Shown here: piece by piece, positions 1 to 64,000 of the stretch | How the letters are laid out: each line of letters begins with the position of its first letter | Numbering within the stretch: the first letter of the stretch is position 1 | Origin: Chryseobacterium rhizosphaerae | Lineage (GTDB): Bacteria; Bacteroidota; Bacteroidia; Flavobacteriales; Weeksellaceae | NCBI RefSeq assembly: GCF_003385455.1 | Contig: NZ_QNUF01000002.1 | Location: 62,001-126,000 of the forward strand | Direction of reading: 5' to 3' | DNA length: 64,000 nt | Notes under the pieces: generated by a model | What the model saw: the letters and a program-made list of their open reading frames with translations, nothing else | Told to the model about the DNA's origin: nothing | Database searches by the model: none | Program-made: the position numbers and the translations under genes

Positions 1-715
1 TAGTAAGCGTTTTACCTGATGCACTCCCATAAGATGCCAGTCTTGCACATCCTACACTTACCGTATGAGTTCCTTTTGTAAGGTTTTCAACAATTCCGAT
101 CTGGGTATGGGTAAGGAAAGGCTGTAGAGAACCAATAGCTTTCAGATTTCTCTGTCTCAGATTCACTAATTTATCATCCACAAAGATTCCACAAGCGTAG
201 TCTATCGAAGTATCGGTAGCCCCATTTGCATCAAAATTAGCCTGTACTACCGTTTCAAATTGAAAATAAGCTTTGCTGACTGTACTGTAGACATTGATAT
301 CCTGTGAAAGCCCTGCAATTTTCTTGAAGTTACTCAAAGTACCATATTGCGTACCTTTATTAAAAACACTGCCTCTGGAAGTTGTTATATTAGACTGTTC
401 ATTATAACTAAACCTGATTCCCAGTTTATCGGAAAATGAATTATTAAAAATCAGATAAAATTTGTTCGGTTCATATTCAGGAATACGAAGGGTTTTCCAG
501 ATTGGAGGATATCCTTCACCCTGTGATACAAGTAACTGGTCATTATTTCCTTGAGATAAAGAATTATCAGAAGAGTCATACACCGCAATTTTATCTCTTA
601 AATTAAGGTCTCCATTTACATCAAGTTTTGCTTTTGGAGAGTCTGTATTAATTCCCACCTGAGCAGACAATAATAATCCTGCCGGAAGAAGTAAAGTCAA
701 TATTATTTTTTTCAT
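1..715 (-). CDS. Secreted protein with VGINT/LDVNG N-terminus (partial)
   Basis: Frame open from an ATG at 715 down to the window edge, so the C-terminus is missing. It begins MKKIILTLLLPAGLLLSAQ, a Sec signal peptide. QVGINTDSPKAKLDVNGDL follows, the N-terminal motif common in flavobacterial cell-surface proteins, then QLLVSQGEG-PPIWK. The visible part is about 238 residues and ends in a Cys-containing beta-rich stretch (GTHTVSVGCARL). It is a diverged paralogue of the protein encoded just upstream (722-1537): same signal peptide style, VGI motif, LVSQGEG--P-WK segment and a late Cys-containing strand. The two genes are 6 nt apart and very likely cotranscribed. Function unknown; surface exposure is inferred from the signal peptide and family type. 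Confidence 0.8.
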   Translation of the reverse strand, partial: MKKIILTLLLPAGLLLSAQVGINTDSPKAKLDVNGDLNLRDKIAVYDSSDNSLSQGNNDQLLVSQGEGYPPIWKTLRIPEYEPNKFYLIFNNSFSDKLGIRFSYNEQSNITTSRGSVFNKGTQYGTLSNFKKIAGLSQDINVYSTVSKAYFQFETVVQANFDANGATDTSIDYACGIFVDDKLVNLRQRNLKAIGSLQPFLTHTQIGIVENLTKGTHTVSVGCARLASYGSASGKTLT

Positions 716-721
716 CAATTG

Positions 722-1537
722 TTAGTTTTTATAGCTTACAAATTCAATCACATCCATTTTCATCGTAGACTCCAGTGTAAATGCATTAGATACTCCATTG
801 GAATCCTGTACATTTCGTCCTATCGTAAATTGTGATGAAGTACTGGAAGCATCAATTTTTCTGCATGCAATTTCAATTTTATGAGCACCTACAGGTACAT
901 TTTGCTCAGTATAATTAAGGGTGAAAATATAGTCCTGGATACCTCCTTTTTCAGAATTATTATTAGATTCTATTCTGTCAGGACGGACAGCTACAAGCTT
1001 TCCATTTCTGAATACCCCACACGTAAATCTCACATCATTGATCACAGTAGCTGTTGGCGATTTCATTTCAACTCCTGTCTGGAACTGATAGGTTAATCTG
1101 TTTCTACCATTTTTTATGGTAAAATTATTTTCAAGACCTGAAATCTTTACCCATTTACCTTTAGTACCATCAGTGATATTGTCTCCTACACTATTTTTAA
1201 AAATATTATCTCCTGCAATACCATTGGTAAGGGTGGTGATACCCACCTGATCTGACGACAAATACGAATTGATCAATTTGTATTGTCCCTCTTCCATAAA
1301 GGAAACATTCAACGACTTCCAAACAGGAGATTTACCCTCTCCCTGAGAAACTAAAATCTGCCCGTTCAATCCGGCATCACCTGCCTGAGTGGAGCTTCCT
1401 CCTACTCTAAGTTCTCTTCTTAAAGTAGTTTTTCCATTCACATCGAGAGTTGACTTTGGTTTAGGTGTCCCGATTCCCACCTGTGCGTTGGCATAGAATG
1501 AAAGAAATCCAGCAACGAAATAAATAGTTTTTTTCAT
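722..1537 (-). CDS. Secreted protein with VGIGT/LDVNG N-terminus
   Basis: About 271 residues starting MKKTIYFVAGFLSFYANAQ (signal peptide), then QVGIGTPKPKSTLDVNGK and QILVSQGEGKSPVWKSLNV. I placed the start at 1537. An in-frame ATG 15 nt further upstream (1552) lies inside the -7 promoter box at 1550-1557 and cannot be on the transcript. The C-terminal half resembles a beta-sandwich with paired Cys (FTCGVFRNG, IEIACRKID) and ends MDVIEFVSYKN without a T9SS tail. It is the first gene of a two-gene unit with the paralogue at 1-715. Probably exported or surface-associated; molecular role unknown. Confidence 0.8.
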   Translation of the reverse strand: MKKTIYFVAGFLSFYANAQVGIGTPKPKSTLDVNGKTTLRRELRVGGSSTQAGDAGLNGQILVSQGEGKSPVWKSLNVSFMEEGQYKLINSYLSSDQVGITTLTNGIAGDNIFKNSVGDNITDGTKGKWVKISGLENNFTIKNGRNRLTYQFQTGVEMKSPTATVINDVRFTCGVFRNGKLVAVRPDRIESNNNSEKGGIQDYIFTLNYTEQNVPVGAHKIEIACRKIDASSTSSQFTIGRNVQDSNGVSNAFTLESTMKMDVIEFVSYKN

Positions 1538-1549
1538 AATTAAGGACTG

Positions 1550-1557
1550 CAAAGGTA
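1550..1557 (-). promoter_or_regulatory. Bacteroidota -7 box (TACCTTTG)
   Basis: Exact match to the TAnnTTTG -7 element, 12 nt upstream of the ATG at 1537. It decides the start of the downstream gene. No convincing -33 box at the usual spacing. Confidence 0.65.
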
Positions 1558-1829
1558 CAAATTAAGAACTACAAAAACCTCCACCACACATCCCTAACAC
1601 CATAGAAATAAACACATTACACCATAGAATTATTCGCACATAAAAGTAGAATTATTACTACACAAGCATACTTTATCTGCTTCTTCTGGAACACGCCGCT
1701 TCACAACCTCCTTCTACAACGAGGCTTGCAGCTTTATTTTTATCATTAAAAAGTGATATTATATTCTCTAAAACCGCTTTAACTCTCTAATTAATGAATA
1801 TTTTTAATCAGAAAGCTGACAACAATCAC
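1558..1829. other. Intergenic region with Cys-containing open frame lacking a start
   Basis: AT-rich spacer between the secreted-protein promoter and the mfd terminator. Its only structure is a minus-strand frame at 1673-1786 encoding 37 residues that end VVEGGCEAACSRRSR. No ATG, GTG or TTG lies in frame after the preceding stop, so it is not called a gene (see findings). Confidence 0.5.
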
Positions 1830-1868
1830 AAAAAAACATATAAAAACTTAAGTTTCTATATGTTTTTT
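1830..1868 (-). terminator. Terminator downstream of mfd
   Basis: Inverted repeat AAAAAACATATA / TATATGTTTTTT around a short AAAC-TTAA-GTTT inner stem, 40 nt past the mfd stop codon. It ends in a T-run on the minus strand. Confidence 0.7.
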
Positions 1869-1907
1869 CAGCTCCCGGAGAAGCTTTATCATTTCGAAAA
1901 CCGGATC

Positions 1908-4900
1908 TTACTGATGTTCGATAATCGCTTTTAATAACAGATTAACCTCATCTACATTTTTCACTCTTTCCTTTCTCATCATGAGCTGATTACCTTCTTT
2001 TCCTGATTTTTCTTTAAGCTGAGCTTCAGCGGGGTTTCGGGTTAAATAATTAATGATATGTCTGAATCTGTCTGTCTGGTAAAATTTATCCTGAGGATTA
2101 CCCGGGAAATATCCTAAAAACACACCGTTTTTCATCACAATCTTTTCAAAGCCTATATCTGCAGCCAGCCATTTTAACGCAACACTTTTCAAAAGGTTTA
2201 CCGCTTCTTTTGGAAGAGCTCCAAAACGGTCTATCAATTCAAGTTCAAATTTATGGAGATCCTGTTCATTAGTTATTTCCGCAATTTTCTGATACAATAA
2301 CAGCCTTTCTTCCGTATTGGAAATATAAGAATCCGGCAGCATAAGTTCAAGATCTGTGTCGATATTGACATCCTTTACAGACTTGAACAGCTTCTGTCTG
2401 TCCTCTTCATTTTCAAACAGGTTTTCAAAGTCTGCATCGTCTTTAAGTTCTTCAAGAGCTTCCTGCATTAATTTCTGATAGGTCTCAAATCCCATCTCAT
2501 TGATGAATCCGCTCTGTTCCGCACCCAATAAATCTCCGGCTCCACGAATTTCAAGATCCTTCATGGCAATCTGAAAACCACTTCCCAGATCAGAAAACTG
2601 TTCAATAGCTTCCAGACGTTTTCGGGCATCAGAAGTGATCATATCGTAAGGTGGTGTAATCAGGTAACAAAATGCTTTTCTGTTACTTCGTCCCACCCTT
2701 CCTCTCATCTGATGAAGATCTGCCATTCCGAATCTTTGCGCATCATTAATAAAAATAGTATTGGCATTCGGAACATCCACTCCACTTTCCACAATTGTTG
2801 TAGAAACCAACACATCGTATTTCCCTTCCATAAAGTCCAAGACATTTTTTTCCAGCTGCTTACCTTCCATCTGTCCATGTCCGGTAATAACTCTGGCATC
2901 GGGAACCAATCGCTGGATAAGCCCTGCAATATCTTTAAGGTTTTCAATCCTGTTATTGATGAAATAGACTTGTCCGTCTCTCTGAAGCTCATAGGAAACA
3001 GCATCACGAAGAGTTTCTTCATTAAATCCGATCAACTGAGTATCAACTGGCTGCCTGTTCGGCGGAGGGGTTTTAATGACCGACAAATCTCTGGCTGCCA
3101 TTAAAGAAAACTGCAGTGTTCTTGGAATAGGAGTAGCGGTCAAAGTAAGGGTATCAACATTACTTTTCAATGTTTTCAGCTTATCTTTTACCGAAACACC
3201 AAACTTATGTTCTTCATCAATGATCAGTAATCCTAAGTCTTTGAATTTCACTGAAGCGCTTACCAATTGATGAGTTCCTATAATAATATCTACTTTTCCA
3301 TTTTTTAAAGCATCTAAAGTCTCCGATTTCTGTTTCGCAGTTCTGAAACGGTTGACATAGCCAACATTTACAGGAAAATCCTTCAGTCTCTCTTTAAAAC
3401 TTCTATAATGCTGAAATGCCAAAATAGTTGTGGGCACCAATATAGCGACCTGTTTTCCATCTGTGGCCGCTTTGAATGCTGCACGAATGGCCACTTCAGT
3501 TTTTCCAAAACCTACATCACCACATACCAGCCTATCCATAACCGTATCAGCCTCCATATCTTTCTTCACATCAAATGTTGCTTTTTCCTGATCCGGAGTG
3601 TCTTCATAGATAAAACTTGCTTCCAGCTCATTCTGCAGGTAAGAATCCGGAGTATAAGCAAAACCTTTAGCCGTTTTTCTTTGGGCGTATAATTGTATAA
3701 GGTCAAAAGCAATCTGTTTTACTTTTGCCTTTGTTTTCTGTTTTAAAGATTTCCAGGCAGGAGAACCCAGCTTACTCAGAACCACTTCCTTTCCGTCAGG
3801 ACCATTAAATTTTGAAATCTTATGCAGTGAGTGAATGCTGACATACAGAAGATCTCCGTTTTTATAAGTCAGCTTAAAACATTCCTGAATCTTACCGTCA
3901 TTGTTCACCTTTACCAACCCCATAAACTTCCCGATTCCATGATCGATATGAGCGATATAATCACCAATCTTTAAAGACATCAGGTCCTTCAGAGTAAGCT
4001 GTTCAGACTTGGCAAATGTATTTTTGGCCTTATATCTCTGGTAACGGTCAAAAATCTGGTGATCTGTATACACCAGAAGCTTATGTCCATTATCTACAAA
4101 TCCTTCATGAAGTTCAGATTTAAAGCTTTTAAATGGAAGTTCATGCTCCAGTTCTTCAAAAATAGATTCCAGTCTTTCCTTTTGTTTTTCTGTTGAAAAA
4201 GATATCCATGTATCAAAACCTTCGCTTTGTTTTTCTTCGAGATCTTCAATCAACAATTCAAAATTTTTATGGAAGGACGGCTGCGGGAGCTGTTCTATTT
4301 TTATTTCGGAAATATCTTTCAGCCCTTCTATGGTTATGCCACCAAAATCAACAGTTTTAAATTTTTTATAATCAAAAAGAAACTCCTGATCTGAAATGAA
4401 AAGCTCCTGAGGAGCCCTATGGGCAATATCCTTATTTAAAGTATCATATTTCTCTAATGCCTTCTCGTAGAATATTTTAATCTTCTGCATCCCCACCATC
4501 CCATTTCTGGAAACAATAAAACTGTCCTTTGGTAAGAGCTGTAATAATGACACTCTACTTCCTGTTACAGAAAAATTCATATTGGAAACCAACTGAAGTT
4601 CTTTTACTTTATCCAGAGAAAGCTGGGTTTCTATATCGAAGGTTTTAATACTCTCTACTTCATTTCCAAAGAAGGTGATCCTGTAGGGCTTTTCATAAGA
4701 ATAAGAAAACACATCTACAATTCCCCCTCTCACAGAAAACTCCCCAGGCTCCGAAACAAAGTCAGTCTGTTGAAAATGATAATGATTAAGCAGCTCATCA
4801 ATAAAATCAAAATCCAGCTGATCTCCTACTTTTATGTGATGTGAAATTGCTTTAAAATCTTCTTTCTTTAATACCTTTTCAGATAAGGCTCCTGCGTAAG

Positions 4901-5276
4901 CTACAATTACTTTTGAAGACCTTCCTGAGTTGAGTTTATTTAAAACTTCCGTTCTCAATACCAAATTGGCATTTTGCGTTTTCTCCACCTGATAAGGCTC
5001 AAGATGGGTGGCCGGAAAATACAGCACCTTTTCTTTTCCCAAAAGATCTTCCATTTCTGCATTCGCATACAAAGCATCTTCTTTATCATCTACCAGATAA
5101 AGAATACTTTTCTTTTGAACCAAAAAAAGTTCTGCAACAAAAACAGACACCGAAGATCCAGCACTCCCTTTCACGGCAATATGCTGGTCATTTTCTAACT
5201 GGATAAAGATTTCTTTCCCAAATTCCTTTTGTAAAAGATCGGGAAGAAACTTTTCATTGACGGATTTTAACTGCAT
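1908..5276 (-). CDS. mfd: Transcription-repair coupling factor Mfd
   Basis: A 1122-residue SF2 translocase that displaces RNA polymerase stalled at DNA lesions and recruits the UvrABC excision system. Domains in order: UvrB-like N-terminal modules (about 30-330, with GEFSVRGGIVDVF), a CarD-like RNA-polymerase interaction domain (about 430-490, IGDYIAHIDHGIGKF), then the helicase core with Walker A GDVGFGKT at about 586-593, a DEEH Walker B, and TRG motifs including QMRGRVGRSNR. The C-terminal regulatory D7 domain ends near residue 1110. Length is typical. It has its own promoter (-7 box 5342-5349) and terminator, so it looks monocistronic. A leader of about 60 nt contains a small hairpin (5305-5329). 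Confidence 0.97.
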   Translation of the reverse strand: MQLKSVNEKFLPDLLQKEFGKEIFIQLENDQHIAVKGSAGSSVSVFVAELFLVQKKSILYLVDDKEDALYANAEMEDLLGKEKVLYFPATHLEPYQVEKTQNANLVLRTEVLNKLNSGRSSKVIVAYAGALSEKVLKKEDFKAISHHIKVGDQLDFDFIDELLNHYHFQQTDFVSEPGEFSVRGGIVDVFSYSYEKPYRITFFGNEVESIKTFDIETQLSLDKVKELQLVSNMNFSVTGSRVSLLQLLPKDSFIVSRNGMVGMQKIKIFYEKALEKYDTLNKDIAHRAPQELFISDQEFLFDYKKFKTVDFGGITIEGLKDISEIKIEQLPQPSFHKNFELLIEDLEEKQSEGFDTWISFSTEKQKERLESIFEELEHELPFKSFKSELHEGFVDNGHKLLVYTDHQIFDRYQRYKAKNTFAKSEQLTLKDLMSLKIGDYIAHIDHGIGKFMGLVKVNNDGKIQECFKLTYKNGDLLYVSIHSLHKISKFNGPDGKEVVLSKLGSPAWKSLKQKTKAKVKQIAFDLIQLYAQRKTAKGFAYTPDSYLQNELEASFIYEDTPDQEKATFDVKKDMEADTVMDRLVCGDVGFGKTEVAIRAAFKAATDGKQVAILVPTTILAFQHYRSFKERLKDFPVNVGYVNRFRTAKQKSETLDALKNGKVDIIIGTHQLVSASVKFKDLGLLIIDEEHKFGVSVKDKLKTLKSNVDTLTLTATPIPRTLQFSLMAARDLSVIKTPPPNRQPVDTQLIGFNEETLRDAVSYELQRDGQVYFINNRIENLKDIAGLIQRLVPDARVITGHGQMEGKQLEKNVLDFMEGKYDVLVSTTIVESGVDVPNANTIFINDAQRFGMADLHQMRGRVGRSNRKAFCYLITPPYDMITSDARKRLEAIEQFSDLGSGFQIAMKDLEIRGAGDLLGAEQSGFINEMGFETYQKLMQEALEELKDDADFENLFENEEDRQKLFKSVKDVNIDTDLELMLPDSYISNTEERLLLYQKIAEITNEQDLHKFELELIDRFGALPKEAVNLLKSVALKWLAADIGFEKIVMKNGVFLGYFPGNPQDKFYQTDRFRHIINYLTRNPAEAQLKEKSGKEGNQLMMRKERVKNVDEVNLLLKAIIEHQ

Positions 5277-5304
5277 AAATAGTAGTAATATAAAACGACA
5301 AAAG

Positions 5305-5329
5305 CGATTTCGGGAGTTTTCCGAAACCG
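5305..5329 (-). promoter_or_regulatory. Hairpin in mfd 5' leader
   Basis: CGATTTCGG and CCGAAACCG form a near-perfect 9-bp stem (one G-U) with a 7-nt loop. It lies between the mfd -7 box and start codon. Function unknown. Confidence 0.4.
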
Positions 5330-5341
5330 TTTTGAGCTATA

Positions 5342-5349
5342 CAAAGATA
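5342..5349 (-). promoter_or_regulatory. mfd -7 box (TATCTTTG)
   Basis: Exact TAnnTTTG match about 65 nt upstream of the mfd ATG. A weak TTG (5366-5368) could be the -33 element. Confidence 0.6.
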
Positions 5350-5530
5350 AGAATAAATTTTTCTTCAATATAAAAACCAATAGATGTTCTAATTTAAAAT
5401 GAGGCTATTAGGCTTTATAAATCTTAATTTTTACTAATTTATTTAATTACCCGTTAAAAAAAATCAAAAAAATTCCCGTGGCATAATGTTTGGAATTTTA
5501 CCTTATAACCCAACACTAAAGAATAATATT

Positions 5531-5926
5531 ATGAAAAAAGCAATTAAAATTTTAGGAGTTTTTATGCTGTTTGTTTTTACAGCATTATCGTTTTCGTCGT
5601 GTAGCAGTGATGATGATCCTACGAACAACGACTTCTTCGCAGGAACCTATAAAGGGAAGATCTCTTATAACGACGGAGGGTCTACCAACATCAGTACTGA
5701 TAATGGAAGTGTATTTGTAACCAAGATCGCCAGCGGCACAAAGTATAATTTCTCTTTTTCAAGTGGCATTCCCGACCTCAACGGAATCGAGTTTGAACAG
5801 AAAGGAGATCACACCCTTGTCATGATTGGCTCTACAGGAACATCATATATAAGAATTGACAACAATGAATTAAAGATTCTATACCTTAAAGATGGTAAGA
5901 CCTGGACCGCTAATTGTACCCGATAA
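5531..5926 (+). CDS. Small lipoprotein of unknown function
   Basis: About 131 residues: MKKAIKILGVFMLFVFTALSFSSC, a type II signal peptide with lipobox ending in Cys, then an acidic SSDDDP linker typical of surface-exposed Bacteroidota lipoproteins. The mature part (FAGTYKGKISYNDGG...) looks like a small beta-barrel or lipocalin-like fold. An ATG at 5486 in the same frame would add MFGILPYNPTLKNNI ahead of the signal peptide. That ATG overlaps a probable -7 element (AATGTTTG, 5484-5491), so I prefer 5531. A strong terminator follows at 5954. No conserved neighbours; function unknown. Confidence 0.8.
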   Translation: MKKAIKILGVFMLFVFTALSFSSCSSDDDPTNNDFFAGTYKGKISYNDGGSTNISTDNGSVFVTKIASGTKYNFSFSSGIPDLNGIEFEQKGDHTLVMIGSTGTSYIRIDNNELKILYLKDGKTWTANCTR

Positions 5927-5953
5927 ACATTTCATACTATAAATTATATTACA

Positions 5954-5982
5954 AAAACCTGTTTTCAATGAAAACAGGTTTT
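5954..5982 (+). terminator. Terminator after the small lipoprotein gene
   Basis: Perfect 13-bp stem (AAAACCTGTTTTC / GAAAACAGGTTTT) with a 3-nt loop, 28 nt after the stop codon. Confidence 0.8.
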
Positions 5983-6108
5983 ATTATGGAGTCAGAACTG
6001 TTTTAATTTTTTTTTAAGCTGTAATAAACTTTAGTTAAGTTTAAAAAACTAAAAATTTCCAGCCCGCTTTTTGCATACCTTTAAGTAACAAAAACAAACA
6101 GTATTTCT

Positions 6109-6411
6109 ATGAAAAAATTATTCTCAGCAATGTCACTGATCCTAGGACTAGGACTTGCTACTGCCCAGCAGACAGCTCCCGCTACAAGTACCACAGCTCA
6201 CCAAACGGTAAAAACAGTAAAAGCGACTAAACCTGTTGAAGTAAAAGCTGCAAAACCCGCTGAAATAAAAACAGCAAAACCTGCTGAAGTAAAACCAGCT
6301 CAGCCTGCTGCCAAAATGAAAAAAGACGGGACTCCGGATAAAAGATACAAAGACAATAAGCATCTAAAAAAAGACGGAACTCCGGACAAAAGATATAAAG
6401 TAAACAAATAA
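6109..6411 (+). CDS. Secreted Ala/Lys/Pro-rich repeat protein with KDGTPDKRYK tail
   Basis: 100 residues. A signal peptide (MKKLFSAMSLILGLGLATAQQ) is followed by a low-complexity, strongly basic segment with several copies of a K-A-A-K-P-A/V-E-V unit. Two copies of KKDGTPDKRYK sit at the C-terminus. The DGTPDxRYK repeat recurs in short secreted Bacteroidota proteins of unknown role. The repeats suggest a disordered periplasmic or surface polymer-binding peptide rather than an enzyme. A -7-like TACCTTTA lies at about 6075-6082 and a clear terminator follows at 6462-6490, so it is monocistronic. Confidence 0.75.
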   Translation: MKKLFSAMSLILGLGLATAQQTAPATSTTAHQTVKTVKATKPVEVKAAKPAEIKTAKPAEVKPAQPAAKMKKDGTPDKRYKDNKHLKKDGTPDKRYKVNK

Positions 6412-6461
6412 GCACAACATTAACATATATAGTTGTTATTTTCATAATCAAATTTCGAAAT

Positions 6462-6490
6462 GCCGATGAACAAGTTTTATCGGCTTTTTT
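6462..6490 (+). terminator. Terminator after KDGTPDKRYK protein
   Basis: GCCGAT ... ATCGGC stem with an 11-nt loop, followed by six T residues. Confidence 0.75.
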
Positions 6491-6535
6491 ATGTCATGCT
6501 TTGTAAAAATTGTTCCAGATTCTCTACTTAATTTA

Positions 6536-6543
6536 TAAATTTG
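6536..6543 (+). promoter_or_regulatory. GH3 gene -7 box (TAAATTTG)
   Basis: Exact TAnnTTTG ending 4 nt before the ATG at 6548, which implies transcription starts at or within a base of the start codon. A TTG at 6510-6512 may be the -33 element. Confidence 0.7.
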
Positions 6544-6547
6544 GAGC

Positions 6548-8047
6548 ATGTTAAACTTCTTCAAGAAAAATGCAGCGCTTATTTGGGCAAAAAAACATGT
6601 TCAAAAAGCAGGGGAATTCAAAAAAAATGCGGAGAAAAATCAGGAAGATCTATTACTTTCTCTTACACATACTGCTCAAAAAACACTTTTTGGACGGGAG
6701 CATGACTTTGAAAACATTCATTCTGTAAAAGATTTTCAGGATAGAGTCCCTCTTGCGGATTATGAAGACCTAAAACCTTATATTGAAAGAGTAAAAAAGG
6801 GACAGGCCAATATACTCTGGACAGACACTCCGGAATATTTTGCAAAAACTTCCGGAACAACTTCCGGCTCTAAATACATTCCTATTTCTAAAGAAGGAAT
6901 GCCATTCCAGATTGCTGGAGCTCAGAGTGCCCTTTTCCATTATATTGCTCAAAAAAATAATGCGGACTTCGTAAACGGAAAAATGATATTTCTACAGGGA
7001 AGTCCCGAGCTGGAAGAAGTTTTTGGCATAAAAACAGGGAGATTATCAGGTATTGTGGCCCATCATATTCCAAGCTACCTTCAAAAGAACCGCCTACCCA
7101 GCTGGGAAACCAATATTATGGAAGACTGGGAAGCCAAAGTAGATCAAATCATCAAAGAAACCGAGCGTGAAAACATGACTCTGATCTCAGGAATTCCGCC
7201 ATGGTTGATTATGTATTTTGAAAAATTGACCGAAAAGCATGGGAAAAAGATTAAACAACTATTTCCTAACCTTCAGCTTATTGTTACCGGAGGAGTCAAT
7301 TATGAGCCTTACCGTGATAAAATGGAAGACCTCCTGGGAGGTAAAGTAGATATTATCCAAACCTTTCCGGCTTCCGAAGGCTTTTTTGCTTTCCAGGATG
7401 ATTATACCAAAGAAGGATTGTTACTGCTGACCAATCATGGAATTTTCTATGAATTTATTCCTCTTGAAGAATATGGCAAACCTCATGCACGAAGACTCAC
7501 ATTACAGGAAGTTGAACTTCATAAGGATTATGCCCTGATCCTGACTACCAATTCCGGTCTGTGGGCATATTCTATTGGTGATGTTGTAAGATTTATTGAT
7601 AAAAACCCTTACAGAGTTCTGGTAAGCGGAAGGACCAAACATTTTACTTCTGCTTTTGGTGAACATGTGATTGCTTTTGAAGTGGAAGAAGCCATGAAAG
7701 CCACATTAGAAAAGTTTCCTGCACAGATTACAGAATTTCATCTTGCCCCACAGGTCAATCCTGAAGAGGGTCTTCCCTACCATGAGTGGCTTATTGAATT
7801 TGAAAAAGCTCCTGATGATCTGGAATTATTCAGAAATGAACTTGACCATCAGCTAAGAAATAGAAACAGCTATTATGATGACCTGATTTCAGGGAATATT
7901 TTACAAAAGCTATTCATTACAAGGCTTGGAAAAAATGCATTCCATGAATATGCTAAATCTCAGGGAAAATTGGGAGGGCAAAACAAAACTCCAAGATTGG
8001 CAAATGACAGAAATATTGCAGATTTATTAGAAATTTACAAACTTTAA
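6548..8047 (+). CDS. GH3-family acyl-adenylate/amide synthetase
   Basis: 499 residues, full length for the bacterial GH3 (auxin-responsive promoter) family in the ANL adenylating-enzyme superfamily. In plants these enzymes adenylate a carboxylate and join it to an amino acid. Visible motifs: the ATP/phosphate loop AKTSGTTSGSKY at about 99-110, the FPASEGFFAFQ motif, and YSIGDVVRF followed by the VSGRTKHFTSAFGEH hinge. No signal peptide, so cytosolic. Bacterial substrates are not known; the call is family-level only. It is probably leaderless (see promoter) and stands alone between terminators. Confidence 0.88.
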   Translation: MLNFFKKNAALIWAKKHVQKAGEFKKNAEKNQEDLLLSLTHTAQKTLFGREHDFENIHSVKDFQDRVPLADYEDLKPYIERVKKGQANILWTDTPEYFAKTSGTTSGSKYIPISKEGMPFQIAGAQSALFHYIAQKNNADFVNGKMIFLQGSPELEEVFGIKTGRLSGIVAHHIPSYLQKNRLPSWETNIMEDWEAKVDQIIKETERENMTLISGIPPWLIMYFEKLTEKHGKKIKQLFPNLQLIVTGGVNYEPYRDKMEDLLGGKVDIIQTFPASEGFFAFQDDYTKEGLLLLTNHGIFYEFIPLEEYGKPHARRLTLQEVELHKDYALILTTNSGLWAYSIGDVVRFIDKNPYRVLVSGRTKHFTSAFGEHVIAFEVEEAMKATLEKFPAQITEFHLAPQVNPEEGLPYHEWLIEFEKAPDDLELFRNELDHQLRNRNSYYDDLISGNILQKLFITRLGKNAFHEYAKSQGKLGGQNKTPRLANDRNIADLLEIYKL

Positions 8048-8090
8048 AGATATTTTTTCAATTCCAAAAACGTATATTCGAAAAAAATTA

Positions 8091-8098
8091 TAAATTTG
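8091..8098 (+). promoter_or_regulatory. -7 box (TAAATTTG) of lipoprotein gene
   Basis: Exact TAnnTTTG match 18 nt upstream of the ATG at 8117. Confidence 0.65.
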
Positions 8099-8116
8099 AA
8101 AAACTAAAAGAAAATA

Positions 8117-8479
8117 ATGAAAGCATCTGTACTGTTAAAATCGTCTTTATTAACCTCTTTATTTGTCATTTCATCTTGTGCTACCACAAAATACAGCGAA
8201 GATATTTCCAAAAACAACTACTCTAATCTTCAGGCAGGAAAAATGTACGTTGTTCAAATGAGAGATGGCTCTCCAAAACAAAAAATCCTGTTCAGAAATA
8301 TTGTGGGTGAAAATCTGGTAGGGACAGCCGGCAAAAAAGACAGTACAGAAGTAATTATTCCTAAAGCTAAGGTAGCTGCCGTAAAGGACAGATCAAAAGC
8401 AAGAATTGCTACCGGAGCAACGATCATAGGAGCAGCCGGAGTTGCTGCCATAGTACTTAGTGCAACAAGAGCCGACTAA
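8117..8479 (+). CDS. Small lipoprotein
   Basis: 120 residues. A basic N-terminus plus hydrophobic stretch ends in the lipobox FVISSC (Cys near residue 21). The mature part is a short beta-rich domain (AGKMYVVQMRDGSPKQKILFRNIVGENLVGTA...VIIPKAKVAAVKDRSKARIATGA), and a glycine/alanine-rich hydrophobic helix at the C-terminus could insert in a membrane. The layout resembles small Bacteroidota lipoproteins of unknown function. It has its own promoter and a terminator that overlaps the next promoter. Confidence 0.78.
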   Translation: MKASVLLKSSLLTSLFVISSCATTKYSEDISKNNYSNLQAGKMYVVQMRDGSPKQKILFRNIVGENLVGTAGKKDSTEVIIPKAKVAAVKDRSKARIATGATIIGAAGVAAIVLSATRAD

Positions 8480-8534
8480 AATAGATTTTATCTTTCAAGA
8501 TATATTTAATTTATCTTTTAAAAATCAACATATG

Positions 8535-8567
8535 AATAGCCTTAAATAAATTTTTAGGGCTATTTTT
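8535..8567 (+). terminator. Terminator overlapping the next promoter
   Basis: AATAGCC-TTAAA pairs with TTTTA-GGGCTATT and runs into TTTTT. Its 3' arm is part of the TATTTTTG -7 box of the MFS gene. Confidence 0.6.
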
Positions 8568-8568
8568 G
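8561..8568 (+). promoter_or_regulatory. MFS gene -7 box (TATTTTTG)
   Basis: Exact TAnnTTTG ending 3 nt before the ATG at 8572, so the transcript probably starts at the initiation codon. The same bases form the 3' arm of the preceding terminator. Confidence 0.65.
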
Positions 8569-8571
8569 TCC

Positions 8572-9807
8572 ATGATTTCCTTTACTCCGTTACAAACCTT
8601 AAAAAATATCGAATTCAGAAATCTCCTTACAGGACGATTTTTCATTGTTTTAGCATTTAGAATGCTTGCCACCTTATTAGGTTGGTGGGTATACCAGCTG
8701 ACTAAAGATCCATTTTCAATAGGCCTTATTGGGTTGTCAGAGGTTATTCCTGCGGTGAGCTGTGCCTTGTATGCCGGCCATGTCATCGACATGAATGAAA
8801 AAAAGCGTCTTCTTCTGATTTGCAATTATGCTTATATTTTCCTGATCGGGCTTCTTCTTATTCCTGCATTTCTTAATGTAGAAATGCACTTCACAGGCCA
8901 TCAGATCACCTATTTCATTTATGGTGTTATCTTCTTTACAGGGATAGCAAGGGCTTTTATTGGCCCTATCGTTCCATCTATGATTCCCAGGATTGTAAAA
9001 AAAGAAAACCTTCCGAATGCTGTTACCTTGAATCAGGCAACATTTCTGATCTCTTCTGTCTGTGGCCATGCCATAGGAGGTGTTCTTATCGGGTATGTAG
9101 GAGTAAAGTGGACATTAGTCGTTATTTTATCTTTAATTTTCATTGCTTCCTTATTTTTCTGGCAACTGAACAAACAATACTCTGAAAATAAAAAGGACTC
9201 AGTAAATGTGGTGGAAAGTATGCGTGAGGGAATTTCTTATATTTTTAAAACTAAAGAAATTTTAGGGGCCTTATGTCTTGATATGTTTGCGGTACTTTTC
9301 GGCGGTGCTGTTGCTATGATTCCCGTATTTGCTACAGATATTCTGGATTCGGGAGCGGAAGGTTTCGGATTACTGAATGCGGCTTCGGATATAGGTTCCA
9401 TGTGTATCATTACTATTTTAGCTCTTGTTCCTTTACGAAAAAACCAGGGGAAAATTCTTCTGGTAGCTGTTACAGGATTTGGGCTCTGTATTATTGGGTT
9501 CGGATTATCCAAACTTTATTGGATATCATTTATGTTTCTGGTGATGAGTGGAATGCTGGATGGAATTTCTGTAGTGATCAGGGGAACCATTGTCCAGCTA
9601 AAAACCCCGGATCATATTCGTGGGCGTGTTTTAAGTGTCAATTCAATATTCATTATGTCCAGTAACGAAATGGGACAATTCGAAAGTGGGGTAATGGCCA
9701 AAGCTTTAGGAGTAGTACGCTCTGTAGTATTTGGAGGAACCATGACCGTTTTGATTGCCCTTCTTGTAGGAAGCACTAATCCCAAACTAAGAAAAATGCA
9801 ATACTAG
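8572..9807 (+). CDS. MFS transporter, EntS-like (MFS_3)
   Basis: About 411 residues with roughly 12 hydrophobic segments and the cytoplasmic loop GRFFIVLAFRMLATLLGWWVYQLT. The charged DMNEKKRLLLI loop between TM2 and TM3 matches the MFS motif A region. Overall it resembles the EntS/MFS_3 exporters (enterobactin and drug efflux). Substrate unknown, and no siderophore genes are adjacent. I start at ATG 8572: a TTG two codons upstream is part of the -7 box. No partner genes. Confidence 0.85.
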   Translation: MISFTPLQTLKNIEFRNLLTGRFFIVLAFRMLATLLGWWVYQLTKDPFSIGLIGLSEVIPAVSCALYAGHVIDMNEKKRLLLICNYAYIFLIGLLLIPAFLNVEMHFTGHQITYFIYGVIFFTGIARAFIGPIVPSMIPRIVKKENLPNAVTLNQATFLISSVCGHAIGGVLIGYVGVKWTLVVILSLIFIASLFFWQLNKQYSENKKDSVNVVESMREGISYIFKTKEILGALCLDMFAVLFGGAVAMIPVFATDILDSGAEGFGLLNAASDIGSMCIITILALVPLRKNQGKILLVAVTGFGLCIIGFGLSKLYWISFMFLVMSGMLDGISVVIRGTIVQLKTPDHIRGRVLSVNSIFIMSSNEMGQFESGVMAKALGVVRSVVFGGTMTVLIALLVGSTNPKLRKMQY

Positions 9808-9964
9808 TTTATCTCCTTCCAAAAAAATAATAATCCGAGGCAAAAACTTAACCGATTTCTTATTCTCTTGCCAACAAATTTGTGTTTTTATTAGTAAAAT
9901 TTTCTTTAAACTAATGAATACGCACAAATAAATTCATTCGTTCTATCAACAATGTAAACATTTG

Positions 9965-10005
9965 GCTAAAATACTGATTATTAAATAACAAATAAGTATT
10001 TTAGC
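9965..10005 (+). promoter_or_regulatory. Operator-like inverted repeat at promoter
   Basis: GCTAAAATACT (9965-9975) and AGTATTTTAGC (9995-10005) are perfect reverse complements separated by 19 nt. The right arm runs into the -7 box, so a bound regulator would cover the -33 to -7 region. Confidence 0.5.
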
Positions 10006-10009
10006 TTTG
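10002..10009 (+). promoter_or_regulatory. -7 box (TAGCTTTG) of micro-ORF/T9SS unit
   Basis: Exact TAnnTTTG, 22 nt before the micro-ORF ATG at 10032. No other -7 box was seen before the T9SS gene at 10332, so it may serve both. Confidence 0.6.
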
Positions 10010-10031
10010 TTAGAATATAATAATTGAATGT

Positions 10032-10163
10032 ATGATTTATAAAATATTGACTGTTGTTTTAATTGGGCCATTAATCAATATAGCCTCTGCAGAAATACAT
10101 CCTTTCCCTTCAAAATCTGAAAATATTGAAAGATTTTCTTTAAATGTATTATCTATAAATTGA
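10032..10163 (+). CDS. Micro-ORF, 43-residue putative secreted peptide
   Basis: ATG at 10032 follows a good -7 box by 22 nt. The product begins MIYKILTVVLIGPLINIASAE, a plausible signal peptide cleaved after ASA, and continues with about 22 residues ending NVLSIN. A similar-sized signal-peptide ORF precedes the second paralogous T9SS gene (12780), and a truncated one precedes the third (15414). That conserved position supports real expression. Function unknown: secreted peptide or translated leader. Confidence 0.45.
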   Translation: MIYKILTVVLIGPLINIASAEIHPFPSKSENIERFSLNVLSIN

Positions 10164-10331
10164 ACAGGTAGGGATATATTAAAATTAAGATAAAATATAA
10201 TCGTCTTATAATTAAAAAAATAAAAGCAAGGAAATCTGGGACATGGTAAAGAACAGAAAACATTCTGTTTTATGATTCCAAAAGTATTTTACCCAATACA
10301 AGACTGATGAACACCACCAAAACGACAACAA

Positions 10332-12479
10332 ATGAAAAAAATATTATTTTTTTTAATTTTCAGTATATCACAAGCATTGTACTCACAATCGGATTGCATT
10401 ACAGCGATCCCAATATGTGGGAACTCTAATATTTCCTATACCCCATCCGGCCCCGGAAATATTCTGGAAATCCTCAACCAAAACGGAGGCTGTTTAAGCA
10501 CTAATGAAAGGTTTACAGTATGGTATACCTTTAGTGTATCCACTTCAGGCACCCTTGCATTTACAATCGTACCTAATGTTCAGACAGATGATTATGATTT
10601 TGCAGTCTATGGGCCTACCAATGGAGGATGTGCTGCTCTGCAGACTCCCGATCATATTTTTGTACAACCCTTAAGATGTAATTATTCAGGTACAAGTGGA
10701 GATACAGGACTCGACCTGACTCTAAATCCACCTGCTGTATTCCCTGTCAATCCTCCGGGACAGACATCCAGTATGAATAATGGCAAATGGAGCCCTTATA
10801 TCAATGCGCTAAGTGGAGAAACATACTATCTGGTTATTGATAATTACAGCAGGTCTACCAATGGTTTCTCATTGAACTGGACGGGTACTGCAAGCTTAGA
10901 ATCTGCATTTAACAATCCTACTTTATCCCCCAACCCATTTGTCACTCCGGGAATTCCTGCTGCAGATCCTACAGAACCAAGTACGGTTATGGTATGTGGA
11001 CTTCCTACTCAATTTAATTTCCTTACTCTGAGTGCAGGAATTATCAACGGGAATAGCAGCAACTTTCAGGTAACCTACCACAATAATACCAATGATGCTC
11101 TTACGGGTGTCAATCCTCTGACAACAGCAACTGTAAATGCAACGACCACCTATTATTACAGAATTGTTTACCGTGATCCATCCAATCCGGACAATCCAAT
11201 GAACGGTTGCTTTATCAATGGAAAATTCAAATTTGTAAATGCAAGCATTACGGCTAATAATGTCACCTTACTTTCATGTAACAACAATGGGGCAAGTTCT
11301 GCAAAGTATGATCTTACCACAGCCAATGTATTTGGTGGTGCAGGAGCAGTGATTAAATACTACCCTACTCTTGACGATTTGAATGCCGGAACCAATGAAA
11401 TTACAAGTCCTACCAACTATATTTCTCCGGAAACAACAGTGTACGCAAAAGTAACTTCCGTATTCGGGTGTACTGCTACTGCTACCATCAGGCTGCAGTT
11501 TCATCCGACAGTAGTATTGAAAGATGCTCAAATGGAAAATTGTTATATCCCTGATAATGTATCTTCTTCTACTTTTGACCTTACTCATGCAGATATTGGT
11601 GTTCCCAATCCACTCCCTGCAGGAAATGTTTTAAAGTATTACAAAACAATGAATGATGCCTTAAGTCAGTCTAATCCAATTGCTATTCCTGATGCTTATC
11701 TTTCAACAAGTACAATCGTCTATGCAAGGGTTAACAATGCTCAGCAATGTTTTGCCATTGCAAAAATTACATTAATGGTTCTTCCACCGGTAAAATCTAC
11801 CGTTCTGAAAGACAAAGTGATCTGTACTGAAGCAACAACAACACTGGATGCAGGACCTGGATTTGACGGTTATGAATGGAGTACCGGAGAAACAACACAA
11901 GTCATTAACAATGTAGGAATAGGAACATATTGGGTAAAATTGAAAACAGGAAAATGTATTACTCCTCAGGAAGTCCATGTGCGCCCTAGCCTACAGCCAG
12001 TGATTTCGAATCTTGAAATAAGCAATAACACCATCAAGGTTACTGCTACAGGTGGAGTTCCTCCTTACCAGTTTTCTATTGACGGAATAAACTGGCAGGA
12101 GTCCAATTTACTCACAGGCCTGCCAAGAGGCGAGAACGCGGTGTATGTAAAAGATTCTTTCAACTGTACTCCGGTTCAGGTGACCGTTACGGTTCCTAAC
12201 CTTATCAATGCAATTACTCCTAACGGAGATAACGTCAATGATGTTATTGATTATTCAGCTTTAGCTTACAAGAAAAATCTGGTATTCATCGTCTATGACC
12301 GATACGGAAATAAGCTTCATGAAGCTAACAAAATCAGAAACTTTACATGGGATGGAACTGCCTTCGGCAAAAAAATAGCTACCGGAACCTACTGGTATAC
12401 TATCTCATGGAACGAAAACGATAAAAATAATACTGAAACCAAATATTCAGGATGGGTATTGGTGAAAAATATAGAATAA
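10332..12479 (+). CDS. T9SS type B sorted adhesin-like protein (copy 1)
   Basis: 715 residues. Signal peptide MKKILFFLIFSISQALYSQ, then a beta-sandwich N-domain (about 20-195; VWYTFSVSTSGTLAFTI, DYDFAVYGP, PYINALSGETYYLVIDNYS) of the jelly-roll type found in surface proteins. A Cys-containing linker and two FDLTTA repeats of about 85 residues (CNNN...YDLTTA...KYYPTLDDLNAGTNEI...VYAKVTS--GC) follow. Next comes a SprB-like repeat (GGVPPYQFSIDG...VKDSFNCT). The C-terminal gliding-motility/T9SS type B signal has AITPNGDNVNDVI, IVYDRYGNKLHE, WDGT, GTYWYTISW and GWVLVKN. Likely exported by the type IX system and displayed or released at the surface. No PorP/SprF-type gene follows, unlike many type B substrates. 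Long tracts are nearly identical to the gene at 15534. Confidence 0.9.
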   Translation: MKKILFFLIFSISQALYSQSDCITAIPICGNSNISYTPSGPGNILEILNQNGGCLSTNERFTVWYTFSVSTSGTLAFTIVPNVQTDDYDFAVYGPTNGGCAALQTPDHIFVQPLRCNYSGTSGDTGLDLTLNPPAVFPVNPPGQTSSMNNGKWSPYINALSGETYYLVIDNYSRSTNGFSLNWTGTASLESAFNNPTLSPNPFVTPGIPAADPTEPSTVMVCGLPTQFNFLTLSAGIINGNSSNFQVTYHNNTNDALTGVNPLTTATVNATTTYYYRIVYRDPSNPDNPMNGCFINGKFKFVNASITANNVTLLSCNNNGASSAKYDLTTANVFGGAGAVIKYYPTLDDLNAGTNEITSPTNYISPETTVYAKVTSVFGCTATATIRLQFHPTVVLKDAQMENCYIPDNVSSSTFDLTHADIGVPNPLPAGNVLKYYKTMNDALSQSNPIAIPDAYLSTSTIVYARVNNAQQCFAIAKITLMVLPPVKSTVLKDKVICTEATTTLDAGPGFDGYEWSTGETTQVINNVGIGTYWVKLKTGKCITPQEVHVRPSLQPVISNLEISNNTIKVTATGGVPPYQFSIDGINWQESNLLTGLPRGENAVYVKDSFNCTPVQVTVTVPNLINAITPNGDNVNDVIDYSALAYKKNLVFIVYDRYGNKLHEANKIRNFTWDGTAFGKKIATGTYWYTISWNENDKNNTETKYSGWVLVKNIE

Positions 12480-12503
12480 TTTTTATTGACAACCTTATCA
12501 AAG

Positions 12504-12530
12504 TCACCCCGGTCCGGGGTGATTTCTTCA
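12504..12530 (+). terminator. Terminator after T9SS copy 1
   Basis: TCACCCC-GGTCC-GGGGTGA hairpin followed by a broken T-run. Homologous to the terminator of copy 3 at 17707. Confidence 0.65.
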
Positions 12531-12696
12531 GATTTTTCCTAAAATTCCTATGATGATCGGTACTATTGAATACTTTTTTTATCCTTACTCCAATCAGATA
12601 TAAAAATATAAATGCGGATTTTATCTTTACCAGCTAAAATATATTCATACGAGGTTTCGTTTCATCTCAAAAACAACAAATACAATATTACATACC

Positions 12697-12830
12697 AAAT
12701 TCCGTTTTCTTTAAATATATCTCAAAATCTTTAATTTAACATTATTTATTTTCTATATTTGCTGATAAAATATCCCCTTATGAATAAACCTTTACTAATT
12801 TTATGCTTTTTAATAGCAAGTTTTGGAGCA
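12697..12830 (+). repeat. Promoter-plus-micropeptide cassette, copy A
   Basis: Shares the block TTTCTTTAAATATATCTC and the following CTTTAATTTAAC, the TATATTTG box and the ATGAATAAAC-TTTACTA start with 15336-15441. This indicates duplication of a promoter and leader together with the downstream T9SS gene. Confidence 0.75.
12754..12761 (+). promoter_or_regulatory. -7 box (TATATTTG)
   Basis: Exact TAnnTTTG 18 nt upstream of ATG 12780. The identical box and spacing recur at 15387. Confidence 0.7.
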
Positions 12831-12971
12831 CGGGGCCATACTGCTGTAGATAAATCCCCACAAAACACTGATTTACAAACCGATAAAACAATATCTTTTG
12901 ACCGGTCTTTAATTTCAATCCTCCATTTAGAAAATGCGTTATATCAACTGAATTCAAGCAGGACAACATAG
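12780..12971 (+). CDS. Small secreted peptide (63 residues)
   Basis: Starts MNKPLLILCFLIASFGARGHTA, a signal peptide, followed by a 40-residue polar tail (VDKSPQNTDLQTDKTISFDRSLISIL...) without Cys. I use ATG 12780; an in-frame TTG at 12759 is inside the -7 box. The next gene, T9SS copy 2, starts 140 nt downstream with no terminator between them, so the two are probably cotranscribed. Function unknown. Confidence 0.6.
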   Translation: MNKPLLILCFLIASFGARGHTAVDKSPQNTDLQTDKTISFDRSLISILHLENALYQLNSSRTT

Positions 12972-13111
12972 AAATAAACAGACCTCAAAACTCAATTCCC
13001 TCCAAGCACTCAGATGAACAATTGACCACTTCCGACATACAACCGGTTGGGGAAAAAAGCTAATTTAAACCTAAACAATAGATAAGGATTGAAAATTCTA
13101 AACTGATCAAA

Positions 13112-15202
13112 ATGAAAAAATATCTACTGATTCTAATATTATTTATTACTCAGGCCGTCTCAGCACAACAGGATTGTATCACAGCACTTTCTGTTTGCGG
13201 AAACTCTGACATATCCTACATTCCTGATGGACCGGGAATCCAGGAATTACCTGAATCAAACTGCGGTACTTATCAAGAAAGATATTCTGTATGGTATAAG
13301 TTTACCGTAGCTACTGCAGGAACTTTAACTTTTGCTATCACACCGGCTACCAGTTCTGATTATGACTGGTATGTATGGGGACCTAATATAACATGTGCCA
13401 ACAAAGGAAATACAATCAGATGTTCAACACCAGGTGGGACTGGAGCTACAGGTCTGAATATGACCTCAACTGATCCTTATGATTACTTTGGGCAGCCAGG
13501 TTCCAATGCTGATGGCTGGGCAAAATATATGGATGTTTTACCAGGAGAAACTTACTATCTACTCGTAAACAACTATAGCTTTAACATCACGGGATTCTCT
13601 TTAACATGGGGAGGTACTGCGTCTTTGGCTTCTCCATTCAACGATCCGGCACTTACGCCATTCCCATTCATCACACCTGGAGTTCCTAATGCCAACCCAA
13701 CTGATCCAAATGAAGTAGTTATCTGTACCGATCCGGCTGTTTTTGACTTTAGTACTTTAACTGCTGGTATTGTTAATGGTAATGCTAACTTTTTTGTGAC
13801 TTATCACACCAGTCAAAATGACGCCCTTGCAGGAAACAACCCAATTTTAACTCCTCAAACTGTAAATACAACAACTGTTTATTACTACAGTATTCACTAT
13901 GAAGATCCTACCGATCCGAATAACCCGATAAATTCATGTAGGCAAATTGGTAAGTTTAAATTCAAGCAAGGAAATATTACTGCTACCGATGCCACACTAA
14001 CCATGTGTAACAATAATGGTGTAGGTACCGCAACTTTTGACCTTACCACAGCCAATGTCTTTGATGACCCGGCAGGTACAGCGATAAAAAAATATTATCC
14101 TACCATGGCTGACCTTAATGCAGGAACCAACGAAATTACAAACCCTTATGCTTATTTATCTTCAACGAATGTAGTATTTGTATCGGTAACTACTCCTCAG
14201 GGATGTTCGGACGTAGCACAAATCAATCTTAATCTTTATGCTGTCGTTGTTGTAAATGACGCCGAGCTTAGAACATGTTTTATTGAAACAAATCCTTCTA
14301 CAGGGTCATTCAACCTTAACAATGCATTAGTAACCAATCAGCCAGGTGCTATAAAAAAATATTTCCCATCATTCACTGATGCCATAGATCAGACTAATGA
14401 AATATTAAACTTTACAGACTATATTGCTCCCAATGGTGTAATCTATGTAAGAGTATCTGACAACCGAGGCTGCTATTCTATTGCCAAAGTTACTCTAACA
14501 GTACTTCCTCCTGTAAAATCTGATATTTTAGCAGACAAGATCATCTGTATGGAAGATACAACAACGTTAGATGCGGGACCTGGATTTAAAAGCTATGAAT
14601 GGAGCACAGGAGCAACTACTCAGTCCATTTCTAATGTAGGAGTAGGTACTTACTGGGTAAAACTGAAAACCGGAGACTGTATTGCTTTACAAACTGTAAA
14701 AGTATATCCATCGGAACAGCCGGTAGTAGCGAGTATTGATATTTCAAACAGTACTGTAAGCATCAATGTTATAGGAGGAACTCCTGCTTACAAATATTCT
14801 ATGGATAATATCAACTGGCAGGAATCCAATACATTCACCAATATCTCAAGAGGAAATCACAAAGTATATGTAAAAGATGCTTATGACTGTGATCCCATTG
14901 AAATTTCTGTGGTTGTTCCTAATCTTATTAATGTTATTACTCCAAATGGAGATGGGGTAAATGATGTAGTAGATTATTCTGCAATGGCGGATAAACAGAA
15001 TCTTATATTGAATATCTTCGATAGATACGGAACTAAAATCCATCAGGGAGACAAATCTAACGGATACAAATGGGATGGAACTATTGCCGGTAAAAAAATT
15101 CCAACAGGAACATACTGGTATTCTGTAACCTGGAGTGAAAATGATAAAAAGAATACTCCTTTCAAATTCACAGGATGGATTATGGTAAAAAACAGAGAAT
15201 AA
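13112..15202 (+). CDS. T9SS type B sorted adhesin-like protein (copy 2)
   Basis: 696 residues, same plan as copy 1: signal peptide (MKKYLLILILFITQAVSAQ), N-terminal beta-sandwich (ALSVCGNSDISYIPDG..., YYLLVNNYSFNITGFSLTW), linker, two FDLTTA repeats, a SprB-like repeat (GGTPAYKYSMDN) and a type B tail (VITPNGDGVNDVVDYSA, IFDRYGTKIHQ, KWDGT, GTYWYSVTW, GWIMVKN). The tail and second repeat are closer to the lectin protein at 22501 than to copies 1 and 3, although the N-domain belongs with copies 1 and 3. Predicted T9SS export; ligand unknown. Confidence 0.9.
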   Translation: MKKYLLILILFITQAVSAQQDCITALSVCGNSDISYIPDGPGIQELPESNCGTYQERYSVWYKFTVATAGTLTFAITPATSSDYDWYVWGPNITCANKGNTIRCSTPGGTGATGLNMTSTDPYDYFGQPGSNADGWAKYMDVLPGETYYLLVNNYSFNITGFSLTWGGTASLASPFNDPALTPFPFITPGVPNANPTDPNEVVICTDPAVFDFSTLTAGIVNGNANFFVTYHTSQNDALAGNNPILTPQTVNTTTVYYYSIHYEDPTDPNNPINSCRQIGKFKFKQGNITATDATLTMCNNNGVGTATFDLTTANVFDDPAGTAIKKYYPTMADLNAGTNEITNPYAYLSSTNVVFVSVTTPQGCSDVAQINLNLYAVVVVNDAELRTCFIETNPSTGSFNLNNALVTNQPGAIKKYFPSFTDAIDQTNEILNFTDYIAPNGVIYVRVSDNRGCYSIAKVTLTVLPPVKSDILADKIICMEDTTTLDAGPGFKSYEWSTGATTQSISNVGVGTYWVKLKTGDCIALQTVKVYPSEQPVVASIDISNSTVSINVIGGTPAYKYSMDNINWQESNTFTNISRGNHKVYVKDAYDCDPIEISVVVPNLINVITPNGDGVNDVVDYSAMADKQNLILNIFDRYGTKIHQGDKSNGYKWDGTIAGKKIPTGTYWYSVTWSENDKKNTPFKFTGWIMVKNRE

Positions 15203-15242
15203 TACACTGATTACTTAGTGATTAACCCAACAAACATATTTC

Positions 15243-15281
15243 AAACTCAGGATAGGGATTCTATTCTGAGTTTGTTTTTTT
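15243..15281 (+). terminator. Terminator after T9SS copy 2
   Basis: AAACTCAGgATAG pairs with CTATtCTGAGTTT around GGATT, followed by G and a T-run. Confidence 0.75.
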
Positions 15282-15335
15282 ATTCCCATAAATATTGGAT
15301 CAACAACAATATTATTTTTTTACGTAACAAACCAT

Positions 15336-15441
15336 CACTTTCTTTAAATATATCTCAAAATCTTTAATTTAACGTTAATAATTTTTTATATTTGCTACAC
15401 AAAATATCCGCTTATGAATAAACTTTTACTATTTTTATCTT
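15336..15441 (+). repeat. Promoter-plus-micropeptide cassette, copy B
   Basis: Near-identical to 12697-12830 through the upstream AT-rich block, the -7 box and the first codons of the peptide ORF. It then diverges into a stop codon. Confidence 0.75.
15387..15394 (+). promoter_or_regulatory. -7 box (TATATTTG)
   Basis: Exact TAnnTTTG at the same distance from the remnant ORF start as in the 12754 cassette. Confidence 0.65.
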
Positions 15442-15449
15442 TTACGTAA
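15414..15449 (+). pseudogene. Truncated micropeptide ORF (11 residues)
   Basis: MNKLLLFLSFT followed by TAA. It aligns with the first residues of the 63-residue peptide at 12780 and then stops. It is either a decayed copy or a translated leader; the stop codon overlaps the left arm of a terminator-like hairpin. Confidence 0.5.
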
Positions 15450-15495
15450 AAAACAAAGAGCACCTTCCAACAGAACTGCTCTCATTTTGTTTTTT
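15448..15495 (+). terminator. Attenuator-like hairpin upstream of T9SS copy 3
   Basis: AAAAAACAAAGAGCA pairs with TGCTCT-(CA)-TTTTGTTTTTT around a 14-nt loop. It lies between the short leader ORF and the start of the large gene at 15534, so it could terminate transcription early. Confidence 0.5.
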
Positions 15496-15533
15496 AGCCC
15501 CTTCAATTTTGTTTTAAAAAAATCATTTCAACA

Positions 15534-17684
15534 ATGAAAAAATTACTACTTATTTTAATTTTCTTTATATCCCAGGCGTTTTACTCGCAATCGGACTGCG
15601 TCACGGCAATCCCAATATGTGGGGATTCTGATATTTCCTATACCCCATCAGGAATTGGGAGTATCCTGGAGGTCCTCAATCAACATGGAGGATGTTTATC
15701 CGTAAATGAAACTTTTACAGTTTGGTATACTTTCAGTGTATCCACTTCAGGCACCCTTGCATTTACAATCGTACCTAATGTTCAGACAGATGATTATGAT
15801 TTTGCAGTCTATGGGCCTACCAATGGAGGATGTGCTGCTTTGCAAGAGCCCGGCACTAATATTTTCCTCCAGCCTTTAAGATGTAACTATTCAGGAACCG
15901 GCGGAGATACAGGACTCGACCTGACTCTAAATCCACCTGCTGTATTCCCTGTTAATCCTCCGGGACAGACATCCAGTATGAATGCTGATAAATGGAGTCC
16001 TTATATCAATGCAGTAGCAGGAGAAACCTATTATTTAGTGATCAACAACCACAGAAAATCAATCAATGGATTTTCAATGAAATGGACAGGAACAGCGAGC
16101 TTAAGCTCAGCATTTAATGATCCTACTCTCACACCTAACCCATTTGTTACTCCGGGAATTCCGGCTGCAGATCCTACAGAACCAAGTACGGTTATGGTAT
16201 GTGGACTTCCTACTCAGTTTAATTTCCTTACTCTGAGTGCAGGAATTATTAACGGAAACAGTAATAATTTCCAGGTAACTTACCATGATAAAATCAATGA
16301 TGTTCTTACAGGTCAAAATCCGATTACCACAACCACTGTAAATGCAACGACCATCTATTATTACAGAATTGTTTACCATGATCCATCCAATCCGGACAAT
16401 CCAATGAACGGTTGCTTTATCAATGGAAAATTCAAATTTGTAAATGCAAGCATTACGGCTAATAATGTCACCTTACTTTCATGTAACAACAATGGGGCAG
16501 GTTCTGCAAAGTACGATCTTACCACAGCCAATGTATTTGGTGGTGCAGGAGCAGTGATTAAATACTATCCTACTCTTGACGATTTGAATGCCGGAACCAA
16601 TGAAATTACAAGTCCTACCAACTATATTTCTCCGGAAACAACAGTGTACGCAAAAGTAACTTCCGTATTCGGGTGTACAGCTACCGCTACCATCAGATTG
16701 CAGTTTCATCCGACAGTAGTATTGAAAGATGCTCAAATGGAAAATTGTTATATCCCTGATAATGTATCTTCTTCTACTTTTGACCTTACCCATGCAGATA
16801 TTGGTGTTCCAAACCCACTCCCTGCAGGAAATGTTTTAAAGTATTACAAAACAATGAATGACGCCTTAAGTCAGTCTAATCCAATTGCTATTCCTGATGC
16901 TTATCTTTCAACAAGTACAATCGTCTATGCAAGAGTTAACAATGCCCAGCAATGTTTTGCCATTGCAAAAATCACATTAACGGTTCTTCCACCGGTAAAA
17001 TCCACCGTTCTAAAAGACAAAGTGATCTGTGCTGAAGCAACAACAACACTGGATGCAGGACCTGGATTTGACGGTTATGAATGGAGTACCGGAGAAACAA
17101 CACAAGTCATCAACAATGTAGGAATAGGAACATACTGGGTAAAATTGAAAACAGGAAAATGTATCACTCCTCAGGAAGTTCATGTGCGCCCTAGCCTACA
17201 GCCAGTGATTTCGAATCTTGAAATAAGCAATAATACCATCAAGGTTACTGCTACAGGTGGAGTTCCTCCTTACCAGTTTTCTATTGACGGAGTAAACTGG
17301 CAGGAGTCTAATTCATTCACAGGGTTACCAAGAGGGGAAAATACGGTGTATGTAAAAGATTCTTTCAACTGTACTCCGGTTCAGGTGACCGTTACGGTTC
17401 CTAACCTTATCAATGCAATTACTCCTAACGGAGATAACGTCAATGATGTTATTGATTATTCAGCTTTAGCGTACAAGAAAAATCTGGTATTCATCGTCTA
17501 TGACCGATACGGAAACAAGCTTCATGAAGCTAACAAAATCAGAAACTTTACATGGGATGGAACTGCCTTTGGCAAAAAAATAGCTACCGGAACCTACTGG
17601 TATACTATCTCATGGAACGAAAACGATAAAAATAATACTGAAACCAAATATTCAGGATGGGTATTGGTGAAAAATAAAGAATAA
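15534..17684 (+). CDS. T9SS type B sorted adhesin-like protein (copy 3)
   Basis: 716 residues with the same architecture as copy 1. From about residue 270 to the end the proteins are almost identical (both contain CNNNGA-SAKYDLTTANVFGGAG and end KYSGWVLVKN). The N-domain alternates identical and diverged patches: NVQTDDYDFAVYGPTNGGCAAL is shared, and the next 20 residues differ. This mosaic pattern suggests recent gene conversion. The type B tail (AITPNGDNVNDVI...WDGTAFGKKIATGTYWY) marks it for type IX export. Preceded by a duplicated promoter cassette and a possible attenuator. Confidence 0.9.
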   Translation: MKKLLLILIFFISQAFYSQSDCVTAIPICGDSDISYTPSGIGSILEVLNQHGGCLSVNETFTVWYTFSVSTSGTLAFTIVPNVQTDDYDFAVYGPTNGGCAALQEPGTNIFLQPLRCNYSGTGGDTGLDLTLNPPAVFPVNPPGQTSSMNADKWSPYINAVAGETYYLVINNHRKSINGFSMKWTGTASLSSAFNDPTLTPNPFVTPGIPAADPTEPSTVMVCGLPTQFNFLTLSAGIINGNSNNFQVTYHDKINDVLTGQNPITTTTVNATTIYYYRIVYHDPSNPDNPMNGCFINGKFKFVNASITANNVTLLSCNNNGAGSAKYDLTTANVFGGAGAVIKYYPTLDDLNAGTNEITSPTNYISPETTVYAKVTSVFGCTATATIRLQFHPTVVLKDAQMENCYIPDNVSSSTFDLTHADIGVPNPLPAGNVLKYYKTMNDALSQSNPIAIPDAYLSTSTIVYARVNNAQQCFAIAKITLTVLPPVKSTVLKDKVICAEATTTLDAGPGFDGYEWSTGETTQVINNVGIGTYWVKLKTGKCITPQEVHVRPSLQPVISNLEISNNTIKVTATGGVPPYQFSIDGVNWQESNSFTGLPRGENTVYVKDSFNCTPVQVTVTVPNLINAITPNGDNVNDVIDYSALAYKKNLVFIVYDRYGNKLHEANKIRNFTWDGTAFGKKIATGTYWYTISWNENDKNNTETKYSGWVLVKNKE

Positions 17685-17706
17685 ATTTCATTTATAACCT
17701 TATGAA

Positions 17707-17735
17707 AATCACCCCAGACCGGGGTGATTTTTTTT
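17707..17735 (+). terminator. Terminator after T9SS copy 3
   Basis: AATCACCCC-AGACC-GGGGTGATT followed by a T-run. Same core hairpin as after copy 1. Confidence 0.85.
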
Positions 17736-17826
17736 ATCAACATAATGAACCTCCTGTTTACAGTATTTTCATGACAACTGATAATAATTTGTTGAATACT
17801 ATTTTTTAATTATTTTCTAAATAAGC

Positions 17827-17834
17827 TATCTTTG
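17827..17834 (+). promoter_or_regulatory. dnaB -7 box (TATCTTTG)
   Basis: Exact TAnnTTTG ending 4 nt before the ATG at 17839, consistent with a leaderless dnaB transcript. Confidence 0.65.
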
Positions 17835-17838
17835 CACC

Positions 17839-19428
17839 ATGGCGCAGAAAGAAACATTATCATCCTTAACACACGGAAACTTTGCAAAAGAGCTGTCTAT
17901 TGCGGATGGAAAAATGCCACCCAATGCAGTGGATTTCGAAAGACTCGTTATTGGAACTTTTTTGATTGACAAAAAGGGGTTGGATCATTCCATTGACCTC
18001 CTTACTCCTGAAGTGTTTTATGATCCGAGACATCAGGTCATCTTTTCCGCGATTTTAAAACTCTATGAGGGTAACCACCCTGTAGACTTAATGACGATTA
18101 TCCAGGATTTAAAAAAAGTGGATAAGCTTAGCCAGGCAGGAGGAGACCATTATATTATAGATCTTACTATGGGTGTGAGTTCATCCGCTCATATTGAATA
18201 CCATGTTCGTGTCATTCTTGAAAAATATATTTTAAGAAGTCTGATCAATGTTTCTGCCAATGTGATTGATTCTTCATACAAGGAATCTACTGACGTTTTT
18301 GAACTTTTAGATAAAGCCGAACAATCGTTTTTTGAGATCACTAACGGAACGATTAAAAAAGGATTCGACACCGCAAATTCATTAGTAAAACAAGCTATTG
18401 ATACTATTAAATCCTTAAAAGATAAGGAAGGACTTTCCGGAGTTCCTTCCGGTTTCAGAGATATTGATAAAGAAACCGGGGGATGGCAGAATTCCGATCT
18501 TATCATTATTGCTGCCCGTCCCGCGATGGGTAAAACAGCATTTCTTCTTTCAATGGCAAGAAATATTGCAGTAGGTCACAAGATCCCAATGGCTCTTTTC
18601 TCTCTCGAGATGGCCTCGGTACAGCTTATTACCAGAATGATTGCATCCGAGACTAAAATTTCATCCGAAAAATTAAGAAAGGGAACTCTTGATGATGAAG
18701 AATGGCAAAGACTGTTCTCCAATGTTTCCGAATTGGAAAATGCTCCTTTATATATTGATGAAACGCCATCACTTTCAATCTTTGATTTCCGTGCGAAGTG
18801 CCGAAGGCTGGTTATGCAGCACGGAGTAAGACTGATCATGGTCGATTACCTTCAGCTGATGACAGCCGGAAGCAGTGGGAAAGGTGTTGGAAACCGTGAA
18901 CAGGAAATCTCTATGATATCACGTTCATTAAAGGCGATTGCAAAGGAATTAAATGTTCCTGTTATTGCACTGTCTCAGCTTTCCAGAAGTGTGGAAGCCC
19001 GCCCGGGAAAAAGACCTCAGCTTTCTGACCTGAGGGAATCCGGAGCTATTGAGCAGGATGCAGATATTGTATCTTTTATCTTCAGACCTGAATACTATAA
19101 AATTACAGTTTGGGATAATGACGATGAAGGACAGGAAACTTCTACAGAAAATCAGGCCGAGCTGATTATTGCCAAGCACAGAAATGGTGCAACGGCTGAT
19201 GTCAGATTATCTTTCCTGAAGCATTTTGCAAAATTTGGTGATATTGAAGCGGCATTTGATGGTGCCGGTGGAGGTTATCCTTCGAATTTTAGCTCCCCTG
19301 ATCCAAGCGGCTTCGATAAAATTAAAACCACTATCCAGCCTGGCGCAGCATTTGATCTGCCGGATAGTTCAAAACTTTCAGGATCGTCGATGAATGATTT
19401 CGATGACGATGATGATTTTCCGTTTTAA
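17839..19428 (+). CDS. dnaB: Replicative DNA helicase DnaB
   Basis: 529 residues. The N-terminal DnaB domain (about 30-135, FERLVIGTFLIDKKGLD) binds primase and organises the hexamer. The RecA-like motor has Walker A AARPAMGKT at 225-233, a Walker B near LIMVDYLQLM and SQLSR/LRESGAIEQDADI. It unwinds the replication fork. No intein. The C-terminus is extended by a Gly/Ser/Pro linker and ends NDFDDDDDFPF, which looks like the acidic tip of single-stranded DNA-binding protein. rnhA follows 46 nt downstream on the same strand. The gene lies inside the T9SS adhesin cluster but shows no sign of transfer. Confidence 0.96.
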   Translation: MAQKETLSSLTHGNFAKELSIADGKMPPNAVDFERLVIGTFLIDKKGLDHSIDLLTPEVFYDPRHQVIFSAILKLYEGNHPVDLMTIIQDLKKVDKLSQAGGDHYIIDLTMGVSSSAHIEYHVRVILEKYILRSLINVSANVIDSSYKESTDVFELLDKAEQSFFEITNGTIKKGFDTANSLVKQAIDTIKSLKDKEGLSGVPSGFRDIDKETGGWQNSDLIIIAARPAMGKTAFLLSMARNIAVGHKIPMALFSLEMASVQLITRMIASETKISSEKLRKGTLDDEEWQRLFSNVSELENAPLYIDETPSLSIFDFRAKCRRLVMQHGVRLIMVDYLQLMTAGSSGKGVGNREQEISMISRSLKAIAKELNVPVIALSQLSRSVEARPGKRPQLSDLRESGAIEQDADIVSFIFRPEYYKITVWDNDDEGQETSTENQAELIIAKHRNGATADVRLSFLKHFAKFGDIEAAFDGAGGGYPSNFSSPDPSGFDKIKTTIQPGAAFDLPDSSKLSGSSMNDFDDDDDFPF

Positions 19429-19474
19429 GACCCATGCTTAGCCTTAGAAAGCAAATCAATTTAAAAAGATCAAT

Positions 19475-19951
19475 TTGAAAATCGAAATTTATACGGACGG
19501 AGCCTGCAGTGGAAATCCCGGAAAAGGAGGATATGGCATTCTTATGCGTGTTCCCGAAAAAAATTATCAGAAAACATTCTCCATGGGTTTTCGAAAGACG
19601 ACCAACAACAGAATGGAACTTCTGGCTGTAATCACAGCCCTGGAAAAATTAAAGTCTACAGAAAATGACATCCATGTCTATACAGACAGTAAGTATGTAG
19701 CAGATGCTATCAATCAAAACTGGATTACAGGATGGATAAAAAGAGGATGGAAAAATGTGAAAAATCCTGATCTTTGGAAAAAATTCATTGAGCTTTACAA
19801 CAAGCATCAACCCAAGATGCATTGGATAAAAGGGCACGCAGGGCATTTTGAAAATGAGCTTTGCGATAAGCTGGCCGTTGCGGCTGCTGCTTCCCAAAAT
19901 CTGGAAATAGACTCCTATTTTGAAGGCCTGGATAGCAATTCCCTATTTTGA
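19475..19951 (+). CDS. rnhA: Ribonuclease HI
   Basis: 158 residues. Degrades the RNA strand of RNA-DNA hybrids (primers, R-loops). Catalytic residues are visible: Asp8 in YTDGACSGNPG, Glu48 in NNRMELLAV, Asp71 in YTDSKYV and Asp131 in the GHAGHFENELCDKLA segment. The reading frame has no ATG between the upstream stop codon (19445-19447) and the conserved IEIYTDGA strand. TTG at 19475 is therefore the only standard start and gives a normal N-terminus. It lies 46 nt after dnaB and may share its transcript. Confidence 0.95.
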   Translation: MKIEIYTDGACSGNPGKGGYGILMRVPEKNYQKTFSMGFRKTTNNRMELLAVITALEKLKSTENDIHVYTDSKYVADAINQNWITGWIKRGWKNVKNPDLWKKFIELYNKHQPKMHWIKGHAGHFENELCDKLAVAAAASQNLEIDSYFEGLDSNSLF

Positions 19952-20083
19952 TTCAATCAACATAAATTCAACCGCCCGCCGAAAACATTCATTATTACCC
20001 ATAAATTTATACCATATTTTGAATAAAATATATAAATTTTAACAAAATTAACATTAAATACATATTATTTATCTGGGATTTAA

Positions 20084-20091
20084 TATCTTTA
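20084..20091 (+). promoter_or_regulatory. Probable -7 box (TATCTTTA)
   Basis: One mismatch to TAnnTTTG, 25 nt upstream of ATG 20117. Confidence 0.45.
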
Positions 20092-20116
20092 CCTATTAAT
20101 TAAAATTCCCATTTAA

Positions 20117-22372
20117 ATGAATAAAAATTTATTTTTTTTCCTTACCCTTCTACTACTCTGTTTATCGGGAAAATCTTTCGCCCAAACTTACCAGCTTACC
20201 GGAAATCCAATTAACACTACAGGATGGACAATGGTTTCTCCCACACAGGTAAACGGTGATTTTATTCAACTCACTCCTGATACCAATAACCAATCCGGAT
20301 CAATCAGACTGAATGATCCTATTAACCTGAAATACTGTGACAAGTGGAGAGTAGAATTCGACTTTAGAATGGATTCTAACCAAACTTCCAATGGAGACGG
20401 TCTCGCTTTCTGGTACCTGGCCAATCCTCCGGTTGCAAGTGTACTGGGCTCCGGTCTTGGAGTTTCTCAAAATGCAGTGGGTTTTATTGCAGGATTTGAT
20501 ACCTACAACAATACAACTACTGCTACAATGAGCAAGGTTCATGTTGCTTACGGACAGGTTACCAATACAACCGATACAAATAACGTAGAGTTTTTTAATG
20601 TTCCGGGAAGTTCTTTTCACTCACCGGATATGAATACCACGCTACCTTTTCAAGGCACCACCTTTAAACATGTTGAAGTAAGTGCCCAGGTAGATCCGGC
20701 TACTCCTACCAACTGGATTGTCAGTATAACCATTGATGGCACTTTAATTTGCAATCAGTCTTTTGCTCCTTCCGGCACTGCCGCTGCAATGACGGTAGGT
20801 TATTTTGGTTTTTCAGCTTCTACAGGTGGAGCAAGATCAAGACATTCTATTAAAAATGTAAAAATCTATACGGATAAAGTCTCTATTTTGCAGAACTCTG
20901 CAACTCAGTCTTTTTGCCCCAATCCAACTACCGGATATGGAAATGTAAATTTAACAACATTCAATTCTCAATTTGTCAGCAATCCTGCCAACTACACTTT
21001 CACCTATTATCCTCTTGGCAGTTCTACTCCTATTGCCACTCCCACTAATTATCAATTCAACGCTAACACCACCGTTACTGTGGTCATCAAAGATAATGCG
21101 GGAATATTATGTGATAATCCTGATGCCCGTATTTTATTGGTGCTGGCTCCATTTAAAGCAGAAGACAAAACACTTACAGCCTGTAACAACAACAAAGCCG
21201 GCACGGCAATTTTTAATCTGACTACAGCTAATGTAACAGGTGTTCCCGGTTCTGTAAAAAAATACTATAAGACACTAAACGACCTTAACGCTGACATCAA
21301 TGAAATTGCTTATCCTGATAATTATTTATCAGCTCCCGGAACGGTATTTGTAAAGGTAACGACTCCACAGGGATGCGTGGGCACAGCAAAAATAACCCTT
21401 GCCTTCTATCCTGAAACAGAAGTTAAAGAAGCGAGTCTCCGGTCCTGTTTTATTGAAAACAATATCACCAATGCCCAGTTTGACCTTACCACAGCTGATG
21501 TTACTCCACTAACAACGGCAAGCAAAAAATATTACACCACCTTAAACAACGCATTAAACGGAACCAACGAGATTGTAAACATTCTTCAATACATCTCACC
21601 AAGCACTACTGTTTATGTAAAAGTAACAGATGCTAACGGCTGCTTTGCTATCACTAAAATTAACCTCATCGTACTGCCACCTGTTACATCTGCTGTTCTA
21701 AAAGACAAAATAATTTGCATAGACAGTAAAACAGACTTAGATGCCGGGCCAGGCTTTGATGGATACCTATGGAGTACCGGAGCTACAACTCAATCTATAA
21801 AAGATGTGAATGCAGGACTTTACTGGATACTTCTGAAAACCGGAAACTGTATAACCAAGCAGATTGTAAAAGTAATTCCTTCTGCAAATCCGGTTATTTC
21901 AAGTATTGACATCAATAATAACAGCATTACTGTAAATGTATCGGGAGGAACACCTCCTTATCAATATTCTCTGGATGGCAGTACATGGCAGGATTCAAAT
22001 ACTTTCACAGGGCTACCAAGAGGTGAAGTAAAGGTTTTTGTAAAAGATTTCTACAATTGTACTCCTGTCGAAGTACAGATCACAGTTCCGAATCTGATCA
22101 ACGCAATTACACCTAATGGAGATAATATCAACGATGTTATTGATTATTCTGCACTGGCTTATAAAAGAAACTTAGTATTCATTGTCTATGACCGATATGG
22201 AAACAAGCTCTATGAAGCCAACAAAATAAGAAACTTCCAATGGGATGGTACTGCTTCAGGGAAAAAAATCCTTACTGGAACTTACTGGTATACTATTTCC
22301 TGGAATGAAAATAATAAAAACAATACTGAAACCAAATACTCAGGATGGGTATTGGTAAAGAACAGAGAATAA
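20117..22372 (+). CDS. L-type lectin domain protein with T9SS type B tail (1)
   Basis: 751 residues. Signal peptide MNKNLFFFLTLLLLCLSGKSFAQ, then a legume/L-type lectin-like domain (about 24-255) with the family hallmarks DKWRVEFDFRM, GDGLAFWYLANPP, GFDTYNN, the long beta-strand segment WIVSITIDG and YFGFSASTGG...HSIKN. A short Cys-flanked module and two FDLTTA repeats follow, then a SprB-like repeat (GGTPPYQYSLDG) and the type B sorting tail (AITPNGDNINDVIDYSA, GTYWYTISW, GWVLVKN). Expected to bind glycans at the cell surface after T9SS export. The C-terminal half matches copies 1 and 3 of the other subfamily. It has its own terminator, so it is monocistronic. Confidence 0.9.
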   Translation: MNKNLFFFLTLLLLCLSGKSFAQTYQLTGNPINTTGWTMVSPTQVNGDFIQLTPDTNNQSGSIRLNDPINLKYCDKWRVEFDFRMDSNQTSNGDGLAFWYLANPPVASVLGSGLGVSQNAVGFIAGFDTYNNTTTATMSKVHVAYGQVTNTTDTNNVEFFNVPGSSFHSPDMNTTLPFQGTTFKHVEVSAQVDPATPTNWIVSITIDGTLICNQSFAPSGTAAAMTVGYFGFSASTGGARSRHSIKNVKIYTDKVSILQNSATQSFCPNPTTGYGNVNLTTFNSQFVSNPANYTFTYYPLGSSTPIATPTNYQFNANTTVTVVIKDNAGILCDNPDARILLVLAPFKAEDKTLTACNNNKAGTAIFNLTTANVTGVPGSVKKYYKTLNDLNADINEIAYPDNYLSAPGTVFVKVTTPQGCVGTAKITLAFYPETEVKEASLRSCFIENNITNAQFDLTTADVTPLTTASKKYYTTLNNALNGTNEIVNILQYISPSTTVYVKVTDANGCFAITKINLIVLPPVTSAVLKDKIICIDSKTDLDAGPGFDGYLWSTGATTQSIKDVNAGLYWILLKTGNCITKQIVKVIPSANPVISSIDINNNSITVNVSGGTPPYQYSLDGSTWQDSNTFTGLPRGEVKVFVKDFYNCTPVEVQITVPNLINAITPNGDNINDVIDYSALAYKRNLVFIVYDRYGNKLYEANKIRNFQWDGTASGKKILTGTYWYTISWNENNKNNTETKYSGWVLVKNRE

Positions 22373-22384
22373 ATTTTAAAAAAC

Positions 22385-22412
22385 AAAACCACCTCCTTAG
22401 AGGGGTGGTTTT
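22385..22412 (+). terminator. Terminator after lectin protein 1
   Basis: AAAACCACC pairs with GGTGGTTTT around a CT-rich loop, 13 nt after the stop codon. Confidence 0.75.
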
Positions 22413-22500
22413 GATATTGAAAGCAATCTATTTTTAACAAAAAAACTGTACCATGCTATTTTCATTGTAATACAACTAATAATATCACAATCCATCCACT

Positions 22501-24762
22501 ATGAAAAAACATATACTCATTTGTTTATTAGCCTTTCTACTTGGGCTACCTCCAAAATTATTTTCACAAACCTATCAACTTATAGGAAATCCGGTTAATA
22601 CAACCGGTTGGAATCTTGTTTCAGACGCTATTGTAAGCACAGATTTCATAAGGCTTACAACAGACCAGACAAGTAGATTTGGGGCTATAACTTTGGCAGA
22701 TCCCATTACCTTAAGCTACTGTGACAAATGGAAAGTAGAATTTGACTTCAGAATTGACGGAAACGGAACAACACAGTTTGGAAGAGGTGACGGATTCACA
22801 TTCTGGTATCTTGCTAATCCACCCACAGGTTTTGTATCAGGAGGAGGATTAGGAATTCCAGCCAATGCATCAGGACTGATGGTAGGATTTGATATTTTCA
22901 ACAATACCACCGAAGGGCAGATGAGCAAAGTACATCTTTTATACGGTACTAACAATACTGCCGGCAACAATATAGAATTTAACAATACACCTGGAAGCAC
23001 CTTTCATTCACCTGACCTCAATGCTACCCAACCTTTTGTAGGTGACACTTATAAACATGTGGAAGTGAATGGAGAAACAGATCTTACCAACCCAACCAAT
23101 TGGATCATCAAAATAAAAATAGACGGAGTACTTGTTGTTGACCAGTCTTTTGCGCCTTCCGGTGCCGCAGCAGGAATGTCACAGGGGTATTTTGGATTTT
23201 CTGCAGCAACAGGAGGGGCCAGCGCTAGACACTCTATTAAAAATGCAAAAGTATTCGTAGATAAAGTTCCTATATTAAGCAATACCGTAACTCCTTTTGT
23301 CTGCACCAACCCAGCCACAGGAAATGGTGTTGTTGACCTTACTTCTTATAATTCTCAATTTGTAAATAACCCCGGAAATTATATTTTCACTTATTATATT
23401 TTAGGAAGCCCAACACCTATTGCCAATCCTTCAAGCTTTCAGTATTCAGGAAATACAACGATCAAAGTAATCGTGAAAGACCCTACCTCCACTCTTTGTG
23501 ATAATGGAGACGGAATCATACAGCTCAATCCCACACCATTTGCTGCAGATAATGCCAGTCTTACAGCATGTAATAACAATAACGCCGGTACCGCTACCTT
23601 TGACCTCACTTCAGCAACGGTAACTTCTATACCCGGTGTCCTTAAAGAGTTTTACCCTACCCTGTTTGATATGAACGCGGGAACCAATCAAATAACTAAT
23701 CCTACAGCCTATGCTTCTCCTGCTGCAACCATCTATGTAAAAGTAACTACTCCCCAAGGCTGTGTAAGTTCTTCCAAAATCACGTTGAACATTCACCCTG
23801 TAGTTGTTGTTAATGATGCTGAAATAAGATCCTGCTTTATAGAAAGCAACCCGTCAATGGCTTCATTTAACCTTACCGGAGCCGTAGTGACTACCCAAAA
23901 TGGAACTACAAAAAAATATTACCCTTCATTAACTGATGCTATCAATGAAACCAATGAAATAAACAACGCATCTACTTATATAGCCCCTACCGGTGTTATT
24001 TATATCAAAGTTTCGAACTCGAACGGATGTTATGCAATCGCTAAAGTGAACATCACCGTCATACCACCCACCTTTTCTCCTATTTTGGAAGACAAGATTA
24101 TATGTATAGAAAACAAAACGACTTTAGATGCAGGACCGGGATTCAAAAGCTATGAATGGAGCACGGGAGCCACTACACAGGTTATCAATAACGTAGGAGT
24201 AGGCACATATTGGGTAAAATTAAAAACAGGAGACTGTATTGCCACCCAAACTGTAAAAGTATACGCTTCCGAAAACCCGGTAGTAACCAGTATTGATGTA
24301 TCAGGAAGAACAGTCACAGTATACGTTAACGGAGGAACTCCTCCCTACCAGTATTCTATGGATAATATTAACTGGCAGGATTCCAACGTATTTACCAATA
24401 TAACCAGAGGTGAGGCTAAAGTTTATGTAAAAGACAGCTATAACTGTACTCCTATTGAAATTGCTATTACTGTACCTAATCTCATTAATGTAATTACCCC
24501 TAATGATGATGGCGTCAATGATTTCGTAGACTATTCCGCATTATCAGGTAAACGAAATCTTGAAATATCAGTATTTGACCGATATGGGTACAAAATATTC
24601 CAGGCCGATCAATCTAACGGATACAAATGGAATGGAACCATCCATGGAAGCAAAAAAGTTCCTACAGGAAACTATTGGTATTCTGTAACATGGAATGAAA
24701 ATAACCAGAAAAACACGCCGATAAAATTCTCCGGCTGGATCATGGTTAAAAATAGAGATTAA
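22501..24762 (+). CDS. L-type lectin domain protein with T9SS type B tail (2)
   Basis: 753 residues, paralogue of the preceding gene: signal peptide (MKKHILICLLAFLLGLPPKLFSQ), an L-type lectin domain with DKWKVEFDFRI, GDGFTFWYLANPP, GFDIFNN and YFGFSAATGGASARHSIKN, two repeats, and a SprB-like repeat (GGTPPYQYSMDN). The type B tail is of the copy 2 kind (VITPNDDGVNDFVDYSA, VFDRYGYKIFQ, GNYWYSVTW, GWIMVKN). The usual TPNGDG of the tail reads TPNDDG here, a single substitution in a conserved turn. Probable glycan-binding surface protein. Confidence 0.9.
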   Translation: MKKHILICLLAFLLGLPPKLFSQTYQLIGNPVNTTGWNLVSDAIVSTDFIRLTTDQTSRFGAITLADPITLSYCDKWKVEFDFRIDGNGTTQFGRGDGFTFWYLANPPTGFVSGGGLGIPANASGLMVGFDIFNNTTEGQMSKVHLLYGTNNTAGNNIEFNNTPGSTFHSPDLNATQPFVGDTYKHVEVNGETDLTNPTNWIIKIKIDGVLVVDQSFAPSGAAAGMSQGYFGFSAATGGASARHSIKNAKVFVDKVPILSNTVTPFVCTNPATGNGVVDLTSYNSQFVNNPGNYIFTYYILGSPTPIANPSSFQYSGNTTIKVIVKDPTSTLCDNGDGIIQLNPTPFAADNASLTACNNNNAGTATFDLTSATVTSIPGVLKEFYPTLFDMNAGTNQITNPTAYASPAATIYVKVTTPQGCVSSSKITLNIHPVVVVNDAEIRSCFIESNPSMASFNLTGAVVTTQNGTTKKYYPSLTDAINETNEINNASTYIAPTGVIYIKVSNSNGCYAIAKVNITVIPPTFSPILEDKIICIENKTTLDAGPGFKSYEWSTGATTQVINNVGVGTYWVKLKTGDCIATQTVKVYASENPVVTSIDVSGRTVTVYVNGGTPPYQYSMDNINWQDSNVFTNITRGEAKVYVKDSYNCTPIEIAITVPNLINVITPNDDGVNDFVDYSALSGKRNLEISVFDRYGYKIFQADQSNGYKWNGTIHGSKKVPTGNYWYSVTWNENNQKNTPIKFSGWIMVKNRD

Positions 24763-24780
24763 AAAAATTGATCTATACTA

Positions 24781-24813
24781 AAAAAATCACTCCCGATAAA
24801 GGAGTGATTTTTT
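24781..24813 (+). terminator. Terminator after lectin protein 2
   Basis: Perfect 13-bp AAAAAATCACTCC / GGAGTGATTTTTT stem with a 7-nt loop. Confidence 0.85.
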
Positions 24814-24869
24814 GTATTATTTAAGAGGATATATTTCATTATAAACCCATTTTATTCATATTCAATTCT

Positions 24870-24877
24870 TAAATTTG
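24870..24877 (+). promoter_or_regulatory. Nitroreductase -7 box (TAAATTTG)
   Basis: Exact TAnnTTTG ending 4 nt before ATG 24882; predicted leaderless. Confidence 0.65.
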
Positions 24878-24881
24878 CCTT

Positions 24882-25508
24882 ATGAATTATTTGGAAGCTT
24901 TGAGCAGAAGATATTCTGTTAAAAAATTTAATCATCAGGTGATTCCTCAGGAAACACTTTATAATATTCTTGAGTCAGGAAAACTCTCTGCAAGTTCACT
25001 TGGACTTCAACCCTATAAAATTTTAGTTGTTGAAAGTGAAGCTATGAAACAGAAACTGATTCCGGCTTTCTATAATCCATCACAAATCTCCACCTGCTCC
25101 CATCTTATTGTAATCATTTCAAAAAAGACAATTGATGAGAGCTATATCCGGGGATATTTCAATCATATTTCTGAGGTAAGAGAAACTTCTCTTGAGAAAC
25201 TTGAGCCATTCAAAAACAGTATCAATCAGCATATTGTACAGAAAACACAGGATGAAATTTTCAACTGGGCAGAGAAACAATCCTATATAGTACTGGCTAA
25301 CTTAATGTATGCAGCCGCTATAGAAAATATTGACTCTTGTCCCATGGAAGGTTTTCGACAGGATATCATAGAAGAAATTCTTAGTATAAATCCTGAAACA
25401 GAAAAAGTAACCGTTACCCTCGCTTTAGGTTACCGTTCTGAAGAAGATTACTTCCAACACATGAAAAAAGTAAGAAAACCAAACGAAAAATTGTTTAAAT
25501 TTATGTAA
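24882..25508 (+). CDS. Nitroreductase-family NAD(P)H-dependent oxidoreductase
   Basis: 208 residues, full length for the NfsB-like FMN nitroreductase fold. FMN-binding RRYSVKKF is near the N-terminus, ASSLGLQPYKILVV forms the second FMN/dimer segment, and the C-terminal KVTVTLALGYRSEEDYF segment contributes to the flavin site. Such enzymes reduce quinones, nitro compounds or flavins with NAD(P)H; the physiological substrate cannot be read from sequence. nadB begins 30 nt downstream with no terminator between, so it probably heads a transcript shared with nadB-nadC. Confidence 0.87.
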   Translation: MNYLEALSRRYSVKKFNHQVIPQETLYNILESGKLSASSLGLQPYKILVVESEAMKQKLIPAFYNPSQISTCSHLIVIISKKTIDESYIRGYFNHISEVRETSLEKLEPFKNSINQHIVQKTQDEIFNWAEKQSYIVLANLMYAAAIENIDSCPMEGFRQDIIEEILSINPETEKVTVTLALGYRSEEDYFQHMKKVRKPNEKLFKFM

Positions 25509-25538
25509 TATTTAAACGATTGTACCTAAAGCAAGCAT

Positions 25539-27110
25539 ATGATAAAAGCGGATGTATTAGTAATCGGTTCCGGCATTTCCGGACTTTCCTATGCCATTAA
25601 AGTTTCTGAACAGCTCCCTGATGCCAAGATTATTATCGTAACAAAATCTGACGAAGACGAAAGCAATACCAAATATGCTCAAGGCGGACTTGCTGTGGTT
25701 ACAGATTTTCAAAAAGATAATTTTGAAAAGCATATTGATGATACCATGAGGGCCGGCGATGGAGAAAACAAACGGGATGTGGTAGAAATGGTAGTCAAGG
25801 AAGCTCCTGCAAGATTCAATGAAATTGTAGAATGGGGCGCCCAATTCGATATGAAAAACGGAAAATTTGCTTTGGGAAGAGAGGGAGGCCACACCGAAAA
25901 CAGAATTGTCCATCATAAAGATATCACCGGATTTGAAATTGAAAGGGCTTTATTGGAAACAGCCAATAACAGTCCCAATATTGAAATCTTAGACCATCAC
26001 TATGTTATTGATATCATTACCCAGCATCATGTTCCCGGAAAAGAACTGAACGAAGGAGATATCCATTGCTATGGTGCTTATATTCTGGACGAAAAGTCCA
26101 AAACAATCAAAAAGATAACTTCCAAAATAACATTGGTTGCCACCGGAGGTGCCGGACATGTTTATAAAAACACCACCAATCCTAAGATTGCAACAGGAGA
26201 CGGAATTGCTTTCGTTGCCCGTGCCAAAGGAAAGGTTTCCAATATGCAGTATTATCAATTCCACCCTACTGCTTTATACAGTAAGATTGACGGAATGTTA
26301 TTTCTTATTTCCGAAGCCGTAAGAGGTGATGGTGCAAAATTAAGAACAAAAAGAGGTGAAAAGTTCATGCAAAAATATGATGAACGTGAAGAACTTGCCT
26401 CAAGAGATATTGTTGCCAGAGCTATTGACAACGAAATGAAAATTTCAGGGGACGAATATGCAGGCCTTGACTGTCATGAGATGAACCAGGAGAAATTTCT
26501 GGAGCATTTCCCGAATATTTATAAAAAGTGTAAAGATGAAGGAATAGATCCGTTCACTCAATTGATTCCGGTTGTTCCGGCTTGCCATTATCTGATGGGA
26601 GGAATTGAAGTAGACAGAGACGGACAATCTTCTATTAAAAATCTTTTTGCCGTAGGGGAATGTACCAATTCCGGATTACACGGAGCCAACAGACTAGCCT
26701 CCAACTCCTTACTTGAAGGACTTGTTTTCGGGCATAATGCCGCGATGAAAACAATGGAATTACTGAATGAAAATAATTTTAACTTTGATGATCTAAAAGC
26801 TGTTCCTGAATGGAATGAAGAAGGAATGAAAATCATGGATGAAATGGTAATCATCAGCTACCTTAGAAAACAACTCCAGGAAATGATGAGTGACCTGGTA
26901 GGAATTGTGAGAAGCAACAGACGTCTGAATATGGCACTACAGAAACATCAGGAAATTGCAGCTGCTGTGGACGAGATCTATCACTACTCTATTCTCTCTC
27001 CCCAACTCTCAGAATTAAGAAACTTAACGACCGTTGCCCATCTTATCATTACCCAGTCTATGGAAATGAAAGAAAACAAAGGTGCATTTTATAATAAAGA
27101 TTTAGCTTAA
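25539..27110 (+). CDS. nadB: L-aspartate oxidase
   Basis: 523 residues. Flavoprotein that oxidises L-aspartate to iminoaspartate, the first step of de novo NAD synthesis. The FAD-binding GSGISGLS lies at 9-16. The substrate/FAD segment YAQGGLAVV, QYYQFHPTALY and the C-terminal FAVGECTNSGLHGANRLASNSLLEGLVFG are the family signatures shared with succinate dehydrogenase flavoprotein. Followed after 13 nt by nadC. nadA (quinolinate synthase) is not in the window. Confidence 0.95.
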   Translation: MIKADVLVIGSGISGLSYAIKVSEQLPDAKIIIVTKSDEDESNTKYAQGGLAVVTDFQKDNFEKHIDDTMRAGDGENKRDVVEMVVKEAPARFNEIVEWGAQFDMKNGKFALGREGGHTENRIVHHKDITGFEIERALLETANNSPNIEILDHHYVIDIITQHHVPGKELNEGDIHCYGAYILDEKSKTIKKITSKITLVATGGAGHVYKNTTNPKIATGDGIAFVARAKGKVSNMQYYQFHPTALYSKIDGMLFLISEAVRGDGAKLRTKRGEKFMQKYDEREELASRDIVARAIDNEMKISGDEYAGLDCHEMNQEKFLEHFPNIYKKCKDEGIDPFTQLIPVVPACHYLMGGIEVDRDGQSSIKNLFAVGECTNSGLHGANRLASNSLLEGLVFGHNAAMKTMELLNENNFNFDDLKAVPEWNEEGMKIMDEMVIISYLRKQLQEMMSDLVGIVRSNRRLNMALQKHQEIAAAVDEIYHYSILSPQLSELRNLTTVAHLIITQSMEMKENKGAFYNKDLA

Positions 27111-27123
27111 ACAGCATACCATA

Positions 27124-27984
27124 ATGAAAAGACCAAGTTACGTTACCGATAAAGCATTAAAGACATTTATAAAAAATGCGCTGGAAGAAGATATCCAGGA
27201 TGGCGATCACTCCACTCTTTCCACAATCCCTCAGGATTTGGAACAAAGTGCTAAACTTCTGGTAAAACAAGACTGTATCTTAGCAGGTGTGGAACTGGCA
27301 GAGTTTATTTTCAACACATTTGATAAAAATTTAAAAGTTGAAGTCTTCCTTAAGGATGGTGACGCTGCAAAAGTGGGAGACATCGCCCTTATTGTAACCG
27401 GAAGTGCCAGATCTATTCTTTCTACCGAAAGACTGATTCTTAACTGCATGCAAAGAATGAGTGGTATCGCCACTCTTACTCATGATTGGGACTCCAGGTT
27501 GGTAGGTACAAAAACTAAACTTCTGGATACAAGAAAGACCACTCCCAATTTCAGAATATGTGAAAAATGGGCTGTAGCTATTGGAGGCGGAACCAATCAC
27601 AGATATGGGCTTTATGACATGATTATGCTCAAAGACAATCATATTGATTACAACGGAAGCATTACCAGTGCTGTAAAGATGGCAAAGGATTATGTTAAAA
27701 AAACTAAGAAAAAATTAAAAATTGAGGTGGAAACCAGAAATCTTAAAGAAGTTCAGGAAGCCATCAAAGCAAAAGTAGACAGGATCATGCTTGATAATAT
27801 GAATGTGGAGACTATGAAGCAGGCCGTGGAAATGATCAATGGGTCATGTGAATCGGAAGCTTCCGGTGGAATTACCCGCGATATGTTAAAAGAAATTGCC
27901 TCCACAGGAGTTACATTTATCTCTGCCGGAGCCCTTACACACTCGGCTGAAAATATAGATCTGAGTCTCAAAGCCGTGAAATAG
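27124..27984 (+). CDS. nadC: Nicotinate-nucleotide pyrophosphorylase (carboxylating)
   Basis: 286 residues. Converts quinolinate and PRPP to nicotinate mononucleotide. Conserved segments include EEDIQDGDHST, LNCMQRMSGIAT, LDTRKTTPNFRICEKWAVAIGGGTNHRYGL with the substrate-binding Arg/His/Lys residues, MLKDNHI, and EVETRNLKE. The C-terminal EASGGI and TGVTFISAGALTHSA complete the barrel. It is 13 nt after nadB and ends at a strong AT-rich hairpin. Confidence 0.95.
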   Translation: MKRPSYVTDKALKTFIKNALEEDIQDGDHSTLSTIPQDLEQSAKLLVKQDCILAGVELAEFIFNTFDKNLKVEVFLKDGDAAKVGDIALIVTGSARSILSTERLILNCMQRMSGIATLTHDWDSRLVGTKTKLLDTRKTTPNFRICEKWAVAIGGGTNHRYGLYDMIMLKDNHIDYNGSITSAVKMAKDYVKKTKKKLKIEVETRNLKEVQEAIKAKVDRIMLDNMNVETMKQAVEMINGSCESEASGGITRDMLKEIASTGVTFISAGALTHSAENIDLSLKAVK

Positions 27985-27986
27985 CG

Positions 27987-28029
27987 TTGTATTTTTAACA
28001 AAAACAACCCTGCTTTGTTAAAAATACAA
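27987..28029 (+). terminator. Large AT-rich hairpin after nadC
   Basis: Perfect 16-bp inverted repeat TTGTATTTTTAACAAA / TTTGTTAAAAATACAA with an 11-nt loop, starting 2 nt after the stop codon. No T-run follows, so termination is likely but not certain. Confidence 0.6.
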
Positions 28030-28192
28030 TAACATGACTTTTTTCATACAAAAATTCAATTTTTATTTATAATATTGATAATCAAGTACTTAATATTATT
28101 AAGATTGATTAAAAATTAACATTGAGTTAATAATAGTTAAATTTTATTTTGCGAATTTTGCAGAAAATTAAATCTAACTATTACTAACGATT

Positions 28193-30769
28193 ATGAAATT
28201 AATCAACAAATCGATACTAACTGCGGTTATTACTTTATCTACAGCTAGTGTTTATTACGCTCAACAAGTTCAGGACACAGCGAAGGCGAAGTCTAAAGAT
28301 CTTGAAGAGGTTATTCTGAAAGGTGTAACTGATATCGCAAAAGATAGAAAGACGCCAGTAGCAGTTTCTACAATTAAAGCTGCACAAATTCTTGAAAGAC
28401 AAGGAAATCAAGAGCTTGTAGAAATGTTAAACACTACTCCATCTGTATATGCTACAAAAGGGGGTGGAGGTTTTGGAGATTCTCAGATCACAATGCGTGG
28501 TTTTGAATCCAGAAACATAGCAGTAATGGTAAACGGTATGCCTGTTAACGATATGGAAGGTGGTACCGTATACATGTCAAACTGGACAGGTTTATCTGAT
28601 GTAACTAGTACAATGCAGGTACAAAGAGGTCTTGGTTCTTCTAAATTAGCGATTGCTTCTGTAGGAGGTACAATGAACTTCATTACACGTTCTGCAGATA
28701 TGAAACAAGGAGGAGCTGTAAGATTAGGTATTGGTAATAACGATTTCTTAAAAACTTCATTTGCTTATAATACAGGTAAGTCTGAAAACGGTTGGGCAGC
28801 ATCATTCTTGATGGCCAGACAAGCAGGAGGAACTTATGTACAAAATACAGATTACGAATCATATACGTATTTCTTCGCATTAGGTTACCAGCCAAGTGCA
28901 AAGCATAATTTACAGTTTATGATGACTTCTTCTCCACAGTGGCACGACCAGAGATCTTGGGCGCCTACTATTGGAAACTATATCAAATACAATCCGGACA
29001 ATGACGGAACACCATACAGACAATATAACTCTGACTATGGGTACTATACTTCAGCAGATGGAACAAGAACCAACATAGCTAATGCTATGAACTACTATTC
29101 CAAGCCTGTAATGATGTTGAACTGGGATTGGACAATCAGCGACAAGTCTACTTTAAGTACGGTTGCCTATATGTCTAATGGACGTGGTGGTGGTGCCAGA
29201 AACCTTGGTAAAGTAGGAAACAAGTCAATCACGGACCCAAGTTTCATCGATGCAGAAGGTCACTACAATTATAACACAATTTTTGCCGCTAACGCAGCTG
29301 TAACTCCAACGGTAGGTGTTGCCGGAAATACATTAGTACGTAGCTCAAGTGTGAACTCTCACAACTGGTATGGTATTTTGATGAACTTCCAGCACAAAAT
29401 CAACGATAACTGGAATTTCTCAGTAGGTACCGATGACAGATACTATTACGGATACCACTACCAGGTAATTTCTGATTTATATGGAGCTTCCGGTTATACT
29501 GATGCAACTAACAAAAACTTACCTACCAATAATATTGTACGTAACACATACGATTACCAAAAATTAAACTGGAATCCTTTCGGTGGATCAAATGCTCCTA
29601 TGGAAGACAGAGTAGCATTCAGTAATGATGGTGAAGTATTATGGTACAGTGGTTTCGGACAGGTAGAATATTCTACTGACAAATTAACGGTTTATGCACA
29701 AGGTTCCATATCCAACCAAGGATATCAGAGAATTGATGACTTTACAAAACCTGGAACAGTTCAACAAGGGCAGGCAGTAGACAGAAAAACAGGATTTAAA
29801 AACCTATTTGGCTACAACGTTAAAGGGGGTGCCAACTATAATATTGACGCTAACAATAACGTATTTGCCAATATCGGTTATTACAGCAAGCAGCCTTTAA
29901 TGAGTGCAGTATACCCAAGTAACCAGCAAGTAGTTAACCCTAACTTAACGAATGAGAAAATTTTCTCTGTTGAATTAGGATATGGTTTCAAAACGGCTAA
30001 CTTCAATGCAAAAGTTAACGTATACAGAACTGAATGGAAAGACAGATGGTTCAGAAGAGGAGGTGTAGACTTCGGAAACGGAATCAGAGGATATTCTGAA
30101 ATCAGTGGTATTACTCAACTTCACCAAGGGGTAGAAGCTGAAGCAACTTACAGAGTAAACAGATTCTTAGAACTACAGGGAATGTTCTCTTGGGGAGATT
30201 ATCAATACAAAGGAAACGGAACTGGATCTAACTTCCAGGATGACAATACACCTATCCTAACTAACGGAACTAACACTTCTACTCTTTATCTGGATAAAGT
30301 AAAAGTAGGTGGTACTAACAACAGTATTCCACAAACTACTTCTTCACTAGGATTTACAGTAACTCCAGTTTCTGATCTTAGAGTATATGGTAACTGGCAG
30401 TATGTAGGAAAAGTATATTCTGCAATGAATATGAATGACTTTGTAACACCAGGAAACGAAGCTTTGAAATTACCTGATTTCAATTTATTCAATGTAGGAG
30501 CATCTTACAAACTTAAATTAAAGAACCAAAGCCAATATTTCACTCTTGGTGTAAACGTATACAACTTGTTTGATACTACGTATATTCAGGATGGTGCAAC
30601 TAACATCAAAACAACTGATAAAATTAACCCATCTGCTAAACCTGGTGCCGCTGATTATGGTGTTACTTATGAACAAGCAGGAAGAGTTTATAAAGGAATT
30701 GCTGACGGAAACAGAGTTTATTTCGGATTTGGAAGAACTTGGTCTACAAGCTTATCATTCAATTTCTAA
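28193..30769 (+). CDS. TonB-dependent outer membrane receptor
   Basis: 858 residues. Signal peptide (cleaved near VYYAQ), then DLEEVILKGVTDIAKDRKTPVAVSTIKAAQI, a plug domain with QITMRGFESRNIAVMVNGMPVNDMEGG, followed by a roughly 650-residue beta-barrel ending in Phe (SLSFNF). It lacks the carboxypeptidase-like N-terminal domain of SusC-type receptors and has no adjacent SusD, so it is a classical TonB receptor. The ligand is unknown. Barrel residues are rich in Tyr/Asn/Gly as expected. Flanked by the nadC hairpin and its own terminator; monocistronic. Confidence 0.88.
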   Translation: MKLINKSILTAVITLSTASVYYAQQVQDTAKAKSKDLEEVILKGVTDIAKDRKTPVAVSTIKAAQILERQGNQELVEMLNTTPSVYATKGGGGFGDSQITMRGFESRNIAVMVNGMPVNDMEGGTVYMSNWTGLSDVTSTMQVQRGLGSSKLAIASVGGTMNFITRSADMKQGGAVRLGIGNNDFLKTSFAYNTGKSENGWAASFLMARQAGGTYVQNTDYESYTYFFALGYQPSAKHNLQFMMTSSPQWHDQRSWAPTIGNYIKYNPDNDGTPYRQYNSDYGYYTSADGTRTNIANAMNYYSKPVMMLNWDWTISDKSTLSTVAYMSNGRGGGARNLGKVGNKSITDPSFIDAEGHYNYNTIFAANAAVTPTVGVAGNTLVRSSSVNSHNWYGILMNFQHKINDNWNFSVGTDDRYYYGYHYQVISDLYGASGYTDATNKNLPTNNIVRNTYDYQKLNWNPFGGSNAPMEDRVAFSNDGEVLWYSGFGQVEYSTDKLTVYAQGSISNQGYQRIDDFTKPGTVQQGQAVDRKTGFKNLFGYNVKGGANYNIDANNNVFANIGYYSKQPLMSAVYPSNQQVVNPNLTNEKIFSVELGYGFKTANFNAKVNVYRTEWKDRWFRRGGVDFGNGIRGYSEISGITQLHQGVEAEATYRVNRFLELQGMFSWGDYQYKGNGTGSNFQDDNTPILTNGTNTSTLYLDKVKVGGTNNSIPQTTSSLGFTVTPVSDLRVYGNWQYVGKVYSAMNMNDFVTPGNEALKLPDFNLFNVGASYKLKLKNQSQYFTLGVNVYNLFDTTYIQDGATNIKTTDKINPSAKPGAADYGVTYEQAGRVYKGIADGNRVYFGFGRTWSTSLSFNF

Positions 30770-30800
30770 TAAATCATAATATTAGATTTTATAAATATGA

Positions 30801-30825
30801 ATCCCGGCTTTGAGCCGGGATTTTT
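30801..30825 (+). terminator. Terminator after TonB receptor
   Basis: ATCCCGGCT-TTG-AGCCGGGAT stem with following T-run. Confidence 0.9.
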
Positions 30826-30827
30826 GT

Positions 30828-30835
30828 TATCTTTG
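30828..30835 (+). promoter_or_regulatory. -7 box (TATCTTTG)
   Basis: Exact TAnnTTTG immediately after the terminator T-run, 19 nt before ATG 30855. Confidence 0.65.
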
Positions 30836-30854
30836 TGTACAAAAAAATAGGATT

Positions 30855-31295
30855 ATGGATTTTTACAAGATTTTTCTTAGTGCACACAAAGGATTTGGAT
30901 ACTTAGAACTCCTTTTAGTTGCATTATTTATCATTGCACTTTTAGCTACTATGTTCGGGTACAGTGGAAAAGTGAACAAGTTTTTAAAGAAAACCACTTT
31001 ATTCACGATGATTTTCTTTCACGTTCAGTTTTTAATAGGAATATGCTTGTTATTCATATTTTCTCCAGGTTTCAAAGCTGCCTTAGATGCAGGAACCTTA
31101 ATGAAGGACGCTTACAGCAGACAAACATTTGTTGAGCACCCTTTTTCTATGCTTATTGCCGCTGTATTGATGACCATTATCAATAAAAAGGTAAAGTCCA
31201 ACGATACGATCTCTTTAGGAATCGTAATTATGGGATTGATTGCCGCAGGTTTATTTGCATTTGCCTTCCCTTGGACAAGAGTTTTTGGGGCATAA
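30855..31295 (+). CDS. Small four-helix membrane protein, cytochrome b-like
   Basis: 146 residues with four predicted transmembrane helices: LLLVALFIIALLATMFG, TLFTMIFFHVQFLIGICLLFIF, SMLIAAVLMTII and LGIVIMGLIAAGLFAFAF. Histidines sit at helix ends (SAHKGFG, FFHVQFL, VEHPFSM), which resembles four-helix cytochrome b-like proteins; haem binding is only inferred. I start at ATG 30855: an in-frame earlier start at 30810 would lie inside the preceding terminator. It may share a transcript with asd, 74 nt downstream. Function unknown. Confidence 0.7.
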   Translation: MDFYKIFLSAHKGFGYLELLLVALFIIALLATMFGYSGKVNKFLKKTTLFTMIFFHVQFLIGICLLFIFSPGFKAALDAGTLMKDAYSRQTFVEHPFSMLIAAVLMTIINKKVKSNDTISLGIVIMGLIAAGLFAFAFPWTRVFGA

Positions 31296-31369
31296 AATAC
31301 AATACGGAAATTATACATTATGCGTTATAATTTATAAATAGTTTAATCTTTAAATTTTTAATTAAATCA

Positions 31370-32362
31370 ATGAAAGTAGCTGTAGTAGGTTCAACAGGAA
31401 TGGTTGGACAAGTTATGCTTAAAGTTTTGGAGGAGAGAAACTTCCCTGTAACAGAATTAATACCGGTAGCATCCGAAAGATCTGTAGGCAAGAAGGTGAA
31501 GTATAAACAGAAGGAATTTACGATTGTAAGCATGAAGGACGCTATAGCTGCCAAACCGGATATTGCGATCTTCTCTGCCGGAGGTTCTACATCTCTTGAA
31601 TTTGCTCCTTTATTTGCAGAAGCAGGAATAACAGTAATTGATAATTCTTCTGCCTGGAGAATGGATCCTGATAAAAAATTGGTGGTTCCTGAGATCAATG
31701 CTGATGTTTTAACAAAGGAGGACAAGATTATTGCCAATCCAAACTGTTCTACCATTCAGTTGGTTATGGTTCTTGGGCCATTGAACAAAAAATATGATTT
31801 AAAAAGAGTAATTGTTTCTACTTACCAATCTGTAACAGGAACGGGAAAAGCTGCGGTTGACCAGTTAAATGGCGAGATCAGCGGTGATGATTCTGTTGCT
31901 AAAGTATATCCTTATCAGATCTTTAAAAATGCATTGCCACACTGTGATGTATTTGCGGAGGATGATTATACTAAAGAGGAAATTAAATTGATGAAAGAGC
32001 CTAAGAAAATTTTAGGAGATGATACATTCAATTTAACAGCAACAGCCGTAAGAGTTCCGGTTCAGGGAGGTCACTCAGAAAGTGTAAACATTGAATTTGA
32101 AAACGAATTCGAGCTGGATGAAGTAAGAAAAATTTTATCTGAGACTCCGGGAGTAGTCGTAATGGATGATGTGAAAAACAACCACTATCCGATGCCTCTG
32201 TACTCGGAAGGAAAAGACGAAGTTTTCGTCGGAAGGATAAGACGGGATCTCTCACAGCCGAAAACGCTTAACCTCTGGATTGTAGCAGACAACCTAAGGA
32301 AAGGAGCGGCAACCAACGCCGTGCAAATCGCAGAATACCTTGTAGCAAACAACTTAGTATAA
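31370..32362 (+). CDS. asd: Aspartate-semialdehyde dehydrogenase
   Basis: 330 residues. Reduces aspartyl phosphate to aspartate semialdehyde with NADPH, supplying lysine/diaminopimelate, threonine and methionine synthesis. NADP-binding GSTGMVGQVM is at 7-16. The catalytic Cys is at 126 in ANPNCSTIQ, and the acid/base His is in RVPVQGGHSESVNIEF. Terminator downstream at 32378. No neighbouring lysine-pathway gene. Confidence 0.96.
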   Translation: MKVAVVGSTGMVGQVMLKVLEERNFPVTELIPVASERSVGKKVKYKQKEFTIVSMKDAIAAKPDIAIFSAGGSTSLEFAPLFAEAGITVIDNSSAWRMDPDKKLVVPEINADVLTKEDKIIANPNCSTIQLVMVLGPLNKKYDLKRVIVSTYQSVTGTGKAAVDQLNGEISGDDSVAKVYPYQIFKNALPHCDVFAEDDYTKEEIKLMKEPKKILGDDTFNLTATAVRVPVQGGHSESVNIEFENEFELDEVRKILSETPGVVVMDDVKNNHYPMPLYSEGKDEVFVGRIRRDLSQPKTLNLWIVADNLRKGAATNAVQIAEYLVANNLV

Positions 32363-32377
32363 ACTAACAAAATAAAA

Positions 32378-32406
32378 AAGAGTCTCAAATTGAGATTCTT
32401 TTTTTT
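32378..32406 (+). terminator. Terminator after asd
   Basis: AAAGAGTCTCAA pairs with TTGAGATTCTTT (one G-T) around a 1-nt gap, then a T-run. Confidence 0.75.
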
Positions 32407-32418
32407 ATCAAACTCCAT

Positions 32419-33417
32419 ATGAATACCCAGAAAAACACTCATCAAGAAAAAATAGGCTTCCAAAAGATCATTGCTGTCTTTGGAGTGATCCTTTTTGTTG
32501 GAAAAATTATTGCCTGGAAATTGACCAATTCCGATGCCGTATTTTCTGATGCCATGGAAAGTGTCGTCAATGTTATCAGTGCATTTATGGGCCTTTACTC
32601 CCTTCATCTTGCCGCAAAGCCTAAAGATGAGGATCATCCATACGGCCACGGGAAAGTAGAATTTGTCACCTCCGGGATAGAGGGAGCCCTTATTGCCATT
32701 GCAGGGATTATGATTATCTATGAGGGCATTCATAGTCTTATTGTAGGCAAAACACTGAGCAAAATTGATTTGGGAATATGGATCATTGCCGCTACTGCCA
32801 TTATTAATTATCTTTTGGGATATATTTCGATAAAAAAGGGAAAAAGGGAAAATTCTCTGGTACTGATTTCTTCCGGAAAACATCTTCAGTCTGATACCAT
32901 TACCACTCTGGGCGTTGTTGCCAGTTTAGTGATTGTTTATTTCACTAAAATCTATTGGCTGGATTCTGTGGTCGCACTATCTTTTGGACTTTATATCATA
33001 TTTGTAGGCTATAAAATCGTGAGAAAATCTTTAAGTGGTATTATGGATGAACAGGATCCTGAAATATTAAATCAGGTCATTAGAATCCTTGAAGAAAACA
33101 GACACATAGAATGGATTGATGTACATAATATGAAAATCCAGCAATTTGGGGCCTCCCTTCATATTGATGCCCATATTACCCTTCCGTGGTACTATGATCT
33201 TCGTGATGCCCATAGTGAAATGGAAAAAGTAATTATCCTTCTTGCAAAAAATATGAAACGCAGTATTGAGTTCAATTTCCATATGGATGATTGTAAACCG
33301 ATTTCATGCCCGGTTTGCCAGATCAAAGACTGCCCTGTCCGCGAAAAGGATTTTATAAAACGTGTAGAATGGACACCTGAGAATGTAACCAGTGTAGACA
33401 AACACACTGCAGAATAG
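32419..33417 (+). CDS. Cation diffusion facilitator exporter with C-terminal Cys cluster
   Basis: 332 residues. CDF-family divalent metal exporter with six transmembrane helices, followed by a cytoplasmic ferredoxin-like C-domain. Motifs: NSDAVFSDAMESVVNV in TM2, HPYGHGKVE after TM2 (73-81), and HLQSDTITTLGV in TM5, where His and Asp form the transport site. The C-terminal tail adds four cysteines at about 292, 297, 300 and 305 (DDCKPISCPVCQIKDC), a C-x4-C-x2-C-x4-C pattern that looks metal-binding and is not part of the canonical fold. Metal specificity cannot be set; zinc, iron or cobalt are options. Confidence 0.9.
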   Translation: MNTQKNTHQEKIGFQKIIAVFGVILFVGKIIAWKLTNSDAVFSDAMESVVNVISAFMGLYSLHLAAKPKDEDHPYGHGKVEFVTSGIEGALIAIAGIMIIYEGIHSLIVGKTLSKIDLGIWIIAATAIINYLLGYISIKKGKRENSLVLISSGKHLQSDTITTLGVVASLVIVYFTKIYWLDSVVALSFGLYIIFVGYKIVRKSLSGIMDEQDPEILNQVIRILEENRHIEWIDVHNMKIQQFGASLHIDAHITLPWYYDLRDAHSEMEKVIILLAKNMKRSIEFNFHMDDCKPISCPVCQIKDCPVREKDFIKRVEWTPENVTSVDKHTAE

Positions 33418-33437
33418 GAAATAAAAAGACTGATTTC

Positions 33438-33872
33438 TTACCCCTGTTTATTCATTTGCTTTCTATAATAAAATATAGGAACCACCAAAAGTATAATCAA
33501 AGGTTGGATCACAAACCGTCTCATATAAAAGGAGAAAAGATATCCTATCCCAAACTTGTCATGGATACAGTATAGATAGACTGGAAAAGTAATTACAAAA
33601 ACAATACTCATTAAAATAGCCCCCTGCAATGTCCATTGTCTGTTTTCAAATAATCCCTGAACGATCAGGCATGAAAAAAGAAGATTTAAAATAAACCTGA
33701 ACAAGTATCCTATGATCAATCTTCCCCATTCAAATTCCGGGAACTCAATATTTTTATTGGCTTCATGAAAATACGTAAGAAAAGGATCATAAAATAGAGT
33801 ATCCTCAAGCACTCTTATTCCTATAAGACCGCCAATACCGAGTATAACCAGAAACCAGTTAAGAATTTTCAT
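33438..33872 (-). CDS. Exosortase F system-associated membrane protein
   Basis: 144 residues with about four hydrophobic segments (WFLVILGIGGLIGIRVLE, FRFILNLLFSCLIVQGLF, ILMSIVFVITFPVYLYC, FVIQPLIILLVVPIFYY) and the conserved-looking FYDPFLTYFHEANKNIEFPEFEWGRL between TM1 and TM2. The family is found next to exosortase XrtF in flavobacteria. I start at ATG 33872 (MKILNWFLV). This gives a 14-nt overlap with the xrtF stop, typical of translational coupling. A TTG start at 33884 is the alternative. Exact role unknown; presumably assists XrtF. Confidence 0.82.
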   Translation of the reverse strand: MKILNWFLVILGIGGLIGIRVLEDTLFYDPFLTYFHEANKNIEFPEFEWGRLIIGYLFRFILNLLFSCLIVQGLFENRQWTLQGAILMSIVFVITFPVYLYCIHDKFGIGYLFSFYMRRFVIQPLIILLVVPIFYYRKQMNKQG

Positions 33873-34389
33873 TTTGTAAAGCAAAGAATTTAATCCAGAT
33901 TAACCAAAGCACCACAACACTTCCATAAATTATAGCGGGAAAAATAAAATCATGGAACATCTTCCCGTATTCAGGATAATCTGACATGACAATATTTAAT
34001 CCAACAATTCTCAGTAGATTCATGATATAGAGTAAAACCAACCCTACTCCCACAAAAACAAAAGTTTTCGCTCCTTTATAAAAAGCAAAAACAAAAGACA
34101 TAAATAAAATGATGACAGAAATAGCATTACAGCCCTCCACCATTCTTGTTACATATTGTCCTTTTACATAAAACCAAACCTGTTCATTTTTCACATCATC
34201 ATAAAGAGCAGTCTCGTAACCTCCTTTATTTTGAAGATATGTGACCTGATTTCCTATCATTCGTGAAAAAGAATCCAATCCGTGATCTTTCTCACTGTTA
34301 AGATAAAACTGATAGGCAAAAAGCAACACCAGATAAACGATGATGAATCGCAATAAAATACCTAAAACCGGTTTGAAATCTTTTAACAT
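33859..34389 (-). CDS. xrtF: Exosortase F (XrtF)
   Basis: 176 residues, an integral-membrane cysteine protease/transpeptidase of the exosortase/archaeosortase superfamily. The three catalytic signatures are visible: Cys87 in VEGCNAISVIILF, Arg127 in NLLRIVGLN and His146 in MFHDFIFP, each at the edge of a predicted membrane helix. The sequence is short, as in XrtF of flavobacteria. It is the first gene of an overlapping two-gene unit with its associated protein. By analogy it processes a C-terminal sorting helix on an exported protein. No protein in this window has an obvious motif-helix-basic tail, so the substrate is not apparent. Confidence 0.92.
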   Translation of the reverse strand: MLKDFKPVLGILLRFIIVYLVLLFAYQFYLNSEKDHGLDSFSRMIGNQVTYLQNKGGYETALYDDVKNEQVWFYVKGQYVTRMVEGCNAISVIILFMSFVFAFYKGAKTFVFVGVGLVLLYIMNLLRIVGLNIVMSDYPEYGKMFHDFIFPAIIYGSVVVLWLIWIKFFALQNENS

Positions 34390-34394
34390 AAATA

Positions 34395-34402
34395 CAAAGA
34401 TA
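34395..34402 (-). promoter_or_regulatory. xrtF -7 box (TATCTTTG)
   Basis: Exact TAnnTTTG 5 nt upstream of the xrtF ATG; short or absent leader expected. Confidence 0.65.
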
Positions 34403-34492
34403 AAAATTAGGCCGTAATAACCTGAGCCCTAATGAAAAAAGTTAAGATGGGAAGCTATTTTAATCTCATGTTTCCAACTCATGTTAAATTAG

Positions 34493-34500
34493 TATATTTG
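34493..34500 (+). promoter_or_regulatory. -7 box (TATATTTG) of the amino-sugar operon
   Basis: Exact TAnnTTTG 10 nt upstream of ATG 34511. Divergent from the xrtF promoter, with about 90 bp between the two boxes. Confidence 0.65.
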
Positions 34501-34510
34501 TTTTTATATT

Positions 34511-35536
34511 ATGACTTCTGAAAACGCAAAACGATTTTTTGAAAACCATTGTGGTAAAAAATCTTCCGAATTCGTCACATTAGCTCAAAGCGGCTCTGCC
34601 AGGGTAAATTTTCTGGCCATAACCGACCTTGAAAAGTACATCATCACCTACAATGAAAACATTCCCGAAAATGAAAGTTTCCTTTACTATTCCGGTGTTT
34701 TCTCTGAACTACACCTTAATACCCCGCATATTTTAGCTGTTTCGGATGACAGAAAAATGTATGTACAGGAGTTTTTGGGGGAGCAAACCCTTTCGGAGGT
34801 GATTACTAAAGAGCAGCTTTCGCCCCGGGTAAAATCATTTGTAAAACAGACTTTGGAGCGGTTATTCAGACTCCAGATTCAAACCCAGGGAAAAATTGAT
34901 TTTACAAAAACTTTTGAATATGAAAATTATGATGAACTTCCGGTCATTCATGATTTATATTATTTTAAGAATTTCGTGGCAGATGTGTTGGAGCTGGAGT
35001 ACAACAAATCTACCCTACTGAAAGAATTCAAGCAAATTGCTTTCCTTATTGAGAATCTGGAACCCAAAGGAATCATGATCCGTGATTTTCAGGCCAGAAA
35101 TATTATGGTGAATGAGAAAAATGAAGTTTCATTTATTGATTATCAATCTGCCATGAAAGGCCCATTGATGTATGATGTCATCTCCTTTCTTTATCAAGCT
35201 AAAGCCGATTTCCCTGAAGACTTCAAAAATGAAATGCTAGCATATTATATTCAGCAGTTTGAAGATCCGGAAACAAGAATTCAGCTGCAAAATTCTGTGA
35301 AACCTATTCAGATGATGCGCTTTTTACAGGTTTTGGGAGCTTACGGATTCCGGGGATTAATCCAAAGGAAGCAGCATTTTTTGGCAAGCCTGGAAAAAGG
35401 GATCAAAAATATCGCTCAGTTTGCTGATTTCTGGGAAGAGATGAAAAATTATCCGGAACTGAAAAAGGTCATTCAACAGTTGTCTCTTGAAAAATCAAAA
35501 ATAAAAATTGAGGAAATACTAAACTTGAATCATTAA
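34511..35536 (+). CDS. AmgK-like sugar kinase (aminoglycoside phosphotransferase fold)
   Basis: 341 residues with the APH/choline-kinase fold. Catalytic loop MIRDFQARNIMV at about 189-200 (Asp and Asn conserved; His replaced by Arg), metal-binding SFIDYQ at about 207-212, followed by GPLMYDVISFLYQ, as in AmgK. AmgK phosphorylates MurNAc/GlcNAc at the anomeric carbon in cell-wall recycling. The assignment rests on the fold plus the MurU-like gene two positions downstream. No signal peptide, so cytosolic. It heads the operon with RapZ-C, the nucleotidyltransferase and a LOG-family gene. Confidence 0.75.
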   Translation: MTSENAKRFFENHCGKKSSEFVTLAQSGSARVNFLAITDLEKYIITYNENIPENESFLYYSGVFSELHLNTPHILAVSDDRKMYVQEFLGEQTLSEVITKEQLSPRVKSFVKQTLERLFRLQIQTQGKIDFTKTFEYENYDELPVIHDLYYFKNFVADVLELEYNKSTLLKEFKQIAFLIENLEPKGIMIRDFQARNIMVNEKNEVSFIDYQSAMKGPLMYDVISFLYQAKADFPEDFKNEMLAYYIQQFEDPETRIQLQNSVKPIQMMRFLQVLGAYGFRGLIQRKQHFLASLEKGIKNIAQFADFWEEMKNYPELKKVIQQLSLEKSKIKIEEILNLNH

Positions 35537-35622
35537 GAATACTTTATTTTTTGGATTGATCAAAATCTTACCTTAAAAACTTAAAATACCTTAGTGGTAA
35601 AAAAATATAAAAAAGAAGAAAA

Positions 35623-36039
35623 ATGTTACACATAGACATACACAGCTTTTCGTACAAAAAAGGAGGAATTCCAAAAGATCACTCCGGAAACGGAGGAGGT
35701 TTCGCCTTCGACTGTAGAGGAATTTTAAATCCCGGAAGAATTGAAGAATATAAAATACAGACCGGAAACGATATTGGAGTTCAGGAATACCTGGAAACAA
35801 AGACAGAAATGCCTAAGTTTTTAGAATTGGTAAAGTCCATCATCTCTATCAATATCGAGGATTATCTGGCAAGAGGATTTGAAAACCTTCAGATCAATTT
35901 CGGATGTACCGGAGGCCAGCACCGATCTGTATACTCCGCCATTAAAATTGCAGAATTCATCAAGGAAAAATATCCTGAAGGAACAGAAGTAACCCTTCAC
36001 CATGATGAGCAACCTCAGCTGAACAATGGTAATCAGTAG
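35623..36039 (+). CDS. Stand-alone RapZ C-terminal domain protein
   Basis: 138 residues covering only the C-terminal half of RapZ/YvcJ-type proteins. HSFSYKKGGIP at 7-17, FDCRGILNPGR at 29-39 and the signature FGCTGGQHRSVY at about 93-104 are seen; the N-terminal P-loop ATPase half is absent. In E. coli this C-terminal domain binds glucosamine-6-phosphate and GlmZ RNA. Here it sits between an AmgK-like kinase and a MurU-like uridylyltransferase, which suggests sensing or binding of an amino-sugar phosphate. No enzymatic role can be stated. Confidence 0.88.
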   Translation: MLHIDIHSFSYKKGGIPKDHSGNGGGFAFDCRGILNPGRIEEYKIQTGNDIGVQEYLETKTEMPKFLELVKSIISINIEDYLARGFENLQINFGCTGGQHRSVYSAIKIAEFIKEKYPEGTEVTLHHDEQPQLNNGNQ

Positions 36040-36044
36040 TGAGC

Positions 36045-36070
36045 AATAAGTAATACCTTTATTACTTATT
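36045..36070. repeat. AT-rich hairpin and ATTAC-type repeats between RapZ-C and MurU-like genes
   Basis: Perfect AATAAGTAATA-CCTT-TATTACTTATT hairpin (11-bp stem), followed to about 36117 by degenerate repeats of C-ATTAC (CCCATTAC, TCATTACC). It occupies the whole spacer and looks like a small intergenic repeat or RNA-processing element. Confidence 0.55.
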
Positions 36071-36117
36071 CCCTATTTTCTATTACCCATTACATATCAC
36101 TCATTACCTATACTATT

Positions 36118-36831
36118 ATGAAGGCTCTTATTTTTGCAGCAGGAAAAGGCACAAGGCTTAAACCGTTTACAGACCATCATCCGAAAGCTTTGGCAAAAGT
36201 GAATGGTATCCCTCTTTTGGAAAGAAATATCAAATATTTAAAAAGTTTTGGAATACAGGATTTTGTGATCAACATTCATCATTTTGGAGACCAAATTGTT
36301 GATTTTTTACATAAAAATAATAACTTCGGTTGTAAGATAGAAATATCTGATGAAACCAATGAGCTATTGGAAACCGGAGGCGGCTTAATTTTTGCTAGAA
36401 AGTTTCTTGATCATGGTGAAGATTTTTTAATCATGAATGCTGATATATTAACCAATATAAATATCAATACATTGGTAGAATATCATAAAAAGATAAAAGA
36501 TTTTGCTACTTTAGCAGTTTCGGACCGTGAAAGTTCGAGAAAACTCCTTTTCAATGATGAGATGGTTTTACGTGGCTGGCTGAATGTGCAAACAGGAGAG
36601 CAGAGGCTGGCAGAATTCAATAAAGGATTTAAAGCCCTTGCCTTCAGTGGTGTCCACTGCATCAACCCTCTTATCTTTGAAAAAATAAAAAGAACAGGCA
36701 AATTTTCTGTTATGGAAGAATATCTGGATCTGATGCTGACCGAACATATTCACGGTTTTGTACATGACAGTATTCTCGTAGATGTCGGAAGACCGGAATC
36801 TGTAATAGAAGCCGAAAAACATTTTAAATAA
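36118..36831 (+). CDS. MurU-like sugar-1-phosphate nucleotidyltransferase
   Basis: 237 residues. The N-terminal nucleotide-binding signature is AAGKGTRLKPFTDHHPKALAKV (7 onward). ETGGGLIFA and MNADILTNI provide the sugar and metal sites, and the C-terminus ends LVDVGRPESVIEAEKHF. This is the short form of the family and closely resembles MurNAc-1-phosphate uridylyltransferase MurU (LETGGG motif, no acyltransferase domain). With the AmgK-like kinase it would convert MurNAc to UDP-MurNAc, bypassing early peptidoglycan synthesis. A mannose-1-P guanylyltransferase-like activity cannot be excluded. Confidence 0.78.
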   Translation: MKALIFAAGKGTRLKPFTDHHPKALAKVNGIPLLERNIKYLKSFGIQDFVINIHHFGDQIVDFLHKNNNFGCKIEISDETNELLETGGGLIFARKFLDHGEDFLIMNADILTNININTLVEYHKKIKDFATLAVSDRESSRKLLFNDEMVLRGWLNVQTGEQRLAEFNKGFKALAFSGVHCINPLIFEKIKRTGKFSVMEEYLDLMLTEHIHGFVHDSILVDVGRPESVIEAEKHFK

Positions 36832-36841
36832 TTTTTTGCAA

Positions 36842-37594
36842 ATGGAAATTGACGGAACCAGGGATGAAAGTTTAGTAAATCCAGAGCTTGACATAAACGA
36901 AACTAAATTACTTAACAGTTTCAGACAAAAAACATGGGACGAAACAATCGCTAAGGACAGCTGGATGGTTTTCAAAGTCATGGCTGAATTTGTAGATGGC
37001 TATGAAAAGCTGGCTAAGATAGGCCCATGTGTTTCCATATTTGGTTCTGCCCGATTGAAACCGGAAAGTCCATACTATGAAATGGCTGTAGAAATTGCCG
37101 AAAAGATCACCAAATTAGGGTTCGGAATTATTACCGGAGGAGGTCCCGGAATCATGGAAGCAGGAAATAAAGGTGCTTTCAATGCTAAGGGAAAATCTAT
37201 CGGACTTAATATCGATCTTCCTTTTGAACAGCATTTCAATCCTTATATCAATAAATCGTATTCTATGAACTTCGATTACTTTTTCGTGAGAAAAGTAATG
37301 TTTGTAAAATATTCCCAAGGCTTCGTGGTGATGCCAGGTGGTTTTGGTACTTTGGATGAGCTTACAGAAGCAATGACCCTGATTCAGACCAATAAAATCG
37401 GAAAATTTCCAATTGTTCTGGTAGGAAGTGAATTCTGGAGCGGATTGCTGGATTGGTTCAAAGCAACCCTGCTAAAAGAAGGCATGATTGCCGAAGATGA
37501 TCTGGATCTTTACAGAGTGGTAGACACTGCAGATGAGGCCGTAGCGCATATTAAAGCATTTTATGATAAATATTCTGTAAATGTTAATTTTTAA
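36842..37594 (+). CDS. LOG-family (TIGR00730) putative nucleotide phosphoribohydrolase
   Basis: 250 residues. Rossmann-like fold with ITGGGPGIMEAGNKGA at about 97-112 and VMPGGFGTLDELTEA at 163-177, the two motifs defining the lysine-decarboxylase-like/LOG family, whose members hydrolyse cytokinin or nucleoside 5'-monophosphates. The extended N-terminus (first 60 residues, KTWDETIAKDSWMVFK) is typical of the Bacteroidota type. I start at ATG 36842, 10 nt after the MurU-like stop; an in-frame TTG at 36836 is unlikely. Substrate in this operon unknown. Confidence 0.85.
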   Translation: MEIDGTRDESLVNPELDINETKLLNSFRQKTWDETIAKDSWMVFKVMAEFVDGYEKLAKIGPCVSIFGSARLKPESPYYEMAVEIAEKITKLGFGIITGGGPGIMEAGNKGAFNAKGKSIGLNIDLPFEQHFNPYINKSYSMNFDYFFVRKVMFVKYSQGFVVMPGGFGTLDELTEAMTLIQTNKIGKFPIVLVGSEFWSGLLDWFKATLLKEGMIAEDDLDLYRVVDTADEAVAHIKAFYDKYSVNVNF

Positions 37595-37652
37595 TTGGCA
37601 TATTATTTGTGACTTATAACTAGCAAGTATGATTGTAAATCTATTAATTAAG

Positions 37653-38123
37653 ATGAAAAAACTTTTATATATATCAGGAATTTTAACATTTTTTGTGTTA
37701 ATGAGTTTTATGTATGTAGACTTTTTCTCTTCAATGACCAAGGTTGATTATATTGATGGAAGCAAGACATTGAAGTTTACCACAAAAATGAATACAAGCC
37801 ATATCTCTGATGCTATTAAAATAAATCCTAATACAGCAGGATTTGAGGCTGAAGTTAAAAAATATGTGAATAACAATTTTGATGTATTTGTCAATGGTGC
37901 TCCCAAAACAATAACTTTCACCGGAAGTCAGGTAAGTGGAGAAACTGTATGGGTGTATTTTGAAACCGGAGGAGTTTCAGATATCAACACCTTAAAAATT
38001 AAAAACACGATCCTTCTAAGCGCCTTTCCTAAGCAAATCAATCTGGTGAACATTGCCTATAAAGGCAGCCAGAAAACGATGAACTTCCAGAGAGGAAAAG
38101 AAGTGAACGAGGTTTCTTTTTAA
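37653..38123 (+). CDS. DUF6702-type periplasmic/membrane-anchored protein
   Basis: About 156 residues: MKKLLYISGILTFFVLMSFMYVDFFSS, a signal anchor, then KVDYIDGSKTLKFTTKMNTSHISDAIKI and a C-terminal beta-rich half (VWVYFETGGVSDINTLKIKNTILLSAFPKQINLVNI). The layout matches DUF6702 proteins of Bacteroidota, a small beta-sandwich found beside metallopeptidase genes in other genomes; here that neighbour is absent. An earlier ATG at 37629 adds eight residues (MIVNLLIK) before the signal; I favour 37653. Function unknown. Confidence 0.68.
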   Translation: MKKLLYISGILTFFVLMSFMYVDFFSSMTKVDYIDGSKTLKFTTKMNTSHISDAIKINPNTAGFEAEVKKYVNNNFDVFVNGAPKTITFTGSQVSGETVWVYFETGGVSDINTLKIKNTILLSAFPKQINLVNIAYKGSQKTMNFQRGKEVNEVSF

Positions 38124-38149
38124 AAGAATTAAATTTAACCAGTATAAAG

Positions 38150-38184
38150 GTATCCTAGAAGTTAAGCTTTTAGGATATTTTTTT
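38150..38184 (+). terminator. Terminator after DUF6702 gene
   Basis: TATCCTA-GAAG ... CTTT-TAGGATA stem followed by a seven-T run. Confidence 0.75.
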
Positions 38185-38274
38185 GCATTAAAAATCACTA
38201 CAAAGGGATTAATACGTAAAAATACTGACCGTAAATTCCGCACTTATACGCTAACACAGGTCTTTTTAACGTCC

Positions 38275-38295
38275 TACATTTGTCATGTAATTACA
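38275..38295 (+). promoter_or_regulatory. pixA-like gene promoter with palindrome
   Basis: TACATTTG -7 box at 38275-38282, followed by the perfect palindrome TGTAATTACA (38286-38295) at the expected transcription start. The start codon is at 38383, so the leader is close to 95 nt, long for this window. Confidence 0.55.
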
Positions 38296-38382
38296 ATGTT
38301 GAAGCCGATATCACATAAAAAACGGGGCGGAATCTGAAAAGCCAAACGAGTAAGGAAAACAAATCATTAAAAAACAAATCAC

Positions 38383-38952
38383 ATGGACACATCACAATTA
38401 GCATCAAGTCAGGAAATAGACATTATGGTTGTCATTGACACGGATTACGTAAAAGAATACATGAAATCAAATAACCTTACCCCTTGTACAGATGACATTA
38501 CTAAAGCGGTACCTATTGATCATGCAGGAAAATATATGATCGTTCCCACTACAAACGTTGCCGGAGGCCAGGCAACAGGAGACTTAAACTTCACAGCAAG
38601 AGCCGGAGATACTGTATGTTTCAGAGGCTGTTCGATATATCAGAACTCAGATGATGCTATTATTATCTACAAAGTTCAAAACTATGCCGGAGTGGATGTA
38701 TTCAATGGTAACCCTATCCAATATGAGGGGGTAGACAGAAAACAAGCGGCAATACCCGACCATACAAAAGCCGATGGCCTTCCTGCTTTACCTGCCAACG
38801 TTCTTTTTCAAAGTTTGGATGCAAGGATAGGTGGCACCGGACAGGGAAGCTATTATATTTATTTTGCGTTATATACCTTAGATCCTAAGAACAGTGACAA
38901 ACAAAATCTTTACAGTTACTGTCGTTGGGACCCAACCATTACGGTTAAGTAG
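38383..38952 (+). CDS. PixA/AidA inclusion-body family protein
   Basis: 189 residues, no signal peptide. VVIDTDYVKEYMKSN at the start, GDLNFTARAGDTVCFRGCSIYQNSDDAIIIYKV in the middle and LQSLDARIGGTGQGSYYIYFALYTL-like segments match the inclusion-body protein PixA of Xenorhabdus and AidA-type proteins of quorum-regulated loci. Those proteins accumulate as crystalline cytoplasmic inclusions or act in host interaction; mechanism unresolved. It is a single-gene unit with a long leader and a strong bidirectional terminator. Horizontal origin is possible, but base use looks like its neighbours. Confidence 0.82.
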   Translation: MDTSQLASSQEIDIMVVIDTDYVKEYMKSNNLTPCTDDITKAVPIDHAGKYMIVPTTNVAGGQATGDLNFTARAGDTVCFRGCSIYQNSDDAIIIYKVQNYAGVDVFNGNPIQYEGVDRKQAAIPDHTKADGLPALPANVLFQSLDARIGGTGQGSYYIYFALYTLDPKNSDKQNLYSYCRWDPTITVK

Positions 38953-38974
38953 TACCTATTATTTTATATGGCAT

Positions 38975-39004
38975 AAAAAAGCCGGCTCTTATGAGCCGGC
39001 TTTT
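38975..39004. terminator. Bidirectional terminator
   Basis: AAAAAAGCCGGCTC-TTAT-GAGCCGGCTTTT between convergent genes; T-runs on both strands. Confidence 0.9.
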
Positions 39005-39021
39005 CATATCATAAGCAATGA

Positions 39022-41181
39022 TTATTGTGCTTTTATCTTGAAATCATCTACCTCCCACGTTGCTGCGGCAGCAGTAGTAGAAGTATATTTAAATGCGATT
39101 CTTACATTTTTTCCTAAGAAAGCGCTTAAGTTTACATTACCAGACCCAACCCAGTCACCGAATGCATTCGCATTGGTATCTAAAGTAGCCGGTAATAATG
39201 TCCATGTTGTGGTTGCTGGATCACCGGTATAATTATCTGTAGCATATACCTGTAAAGCATTTCCTGCATATCTTACGTCTGTTGAAAAGCTTACTGCAGC
39301 TTTAGTTTTTCCAACCAGACTAACTGCTTTGGAAATCAACCAGTCTTCATTCACAATGTTATTTCCGGCACCTCCGGCATTACCATTCATCATGGCATAA
39401 TAATTCTGCCCGTTTCCTTGGTTAGATGTCTGCCAAACCTGAGGCCCGGTCACATTTTTCACGGTCCAGTCTGAGCTGAATCCACCTGCTGCAAAATCAT
39501 CGCTGTATACAACCGGAATAGGGGTATATACACTACCGTCACATCTTGGTGCATCAAAGTCTATATTTGCCAGCTTAGTAATCCATAGCTGATAGGTTCC
39601 ATTATAGATACTTAAAATAGCATAGGCATCTCCTTTTCCTCCTTTTACTTCATATCCACCAGGTTTGATCGTTCCAAAACTAGCCTGACCGCTAGTTCTT
39701 AAAATCACTGTATTTCCTGAGCAATCCTGAAGTGTTCTGCTTGTTACAGCATTACCATCTGTTAAAGTTCTTCCCAGATCTCCATCAACAAACTGAAGAT
39801 CTTTAATTTTGATCCATCTTCCAACATCACCTGTTGTTAGCTGGGATATTGTTTTCTCGGTAGGCACTACCGGTCTTGAAGCCGTATTGCTATCGAAGAA
39901 ATATTTGTACATATCTACCTCCTCTATCTGTCCGAACTGTGTATTGTTACTGAATAAAGATCCTAACTGAACTTCTCCGTTTACACTTCTTACATACAGA
40001 TTTTTAAGTTTGATATTCACATCTTTACCTAATCTGAATCTGCTGTCAAGATACAGGTTTGTTTTATTCATGTTTATTCTGATTCCTCCTGTAGCATCTT
40101 CTACATATACATACTTATAAAGGTTTCCTGTTTCATCATTAGCTACCACCTGAGCTTTAAGATAAGAATCTGAAGTGATCTGTACCCAGTTTGTAGTTCC
40201 TGCAGCCAGTTGTTTCACATCAGCAACGGTTTTAGCCGTAAGTGAACCTGGATTAAAGTCACATGGTCCTTCTGTAAGCCCGTCTAAACGTGGGAATTTC
40301 TTCATATCAAGATCTTCCGACTTGTTTACATATAACTGATACGTAGTCGTATTTCCAGATTGGAATTTACTGTAAATTCCAACAAATTTACCATTACCGG
40401 AAGGAAGAAGCTGACCTGCAAATGCTGCAAATCCACTGTTTCTTACCACCGCAGTTTTTGCATATTTTCCAGCTGCCCATCCTTCACCTATTGTTTTATC
40501 CACCGTTACTCCATTAGGTGCATAGGTAGTACATAAAGCTCTCGCATCAAATTCTACATCATTTACCTGGATCAGACATCCGAAATATTGATCATTGGCA
40601 GGAACCATGTCAGCCAGTTTCATTATTTTCGGTACAATCTTTCCTTTCGGAGCACAAGATCTGAAGATATGTTTTCCAACAAGTTTTTCAGGAATTCTTG
40701 ATACAGACGAAGCAGACGTTTCGGCCCCTGTTTTCACACCAAGCTGTACAAGGCTTCCGTAAGCCCCTACAGCAAGTCCGTTAAGTTTGATATATACTTT
40801 TGATCCCTGAGGATATTTGGTATAAGTACTTACTGCATCTACACTCACAGTAAACCCTTGTGTAGGATTTTCCAGTGCATCCTGAACGTAGATCGTTTTA
40901 TAAATATTTCCTGTTTCATCCGTAGAAGAAACATATCCCACCAAATATAAGTCGTCAGCCTCATTATTGGGAGTGGTGTCTTCCGGAAAGGCATAGGTTA
41001 CATTATTCTGAAATTTCGCTTTTACGTCAGCAAAAGGCATTACAATCCCGTTTTTATCGGCACAGTCGTAGCCGTCAAGATTGGGCTGATCGTATTTATC
41101 ATCATGCACACATCCTGTCGTTATAAACAAGGAAGCTGCTGTGATAAAAATATATTTTAAAATTGAGTTATATTTTTTCAT
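39022..41181 (-). CDS. DUF5689 lipoprotein with C-terminal jelly-roll domain
   Basis: 719 residues. Lipobox FITTGC (Cys24), then two DUF5689-type modules: about 45-300 (LYLVGYVSSTDETGNIYKTIYVQDALENPTQG pattern) and about 310-560 (VVANDETGNLYKYVYVEDATGGI). Both resemble OB-fold nucleic-acid-binding modules. A C-terminal choice-of-anchor J-like beta-sandwich covers about 575-719 (SDDFAAGGFSSDWTVKN, NEDWLISKAVSL, WEVDDFKIK). It lies 10 nt downstream of the TonB receptor and plays the SusD-like partner position. Probable surface lipoprotein binding a ligand for the receptor. Confidence 0.88.
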   Translation of the reverse strand: MKKYNSILKYIFITAASLFITTGCVHDDKYDQPNLDGYDCADKNGIVMPFADVKAKFQNNVTYAFPEDTTPNNEADDLYLVGYVSSTDETGNIYKTIYVQDALENPTQGFTVSVDAVSTYTKYPQGSKVYIKLNGLAVGAYGSLVQLGVKTGAETSASSVSRIPEKLVGKHIFRSCAPKGKIVPKIMKLADMVPANDQYFGCLIQVNDVEFDARALCTTYAPNGVTVDKTIGEGWAAGKYAKTAVVRNSGFAAFAGQLLPSGNGKFVGIYSKFQSGNTTTYQLYVNKSEDLDMKKFPRLDGLTEGPCDFNPGSLTAKTVADVKQLAAGTTNWVQITSDSYLKAQVVANDETGNLYKYVYVEDATGGIRINMNKTNLYLDSRFRLGKDVNIKLKNLYVRSVNGEVQLGSLFSNNTQFGQIEEVDMYKYFFDSNTASRPVVPTEKTISQLTTGDVGRWIKIKDLQFVDGDLGRTLTDGNAVTSRTLQDCSGNTVILRTSGQASFGTIKPGGYEVKGGKGDAYAILSIYNGTYQLWITKLANIDFDAPRCDGSVYTPIPVVYSDDFAAGGFSSDWTVKNVTGPQVWQTSNQGNGQNYYAMMNGNAGGAGNNIVNEDWLISKAVSLVGKTKAAVSFSTDVRYAGNALQVYATDNYTGDPATTTWTLLPATLDTNANAFGDWVGSGNVNLSAFLGKNVRIAFKYTSTTAAAATWEVDDFKIKAQ

Positions 41182-41191
41182 TGTAGTCGTT

Positions 41192-43936
41192 TTAGAATCT
41201 TAAATAAACGTTAGTAAAGAAAGTGATTCCTCTGTCATACCAAAGTTTTGGTCCAAAATAAGGAGTTTCTCTCTGGGCATCGGCAAGTGCATCACTAAAG
41301 TTCACATTTCGTCCTTGTTCAAATCCTCCGGTTACATAATTTCTGTTGTTCAGGATATTGTTTACAGAAACACTGATTCCCATTCTGTATTTTCCAAACT
41401 GGAAAGATTTACCGGCATTGGCGTTCAGCATAAACTGGTTATCGAATTTCTTCTGCTTGGTAATAAGCTCAATCAGTTCAGGAGTTACTCCGGCAAAAGG
41501 ATCATTGGTCTGTGGATCCGTATACATATAAGGAGTCTTGTTCAACGCTGAGAAATCAAGATACTGATCCATCAGATAGTTCGCAGATGCTCCTACCCAC
41601 CAGTATTTCGGAGAATTATATTTTAATCCGAAAGAGAATGCTTTTTGTGGTGTTCCGGCTACTTTATATCCTTTAACATTAGCTTTACCCCAAACGTCTG
41701 TTCCTCTAAATCCGTTTAAGTCATCAAAAGTAGATACTTCAGGATTGTTCGTGTATTTGTATTCTCCTACACTGGCTACCCCTACTGCATTTAATGTAGG
41801 TGTGATTTTAACATCAAAACCTAATTCAAGTCCCATGTATCTTTTATTAACTCCGCTCATTGCTTCATTAACCAAAGTACTGAAAGAATTTCCCAGGGTA
41901 CCGTCATTTACGTCAGCATAATATCTTGAAATTTCAGTAGCGTTTTGAATCGTCGTTAAGTACCCCGATAGTCTCAGTTTTAAAATCTGTCCTCTCATCA
42001 CATAACTTAGATCATTAGAATTGATCATCTGGTTACCCACTCCCGGCGTTTGGTAATCCACCATTCTTGGGTTGATATAGATTTCATTAAGCGTAGGTGC
42101 TAAGCTAAAGAAAGCTCCATTATAAACAATAAAGTTTTTACCATTGATTTTATAGGTAATTTTACCTTTAACCCCAGCATCTAAAGCATCATATACAGAA
42201 CTCTTACCTTTAGAATTATCTCTGAATCTGGCAATTCCACTTCTGAAATTTCCTTCTCTGTACGCTTCGGAATAAGATGAGAAAACGGAAGCAACAACAT
42301 TCCATTTGTTAAAATCTATTTCAGAAGAGATGTTCAATGAATAATGATTCCTAGTTAATTCGTAAGAATACTGGGTTCTGTCTCCTTCTCTTACTTCTGT
42401 ATTTCCATTATCAGCATCATACTTTGCATCTCCGTTGAATGCATTGAGATTATTGGCAAAATTAGCTCCCAGTAAGTCTTTAACTCTTCTGAAGTTATCA
42501 GATTTTAAATTCTGATAGTTGAAGTTTACGTTCAATTTCCAATTATCTTTCAGCCTTGTATCAAAGTGAGATGAAAAGTTGAACGTTTTATCTTTATTAA
42601 CGTCTTCTACAATAGTATACACAGCCCCTCTCGCTTTTCCATCACCATCAACAAGGTTAAGGCGGTTGGCATTATAAAGAGAGTTCCAGTCTATTTGTGA
42701 CTGCTGTCTGAATTCATCGGCAGAAAGAAGTCCGTAGCTTGGTAATTTTCTGTAATAAGTAGGGTTTGGATCCGGAGCATGGAACCAGTCTAGTCTGCTT
42801 CTCGCATCGCTACCAAACTGATAAGATACAGTGTTTGTCCAGTTTGAATTTTTTCCTACTTTCAGGTAATCTGTTAAGATGAACATAGGTTCAAAAACAT
42901 TCCTGATTCTGGAGTTTCTTTTTTCTCCATCCTGCCATCCCCAGTATGAGTTATAATTTTTACCCATCAGGTCATACACCTCCTGAGTATTCGGAGCATT
43001 GGAAGCCCTGTAGGTCGGAGATCCGAAAGCAGTTAGGTTTATAGAGTGTCTATCTGTAAATTTTTTCTCAATAGAAGCAAAATAAGCATAGGCATCCTGA
43101 TAAACTCCATCAATGATGGCTCTGTCTCCCCATCTTCTGCTTGCAGAGACAGTTACAGCCCATCCGTTTTTAGTAAGCCCTGACGAATAGGTAGCCATAG
43201 CTCTGTGCAGGTAGCTTCTGTTCGTAAATGAATAGGCTAATGAAGTTTGTTTTCTATAGCTGGAAGCTCTGGTATTATAGTATACTACCCCACCTAAGTT
43301 TCCAAAAGTATATTCTGAAGGTGTAATATTGTCTACATTCTCATAAGGATATCTGGTCACATCATTCATCCCTCCCCAATTGTTGAAGTCTATTCTTCCG
43401 TCATCATTCTTAGACATGGATACTCCGTTAAAAAGAACATCTTCAAATCTGTTGTCTACCCCTCTTGGTCTGAACCAGTAAGCACCGAGTTCAAAAGCAG
43501 AAACATTCTGAAAAGCATCTCTTCCTGAGCTTAAAAGTCCTACAGTAGGCTGCATAGATGAGCCTCCGTCCTCAGAATCACTGGCAGAGTCATCAATGAC
43601 TATAACTCCTGCGTCTGATCCCAAAGTGTAATTAAGTGTAATAACACCTAAGTCTTTTCTCTTCTCATTTGCAGCTACATCAAACTCTAAGATTTTTGAT
43701 TCAAAGTTTGGTTTTGCCACTGTAATAAGATAGTGTCCAGGTTTTAAATCCACAAACTGGAAGTACCCAATTTTATCCGCGGTCACGTCGTCGCTGGATT
43801 GTGCTAGATCTACTTCTGCTTTCTCTAAAGGCTTACCATCCTGATCCTTAACATACGCATACACAGTGGTTTGCGCAAAGTAAAAAGATGCAGGCATTAA
43901 AGTAAATAAAGAGATTAGGGATAGTTTTTTAATCAT
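41192..43936 (-). CDS. TonB-dependent receptor with carboxypeptidase-like N-domain
   Basis: 914 residues. Signal peptide (MIKKLSLISLFTLMPASFYFAQ), CarboxypepD_reg-like domain (about 24-105, VYAYVKDQDGKPLEKAEV...GYFQFVDLKPGHYLITV), a Ser/Asp/Glu-rich linker, a plug (FRPRGVDNRFEDVLFNGVSM) and a long beta-barrel ending in Phe (NVYLRF). SusC-like layout with the DUF5689 lipoprotein as cotranscribed partner. A secreted EEP-fold enzyme is divergently encoded. Likely imports a large ligand such as a nucleic-acid breakdown product; that ligand is inferred from neighbours. Confidence 0.9.
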   Translation of the reverse strand: MIKKLSLISLFTLMPASFYFAQTTVYAYVKDQDGKPLEKAEVDLAQSSDDVTADKIGYFQFVDLKPGHYLITVAKPNFESKILEFDVAANEKRKDLGVITLNYTLGSDAGVIVIDDSASDSEDGGSSMQPTVGLLSSGRDAFQNVSAFELGAYWFRPRGVDNRFEDVLFNGVSMSKNDDGRIDFNNWGGMNDVTRYPYENVDNITPSEYTFGNLGGVVYYNTRASSYRKQTSLAYSFTNRSYLHRAMATYSSGLTKNGWAVTVSASRRWGDRAIIDGVYQDAYAYFASIEKKFTDRHSINLTAFGSPTYRASNAPNTQEVYDLMGKNYNSYWGWQDGEKRNSRIRNVFEPMFILTDYLKVGKNSNWTNTVSYQFGSDARSRLDWFHAPDPNPTYYRKLPSYGLLSADEFRQQSQIDWNSLYNANRLNLVDGDGKARGAVYTIVEDVNKDKTFNFSSHFDTRLKDNWKLNVNFNYQNLKSDNFRRVKDLLGANFANNLNAFNGDAKYDADNGNTEVREGDRTQYSYELTRNHYSLNISSEIDFNKWNVVASVFSSYSEAYREGNFRSGIARFRDNSKGKSSVYDALDAGVKGKITYKINGKNFIVYNGAFFSLAPTLNEIYINPRMVDYQTPGVGNQMINSNDLSYVMRGQILKLRLSGYLTTIQNATEISRYYADVNDGTLGNSFSTLVNEAMSGVNKRYMGLELGFDVKITPTLNAVGVASVGEYKYTNNPEVSTFDDLNGFRGTDVWGKANVKGYKVAGTPQKAFSFGLKYNSPKYWWVGASANYLMDQYLDFSALNKTPYMYTDPQTNDPFAGVTPELIELITKQKKFDNQFMLNANAGKSFQFGKYRMGISVSVNNILNNRNYVTGGFEQGRNVNFSDALADAQRETPYFGPKLWYDRGITFFTNVYLRF

Positions 43937-44340
43937 AATAAACTTATTTTTAACTCCTTCTTTATTTAAGGGGCAACAAATTTAGAACTATTTTCATTAA
44001 CTCAAACATTTTTAGTTCTTTATTCTATTAATTTTCCTTAACACCCCACTATTATCATAAAAATATATGCTAATTTTCATCAATTGCGAAAAATACAATA
44101 ATACTATTCTTTCTATTTAAATTTACGTTAAAAATGAAGGCCATTTACTATAGATTACATAATGAATACGGATGTTGGCAAAATTAAATCCATAAAAAAA
44201 TGAGCGCTTCACAAAGCTCCTGTTTTAGCTTTCCACCTTATTCTTAACTTTTTATTAAACTAAACTCAAATTATTTTAGTCTTTATTCTTATATAAAATT
44301 AGTAATTTTACCCCCTCAATTTTTTGAATATACTAAGAAT
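43937..44340. other. 404-bp divergent intergenic region
   Basis: Contains the TonB receptor promoter near its left end and very AT-rich sequence in the middle. No clear TAnnTTTG box precedes the gene at 44341. No ORF, RNA or repeat recognised. Confidence 0.5.
43977..44006 (-). promoter_or_regulatory. TonB receptor promoter (TTTG-18-TAAATTTG)
   Basis: -33 TTTG (44003-44006) and -7 TAAATTTG (43977-43984) with an 18-nt spacer; the best complete Bacteroidota promoter in the minus strand here. Confidence 0.7.
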
Positions 44341-45540
44341 ATGAAAAAATATTTAATCATTGCCGCCCTGTTTTGCTTCAGCTCTGCTTTCTCACAACAG
44401 AAGCAGGTTAAAAGAGCAGCTATTGCCTTCCTCAATGTAGAAAACCTTTGGGACACCATTCCTTCTGCAGACTATATTGATGGAACTTTACCTCTTTCCA
44501 ATCCTAAATTTCACAGAAGTGTACCTGTAGATTCTTTAAAGTTTCTTGAAACGACAGAAGACTATAAAGGAGAATGGAGCGATGATTTGTTAATTGGAAA
44601 AAAAGTGATCAGAAAACAGTTTTTATCTGAGGACTTTACAGCCAACAGCCCTAAAAGATGGGGAACAAAGTATTATAATCAAAAACTAGCCAATGAGGCA
44701 AAAGTGATTTCGGAACTAGGGAGACAGTATACTAATGACAACCCTGCAATCTGCGGATTAATAGAGGTTGAAAACAGACAGGTTATTGAAGACTTAATCA
44801 AACAACCTGCTTTGGCACGAAGCAATTATGGAATTGTTCATTTTAATTCTTATGATTTCAGAGGGATTGATGTAGCCATTATTTATCAAAAAGGAAGATT
44901 TTCTCTGTTGGATTCTTATAAAAAAGAGATTAAAATTTACGATGAAAACGGGAAAAGAGAATATACCAGAGATATCGTTATAGCTATTGGATTATTGGAT
45001 GGAGAAAAAGTAGGTATTTTTATGAACCACTGGCCATCCAGAAAAGGTGGAGAAGCAATTTCTCTTGCCAAAAGAAATACAGCTGCTACTGTACTGAAAA
45101 ACGAAATGGATAAAGTAACTGCTGAAAATCCGGGAATCAAATTATTCTCCATGGGTGACTATAATGATGACCCTGTAAGCCCGAGTTTGAAAAAACACTT
45201 AGCTGCAGTAGGCGATCCGAGTGAGTTATCAGATAAGACTCCTTATTATAACCTGATGTACAAATTATATAAGGCAGGTGTTGCTTCACTGGCGTACAGA
45301 GATGCTCCAAACTTGTTTGATCAGATTATTGTTTCAAGAAATCTTTATTCACCGGAAAAAATAACGCCTACCTATACCATCTATAAAGCAGAGATCTATG
45401 CACCTGCTTATCTTGTAAACAAAGAAGGACAATGGAAAGGATATCCGTTACGTTCTTGGGATGGAGACCGGTTCACAGGTGGATACAGTGACCACTTCCC
45501 TGCGGTTTCTGTAGTTCAGAAAGAATATATTAAAAAATAA
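44341..45540 (+). CDS. Secreted endonuclease/exonuclease/phosphatase-family enzyme
   Basis: 399 residues. Signal peptide MKKYLIIAALFCFSSAFSQ, then the EEP fold: FLNVENLWDT (N/E metal site), AICGLIEVENRQVI, FDQIIVSRNLY, MNHWPSRKGGE and SMGDYNDDP, with the final SDHFPAVSV containing the catalytic Asp-His pair. Members cleave DNA, RNA or phosphoesters. Export, together with the divergent TonB/DUF5689 pair, suggests degradation of extracellular nucleic acid before uptake. Followed by its own terminator. Nuclease versus phosphodiesterase activity is undecided. Confidence 0.88.
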   Translation: MKKYLIIAALFCFSSAFSQQKQVKRAAIAFLNVENLWDTIPSADYIDGTLPLSNPKFHRSVPVDSLKFLETTEDYKGEWSDDLLIGKKVIRKQFLSEDFTANSPKRWGTKYYNQKLANEAKVISELGRQYTNDNPAICGLIEVENRQVIEDLIKQPALARSNYGIVHFNSYDFRGIDVAIIYQKGRFSLLDSYKKEIKIYDENGKREYTRDIVIAIGLLDGEKVGIFMNHWPSRKGGEAISLAKRNTAATVLKNEMDKVTAENPGIKLFSMGDYNDDPVSPSLKKHLAAVGDPSELSDKTPYYNLMYKLYKAGVASLAYRDAPNLFDQIIVSRNLYSPEKITPTYTIYKAEIYAPAYLVNKEGQWKGYPLRSWDGDRFTGGYSDHFPAVSVVQKEYIKK

Positions 45541-45545
45541 ATACA

Positions 45546-45574
45546 GAAAGGCACTCTTATTGGAGTGCTTTTTT
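45546..45574 (+). terminator. Terminator after EEP enzyme gene
   Basis: AAAGGCACTC-TTATTG-GAGTGCTTTTTT. Confidence 0.8.
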
Positions 45575-45591
45575 AGTATAAATATTGCATC

Positions 45592-46014
45592 ATGAAAAAT
45601 TTTGTTTTACTACTGCTTATGGCCATTCTTCCATACAGTTGTTATTCTCAGAATAATCCTAAAAATAATAAAGAACAAACCACCGAAATGAAACCGTCTA
45701 AAAATGAAGACGGAGAATGGGATATCGTTGTAATAGATACCCAGTTTGATTATTTTTTGAACGCGATTGCCAAACCTATGAATCAGTATTCAGAATCGTA
45801 TCTGAAAAATAAAAATACATTTTTAGTCAATGAATGGAATAGTTATTATAACACTGGCAAATACAGAAATGTTATAGAATCAGGAATAGATTATGACCCA
45901 CGGGAAAACTACGGGATAAAATTTGAATATAAACTCTATCAGGTCTTTGCATATGTAAAGTGGAAGTACGGCCTCAAAATGAATGGGCTGTCCGGAAGCG
46001 ACGGAGCTAGATAA
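45592..46014 (+). CDS. DUF6146-like secreted protein
   Basis: 140 residues: signal peptide MKNFVLLLLMAILPYSCYSQ (a Cys sits near the cleavage point, so a lipoprotein is possible), a polar linker, then WDIVVIDTQFDYFLNAIAKPMNQYSESYLKNKN and FLVNEWNSYYNTGKY. That conserved core is the one I associate with DUF6146 of Bacteroidota. The C-terminus is short and aromatic-rich. No operon partner; followed by a strong terminator. Function unknown. Confidence 0.65.
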   Translation: MKNFVLLLLMAILPYSCYSQNNPKNNKEQTTEMKPSKNEDGEWDIVVIDTQFDYFLNAIAKPMNQYSESYLKNKNTFLVNEWNSYYNTGKYRNVIESGIDYDPRENYGIKFEYKLYQVFAYVKWKYGLKMNGLSGSDGAR

Positions 46015-46022
46015 TACACATT

Positions 46023-46056
46023 AAAAAAAGGTTCAGAAGTTTTCTGAACCTTTTTT
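46023..46056 (+). terminator. Terminator (AAAGGTTCAGAA type)
   Basis: AAAAAAAGGTTCAGAA pairs with TTCTGAACCTTTTTT. Nearly the same hairpin recurs at 48814. Confidence 0.85.
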
Positions 46057-46142
46057 ATTAAATCCAATCTATTATACAGTATATCATATAAACATTAGGA
46101 TAAAATTCATAAATTATTTACAAATTCACTTTAAGTTTTATC

Positions 46143-46150
46143 TATATTTG
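46143..46150 (+). promoter_or_regulatory. -7 box (TATATTTG)
   Basis: Exact TAnnTTTG about 57 nt upstream of ATG 46208. Confidence 0.6.
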
Positions 46151-46207
46151 CATATCACTGAATCTTAATTTTCAGTAACTAATCACCTATAAAAACTAAT
46201 TTAACTC

Positions 46208-46945
46208 ATGAAGAAAATGCTCTCAGCACTATCTGTGCTATCCGTATGTTTGCTAAGCGCTCAGCTTTATATCCCGGGAACCCCCTCTGTTTCAACGAAT
46301 ACGAATGTAGGAATTAACACTGCATCTCCACAAGGGTCTTTAGACATTAATGCTAATGGAAATATTCCCGTCATAAGAGGAAACGGCGGGTATATCCCAA
46401 CTGGTCTAAGGTTTATTGATGATTCTTACACTCAGCAGGGAAATGTAAAAGAATGGGCTATATGGAAAGGAAATCAATGGGCAAAAGGATTGGCTTTCAT
46501 GAGGTATGATGCTGTAGACTACTGTGCAACAGGAATTTGTGATGCTCCATTATTCCTTCATGACAATGGAAATATTGGAATGGGTTCCTTAAACCCGGAT
46601 GCCAAGTTAACTGTAAAGGGAAAGATCCATGCCGAAGAAATAAAAGTAGATCTTAACGTACCTGCAGATTATGTATTCCAGAAATATTACACAGGAGCTT
46701 CCAGCTTAAAACCGGAATACACAATACCTACACTTGAAGATGTAGAAAAATTCACCAAGGAAAACAACCACCTTCCCAATATTCCATCAGCAAAAGAAAT
46801 ACAGGAAAAAGGACTCAATGTAGGAGAAATGTCAAATTTACTGCTGCAGAAAATTGAAGAGCTTACGCTATATACCATTGAACAGAATAAGCTGATTAAA
46901 GAGCAGCAAAAGAGAATCGAGGCTTTAGAACAAGCTAAAAAATAA
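46208..46945 (+). CDS. Secreted tail-fibre-like protein with C-terminal coiled coil
   Basis: 245 residues. Signal peptide (MKKMLSALSVLSVCLLSAQ), the VGINTASPQGSLDI motif shared with the proteins at the left edge of the window, a beta-rich middle and a second GMGSLNPDAKLTVKGKI repeat. The C-terminus (YTIPTLEDVEKFTKENNHLPNIPSAKEIQEKG, LLLQKIEELTLYTIEQNKLIKEQQKRI) forms a coiled coil like those at the ends of trimeric fibre or S74-chaperone-type proteins, but lacks the peptidase domain. 18 nt upstream of a T9SS protein, so the two are probably exported together. Confidence 0.8.
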   Translation: MKKMLSALSVLSVCLLSAQLYIPGTPSVSTNTNVGINTASPQGSLDINANGNIPVIRGNGGYIPTGLRFIDDSYTQQGNVKEWAIWKGNQWAKGLAFMRYDAVDYCATGICDAPLFLHDNGNIGMGSLNPDAKLTVKGKIHAEEIKVDLNVPADYVFQKYYTGASSLKPEYTIPTLEDVEKFTKENNHLPNIPSAKEIQEKGLNVGEMSNLLLQKIEELTLYTIEQNKLIKEQQKRIEALEQAKK

Positions 46946-46963
46946 CCTATACAGTTATTATTT

Positions 46964-48805
46964 ATGAAAAAAATTCTAATACTATTAACCTTGTGTTTTG
47001 CCGTAATTCAAATTACCGCACAAAGTTATGAAGAAACTTATCTGAAAGATGAGAAGAAAAGGCTTGATAAAGTAGCTCTTGTTGAAATTGAAATTGAAAA
47101 CTTTATCACTCAGAATATCAATACATTTGATTTTACAGCAGTCATCAACTCTGTAGATACTACCAATAAAGAAACCGGCCAGCCACTTTCTGCTTCGGAT
47201 TATGCCACTGCACTTAATACCGCAAAGCGTCAAAAGCTAAGAAATGAATATTTCAAAAAAAATCCAGAAAAAGTAAGTCTGTATTTCGCACAGGTTCTTC
47301 AGCAGTGTACGAATGGAGGTTTTGAAGATAACGGAGGTTCTACAGCAGGCTATGGATTTGCCAGTGATGTATATGATCAGTCTACCTGGGCACAGTACAC
47401 ACTTACACCGACCACCGTGGTCAATCCTGCTCCCAACTCCAATGTTACCTTAGTAGATGCCGGTTCTGCTGATCCTAACATTCCAAGTATTCCAAGAGTA
47501 TATTCCGGAAAATATGCCATTAGGCTCAACCAACCTACCAGCGTATTGTCCAGAAGGGCGTCATTGCTAAGACGACAGTTTATTGTCAATGAGAGGAGTA
47601 TCAGCTATGCCTATGCTTTATTTTTCCAAAATCCTGCAGATGGCGGCCATACCCAGGATACAAGATATCCCTATTATCAGGTAAGGCTGAGAAACAGCAG
47701 CGGTAATATAGTCTACCAAAGAACCGTTGACGGAGTCTCCAATCCTATTTTCAACTATAATCCTTCCAACAATATTTTATACTCCGGATGGAGATGTGAA
47801 AACATTGACACTTCACAATATATGGGACAGTTTGTAACACTGGAAATCATTATGTCAAACTGTGGAAATAGCGGCCATTATGGATATGGTTATTTTGATG
47901 ATTTCTGTGGGTTACCTCCTAACTGTAATATCCCTAGTGTTGGAACAATCAATCTTCATCCCCGAAGCCAAACAGGATGTCCTGAAGATCCTATGTATAT
48001 CACGGGTAACTACCAGCTTCCTCCTAATGCAACGTTTCAAATGCCTGGAGCCGGTATCAAGCTTGACATCCTCGAAGCGAGCACAGGAAATCTTGTTACG
48101 ACGTTAACGTCTCCCAACTTTCCGAGTACTAATAATTTCAGTTTCTACGTAAGTAGTTATTCCTTTTATCCTTCAGGGATGACCTCTAATACAGAATTCA
48201 ACTTTAGAGTAAGAATGATTTATAATACGGGAGGAATTAACCAGCCGGAGGTTTCGGCTAACCATACCAACCCTCCAGGTCCTGATGTTTCTTTTAAAAA
48301 CTGCAATAGCCCATGTTTTGAAGAAATGTATATCAACGAAAAGGTGGTTACCTCTCAGACTTTTCAGGCAAGTGGAGGAATCTACGCGAGCTCACAGATA
48401 TATCCTAACCTCGAGGTCACCTACAGAGCGGGGTATCAGATTCAGCTATTACCGGGCTTCTACACTACCGGACAAGATGTGGGTATATTCCATGCTTATA
48501 TTGGCCCATGTGAAGACAACAATACGTTTACTAAAATCCCTCCGGTAAATTCAATGGCTAAGGCTTCTGAAACTCAGATATTACCTGCAGAGATTAAAAT
48601 TCATCCTAATCCTGCCTCGGGATATTTTAAAATAAGTACAGGCAGCGAGAAACTTCTTTCATGGGAAATGTATGACCTCTCCGGAAAGATGGTACTGAAA
48701 GGAACTACTTCTGATGCAAATGTTCAGAATCTCCTAAAAGGCAATTATTTCTTAAAAATAAATCTTGAAAAGAGACAGGTGAGTAAAACCGTCATTTTAA
48801 AATAA
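46964..48805 (+). CDS. Large secreted protein with T9SS type A sorting domain
   Basis: 613 residues. Signal peptide (MKKILILLTLCFAVIQITAQ), a helical, charged segment (25-110), then Cys-containing beta-sandwich domains (NGGFEDNGGSTAGYGFASD, GYGYFDDFCGLPPNC, MYITGNYQLPP). A C-terminal type A sorting domain carries KIHPNPASGYFKIS, WEMYDLSGKMVLKG and LLKGNYFLKI...KTVILK. Predicted substrate of the type IX system, attached to or released from the surface. It contains a segment resembling 3-coathanger-type omega-rich linkers (VVTSQTFQASGGIYASSQI...YRAGYQIQLLPGF). Ends at the second copy of the GGTTCAGAA terminator. Confidence 0.88.
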   Translation: MKKILILLTLCFAVIQITAQSYEETYLKDEKKRLDKVALVEIEIENFITQNINTFDFTAVINSVDTTNKETGQPLSASDYATALNTAKRQKLRNEYFKKNPEKVSLYFAQVLQQCTNGGFEDNGGSTAGYGFASDVYDQSTWAQYTLTPTTVVNPAPNSNVTLVDAGSADPNIPSIPRVYSGKYAIRLNQPTSVLSRRASLLRRQFIVNERSISYAYALFFQNPADGGHTQDTRYPYYQVRLRNSSGNIVYQRTVDGVSNPIFNYNPSNNILYSGWRCENIDTSQYMGQFVTLEIIMSNCGNSGHYGYGYFDDFCGLPPNCNIPSVGTINLHPRSQTGCPEDPMYITGNYQLPPNATFQMPGAGIKLDILEASTGNLVTTLTSPNFPSTNNFSFYVSSYSFYPSGMTSNTEFNFRVRMIYNTGGINQPEVSANHTNPPGPDVSFKNCNSPCFEEMYINEKVVTSQTFQASGGIYASSQIYPNLEVTYRAGYQIQLLPGFYTTGQDVGIFHAYIGPCEDNNTFTKIPPVNSMAKASETQILPAEIKIHPNPASGYFKISTGSEKLLSWEMYDLSGKMVLKGTTSDANVQNLLKGNYFLKINLEKRQVSKTVILK

Positions 48806-48813
48806 TACACAAC

Positions 48814-48845
48814 AAAAAAGGTTCAGAAATTTCTGAACCTTTTTT
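48814..48845. terminator. Bidirectional terminator (AAAGGTTCAGAA type)
   Basis: AAAAAAGGTTCAGAAA / TTTCTGAACCTTTTTT perfect 16-bp palindrome between the convergent T9SS gene and superoxide dismutase gene. Confidence 0.9.
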
Positions 48846-48863
48846 GTTTATAATAGCTGAAAA

Positions 48864-49460
48864 TTATTTGTTGAATAATTCCTCTACTTTATCCCAGTTT
48901 ACTACATCAAAGAATGCAGAAACATAATCAGGTCTTCTGTTTTGGTAGTTTAAATAATAAGCATGCTCCCAAACATCTAATCCTAAAACCGGAGTTCCTT
49001 TAACGTCTGCAACAGGCATTAACGGGTTATCCTGGTTTGGAGTAGAAGAAACAGATACTGAACCGTCAGCATTTTTCACTAACCAAGCCCATCCTGAACC
49101 GAATCTTGTTTTAGCAGCATCAGAAAAATCAGTTTTGAATTTTTCTAAACCACCATAATTTTCGATAGCAGCTTTTACATTTCCTACTGGCTCTTTGCTT
49201 CCTCCAGGAGTTAAAATAGTCCAGAATAAAGAGTGGTTGAAGTGTCCTCCACCATTATTTCTTACTGCTGGCTTATCAGTTCCTGTCTGACAGATTTCTT
49301 CAATAGTCTTCCCTGCCAGATCAGTTCCTTCAATTGCTTTATTTAAGTTGTCAATATATGCCTGGTGATGCTTTGTATAATGGATCTCCATAGTTTTTGC
49401 ATCAATAGTTGGCTCTAATGCATCATATGCATATCCTAGTTGTGGTAATTCAAATGACAT
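48864..49460 (-). CDS. sodA: Superoxide dismutase (Mn-type)
   Basis: 198 residues from [17 protein letters not shown]. Disproportionates superoxide to peroxide and oxygen. Metal ligands: His in [10 protein letters not shown], His in [10 protein letters not shown], and Asp and His in [26 protein letters not shown] plus NQDNPLM are features of Mn-specific or cambialistic enzymes rather than Fe-specific ones. I use ATG 49460; an in-frame ATG at 49487 overlaps the -7 box. No signal peptide, so cytosolic. Confidence 0.95.
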
Positions 49461-49484
49461 AATCTTTATTTTTAATGTTATATC

Positions 49485-49492
49485 CAAAATTA
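49485..49492 (-). promoter_or_regulatory. sod -7 box (TAATTTTG)
   Basis: Exact TAnnTTTG about 24 nt upstream of the chosen start. Confidence 0.65.
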
Positions 49493-49619
49493 GCCAATAT
49501 TTAAGGGATTATCAAGGATTGGGGATTACTTTAATAAATCTTTAACATTGATATATTGATTTAGAATGAATTAAAGTTTAAAATAAATTCCCCCATGGAA
49601 TTATGGAAGGTCTGAAAAT

Positions 49620-49658
49620 GAAAAAGCACAGATCCCAAAACAGGATCCATGCTTTTTC
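49620..49658 (-). terminator. Terminator after rho
   Basis: AAAAAGCA-CA-GATCC / GGATC-CA-TGCTTTTT imperfect palindrome with T-run, about 20 nt after the rho stop. Confidence 0.75.
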
Positions 49659-49677
49659 TATTTAACAATAATTAAAT

Positions 49678-51504
49678 TTATTTATTCATAGACATCAGGA
49701 ATTCTTCATTATTAAGAGTTCCTTTGATGTTCTTATTTACAAATTCCATTGCTTCTATAGGGTTCATTTCAGAAAGATATTTTCTAAAGATCCACATTCT
49801 CTGAGAGGTAACCTCGTCAAGAAGAAGATCATCCCTACGTGTACTTGAAGAAATTAAATCAATAGCAGGATAAATTCTTCTGTTAGCAATTTTTCTGTCT
49901 AGCTGAAGTTCCATGTTTCCGGTACCTTTGAATTCTTCAAAGATGACCTCGTCCATTTTGGAACCGGTATCAATAAGAGCTGTAGCAATAATCGTTAATG
50001 AACCACCTCCTTCAATTTTTCTCGCTGCTCCGAAGAATCTTTTTGGTTTGTGAAGCGCATTGGCATCAACCCCTCCGGAAAGAACTTTACCTGAAGCTGG
50101 AGTTACGGTATTATACGCTCTCGCCAATCTTGTGATAGAGTCCAGTAAGATCACGACATCATGTCCGCATTCTACCATTCTCTGAGCTTTGGCAAGAACA
50201 AGGTTGGCTACCTTTACATGTTTCTCAGCCGCTTCATCAAATGTAGAGGCAATAACCTCTGCATTTACGCTTCTTTCCATATCAGTAACCTCCTCCGGAC
50301 GTTCATCAATTAAAAGAACCATCATATATACTTCCGGGTGATTGGCAGCAATAGAGTTGGCGATATCTTTAAGCAACATTGTCTTACCTGTTTTAGGCTG
50401 TGCAACAATCATTGCTCTCTGTCCTTTTCCGATCGGTGCAAACAGGTCTACTATTCTTGTTGAAATGGTAGACTCGCTTCCAGCAAGATTAAATTTCTCT
50501 TGTGGGAAAAGTGGAGTAAGATATTCAAAAGCCACACGGTCTTTGATAAAAGCAAGATCACGTCCGTTAACTTCCGTAGGTTTTAGCAAAGAAAAATATT
50601 TTTCCCCTTCTTTTGGAAGTCTTACAATTCCTTTCACGGTATCTCCGGTCTTTAAACCGAAATTTCTGATTTGTGCAGTAGAAACATACACATCATCAGG
50701 TGAAGAAATATAGCTAAAGTCTGAAGAACGAAGGAATCCATAGTTATCCGGCAATATCTCTAAAACACCTTCAATACTTACCATACCATCGAAATGAAAT
50801 TCTTTCTTATGGTCAGTCTGTTCCTCTGCCTTTTCAGAATGCCTGTTTTGATTCTGATTCTGGTGTTGGTGTTGTTGGTTCTGTTGCTGATGCTGATTTC
50901 TATGTTGATTTCCGCTGTTCTGCGGATGGTTGTGTCCTTTTGGGGATCTGTTAGCCTGTTGTTGAGGATTCTTAGGCTTCTCTTCTGCCTGAGCAGGCTC
51001 TTGAGATTCTGTATTTTTAGGAGCTTCTGTTCTTTCCTGAGATACTTCGGTATCACCTGTATTTCCAGAAACCCTTTTTCTTTTCTTTTTAGCTTGTGAT
51101 GCAGCAGTCATTTCTTCTGTTGCTGTTGCTACCACAGCTTCTGCTTTCGGTTCTTCTGTTTTTATTTCTTCAGAAGCGGGAACCGTTTCTTCTACCTTTT
51201 GTTCCACTTTCGGTTCAACCGGAGTTTTGGCATTCACTTTTGGCTTCGCTACTGTTTTCTTAGGAGCAGCTTTTCTTGCCGGGGCTTTTACAGGTTTATC
51301 TGCTGTGGCCTCTTCCGTATTTGGACTGGTTTCTGTGGCGTTGAAATAATCTTTTGCAACTTTAGGGTTAGAAGCCTGAAAGTCTAGAACTGCAAAGATT
51401 TTATCATTCTCATTGCTATTTCTTGCAACTTTAACGCCTAAATCTTTTAAGATTTTCGTCAGTTCCGTTACGGATTTTGACCTTAACGTTTCTATGTTAA
51501 ACAT
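49678..51504 (-). CDS. rho: Transcription termination factor Rho with long disordered insertion
   Basis: 608 residues, much longer than the roughly 420 of E. coli Rho. Rho_N helical domain at about 1-50, then a 180-residue low-complexity insertion (about 55-235): Lys/Ala/Pro/Glu-rich, then Asn/Gln/His-rich (about 178-222). The RNA-binding cold-shock domain follows ([15 protein letters not shown], about 246-310), then the hexameric ATPase with Walker A AQPKTGKT at about 368-375 and Walker [15 protein letters not shown]. Terminates untranslated transcripts. Monocistronic with a leader of about 70 nt, divergent from the DUF4293 gene. Confidence 0.97.
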
Positions 51505-51583
51505 ACTTAATGTAAAAATGTAATTAATTGTGAGTAAGAAAAGTAAGTCCGGTGACTTTGGTTTTCAAGTACATTGTATAATG

Positions 51584-51615
51584 CAAATCTACACTTATTT
51601 TTGAATTGTGCAAAA
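51584..51615 (-). promoter_or_regulatory. rho promoter (TTTTG-19-TAGATTTG)
   Basis: -33 TTTTG at 51611-51615, -7 TAGATTTG at 51584-51591, 19-nt spacer. Its -33 region interleaves with that of the divergent DUF4293 promoter. Confidence 0.7.
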
Positions 51616-51630
51616 TTTATGTTATTTTTG
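51599..51630 (+). promoter_or_regulatory. DUF4293 gene promoter (TTTTG-19-TATTTTTG)
   Basis: -33 TTTTG at 51599-51603, -7 TATTTTTG at 51623-51630, 19-nt spacer; overlaps the rho promoter on the other strand. Confidence 0.7.
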
Positions 51631-51648
51631 CCAAGAATTTAATATTCA

Positions 51649-52038
51649 ATGCTACAGAGAATACAAACCATATGGACGTTACTGGCAGTTTTATCTGCTG
51701 TTTTTCTTTTCATTACAGGACAGGATGTTGTTATTTTGAACAATATTCCGGTACTCAATATCGGGTGTATCCTACTGGTTTTGGCCGGAGCATTAAGTAT
51801 TTTTAGTTTTAAAAACAGAAAAAGACAAATTTTGCTGAATACCATCAGCATCATTATAAACGTTTTGTTGATTGGTGTATTGGCGTACTGGCTGCTAAGC
51901 TTATCCGGAGGAATTCAATTTCCTGAGAAGGGTATTGAGCCGATTTTCCCATTAATCGCGGTTATCTGTTTGTTTATTGCAAACGTATATATCCGTAAAG
52001 ATGAGAGGCTCGTGAAATCTGTAGACAGACTTCGATAA
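51649..52038 (+). CDS. DUF4293 membrane protein
   Basis: 129 residues with four transmembrane helices: TIWTLLAVLSAVFLFITG, IGCILLVLAGALSIFSF, NTISIIINVLLIGVLAYWLLSL and IFPLIAVICLFIANVYI. It opens with MLQRIQTIWTLLA and ends with a basic tail (YIRKDERLVKSVDRLR), as in DUF4293 proteins. The family is often found divergently next to rho in Bacteroidota, as here. Inner membrane; function unknown. Confidence 0.85.
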   Translation: MLQRIQTIWTLLAVLSAVFLFITGQDVVILNNIPVLNIGCILLVLAGALSIFSFKNRKRQILLNTISIIINVLLIGVLAYWLLSLSGGIQFPEKGIEPIFPLIAVICLFIANVYIRKDERLVKSVDRLR

Positions 52039-52062
52039 CCTTACAACGATTTTTTGAGTGAG

Positions 52063-52090
52063 AACAGCTTCTTTTTAGGAGCTGTTTTTT
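52063..52090 (+). terminator. Terminator after DUF4293 gene
   Basis: AACAGCT ... AGCTGTT stem with a 10-nt loop and T-run. Confidence 0.75.
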
Positions 52091-52170
52091 AATTATCTTT
52101 ATTTATGTAATTTCATGCAACATTTCAGTTAAATGCGCGACAGATCATATAAATCTTAATTAAAAAAATA

Positions 52171-53094
52171 ATGAAAAAGCTAACCTACCTCGCTCTATCA
52201 ATGTTCTCTATAAGTATTTTTGCACAGGAAGTTCCACAGGAAAGAGTGAAAACCATCCTTTCCACTCTTGCGTCAGACGAAATGAAAGGACGTGAAATAG
52301 GAACTCCCGAAAATGAAAATGCCGCTCATTATATTGCTGCACTTTTCAAAGAAAACAAGCTGGAATACTGTACAGGAAACTCTTACCTGATTCCTTTTGA
52401 ATACAAAGGCCAAAAAGCATATAACGTATGTGGCATTAAAAAAGGAATATCAGATCAGTATTTAGGATTTTCCGGGCATTTTGATCATATAGGAACCAGC
52501 AATAAGAGTGGTGACAATATTTATAACGGCGCAGATGATGATGCCAGCGGCATTACAACTTTGGTAGGCATTGCCGATTATTTTAAAAATAAAAAACCTC
52601 AGTTTTCAATGGTTTTCATGGCCTTTAACGGAGAAGAAAAAGGAATGCTCGGCTCAAAAGCAATTTCTGAAGATAAAAATCTGGATAAGATCTATAATAA
52701 AATGACAGCTCTTTTCAATTTTGAAATGGTGGCCACTGAATCTCAATGGGGGAAAAATGCATTATATATGACCGGTGACGGTTTTTCAGACCTGGATGAG
52801 CTTTTCAATAAAAATGCAGCAAATGGACTGACTATAAAACCAGATCCTTATGCAGAACAACAACTTTTTTACCGGTCAGATAATGTGAGCTTTGTAAAAA
52901 AGAAAATCATTGCCCACTCATTTTCAACAGTTGATATGACTAAAGCATCACACTACCATCATGAAAATGACGATGTTACTATTGTTGATTTTAATAATAT
53001 GACTCAAATCATCAATAACTTTGGAAAAACATTAGATCAACTAAATCCTAAGAATTTTGCTCCAAAATACAATGACAAGGTTACATTTAATTAA
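52171..53094 (+). CDS. Secreted M28-family metallopeptidase
   Basis: 307 residues. Signal peptide MKKLTYLALSMFSISIFAQ, then a zinc aminopeptidase fold: His in LGFSGHFDHIG (about 99-109), bridging Asp in NGADDDASG (about 119-127), general-base and ligand Glu pair in FNGEEKGMLGS (about 152-162) and the late His in HYHHENDDV. Likely a periplasmic or secreted aminopeptidase; specificity unknown. Single gene with terminator at 53110. Confidence 0.9.
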   Translation: MKKLTYLALSMFSISIFAQEVPQERVKTILSTLASDEMKGREIGTPENENAAHYIAALFKENKLEYCTGNSYLIPFEYKGQKAYNVCGIKKGISDQYLGFSGHFDHIGTSNKSGDNIYNGADDDASGITTLVGIADYFKNKKPQFSMVFMAFNGEEKGMLGSKAISEDKNLDKIYNKMTALFNFEMVATESQWGKNALYMTGDGFSDLDELFNKNAANGLTIKPDPYAEQQLFYRSDNVSFVKKKIIAHSFSTVDMTKASHYHHENDDVTIVDFNNMTQIINNFGKTLDQLNPKNFAPKYNDKVTFN

Positions 53095-53109
53095 TCCTAA
53101 ATAACCGTA

Positions 53110-53139
53110 AAAACCGCCGGAATGGCGGTTTATTTTTTT
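53110..53139 (+). terminator. Terminator after M28 peptidase gene
   Basis: AAACCGCC-GGAAT-GGCGGTTT followed by A and a T-run. Confidence 0.85.
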
Positions 53140-53299
53140 ATCAAACCTCTTATTTCTTTTCAGTCCTACCGTCCTATGAGCCCCGCATTTTATTCAAAAA
53201 TAAAAGAGAAAGGTTCAGCGGTGTAACAAAAATCCACTTTTTGAAACATATAAGATAAAGTAAAATAGGATTAAGAACGTCTTATCTTTTAATTTTACG

Positions 53300-53307
53300 T
53301 AATTTTG
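53300..53307 (+). promoter_or_regulatory. ABC exporter -7 box (TAATTTTG)
   Basis: Exact TAnnTTTG 20 nt before ATG 53328. Confidence 0.6.
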
Positions 53308-53327
53308 CTATCCAATTTTTTCATTGA

Positions 53328-55166
53328 ATGAACGAATATAAAAAAATCTTAAAATTCGCGAGACCGCATCAAAAATATATTTACGGAAGTTTATTTTTCA
53401 ATATCCTGTACTCCGTATTTCAGATTGCTTCCCTGGGAACTATCTTACCCGTTTTGGGAATGTTGTTTGGAACGATTAAGCCTGAGAAATATGAAACAGC
53501 ACCTGTTTATTCAGGAGAACTGCTTGATTTTTTCAATTATTTAAAAGAATATTCCAATTACTATGTGCAAAGTTTAGTGGCACAATATGGCTCACTGACC
53601 GTTCTTGCCTGGCTATGTATTATTACAGCCTTTATGTTCCTGCTGAGAAATGCCTTCAGATATTTTGGATCTTTTCTGTTAATAAACTACCGTGTAGGCG
53701 TTACTAAAGATCTGCGTGGTGCCATGTACCGAAAAATACTTTCTTTACCGGTTTCATTCTTTACAGAAAGCCGCAAAGGAGATTTAATGTCCCGTATGTC
53801 TAATGATGTAGGTGAGGTTGAAGGGAATATTTTAGGAAGTTTAATCGAATTGATTAATGCACCTTTCATGCTGATCAGTACATTGGTCACCTTATTCTTC
53901 TTAAGTGCAGAAATGACCCTTTTCTCCCTTCTGGTACTTCCTGTCATGGGAACGATGATCGCTTTGGTAGGAAAAAGCCTTAAAAAAGATTCTCACGAAG
54001 CACAGCATGAAATGGGGACCATATTTTCCATTGTAGACGAAACATTGAAATCCTCAAAAGTGATTAAGATTTTCAATGCAGAGAAGATCATGGACAACCG
54101 ATTTATGAAGTCGATGAACAAATGGATATCCAGCTCAATAAGCTTAGGAAGAAAGAAAGAACTGGCTTCCCCGATGAGCGAATTTTTAGGATCTATTACC
54201 TTTTTGATTATCGCATGGTATGGTGGAAAACAAATTATTGTTGAGCAAAGCATATCTCCTGCAGATTTCCTTGTTTTCCTGGGAATGTTCTTCCAGATTT
54301 TACCACCGGCAAAAAGTTTGTCTACAGCGATCTCTAACGTTCAGAAAGGAGAAGCTTCCCTGAAAAGAGTATTGGAAATCCTGGATGCGGATGTGAAAAT
54401 TGAAGAAGTGACAGAACCCGTTTCTATCACGACACTTCAGAATAATATTGAATTTAAAGAGATCGGATTCTATTATGATAAAGCCAATCTTATCCTTAAA
54501 AACTTTAATCTGACAATTCCAAAAGGAAAAACAGTAGCTTTAGTAGGACAGAGTGGAAGTGGAAAAACAACTATTGCCAATCTTTTGGCCAGATTCTATG
54601 ATGTTTCAGAAGGCCAGATTCTTATTGACGGAATAGATATCAAACATTTAAAATTAAAAGAATACCGCCAGCTTTTAGGAATGGTAACTCAGGAATCTGT
54701 ATTATTCAATGATTCTGTTTACAATAACATCCTGATGGGTAAACCGGATGCCACAAGAGAGGAAGTGATTGCTGCAGCTAAAATAGCTAACGCAGATTCA
54801 TTTATCACCAACCTTGCCGAAGGCTATGATACCAATATCGGAGATGATGGAAATAAACTGTCCGGAGGACAGAAACAAAGGGTTTCTATTGCAAGAGCAG
54901 TTCTGAAAAATCCACCGATTATGATCCTGGATGAAGCCACTTCTGCACTGGATACGGAATCTGAAAGATTTGTACAGGACGCATTGGAAAAAATGATGGA
55001 AAACAGAACTTCCCTTATTATTGCCCACCGTCTTTCAACGATCCAAAAAGCAGACTGGATTGTAGTCATGGAAAAAGGTGATATTGTAGAACAGGGAACC
55101 CACCATGATCTTATTGCCAGAAAAGGAATGTACAATAAGCTTGTGGAGCTTCAAAATTTCGACTAA
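53328..55166 (+). CDS. ABC exporter, MsbA-like half transporter
   Basis: 612 residues: a six-helix type IV (ABC_membrane) domain (about 15-330) fused to an ATPase. Walker A GQSGSGKTT, Q-loop VTQESVLF, signature LSGGQKQRVSIARA, Walker B PPIMILDEATSALD and H-loop IAHRLST are all present. Works as a homodimer in the inner membrane. Resembles lipid A flippase MsbA and related multidrug exporters; substrate not determinable. The DUF1801 gene follows after 19 nt. Confidence 0.93.
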   Translation: MNEYKKILKFARPHQKYIYGSLFFNILYSVFQIASLGTILPVLGMLFGTIKPEKYETAPVYSGELLDFFNYLKEYSNYYVQSLVAQYGSLTVLAWLCIITAFMFLLRNAFRYFGSFLLINYRVGVTKDLRGAMYRKILSLPVSFFTESRKGDLMSRMSNDVGEVEGNILGSLIELINAPFMLISTLVTLFFLSAEMTLFSLLVLPVMGTMIALVGKSLKKDSHEAQHEMGTIFSIVDETLKSSKVIKIFNAEKIMDNRFMKSMNKWISSSISLGRKKELASPMSEFLGSITFLIIAWYGGKQIIVEQSISPADFLVFLGMFFQILPPAKSLSTAISNVQKGEASLKRVLEILDADVKIEEVTEPVSITTLQNNIEFKEIGFYYDKANLILKNFNLTIPKGKTVALVGQSGSGKTTIANLLARFYDVSEGQILIDGIDIKHLKLKEYRQLLGMVTQESVLFNDSVYNNILMGKPDATREEVIAAAKIANADSFITNLAEGYDTNIGDDGNKLSGGQKQRVSIARAVLKNPPIMILDEATSALDTESERFVQDALEKMMENRTSLIIAHRLSTIQKADWIVVMEKGDIVEQGTHHDLIARKGMYNKLVELQNFD

Positions 55167-55185
55167 CTATTTTAAGTGATTTAAA

Positions 55186-55533
55186 ATGAACCCTATACAA
55201 GAGTATTTCTACAGAATCGAAGAGCCTGAGAGAAGTACTCTTTTATTTTTGCGTGAAAAAATCTTAGCATCAGATACGGAAAACATTACCGAGACCTTCA
55301 GCTTTGGACTTCCTTTTATCAAATACAAAAAGAAGATGCTATGCTATTTCTACTACAGCAAGAAATATAAAAAACACTATATCAGTTTTTATCATGGAGA
55401 TAAGCTGGATTATCCCGAACTTACTCAGGATGGCAGAAAGAAGTTTAAAATCCTTTTAATTGATCCCGAAGAAGATCTGCCGGTGGATTTTATAATAAGC
55501 CTGACACAAGAAATAAAAACATATATAAAATAA
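55186..55533 (+). CDS. DUF1801 (YdhG-like) protein
   Basis: 115 residues, YdhG/DUF1801 fold: IQEYFYRIEEPERSTLLFLREKIL, TETFSFGLPFIKYKKKMLCYFYYSKKYKKHYISFYHG, and a C-terminal helix. Small cytosolic family related to iron-chaperone frataxin-like folds; biochemical role unknown. It lies 19 nt downstream of the ABC exporter and ends at a strong palindrome shared with the convergent gene. Confidence 0.8.
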   Translation: MNPIQEYFYRIEEPERSTLLFLREKILASDTENITETFSFGLPFIKYKKKMLCYFYYSKKYKKHYISFYHGDKLDYPELTQDGRKKFKILLIDPEEDLPVDFIISLTQEIKTYIK

Positions 55534-55535
55534 AA

Positions 55536-55563
55536 ACTCCGGTACGAATCATCGTACCGGAGT
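55536..55563. terminator. Palindrome between convergent genes
   Basis: Perfect 12-bp ACTCCGGTACGA-ATCA-TCGTACCGGAGT stem. T-runs are weak on both sides, but the position fits a bidirectional terminator. Confidence 0.7.
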
Positions 55564-55581
55564 CCTCTTTAAAAACGGTCA

Positions 55582-57384
55582 TCACTGTGTATTAATACCG
55601 CTGAATTCTGCCTGCTTAATTGCCCAGGCTATCATATTCGCAAACAGTATTGAGTTTTGCACCTGCATTCCACCAGTCGAATACCCATTACCTGCATATC
55701 CGTAAGCTGATTTCTGAACAGGGAAATATCCTCCCGAACTTGGAGCTACAAAAGGTTCAATTGTATTACTTGAATACTGGTTTCCATTCGCATTTTCATT
55801 GCTTAAGAATCCTCCGTCTCCAAACCATATAAAATTCAAGCTGGTGTTTCTCAATCCTGATATTCCAGTTCTCGATGTAGTACTGTTAATAGGTTGTGCA
55901 TAGCTGTAAGGGGTAAAACCACTGGTCAATCCAGAAACACTCACCGTTGTAGAAGCGTCTTCACCCCAGTTTTTACCTCTTACATCACCAAAAGGACCAT
56001 TCAATATAGGATCATCGGAATTGGCAAGAGCATACACAGATCCTGCTCCCGCTCCATAAGCTGTTGAAATGGTAGGATCAGAAAAAATTCCACGGAATAA
56101 GTTTTGAGCAGAAGCGGTATCATCTGTAAGCGCAATCACAACTCCTTTTTTATTCAGATAGCTGGCAATATAACCCGCATCTGTGGCATTCGGAGTATAA
56201 TTATATCCTATAATGACAATATCCGGTTTATTATTTAAGGCTGTTTGAAGTGCTGTAGAAGACGGTGAATTTCCTAATGAGATATGATTAAATCCTTCAT
56301 ATTTAACAATGCTTGATGCCGTCGTCCCAAAATTAGTAGGAGAATCCATCAGGCTTCTTGACGGGCCTGTATAAGCACTGTACCCATATGCTGTCTCCAA
56401 TCCTAAATGCAAAATGTTTTTCTTAGGAATTACCACAATCACGTTCACAGAACATGTGGTAGATACTCCACCCTGGCTGTCAGAAGTAATGGTAATGGTC
56501 TTTACAGAAGTAGATGTAGGGGTTCCTGTTCCTCCCAACGTAATATTCTGGTTTCCAGTTGCTGTAAATGTACCTGATCCTTTGAAAGAAATTCCGTCAA
56601 CAGTATTGGTGGTAATGGTATAACTTCCCAATGCTGAAACATTTACCGGTAAAGTAATGGTATTGGAAGCGGTAAGAGCGGTTCCTACTTTATAGACTCC
56701 ATTTACGGTTGCACTTCCGCAAGCCATTGTATAAGTACCTGCAGGGCTCAGCACTGAAATAGAAATTGGAGGTGTACAGTTAACATCTGTTCCATTCGCG
56801 TTAAGAGCAACCGTATCAGTCTGAATATTCTGAGGAGTTCCCTGTCCCAGAACCTGTATTGTTTGTATTCCTGTATTAAGGAAAACTCCGGTTCCATAAA
56901 AATTATATCCATTGGAGGTTGTTCCGGAAACGGTATAATTTCCTAATTTAGTTACATTCACAGAAATACTCAGGTAATGAGAATTGGTTAATTCTTTGCC
57001 TTTTACATAGCTTCCCATTGCTTTAGAAGAAGAGCAGTCTATTGTAAAAACAGCTTTTCCAAGCTGTCCGCAAACACTCTTCCATTCATTATCTGTAAGG
57101 CTCCAGTAATTAAAACAATCCTCTGTTGTATTGTAAATGGTAAGCCCGTCATCTGTTGGCTTGTTGATGATAATTGCATCCCTTTGAGCTTCGGTCAACC
57201 GGGGAATAAGCATTCCTTTGTTATTATTTCCCGAAACAACATCCAGTACTGAATTTGCATTGGGAGCAGTGGTATTAATCCCTACAGCACCATTATGGGT
57301 CTGTGAATAAAACTTTCCAAAAAGTAAAAGTAAGGCAAGAAGCAGAACTTTTATTCTGGGTGTGGTAAATTTTGTCTTCATCAT
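55582..57384 (-). CDS. Large secreted protein with two Ig-like repeats
   Basis: 600 residues. Signal peptide, then AVGINTTAPNANSVLDVVSG and the MLIPRLTEAQRDAI / DDGLTIYNTTEDCFNYW segment common in flavobacterial surface proteins. Two repeats of about 90 residues follow (about 130-210 ending IQVLGQGTPQ and about 220-310 ending ITLGGTGTPT). The C-terminal domain (NILHLGLETAYGYSAYTGPSR, PDIVIIGYNYTPNATDAGYIASYLNKKGVVIALTDD) resembles a glutamine-amidotransferase/DUF4350-like Rossmann fold. No T9SS tail was recognised. Its promoter carries the dyad shared with two nearby regulator units. Confidence 0.82.
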   Translation of the reverse strand: MMKTKFTTPRIKVLLLALLLLFGKFYSQTHNGAVGINTTAPNANSVLDVVSGNNNKGMLIPRLTEAQRDAIIINKPTDDGLTIYNTTEDCFNYWSLTDNEWKSVCGQLGKAVFTIDCSSSKAMGSYVKGKELTNSHYLSISVNVTKLGNYTVSGTTSNGYNFYGTGVFLNTGIQTIQVLGQGTPQNIQTDTVALNANGTDVNCTPPISISVLSPAGTYTMACGSATVNGVYKVGTALTASNTITLPVNVSALGSYTITTNTVDGISFKGSGTFTATGNQNITLGGTGTPTSTSVKTITITSDSQGGVSTTCSVNVIVVIPKKNILHLGLETAYGYSAYTGPSRSLMDSPTNFGTTASSIVKYEGFNHISLGNSPSSTALQTALNNKPDIVIIGYNYTPNATDAGYIASYLNKKGVVIALTDDTASAQNLFRGIFSDPTISTAYGAGAGSVYALANSDDPILNGPFGDVRGKNWGEDASTTVSVSGLTSGFTPYSYAQPINSTTSRTGISGLRNTSLNFIWFGDGGFLSNENANGNQYSSNTIEPFVAPSSGGYFPVQKSAYGYAGNGYSTGGMQVQNSILFANMIAWAIKQAEFSGINTQ

Positions 57385-57439
57385 TTATAAGTTATAATTG
57401 TTTAATCATTTTTTTTAAACTAAATCGATTTGCTTGCTA

Positions 57440-57447
57440 CAAAATTA
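57440..57447 (-). promoter_or_regulatory. -7 box (TAATTTTG) of dyad unit 1
   Basis: Exact TAnnTTTG, inside a GCTACAAAATTAT block that recurs at 59816-59828. The dyad centre lies about 48 bp upstream. Confidence 0.65.
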
Positions 57448-57486
57448 TCATAGCCAGACAATTACAACAACCGCTAGCCTACGCAA

Positions 57487-57511
57487 TACTACTCACGCGT
57501 AGTAAAACTCA
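57487..57511 (-). promoter_or_regulatory. Dyad operator copy 1 (TACTAC-N6-GTAGTAAAACTCA)
   Basis: 6-bp arms TACTAC/GTAGTA around TCACGC, then AAACTCA (written on the plus strand). Located upstream of the gene ending at 55582. Shares arms, tail and spacing with 58480 and 59867. Confidence 0.65.
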
Positions 57512-57681
57512 TAGAGTGACAGAAGTCTCAAAATGATAAGAAAAAAGTTGAGTTATTATAAAAAGCAACAATAGATCAAAAAAATAATCATCCCAATTAT
57601 TGAAAATCTATTATCCTGTATTTATTGAAAAAAATAATATCATTCTGTTTAATAAAATACAATCATTTATTTTTATCAAAA

Positions 57682-58002
57682 TCAGCTTTTAAAGGCAGCT
57701 TTCCATTTGGCAATTGTGTTTCTGCTAATTTTAAAATGATTACTCACCTGAATATTGGTCAGCTTATTTTTTTTCTGGTATGTAAGAATTTGCAAAATAG
57801 ATACTTCATCATAAGAACGGAGCCTTTGATTATTGAATTCTATCGCATATTCCGGATTGCCGAAAATCTGTTGATTAAACCGCAGAATATCTACTGCAGA
57901 ATGAAGCATTTCCAATTGGCGTCTTATGCCGGGATCTTTTAATTTTTCGGGATATTTTTCTTCAAGAATATCGGTATAAATCTGCTTATAATCAGGGCTC
58001 AT
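57682..58002 (-). CDS. Small HTH protein (second of pair)
   Basis: 106 residues. An N-terminal helical part (PDYKQIYTDILEEKYPEKLKDP) is followed by a C-terminal transposase-like helix-turn-helix, YQKKNKLTNIQVSNHFKISRNTIAKWKAAF. It starts 1 nt after the stop of the upstream HTH gene, so they are translated as a unit. Such pairs are frequent in Chryseobacterium-type genomes and are sometimes annotated as transposases. No catalytic domain, terminal repeats or target duplication is visible here, so a DNA-binding regulator is more likely. Confidence 0.72.
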   Translation of the reverse strand: MSPDYKQIYTDILEEKYPEKLKDPGIRRQLEMLHSAVDILRFNQQIFGNPEYAIEFNNQRLRSYDEVSILQILTYQKKNKLTNIQVSNHFKISRNTIAKWKAAFKS

Positions 58003-58003
58003 A

Positions 58004-58417
58004 CTATATTTTTTTTAACCATTTATACAAAGTAGTTCTGGGAATCTTATATCTTTCCATAACTTCATTGGCGGTCATCGTCCCCATTCTTATTTTTTCA
58101 AGTATAAAGTCTTTAACCTCCTGTGTATAGATACTTTTTCTGAAAACCATAGTTTTTCCCCGGTGCTTTATTACATTATCAAGTCTTGCATGTGGTGCAT
58201 ACAAAATCAGGTGACCGGTATAAAATCTAAAAAAATCAAATTTTAAAAGCTTACACCATTTCAACAGCGTGTCTGCGTCAATGCTCTTCTCATCATACAT
58301 TCTTTCCACATCAGCCTCATCCTTATCTAAAAAATGAGCGATTCTCTCTATTGAGATCTGATGTTCTTCCACTTTAGACCGTATTAGGCTTCCAATGTGA
58401 ATCTCCTTAATATTCAT
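58004..58417 (-). CDS. Small HTH protein (first of pair)
   Basis: 137 residues. An N-terminal helical region (IHIGSLIRSKVEEHQISIERIAHFLDKDEADVERMYDEKS, a Xre-like fold) and a C-terminal HTH ANEVMERYKIPRTTLYKWLKKI. LLKWCKLLKFDFFRFYTGHLILYAPHA in the middle is the family hallmark. It contains two potential DNA-binding elements. The promoter has dyad copy 2 and a degenerate -7 box. Probably a transcription regulator acting with the downstream HTH protein; target inferred only from the dyads. Confidence 0.75.
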   Translation of the reverse strand: MNIKEIHIGSLIRSKVEEHQISIERIAHFLDKDEADVERMYDEKSIDADTLLKWCKLLKFDFFRFYTGHLILYAPHARLDNVIKHRGKTMVFRKSIYTQEVKDFILEKIRMGTMTANEVMERYKIPRTTLYKWLKKI

Positions 58418-58431
58418 TACTTAATTTTGAG

Positions 58432-58439
58432 TAAAAATA
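58432..58439 (-). promoter_or_regulatory. Degenerate -7 box (TATTTTTA) of dyad unit 2
   Basis: One mismatch to TAnnTTTG. It sits 49-50 bp from the centre of dyad copy 2, the same geometry as in units 1 and 3. The weak box fits a promoter that needs an activator. Confidence 0.5.
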
Positions 58440-58479
58440 TCATGCATAAAAGGAATGAAAGCATTCTCACGCCTCTCAA

Positions 58480-58504
58480 TACTACGCATAAGTAGTAAAA
58501 CTCA
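58480..58504 (-). promoter_or_regulatory. Dyad operator copy 2
   Basis: TACTAC-GCATAA-GTAGTA then AAACTCA on the plus strand, 63 bp upstream of the HTH pair and directly beyond the end of the membrane LuxR gene. Confidence 0.65.
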
Positions 58505-58516
58505 TAATGTTAAGGT

Positions 58517-59512
58517 TTAAATATTAATAAGAAAGCTATTGATATTTATTTCAGAGGAAATATTCAGTTTTTTCCGTATTCTGTATTTTTTACTTTCCAC
58601 CGCTCGAATACTGTTATTGGTACACTGGGCTATCTTTTTTGTGTCAAAATCAAGCTTCATCAATGCACAAAAGTACAGCTCCGAATGAATAAGATTCGGG
58701 TTGATCTTTAAAATATCAGGGACAAAATGAGGAAAAAACACCTGAAACTTTTCAAAAAATAACGGAGAATTATTTTCAGCCAAACTTAAAATCTCCTGAA
58801 TATTTTCTTCTGTAAGATGGTTAATAAGCATTTGATGTTTCATTAATTCCGTATTCGTTTTCACCAGGTCTTTAATGGTAGAATCCTTCATTTTTGTGTC
58901 TACGATCAATCCCTTAATCAATGCGTCTTTTTGAGCAATAAAAACAATATCCATGACAAAAGAAGCTATGGAAAACAAGATATTCCAAAGACGTACCGTC
59001 CTGAAATCATCTTTTTCCAAAAATCTGCTTTTAGGCAGCGAATCAAAATCAAAATACAGGCAAACAATAAAATTGATACTGATCGTAAGAGTAATAAAAT
59101 ATATGGAAAACGAATCTTTTTTGTAATTGAGAAAAAAAGGCACCGCAAACAAAAGGCAAAAATAAAAATATTCTACTCCGGCGTTTTTATAGGTATAGAT
59201 ATTAAAAAAACTGACAATAATCGTAAGCAGGATGAAGATAGAGATAATACTAATTTTGAGCATTTTCCCAAATCGCCTGGTTTTTCCTTTTATTGCCATT
59301 AGAAATAACCAGAAAAAAGTGATTACCGTCAGGAAAATTGAAATCAGCATATCCCCGAAAAAAGTAATGATAAAAATAGAATAAAACAGGAATATGAAGA
59401 ACAATAAAAGCAGATACCGGTTAATAAGATTCTGATAATTACTTTTGAAATCATCTTCTGTTTTCTCTGCCACACCATCATTGATCATCTTAAAGAAAAA
59501 CTTATAAATCAT
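58517..59512 (-). CDS. Membrane-bound LuxR-type transcription regulator
   Basis: 331 residues. About six transmembrane helices in the first 200 residues (LLLLFFIFLFYSIFIITFF, LISIFLTVITFFWLFLMAI, ISIISIFILLTIIVSFF, FYFCLLFAVPFFL, YFITLTISINFIVCLYF, LFSIASFVMDIVFIA). A coiled coil (MKDSTIKDLVKTNTELMKHQMLINHL) follows, then a cytoplasmic GerE/LuxR-type HTH (ALMKLDFDTKKIAQCTNNSIRAVESKKYRIRKKLNI). Senses an unknown membrane signal. ATG 59512 is the first start; 59488 (MINDGVAEK) is an alternative. A distant promoter with dyad copy 3 lies about 300 bp upstream. Confidence 0.8.
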   Translation of the reverse strand: MIYKFFFKMINDGVAEKTEDDFKSNYQNLINRYLLLLFFIFLFYSIFIITFFGDMLISIFLTVITFFWLFLMAIKGKTRRFGKMLKISIISIFILLTIIVSFFNIYTYKNAGVEYFYFCLLFAVPFFLNYKKDSFSIYFITLTISINFIVCLYFDFDSLPKSRFLEKDDFRTVRLWNILFSIASFVMDIVFIAQKDALIKGLIVDTKMKDSTIKDLVKTNTELMKHQMLINHLTEENIQEILSLAENNSPLFFEKFQVFFPHFVPDILKINPNLIHSELYFCALMKLDFDTKKIAQCTNNSIRAVESKKYRIRKKLNISSEININSFLINI

Positions 59513-59818
59513 TTTGTTGTTTTTTTATTTTAATAAAAGCTCAGATCGGTATTCTATATACTGAAATATAAAAAACCAATATTAATACCCATTTAAACAT
59601 GGTAAAAGCTTACAAAAACAAATAGTTCTGTTCATAATTTTCACCGTTAAAAAAGCATGTGATTTAAGTGTTTTTTTACAATTTGAATATTAAAATTATT
59701 AAATAAAAATGTCATTTGTAATAAAAAAATGAACATTAAAAATAAAAAAGATATCGAATGTTTAATTTTTAATACCATCTAAATAAAAAAACAGGAAGAA
59801 TACTGAGCTTTGCTGCTA

Positions 59819-59826
59819 CAAAATTA
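59819..59826 (-). promoter_or_regulatory. -7 box (TAATTTTG) of dyad unit 3
   Basis: Exact TAnnTTTG within GCTACAAAATTAT, matching the unit 1 context. About 48 bp from the dyad 3 centre. Confidence 0.6.
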
Positions 59827-59866
59827 TTTATCCGAATAAAAAAGTTTCTATCCCGCAGTACTTAAT

Positions 59867-59890
59867 GTTACGCATGCGTAGTAAAACTCA
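59867..59890 (-). promoter_or_regulatory. Dyad operator copy 3
   Basis: GTTAC-GCATGC-GTAGTAAAACTCA on the plus strand; its core TACGCATGCGTA is fully palindromic. Also followed by TAGAGTGA, as is copy 1. Confidence 0.65.
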
Positions 59891-59920
59891 GCGTATAGAG
59901 TGATCTGAACATATTCAACA

Positions 59921-59955
59921 AAAAAAGAGAGAACCTGTATGGCCCTCTCTTTTTT
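59921..59955 (-). terminator. Terminator after psd
   Basis: AAAAAAGAGAG ... CTCTCTTTTTT stem with a 13-nt loop, about 23 nt past the psd stop. Confidence 0.8.
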
Positions 59956-59977
59956 GTATATTATTAAAATTAGAATT

Positions 59978-60634
59978 CTAACTTTTCTTTAATTTGGCAA
60001 TGACATCCAATCCTCCTTTTGTTATATCACCGATCTTACAAGTAATCTCAGTATCCAACGGCAGGAAAACATCCATTCTTGAACCGAATTTAATAAATCC
60101 GAACTCATGTCCTGCTTTTGCCTGATCTCCTTCATTACAGTAGAAAACAATCCTTCTTGCAACATATCCTGCAATCTGTCTGAACACTACTTTATGATGG
60201 GTCAGTGTTTCTACGGCCACTGTTGTTCTTTCATTTTCTGTTGAAGACTTTTCATGCCATGCCACCAGATATTTTCCGGGGTGATATTTTTTGTAGATTA
60301 CTTTCCCTGTTACAGGATATCTACAGATGTGAACGTTAAGAGGAGACATGAAAATAGAAACCTGGATTGCTTTTCCATTCAGGAATTCGCCTTCTTCCAC
60401 TTCTTTAATCATTACTACTTTTCCGTCCACCGGAGCTATTACATTTTCTTTATGGTCAAGAATACTGCGGTCCGGAACTCTGAAAAACCAGAATACAAGA
60501 CAGTAAATAACCAATAAAGGCATAATGATCAGCAACGACCACATTTTAAGAAAGTAAATCGCTAAAACGCCCAATACAATAAAAAGTATGGTCGCTACGG
60601 TAATCGTTCCTTTTGATTCTCTATGTAATTTCAT
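59978..60634 (-). CDS. psd: Phosphatidylserine decarboxylase proenzyme
   Basis: 218 residues, short (archaeal/Bacteroidota type) form. N-terminal membrane hairpin (about 11-50), VIAPVDGKVVMI, MSPLNVHICRYPVTG and the self-cleavage motif IKFGSRMDVFLP. Ser185 of FGS becomes the pyruvoyl group. Makes phosphatidylethanolamine from phosphatidylserine. It lies 4 nt downstream of cdsA and is the last gene of the operon. Confidence 0.93.
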   Translation of the reverse strand: MKLHRESKGTITVATILFIVLGVLAIYFLKMWSLLIIMPLLVIYCLVFWFFRVPDRSILDHKENVIAPVDGKVVMIKEVEEGEFLNGKAIQVSIFMSPLNVHICRYPVTGKVIYKKYHPGKYLVAWHEKSSTENERTTVAVETLTHHKVVFRQIAGYVARRIVFYCNEGDQAKAGHEFGFIKFGSRMDVFLPLDTEITCKIGDITKGGLDVIAKLKKS

Positions 60635-60638
60635 GAGA

Positions 60639-61511
60639 CTAAATAAATTTTTCTAAAATAAAGTACAAATATACGACAGGAACACAGATTATGAAACTAT
60701 CCAGTCTATCTAATACGCCTCCATGTCCGGGAATGATGTTTCCACTGTCTTTAACCCCGAAATTTCTTTTCAATTGGCTTTCTACCAAATCTCCCAAAGG
60801 AGCGAAAGCAGCTACCAAAAATCCTACTATCATCCAGTTTCCTCTAAGTTCCGGCTGATAATGCTCTATGAAGTAAGACAAAACTAATGTTAAAACTACT
60901 CCACCTGCATAGCCTTCCCAAGTTTTCTTAGGAGAAATTTTAGGTGCCATTTTATGTTTTCCGAAGAATTTTCCTACCAGATAAGCAAAGGTATCGCTAC
61001 TCCAGATCAGGACAAACAGAAATAGCACCTCCAGAGAGAAGGTATTGTCATAGCTGGAGAACTTAGGCAGTCCTAATGCAAAACTAAACGGTAAAGCCAC
61101 ATAAATGACCGTAAAAATCAATTTCCCGCTATCGTAGTATAATTCGTTAGGATATTTAAATAGAGTGACTACAGCAATCCCAATTAAGGCGAGGGCTAAT
61201 ATTTCACTCAATCTGAAATCAAAAAAGAAATCATGATTGAAATACCGTTTGGAAAAAATATAAAATATAAAAATGACCAGAGGGAACACCACCCATTTTT
61301 CATAGCCTTTCCCAAATTTCATGATTTTAATACATTCCCATGACCCAACTACCAATAAAAGGCTGATCAGTCCATGATAAAGGTATTGCTGCTTAATAAG
61401 TCCCGGAGAAATAGTATTGATTAATTGTGCTCCAATGGGAGTCGTACAAAGAATGATTATAGCTACATAAGCAATACCTGAGATCGTTCTTTGAATAAGG
61501 TTTTTGTCCAA
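60639..61511 (-). CDS. cdsA: Phosphatidate cytidylyltransferase
   Basis: 290 residues with about eight membrane helices. The signature VESQLKRNFGVKDSGNIIPGHGGVLDRLDS and the preceding WSSDTFAYLVGKFFGKHKMAPKISPKKTWEG identify CTP:phosphatidate cytidylyltransferase, which makes CDP-diacylglycerol, the precursor of phosphatidylserine and phosphatidylglycerol. Adjacent to psd, with 24 nt to the LUD gene upstream. Confidence 0.96.
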   Translation of the reverse strand: MDKNLIQRTISGIAYVAIIILCTTPIGAQLINTISPGLIKQQYLYHGLISLLLVVGSWECIKIMKFGKGYEKWVVFPLVIFIFYIFSKRYFNHDFFFDFRLSEILALALIGIAVVTLFKYPNELYYDSGKLIFTVIYVALPFSFALGLPKFSSYDNTFSLEVLFLFVLIWSSDTFAYLVGKFFGKHKMAPKISPKKTWEGYAGGVVLTLVLSYFIEHYQPELRGNWMIVGFLVAAFAPLGDLVESQLKRNFGVKDSGNIIPGHGGVLDRLDSFIICVPVVYLYFILEKFI

Positions 61512-61535
61512 AATTTAAAATTTAGAATTGCGTGC

Positions 61536-62117
61536 TTAGTCTTCAAGCAGTAATAGAAACAGTTTAGGACTGGAGGAAGAAGAACCGTCTAATTTTGATT
61601 GACCTCCACTAATGGAAGTAAGGTTCTTAATATTTCCATTCCTTTTTATTTTTCCCATTGCATCATTAAGGTTGTTCACAATCTGTGAAACATTGGCAAT
61701 GATAATAATCTTATCAGGCAACCTTGAAGAATGGTAATGAAGGATATTATTATGGGAGAGCATGATTCTTCCATCATAAGCAATCAGATATTCGCATGTG
61801 ATAAATGCAGCGTTATTGGATGGCTGCAGTTCTGATGTATAAGAAGACCTCACAACGTTTAAAAAGTTCTGAAGTTCTTTATCCCAACAGAACAGGTTAT
61901 CAATACCTTCTATCTTGATAATTTGATTTAAAGTTTGTAGAGCCTCCGCTTCATCTGCACAATAATTAAAAAATCCCCCCGAATGCGTAAATAATTGCGC
62001 AAACTTATAGTCGAGATCCGCATTTTTCAGCGAGTCCCCTAGCTTCTCCAGACTCTGTTTGTCCTCTTCTTCAGGCTGGTTGGTAAGTTTGCTTACAATT
62101 CTCTTGAATAAATTCAA
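61536..62117 (-). CDS. LUD-domain protein (LutC/YkgG-like)
   Basis: 193 residues. LUD-type fold segments FTHSGGFFNYCADEAEALQTLNQI, AAFITCEYLIAYDGRIMLSHNN and LPDKIIIIANVSQIVNNL. The C-terminus is Ser-rich (LDGSSSSSPKLFLLLLED). LutC-family proteins take part in lactate oxidation. In Bacteroidota a single LUD gene stands between ftsH and cdsA, as here, and its role is not established. Cytosolic. Confidence 0.83.
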   Translation of the reverse strand: MNLFKRIVSKLTNQPEEEDKQSLEKLGDSLKNADLDYKFAQLFTHSGGFFNYCADEAEALQTLNQIIKIEGIDNLFCWDKELQNFLNVVRSSYTSELQPSNNAAFITCEYLIAYDGRIMLSHNNILHYHSSRLPDKIIIIANVSQIVNNLNDAMGKIKRNGNIKNLTSISGGQSKLDGSSSSSPKLFLLLLED

Positions 62118-62195
62118 CTTAATCTATTTTTAGTCAACTTTATACAAAAATAGAAAATTAATTACAATAGATTCCAAAATATCTCCTTAAATATG

Positions 62196-62227
62196 AAAAA
62201 ACCTGACAATTTTAAAATTGTCAGGTT
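62196..62227 (-). terminator. Terminator after ftsH
   Basis: Perfect 14-bp AACCTGACAATTTT / AAAATTGTCAGGTT palindrome with a T-run on the minus strand, 25 nt past the ftsH stop. It separates ftsH from the LUD-cdsA-psd genes or sets their ratio. Confidence 0.85.
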
Positions 62228-62251
62228 GTATTTATCTTATTTTTAAGATTT

Positions 62252-64000
62252 TTAAAGTTGGGTTGGACTTTCAGGAGCCTGTATTTCGCTCTCTTCCTCC
62301 TTCTCTTTTATTTGAGGGATATCCAATATTCCGGGCTGATCTTTTTCAGGAATGGTATTGGTCACAGGTTTCTCTGTCAATTCAGGATCCCATGCTCTTT
62401 TTCCAAATATGTCTTCCAGATCTTCACGGAAAATAACTTCTTTTTCTAAAAGCTTATTGGCTAAAGCATCCAGCTTATCTTTATTTTCTGTAAGAATTCT
62501 TACGGCTCTGTCATACTGATTTTCAATGATCATTTTAATCTCAGCATCAATTTTCGTAGCCGTATCTTCAGAATAAGGTTTTCCAAAAGAATATTCAGAC
62601 TGGCCTGAGCTGTCATAGTAAGAAATATTACCAATATTCGGGCTTAATCCATAGACTGTAACCATAGCCTGAGCTCTTTTCGTCACGGTTTCCAAATCTG
62701 AAAGTGCTCCGGTAGAAATATTGTTAAAGATTACCTGTTCTGCTGCTCTACCTCCCAATGTTGCACACATTTCATCCAGCATCTGCTCAGTAGTGGTAAG
62801 CTGTCTTTCTTCCGGAAGATACCATGCCGCTCCTAAAGAACGTCCTCTTGGAACAATCGTCACTTTTAACAGTGGAGATGCATGTTCTACCAACCATGAG
62901 ATGGTAGCATGACCCGCTTCGTGATAAGCCACTCTTTTCTTTTCAGAAGGCTTAATCGCCATATTTTTCTTTTCAAGACCTCCGATGATTCTGTCTACAG
63001 CATCAAGGAAATCCTGTTTGGTAACAGAGGTATGGTTGTATCTTGCTGCAATAAGTGCGGCTTCATTACAAACATTAGCAATATCTGCCCCGCTGAATCC
63101 AGGCGTTTGTTTGGCCAGGAAGTCTCTGTCTACATTGTCATCCAGCTTGATTTTTTTCAAATGAACGTCAAAGATATCTTTTCTTTCATGCAATTCAGGA
63201 AGGTCTACATAGATGGAACGGTCGAAACGTCCTGCTCTCATCAAAGCTTTATCAAGGATATCCGCTCTGTTGGTTGCTGCCATGACAATCACGTTCACAT
63301 CTGTTCCGAAACCATCCATTTCGGTAAGAAGCTGGTTCAGGGTATTTTCTCTTTCATCGTTACCTCCTGAGAAATTATTCTTTCCTCTGGCACGTCCGAT
63401 GGCATCAATCTCGTCAATAAAGATAATCGCCGGAGATTTTGCTTTTGCCTGAGCAAAAAGATCTCTTACTCTTGAAGCACCTACTCCTACAAACATTTCT
63501 ACGAAATCAGAACCTGAAAGTGAGAAGAACGGAACTTTAGCTTCACCGGCAACAGCTTTTGCCAATAATGTTTTACCGGTTCCCGGAGGGCCTACCAAAA
63601 GAACACCTTTAGGGATTTTACCTCCCAGCTTGGTATATTTTTCAGAGTTCTTCAAGAAGTCTACAACCTCCTGAACTTCTTCTTTAGCTCCTTCCAATCC
63701 TGCAACATCTTTAAATGTTACCTGAATTCTTTCTTTTTCATCAAACAGCTTAGCTTTAGACTTTCCAATCGAGAAAATTTGTCCTCCAGGGCCTCCGCCA
63801 CCCCCCATCTTTCTGAAAAGAAGGAAGTAGAATAATCCTAAGATTGCAATCCAGATCAATGCAGACAATAAGATGTCCATGAACGGGTTCTTACCTGCTC
63901 CGTAGTCTTTTGTAGTCTTAATAGCTGGATTTGTTGCCTTAACCTGGTCAAATTTCTGAAGAAAAAGCTGGAGATCTCCATATTTTACAGAAAAATCTGC
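62252..64000 (-). CDS. ftsH: ATP-dependent zinc metalloprotease FtsH (N-terminus outside window)
   Basis: The frame continues to the window end, so the N-terminal periplasmic domain and first membrane helix are cut. An internal ATG at 63880 is not the start: the upstream codons read [22 protein letters not shown] without a stop. Visible: the second transmembrane segment ([19 protein letters not shown]), a Gly-rich linker, Walker [12 protein letters not shown], Walker [10 protein letters not shown], the second region of homology ([20 protein letters not shown]) and the zinc site [10 protein letters not shown]. Membrane-anchored hexameric protease for quality control of membrane proteins and lipid-synthesis enzymes. 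The C-terminal tail is Glu/Pro/Thr-rich. Confidence 0.97.

Follow-up and report, generated by a model that had tools for sequence, protein, structure and literature searches.

A conserved 32-bp element at a fixed promoter distance accompanies a membrane LuxR-type protein and its proposed surface-protein target in Chryseobacterium

The locus and its repeated element

We analysed a 64,000-nucleotide stretch of the Chryseobacterium rhizosphaerae genome (the window), in which a cluster of minus-strand genes carries three copies of one element, a putative operator, each followed by a predicted -7 box:

55582-57384, minus strand: SEC, 600 aa with a signal-peptide-like N-terminus, the proposed target
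57440-57447, minus strand: predicted -7 box of unit 1, TAATTTTG, 48 bp from the dyad centre
57480-57511, minus strand: putative operator copy 1, ahead of the SEC gene, TGAGTTTTACTACGCGTGAGTAGTATTGCGTA, the best conserved of the three
57682-58002, minus strand: HTH-B, 106 aa, a small HTH protein paired with HTH-A
58004-58417, minus strand: HTH-A, 137 aa with an XRE-like N-terminal and a transposase-type C-terminal HTH; accessory and often missing
58432-58439, minus strand: predicted, degenerate -7 box of unit 2, TATTTTTA, with one mismatch, 49 bp from the dyad centre
58473-58504, minus strand: putative operator copy 2, ahead of the HTH pair, TGAGTTTTACTACTTATGCGTAGTATTGAGAG, with the weakest conservation among the copies
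58517-59512, minus strand: LUXR, a 331-aa membrane protein ending in a LuxR/GerE-type HTH and proposed to regulate the three sites
59819-59826, minus strand: predicted -7 box of unit 3, TAATTTTG, 48 bp from the dyad centre
59859-59890, minus strand: putative operator copy 3, ahead of the LUXR transcription unit, TGAGTTTTACTACGCATGCGTAACATTAAGTA

The conserved element is 32 bp long (in gene direction, TGAGTTTTACTACKCRTGMGTAGTATTGCGTA), larger than the dyad alone: besides an inverted half-site pair, TACKC..GMGTA, it includes one more half-site (GMGTA), 10 bp further downstream than the right half of the dyad. The first-pass annotation had overlooked this extent and the additional half-site. That annotation described a dyad, ACTAC-N6-GTAGT, starting at 57487, 58480 and 59867; the last coordinate is correct and the other two are one base low (the true starts are 57488 and 58481), and the dyad is exact at only two of the three places because the left arm of copy 3 reads GTTAC, not ACTAC. 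The two exact dyads in the window compare with an average of 0.01 over 100 shuffles. The motif described as following the dyad in one orientation, GTAGTAAAACTCA, is indeed present in all three copies. The flank TAGAGTGA and the box-side GCTAC, also pointed out as common to units 1 and 3, are shared by copies 1 and 3 here, but the rows of relatives and the consensus lack them; near the promoter of relatives only the -7 box is kept, not the GCTAC beside it.

Downstream of the element lies the flavobacterial -7 box pattern, TAnnTTTG. The upstream edge of this box lies 48, 49 and 48 bp from the dyad centre, in agreement with the fixed spacing initially proposed, and the unit 2 box, already called degenerate, departs from the pattern by a single mismatch. 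A study of Flavobacterium psychrophilum (PMC9723704) places TAnnTTTG at -12 to -5, and the dyad centre would therefore lie near -60.5/-61.5, with predicted transcription starts near 57435, 58427 and 59814. Across loci, the box stands exactly 48/49 bp from the dyad in 41 of 41 SEC units and in 26 of the 27 scored units of LUXR, with a shuffle chance of about 0.002 per unit. This count draws on loci L078-L120 and L122, where sites with up to 4 mismatches were admitted and each unit of a locus was represented by its lowest-mismatch row; the sites of L137-L140 were left out. Before the reduction to one row per unit, the first box in range was at 48/49 bp in 40 of 43 SEC rows and 25 of 27 LUXR rows.

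A dyad centre at -60.5/-61.5 is what we take to be a classical activator position. That LUXR would instead bind the element to repress transcription, or be a signal-released dual regulator, seems unlikely to us: the sign is not fixed by sequence and autorepression is common among local regulators, but repressor sites usually lie across the promoter, whereas the site here lies upstream of the -33/-7 region and, at 48 or 49 bp, keeps a constant helical phase.

Occurrence across genomes

In its own genome the element has three copies, all in this cluster, and a genome-wide scan found none elsewhere at 1-2 mismatches. Scatter over the genome, named at the outset as an outcome that would speak against a regulon, was not seen: at up to 3 mismatches there were the 3 exact and 15 three-mismatch matches, against 20 for a reversed control. 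The scan of Chryseobacterium genomes that had been suggested found the element at the same place and promoter distance, tracking the LuxR-type gene. At no more than 1 mismatch, 42 of the 118 genomes of the genus carry the motif, and all but one of these 42 have a LUXR orthologue; LUXR is present in 48 of the 118, and only one of the 70 genomes without it has the motif. All but one of the 57 motif sites fall within the LUXR locus (the exception is in G043), and the reversed control pattern gave 7 matches among the same 118 genomes. In the order as sampled (346 genomes), 15 genomes contain the exact 22-mer; they all belong to Chryseobacterium and to the set of 17 that have a close LUXR, and each of its 16 places is within about 1.1 kb of LUXR.

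The 48 loci, one for every genus genome with LUXR (including L137-L140 in the background and dyad-plus-box tests, and L078-L120, which were picked partly for holding the motif), were compared with their local background. Site 1, before SEC or its place, exceeds background in 48/48; in L096, L103 and L107, which have no SEC match, the stretch behind LUXR was tested in SEC's place. Site 3, at the LUXR unit, does so in 42/48 (PWM), and site 2 in 27 of the 32 loci ordered LUXR, then HTH-A, being at or below background in the other five. Dyad and -7 box together, within 2 mismatches, were found at site 1 in 47/48 loci and at site 3 in 39/48, with 5 matches elsewhere within those loci; site 3 was not found in nine loci by this test and in six by PWM. 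LUXR has a broken reading frame in L112, where the sites are retained, and the sole site of L137 carries a one-base insertion.

The HTH pair was another candidate regulator. One species naturally without it is C. rhizoplanae (L150). HTH-A and HTH-B are encoded between the sites, with one site ahead of them, have XRE-like and transposase-type HTH matches, and are intact in 36 of the 48 loci (absent in 7, broken or partial in 5). Nevertheless, it is quite improbable that the pair, instead of LUXR, binds the element and governs the three units, given that site 1 is retained in 7/7 loci without the pair and 5/5 with a broken or partial one; no pair was found beside the related elements of Elizabethkingia, Flavobacterium and a Chryseobacterium paralogue (see below); none of the six other HTH-A paralogues of this genome has the element nearby in the genome-wide scan; and four loci with a SEC paralogue and the pair but no LUXR beside them (L128-L131) gave only 4-mismatch noise in the 22-mer scan. 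Thus the counts by genome (41/42), by site (56/57) and by locus (site 1 in 48/48, pair-less loci included) indicate that the element tracks LUXR, not the HTH pair.

Direct repeats lie on either side of the pair, and some species (L086) have lost the pair from the interval between sites 1 and 2, as might be expected if the element were a repeat, a recombination site or a mobile-element site with no regulatory role. We give this explanation almost no weight: the distance to the -7 box is fixed despite unrelated upstream contexts, the genome holds no other copy, and in all three units the orientation is that of the following gene.

The encoded proteins

LUXR has four hydrophobic segments above threshold, and its AlphaFold2 model (mean pLDDT 78.6) shows about six long helices ahead of the HTH. 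In Foldseek searches the modelled HTH (the domain takes in about residues 240-331) matches the C-terminal domains of VraR/LiaR/RcsB/NarL-type proteins, with TM-scores (target) of 0.7-0.78 and E values above 0.3 for VraR, LiaR and DosR; the matches cover the HTH domain alone, for which the model predicts a GerE-type fold. Pfam GerE matches are weak (10 of 30 LUXR homologues, best E 0.003), and the window's LUXR itself has none. Residues 244-323 match the end of the NF053779 model (E 9.9e-08, 31.1 bits against a cut-off of 940), and no receiver domain is among the Pfam or NCBIfam matches. The leader of LUXR, about 300 nt long, was considered as a possible conserved leader ORF, but the 43-aa ORF of the own genome has no counterpart in most of 26 loci; Rfam gave no leader RNA match in 55400-60700.

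The SEC model combines beta-rich domains with a Rossmann-like domain at the C-terminus that is similar to GIFT/ThuA-like folds: residues 319-599 match OST48/IFT52-type GIFT and ThuA-like domains with Z 14-16, which is evidence of fold, not function. Foldseek matches to the whole model were discarded (TM-score to query at most 0.2). The window protein matches no Pfam family and no PDB sequence, and its 31 homologues have few, weak Pfam matches (fimbrillin-like in two members, best E 4.1e-07) besides FG-GAP repeats in one member (E 2.4e-51). In two species (L178 and L180) a 262-aa secreted-looking protein stands in SEC's place and the site persists. One genome (G090, locus L136) has a SEC orthologue, whereas a search at E 1e-60 gave no LUXR; upstream of SEC, the 382 bp that remain before the contig ends show no element. 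This is one case, at a contig end, and suggestive only.

Proposed mechanism and known systems

We consider it likely that LUXR is a one-component LuxR-type activator in the membrane that controls its own gene and has a private operator, dedicated to one surface-protein locus. As a membrane-embedded LuxR/GerE-type protein, it would bind the 32-bp element, whose inverted half-site pair and third half-site one helical turn downstream would occupy about -76 to -45; from site 3 it would activate its own transcription unit, and it would also activate SEC, the secreted or surface protein next to it, as well as the accessory small-HTH pair in many species. Binding by LUXR, and activation as opposed to repression, are inferred, and the membrane part may sense an envelope or external signal. 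The first-pass annotation had proposed that one of the HTH proteins encoded here binds the dyad and activates all three units, its own included. Genome comparison gives good support to a small regulon, an activator-like position and autoregulation; as to which protein, left open there, it argues for the LuxR-type protein and against the HTH pair.

Transmembrane LuxR regulators beside their targets are already known from Coriobacteriia, and the arrangement proposed here, kept in dozens of related species, is a variation on them. In the Coriobacteriia study (PMC9734109), DadR, HcdR and CadR of Eggerthella lenta are LuxR-type regulators with 10-12 transmembrane helices; like LUXR, they join an N-terminal membrane domain to a C-terminal LuxR-type HTH, and they too have many paralogues with diversified membrane parts. 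They adjoin the genes they control, as LUXR adjoins SEC, whose status as target is proposed from the sites. LUXR differs in its four clear hydrophobic segments and at most about six helices, which place it outside the 10-12-helix class as described there, and in belonging to Bacteroidota with a surface-type target, rather than to Actinomycetota with metabolic-enzyme targets; an operator of this sequence was not found for the Coriobacteriia regulators in the passages considered.

The predicted HTH fold is also that of NarL/FixJ-type GerE regulators (the C-terminal domains of VraR, LiaR, RcsB and NarL), although LUXR has a membrane domain and, among its Pfam and NCBIfam matches, no receiver domain, and the Pfam GerE sequence match is weak. 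These regulators bind short inverted half-sites, as in the element here. In Bacteroidota, the BT3442 family (TPR-LuxR, NF053779) has a C-terminal HTH related to that of LUXR, whereas the rest of the 563-position model is unmatched, and the score places LUXR outside that family. We found no paper on this operator or regulator family in the literature searched, most subscription journals being outside its scope.

Few Bacteroidota operators have been paired with a transcription factor, and membrane-domain LuxR-type proteins are numerous and mostly uncharacterised; here a single 4-kb piece offers a proposed regulator, its operator, a promoter distance and a proposed target. With so compact a locus and with natural variants at hand (pair-less loci, a swapped target and diverged operators), binding, sign and signal are directly testable. 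The small size and single-locus range would also make the system a candidate orthogonal control element for flavobacteria.

Related elements in other genera

The locus is inherited as a block, and co-occurrence within the genus alone is therefore in part a matter of common descent. Co-occurrence of the element with LUXR also extends to a paralogue and to other genera: related elements, again 48-49 bp from the box, lie beside LUXR homologues of 38-45% identity in Elizabethkingia and at a Chryseobacterium paralogue, and beside a 33% identical homologue in one Flavobacterium. In 296 genomes of the family a CAC-type dyad with its box was found at 11 places (control 0), every one of them next to a LUXR homologue. 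This recurrence, together with the near absence of the motif from genomes without LUXR, makes it very improbable that an unlinked regulator binds the element, for example a TPR-LuxR protein, even though the genomes encode many 480-530-aa proteins with a related HTH.

At 15 of the 20 paralogous or distant LUXR-homologue loci the dyad-plus-box scan found no element, and pairwise comparison of upstream regions at distant LUXR loci gave only noise, except in L126 and L127. Returning to LUXR as the regulator, a wider generalisation is possible but more doubtful than not: a membrane LuxR family of Weeksellaceae and at least one Flavobacterium may form self-amplifying switches, in each of which a positively autoregulated regulator has a private three-half-site operator near -60 and drives one exchangeable surface protein encoded next to it. 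If so, the regulator and operator module would be retained while surface protein and accessory HTH genes are swapped or lost.

We also considered a recognition code, in which regulators whose recognition helix begins with R-A (positions 303-304) would go with TAC half-sites, and those beginning with K-S would go with the CAC type. The pairing appeared repeated on the tree before the family-wide scan, but a strict code is unsupported, since CAC-type sites stand at the LUXR promoter of main-type R-A regulators (G022, G048 and G567). In that tree the point where Elizabethkingia LUXR2 meets the main group is an open fork with support of 90/93, and the Flavobacterium row is long-branched.

Three copies of one element at a single locus

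The first-pass annotation had described three copies of the dyad ACTAC-N6-GTAGT; two are exact (57488 and 58481), and in the third (59867) the left arm reads GTTAC. The three share one orientation and are each followed by AAAACTCA, in agreement with that description. By chance, 0.01 exact dyads are expected in the window. The features are as follows.

Genes and 32-bp element copies, the latter read with the genes
55582-57384, minus strand: SEC, secreted-protein gene
57480-57511, minus strand: site 1, before SEC, TGAGTTTTACTACGCGTGAGTAGTATTGCGTA; predicted -7 box of unit 1, TAATTTTG
57682-58002, minus strand: HTH-B
58004-58417, minus strand: HTH-A, forming the HTH pair with HTH-B
58473-58504, minus strand: site 2, before HTH-A, TGAGTTTTACTACTTATGCGTAGTATTGAGAG; predicted -7 box of unit 2, TATTTTTA
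58517-59512, minus strand: LUXR, membrane protein with a C-terminal LuxR/GerE-type HTH
59859-59890, minus strand: site 3, before LUXR, TGAGTTTTACTACGCATGCGTAACATTAAGTA; predicted -7 box of unit 3, TAATTTTG

We searched the C. rhizosphaerae genome (5.27 Mb) with TACNCNNNNGTAGTAAAACTCA, allowing up to three mismatches. There were three exact copies, none at one or two mismatches, and 15 places at three mismatches, against 20 matches to the reversed control pattern; the motif is thus restricted to this one cluster and not scattered genome-wide. A terminator-like hairpin with A/T tails was noted by eye at 59920-59955, behind psd and just before site 3.

Across 41 SEC sites, no variation is seen at TAC (positions 11-13), GT (20-21), TT (26-27) or G (30), and almost none at GTTT (4-7); the dyad's outer letters, AC/GT (9-10, 23-24), are more variable, above all in LUXR sites. 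A third half-site, GMGTA, lies 10 bp behind the right half of the dyad and is as conserved as the dyad. With its inverted pair and, one turn closer to the promoter, a third half-site, the layout suggests, speculatively, two cooperating dimers, or a dimer and a half-occupied dimer.

Promoter geometry

The claimed fixed spacing was borne out, with 48, 49 and 48 bp between dyad centre and predicted -7 box for copies 1, 2 and 3. An exact box at 48/49 bp occurs in all 41 SEC units and 26 of the 27 LUXR units scored (shuffle chance about 0.002 per unit); among 23 HTH-A units the box is exact in six and has one mismatch in 15; in two of the 23 it lies at 50 bp. An excerpt of PMC9723704 places TAnnTTTG at -12 to -5 in Flavobacterium psychrophilum. 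If that position holds here, the dyad centre would be at -60.5 or -61.5, the element would span about -76 to -45, and leaders would measure about 51 nt (SEC), 10 nt (HTH-A) and 302 nt (LUXR). The AT-rich stretch of about 300 nt before LUXR (59512-59814, minus strand) is unusually long and of similar length in many relatives; it contains no conserved ORF and no Rfam match.

Distribution in the genus

When no more than one mismatch is allowed, the motif has 57 sites in 42 of 118 genus genomes (reversed control, seven matches), and LUXR orthologues (E <=1e-60) occur in 48 of the 118. The two coincide in 41 of the 42 motif genomes; the exception (G043) has a site with neither LUXR nor SEC there, and the seven LUXR genomes lacking a one-mismatch site (G005, G007, G026, G084, G086, G107, G113) have more diverged sites. 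The usual gene order is SEC - [HTH-B - HTH-A] - LUXR, and almost all of the loci mapped have a DUF1801-type gene on one side and psd on the other; in six loci (L095, L096, L103, L105, L107, L110) the HTH pair is upstream of LUXR, with one site before the joint unit. Locus L112 (genome G093) has stops breaking the LUXR frame and both sites still present, possibly a recent loss of the regulator.

All 48 LUXR loci were scored with a leave-one-locus-out weight matrix against everything else in the locus, on both strands (in three loci without SEC, the stretch behind LUXR was scored instead). The top score fell before SEC, or behind LUXR in those three, in 48/48 loci, before the LUXR unit in 42/48 and before HTH-A in 27/32; absolute scores exceeded 15 at 46, 36 and 20 of these sites, respectively. 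Under a stricter composite of dyad YACKCNNGMGTR and TAnnTTTG at 47-50 bp, allowing two mismatches overall, there were matches at SEC in 47 loci and at the LUXR unit in 39, with five matches elsewhere in the 48; in L137, the sole SEC miss, one base is inserted into the element.

LUXR as the constant partner of the element

The earlier annotation had inferred that one of the HTH proteins encoded there, the LuxR-type regulator being among the candidates, binds the dyad. The HTH pair is intact in 36 of the 48 loci, partial or broken in five and absent from seven, and site 1 is above background in every locus of each class (36/36, 5/5, 7/7). A genome scan found no element copy at the six other HTH-A paralogues of C. 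rhizosphaerae. In L178 (C. pennae) and L180 (C. jejuense CC143), with counterparts L107 and L096, SEC cannot be recognised; its position behind the element, which is kept, is taken by a 262-aa secreted-looking protein (L178:7145-7930; L180:7144-7929), a target swap. In the C. lathyri loci L184 and L185, the stretch behind LUXR gave no recognisable SEC. Since site 1 persists without the pair, and SEC is replaced or unrecognised in some loci, the constant partner of the element is, on comparative sequence evidence, LUXR.

In locus L086 the LUXR-SEC interval has lost the HTH pair; site 1 is intact there and site 2, about 60 bp away, is decayed, which we read as the trace of a pair deletion. Paralogous islands (L141 on contig C10 of the C. 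rhizosphaerae genome, L123, L221, L223, L227, L228) combine a LUXR-type gene, QVGINT-type secreted proteins and an HTH-A/HTH-B pair; the operator described above was not found in these six.

Proteins and proposed mechanism

LUXR (331 aa) has four strongly hydrophobic segments; its model (mean pLDDT 78.6) predicts about six long helices, then a linker helix, also long, and finally an HTH domain similar to the C-terminal domains of VraR, LiaR, RcsB, DosR and NarL. SEC (600 aa) has a signal-peptide-like start, a predicted beta-rich middle and a C-terminal domain (319-599) modelled like OST48/IFT52 GIFT and ThuA-like folds (Z 14-16), a fold that implies no function.

In the simplest account, LUXR would be a positively autoregulated one-component activator in the membrane, with a single main target. 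The sequences show the element, its spacing, its restriction to the locus and its co-occurrence with LUXR; the binding of LUXR to the element, the regulatory sign and the signal are what we infer. Transmembrane LuxR regulators adjoining their target genes have been established genetically in Eggerthella lenta, according to an excerpt of PMC9734109; those described there have 10-12 TM helices, unlike the four hydrophobic segments of LUXR, and their targets are metabolic enzymes. Searches of an open-licence library turned up no paper on the LUXR family or this operator.

Relatives beyond the main system

Across 346 genomes of the order there are 16 exact copies of the 22-mer TGAGTTTTANTACKCRYGMGTA, in 15 genomes, all Chryseobacterium and always within about 1.1 kb of LUXR; a close LUXR is present in 17 of the 346. 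A scan of 20 paralogue or distant loci gave eight elements in five loci (0.6 expected in shuffles) and nothing in 15. The Chryseobacterium paralogue loci L126 and L127 (LUXR homologues 38-39% identical) match the design with CAC-type half-sites. In a Flavobacterium MAG (L189; LUXR homologue 33% identical), TGAGTTTTAATACGCATGCGTAGTTTTGAGTAG lies between LUXR and a secreted protein of 905 aa, and the box at 48 bp carries one mismatch. Elizabethkingia loci L186-L188 encode two LUXR homologues in tandem, with identities of about 32% and 42-45%; CAC-type CACTCGYGAGTG elements precede the first and also separate the second from a SEC-like gene, with boxes at 48-49 bp. Among 296 family genomes, seven have a CAC-type dyad plus box, 11 occurrences in all (control, 0), always adjoining a LUXR homologue. 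Eight of these sites belong to four genomes from a single other genus and are identical or similar in sequence to the Elizabethkingia loci; the other three belong to the main Chryseobacterium system, where they lie at the LUXR promoter. Some SEC-like members match the fimbrillin-like Mfa_like_1.
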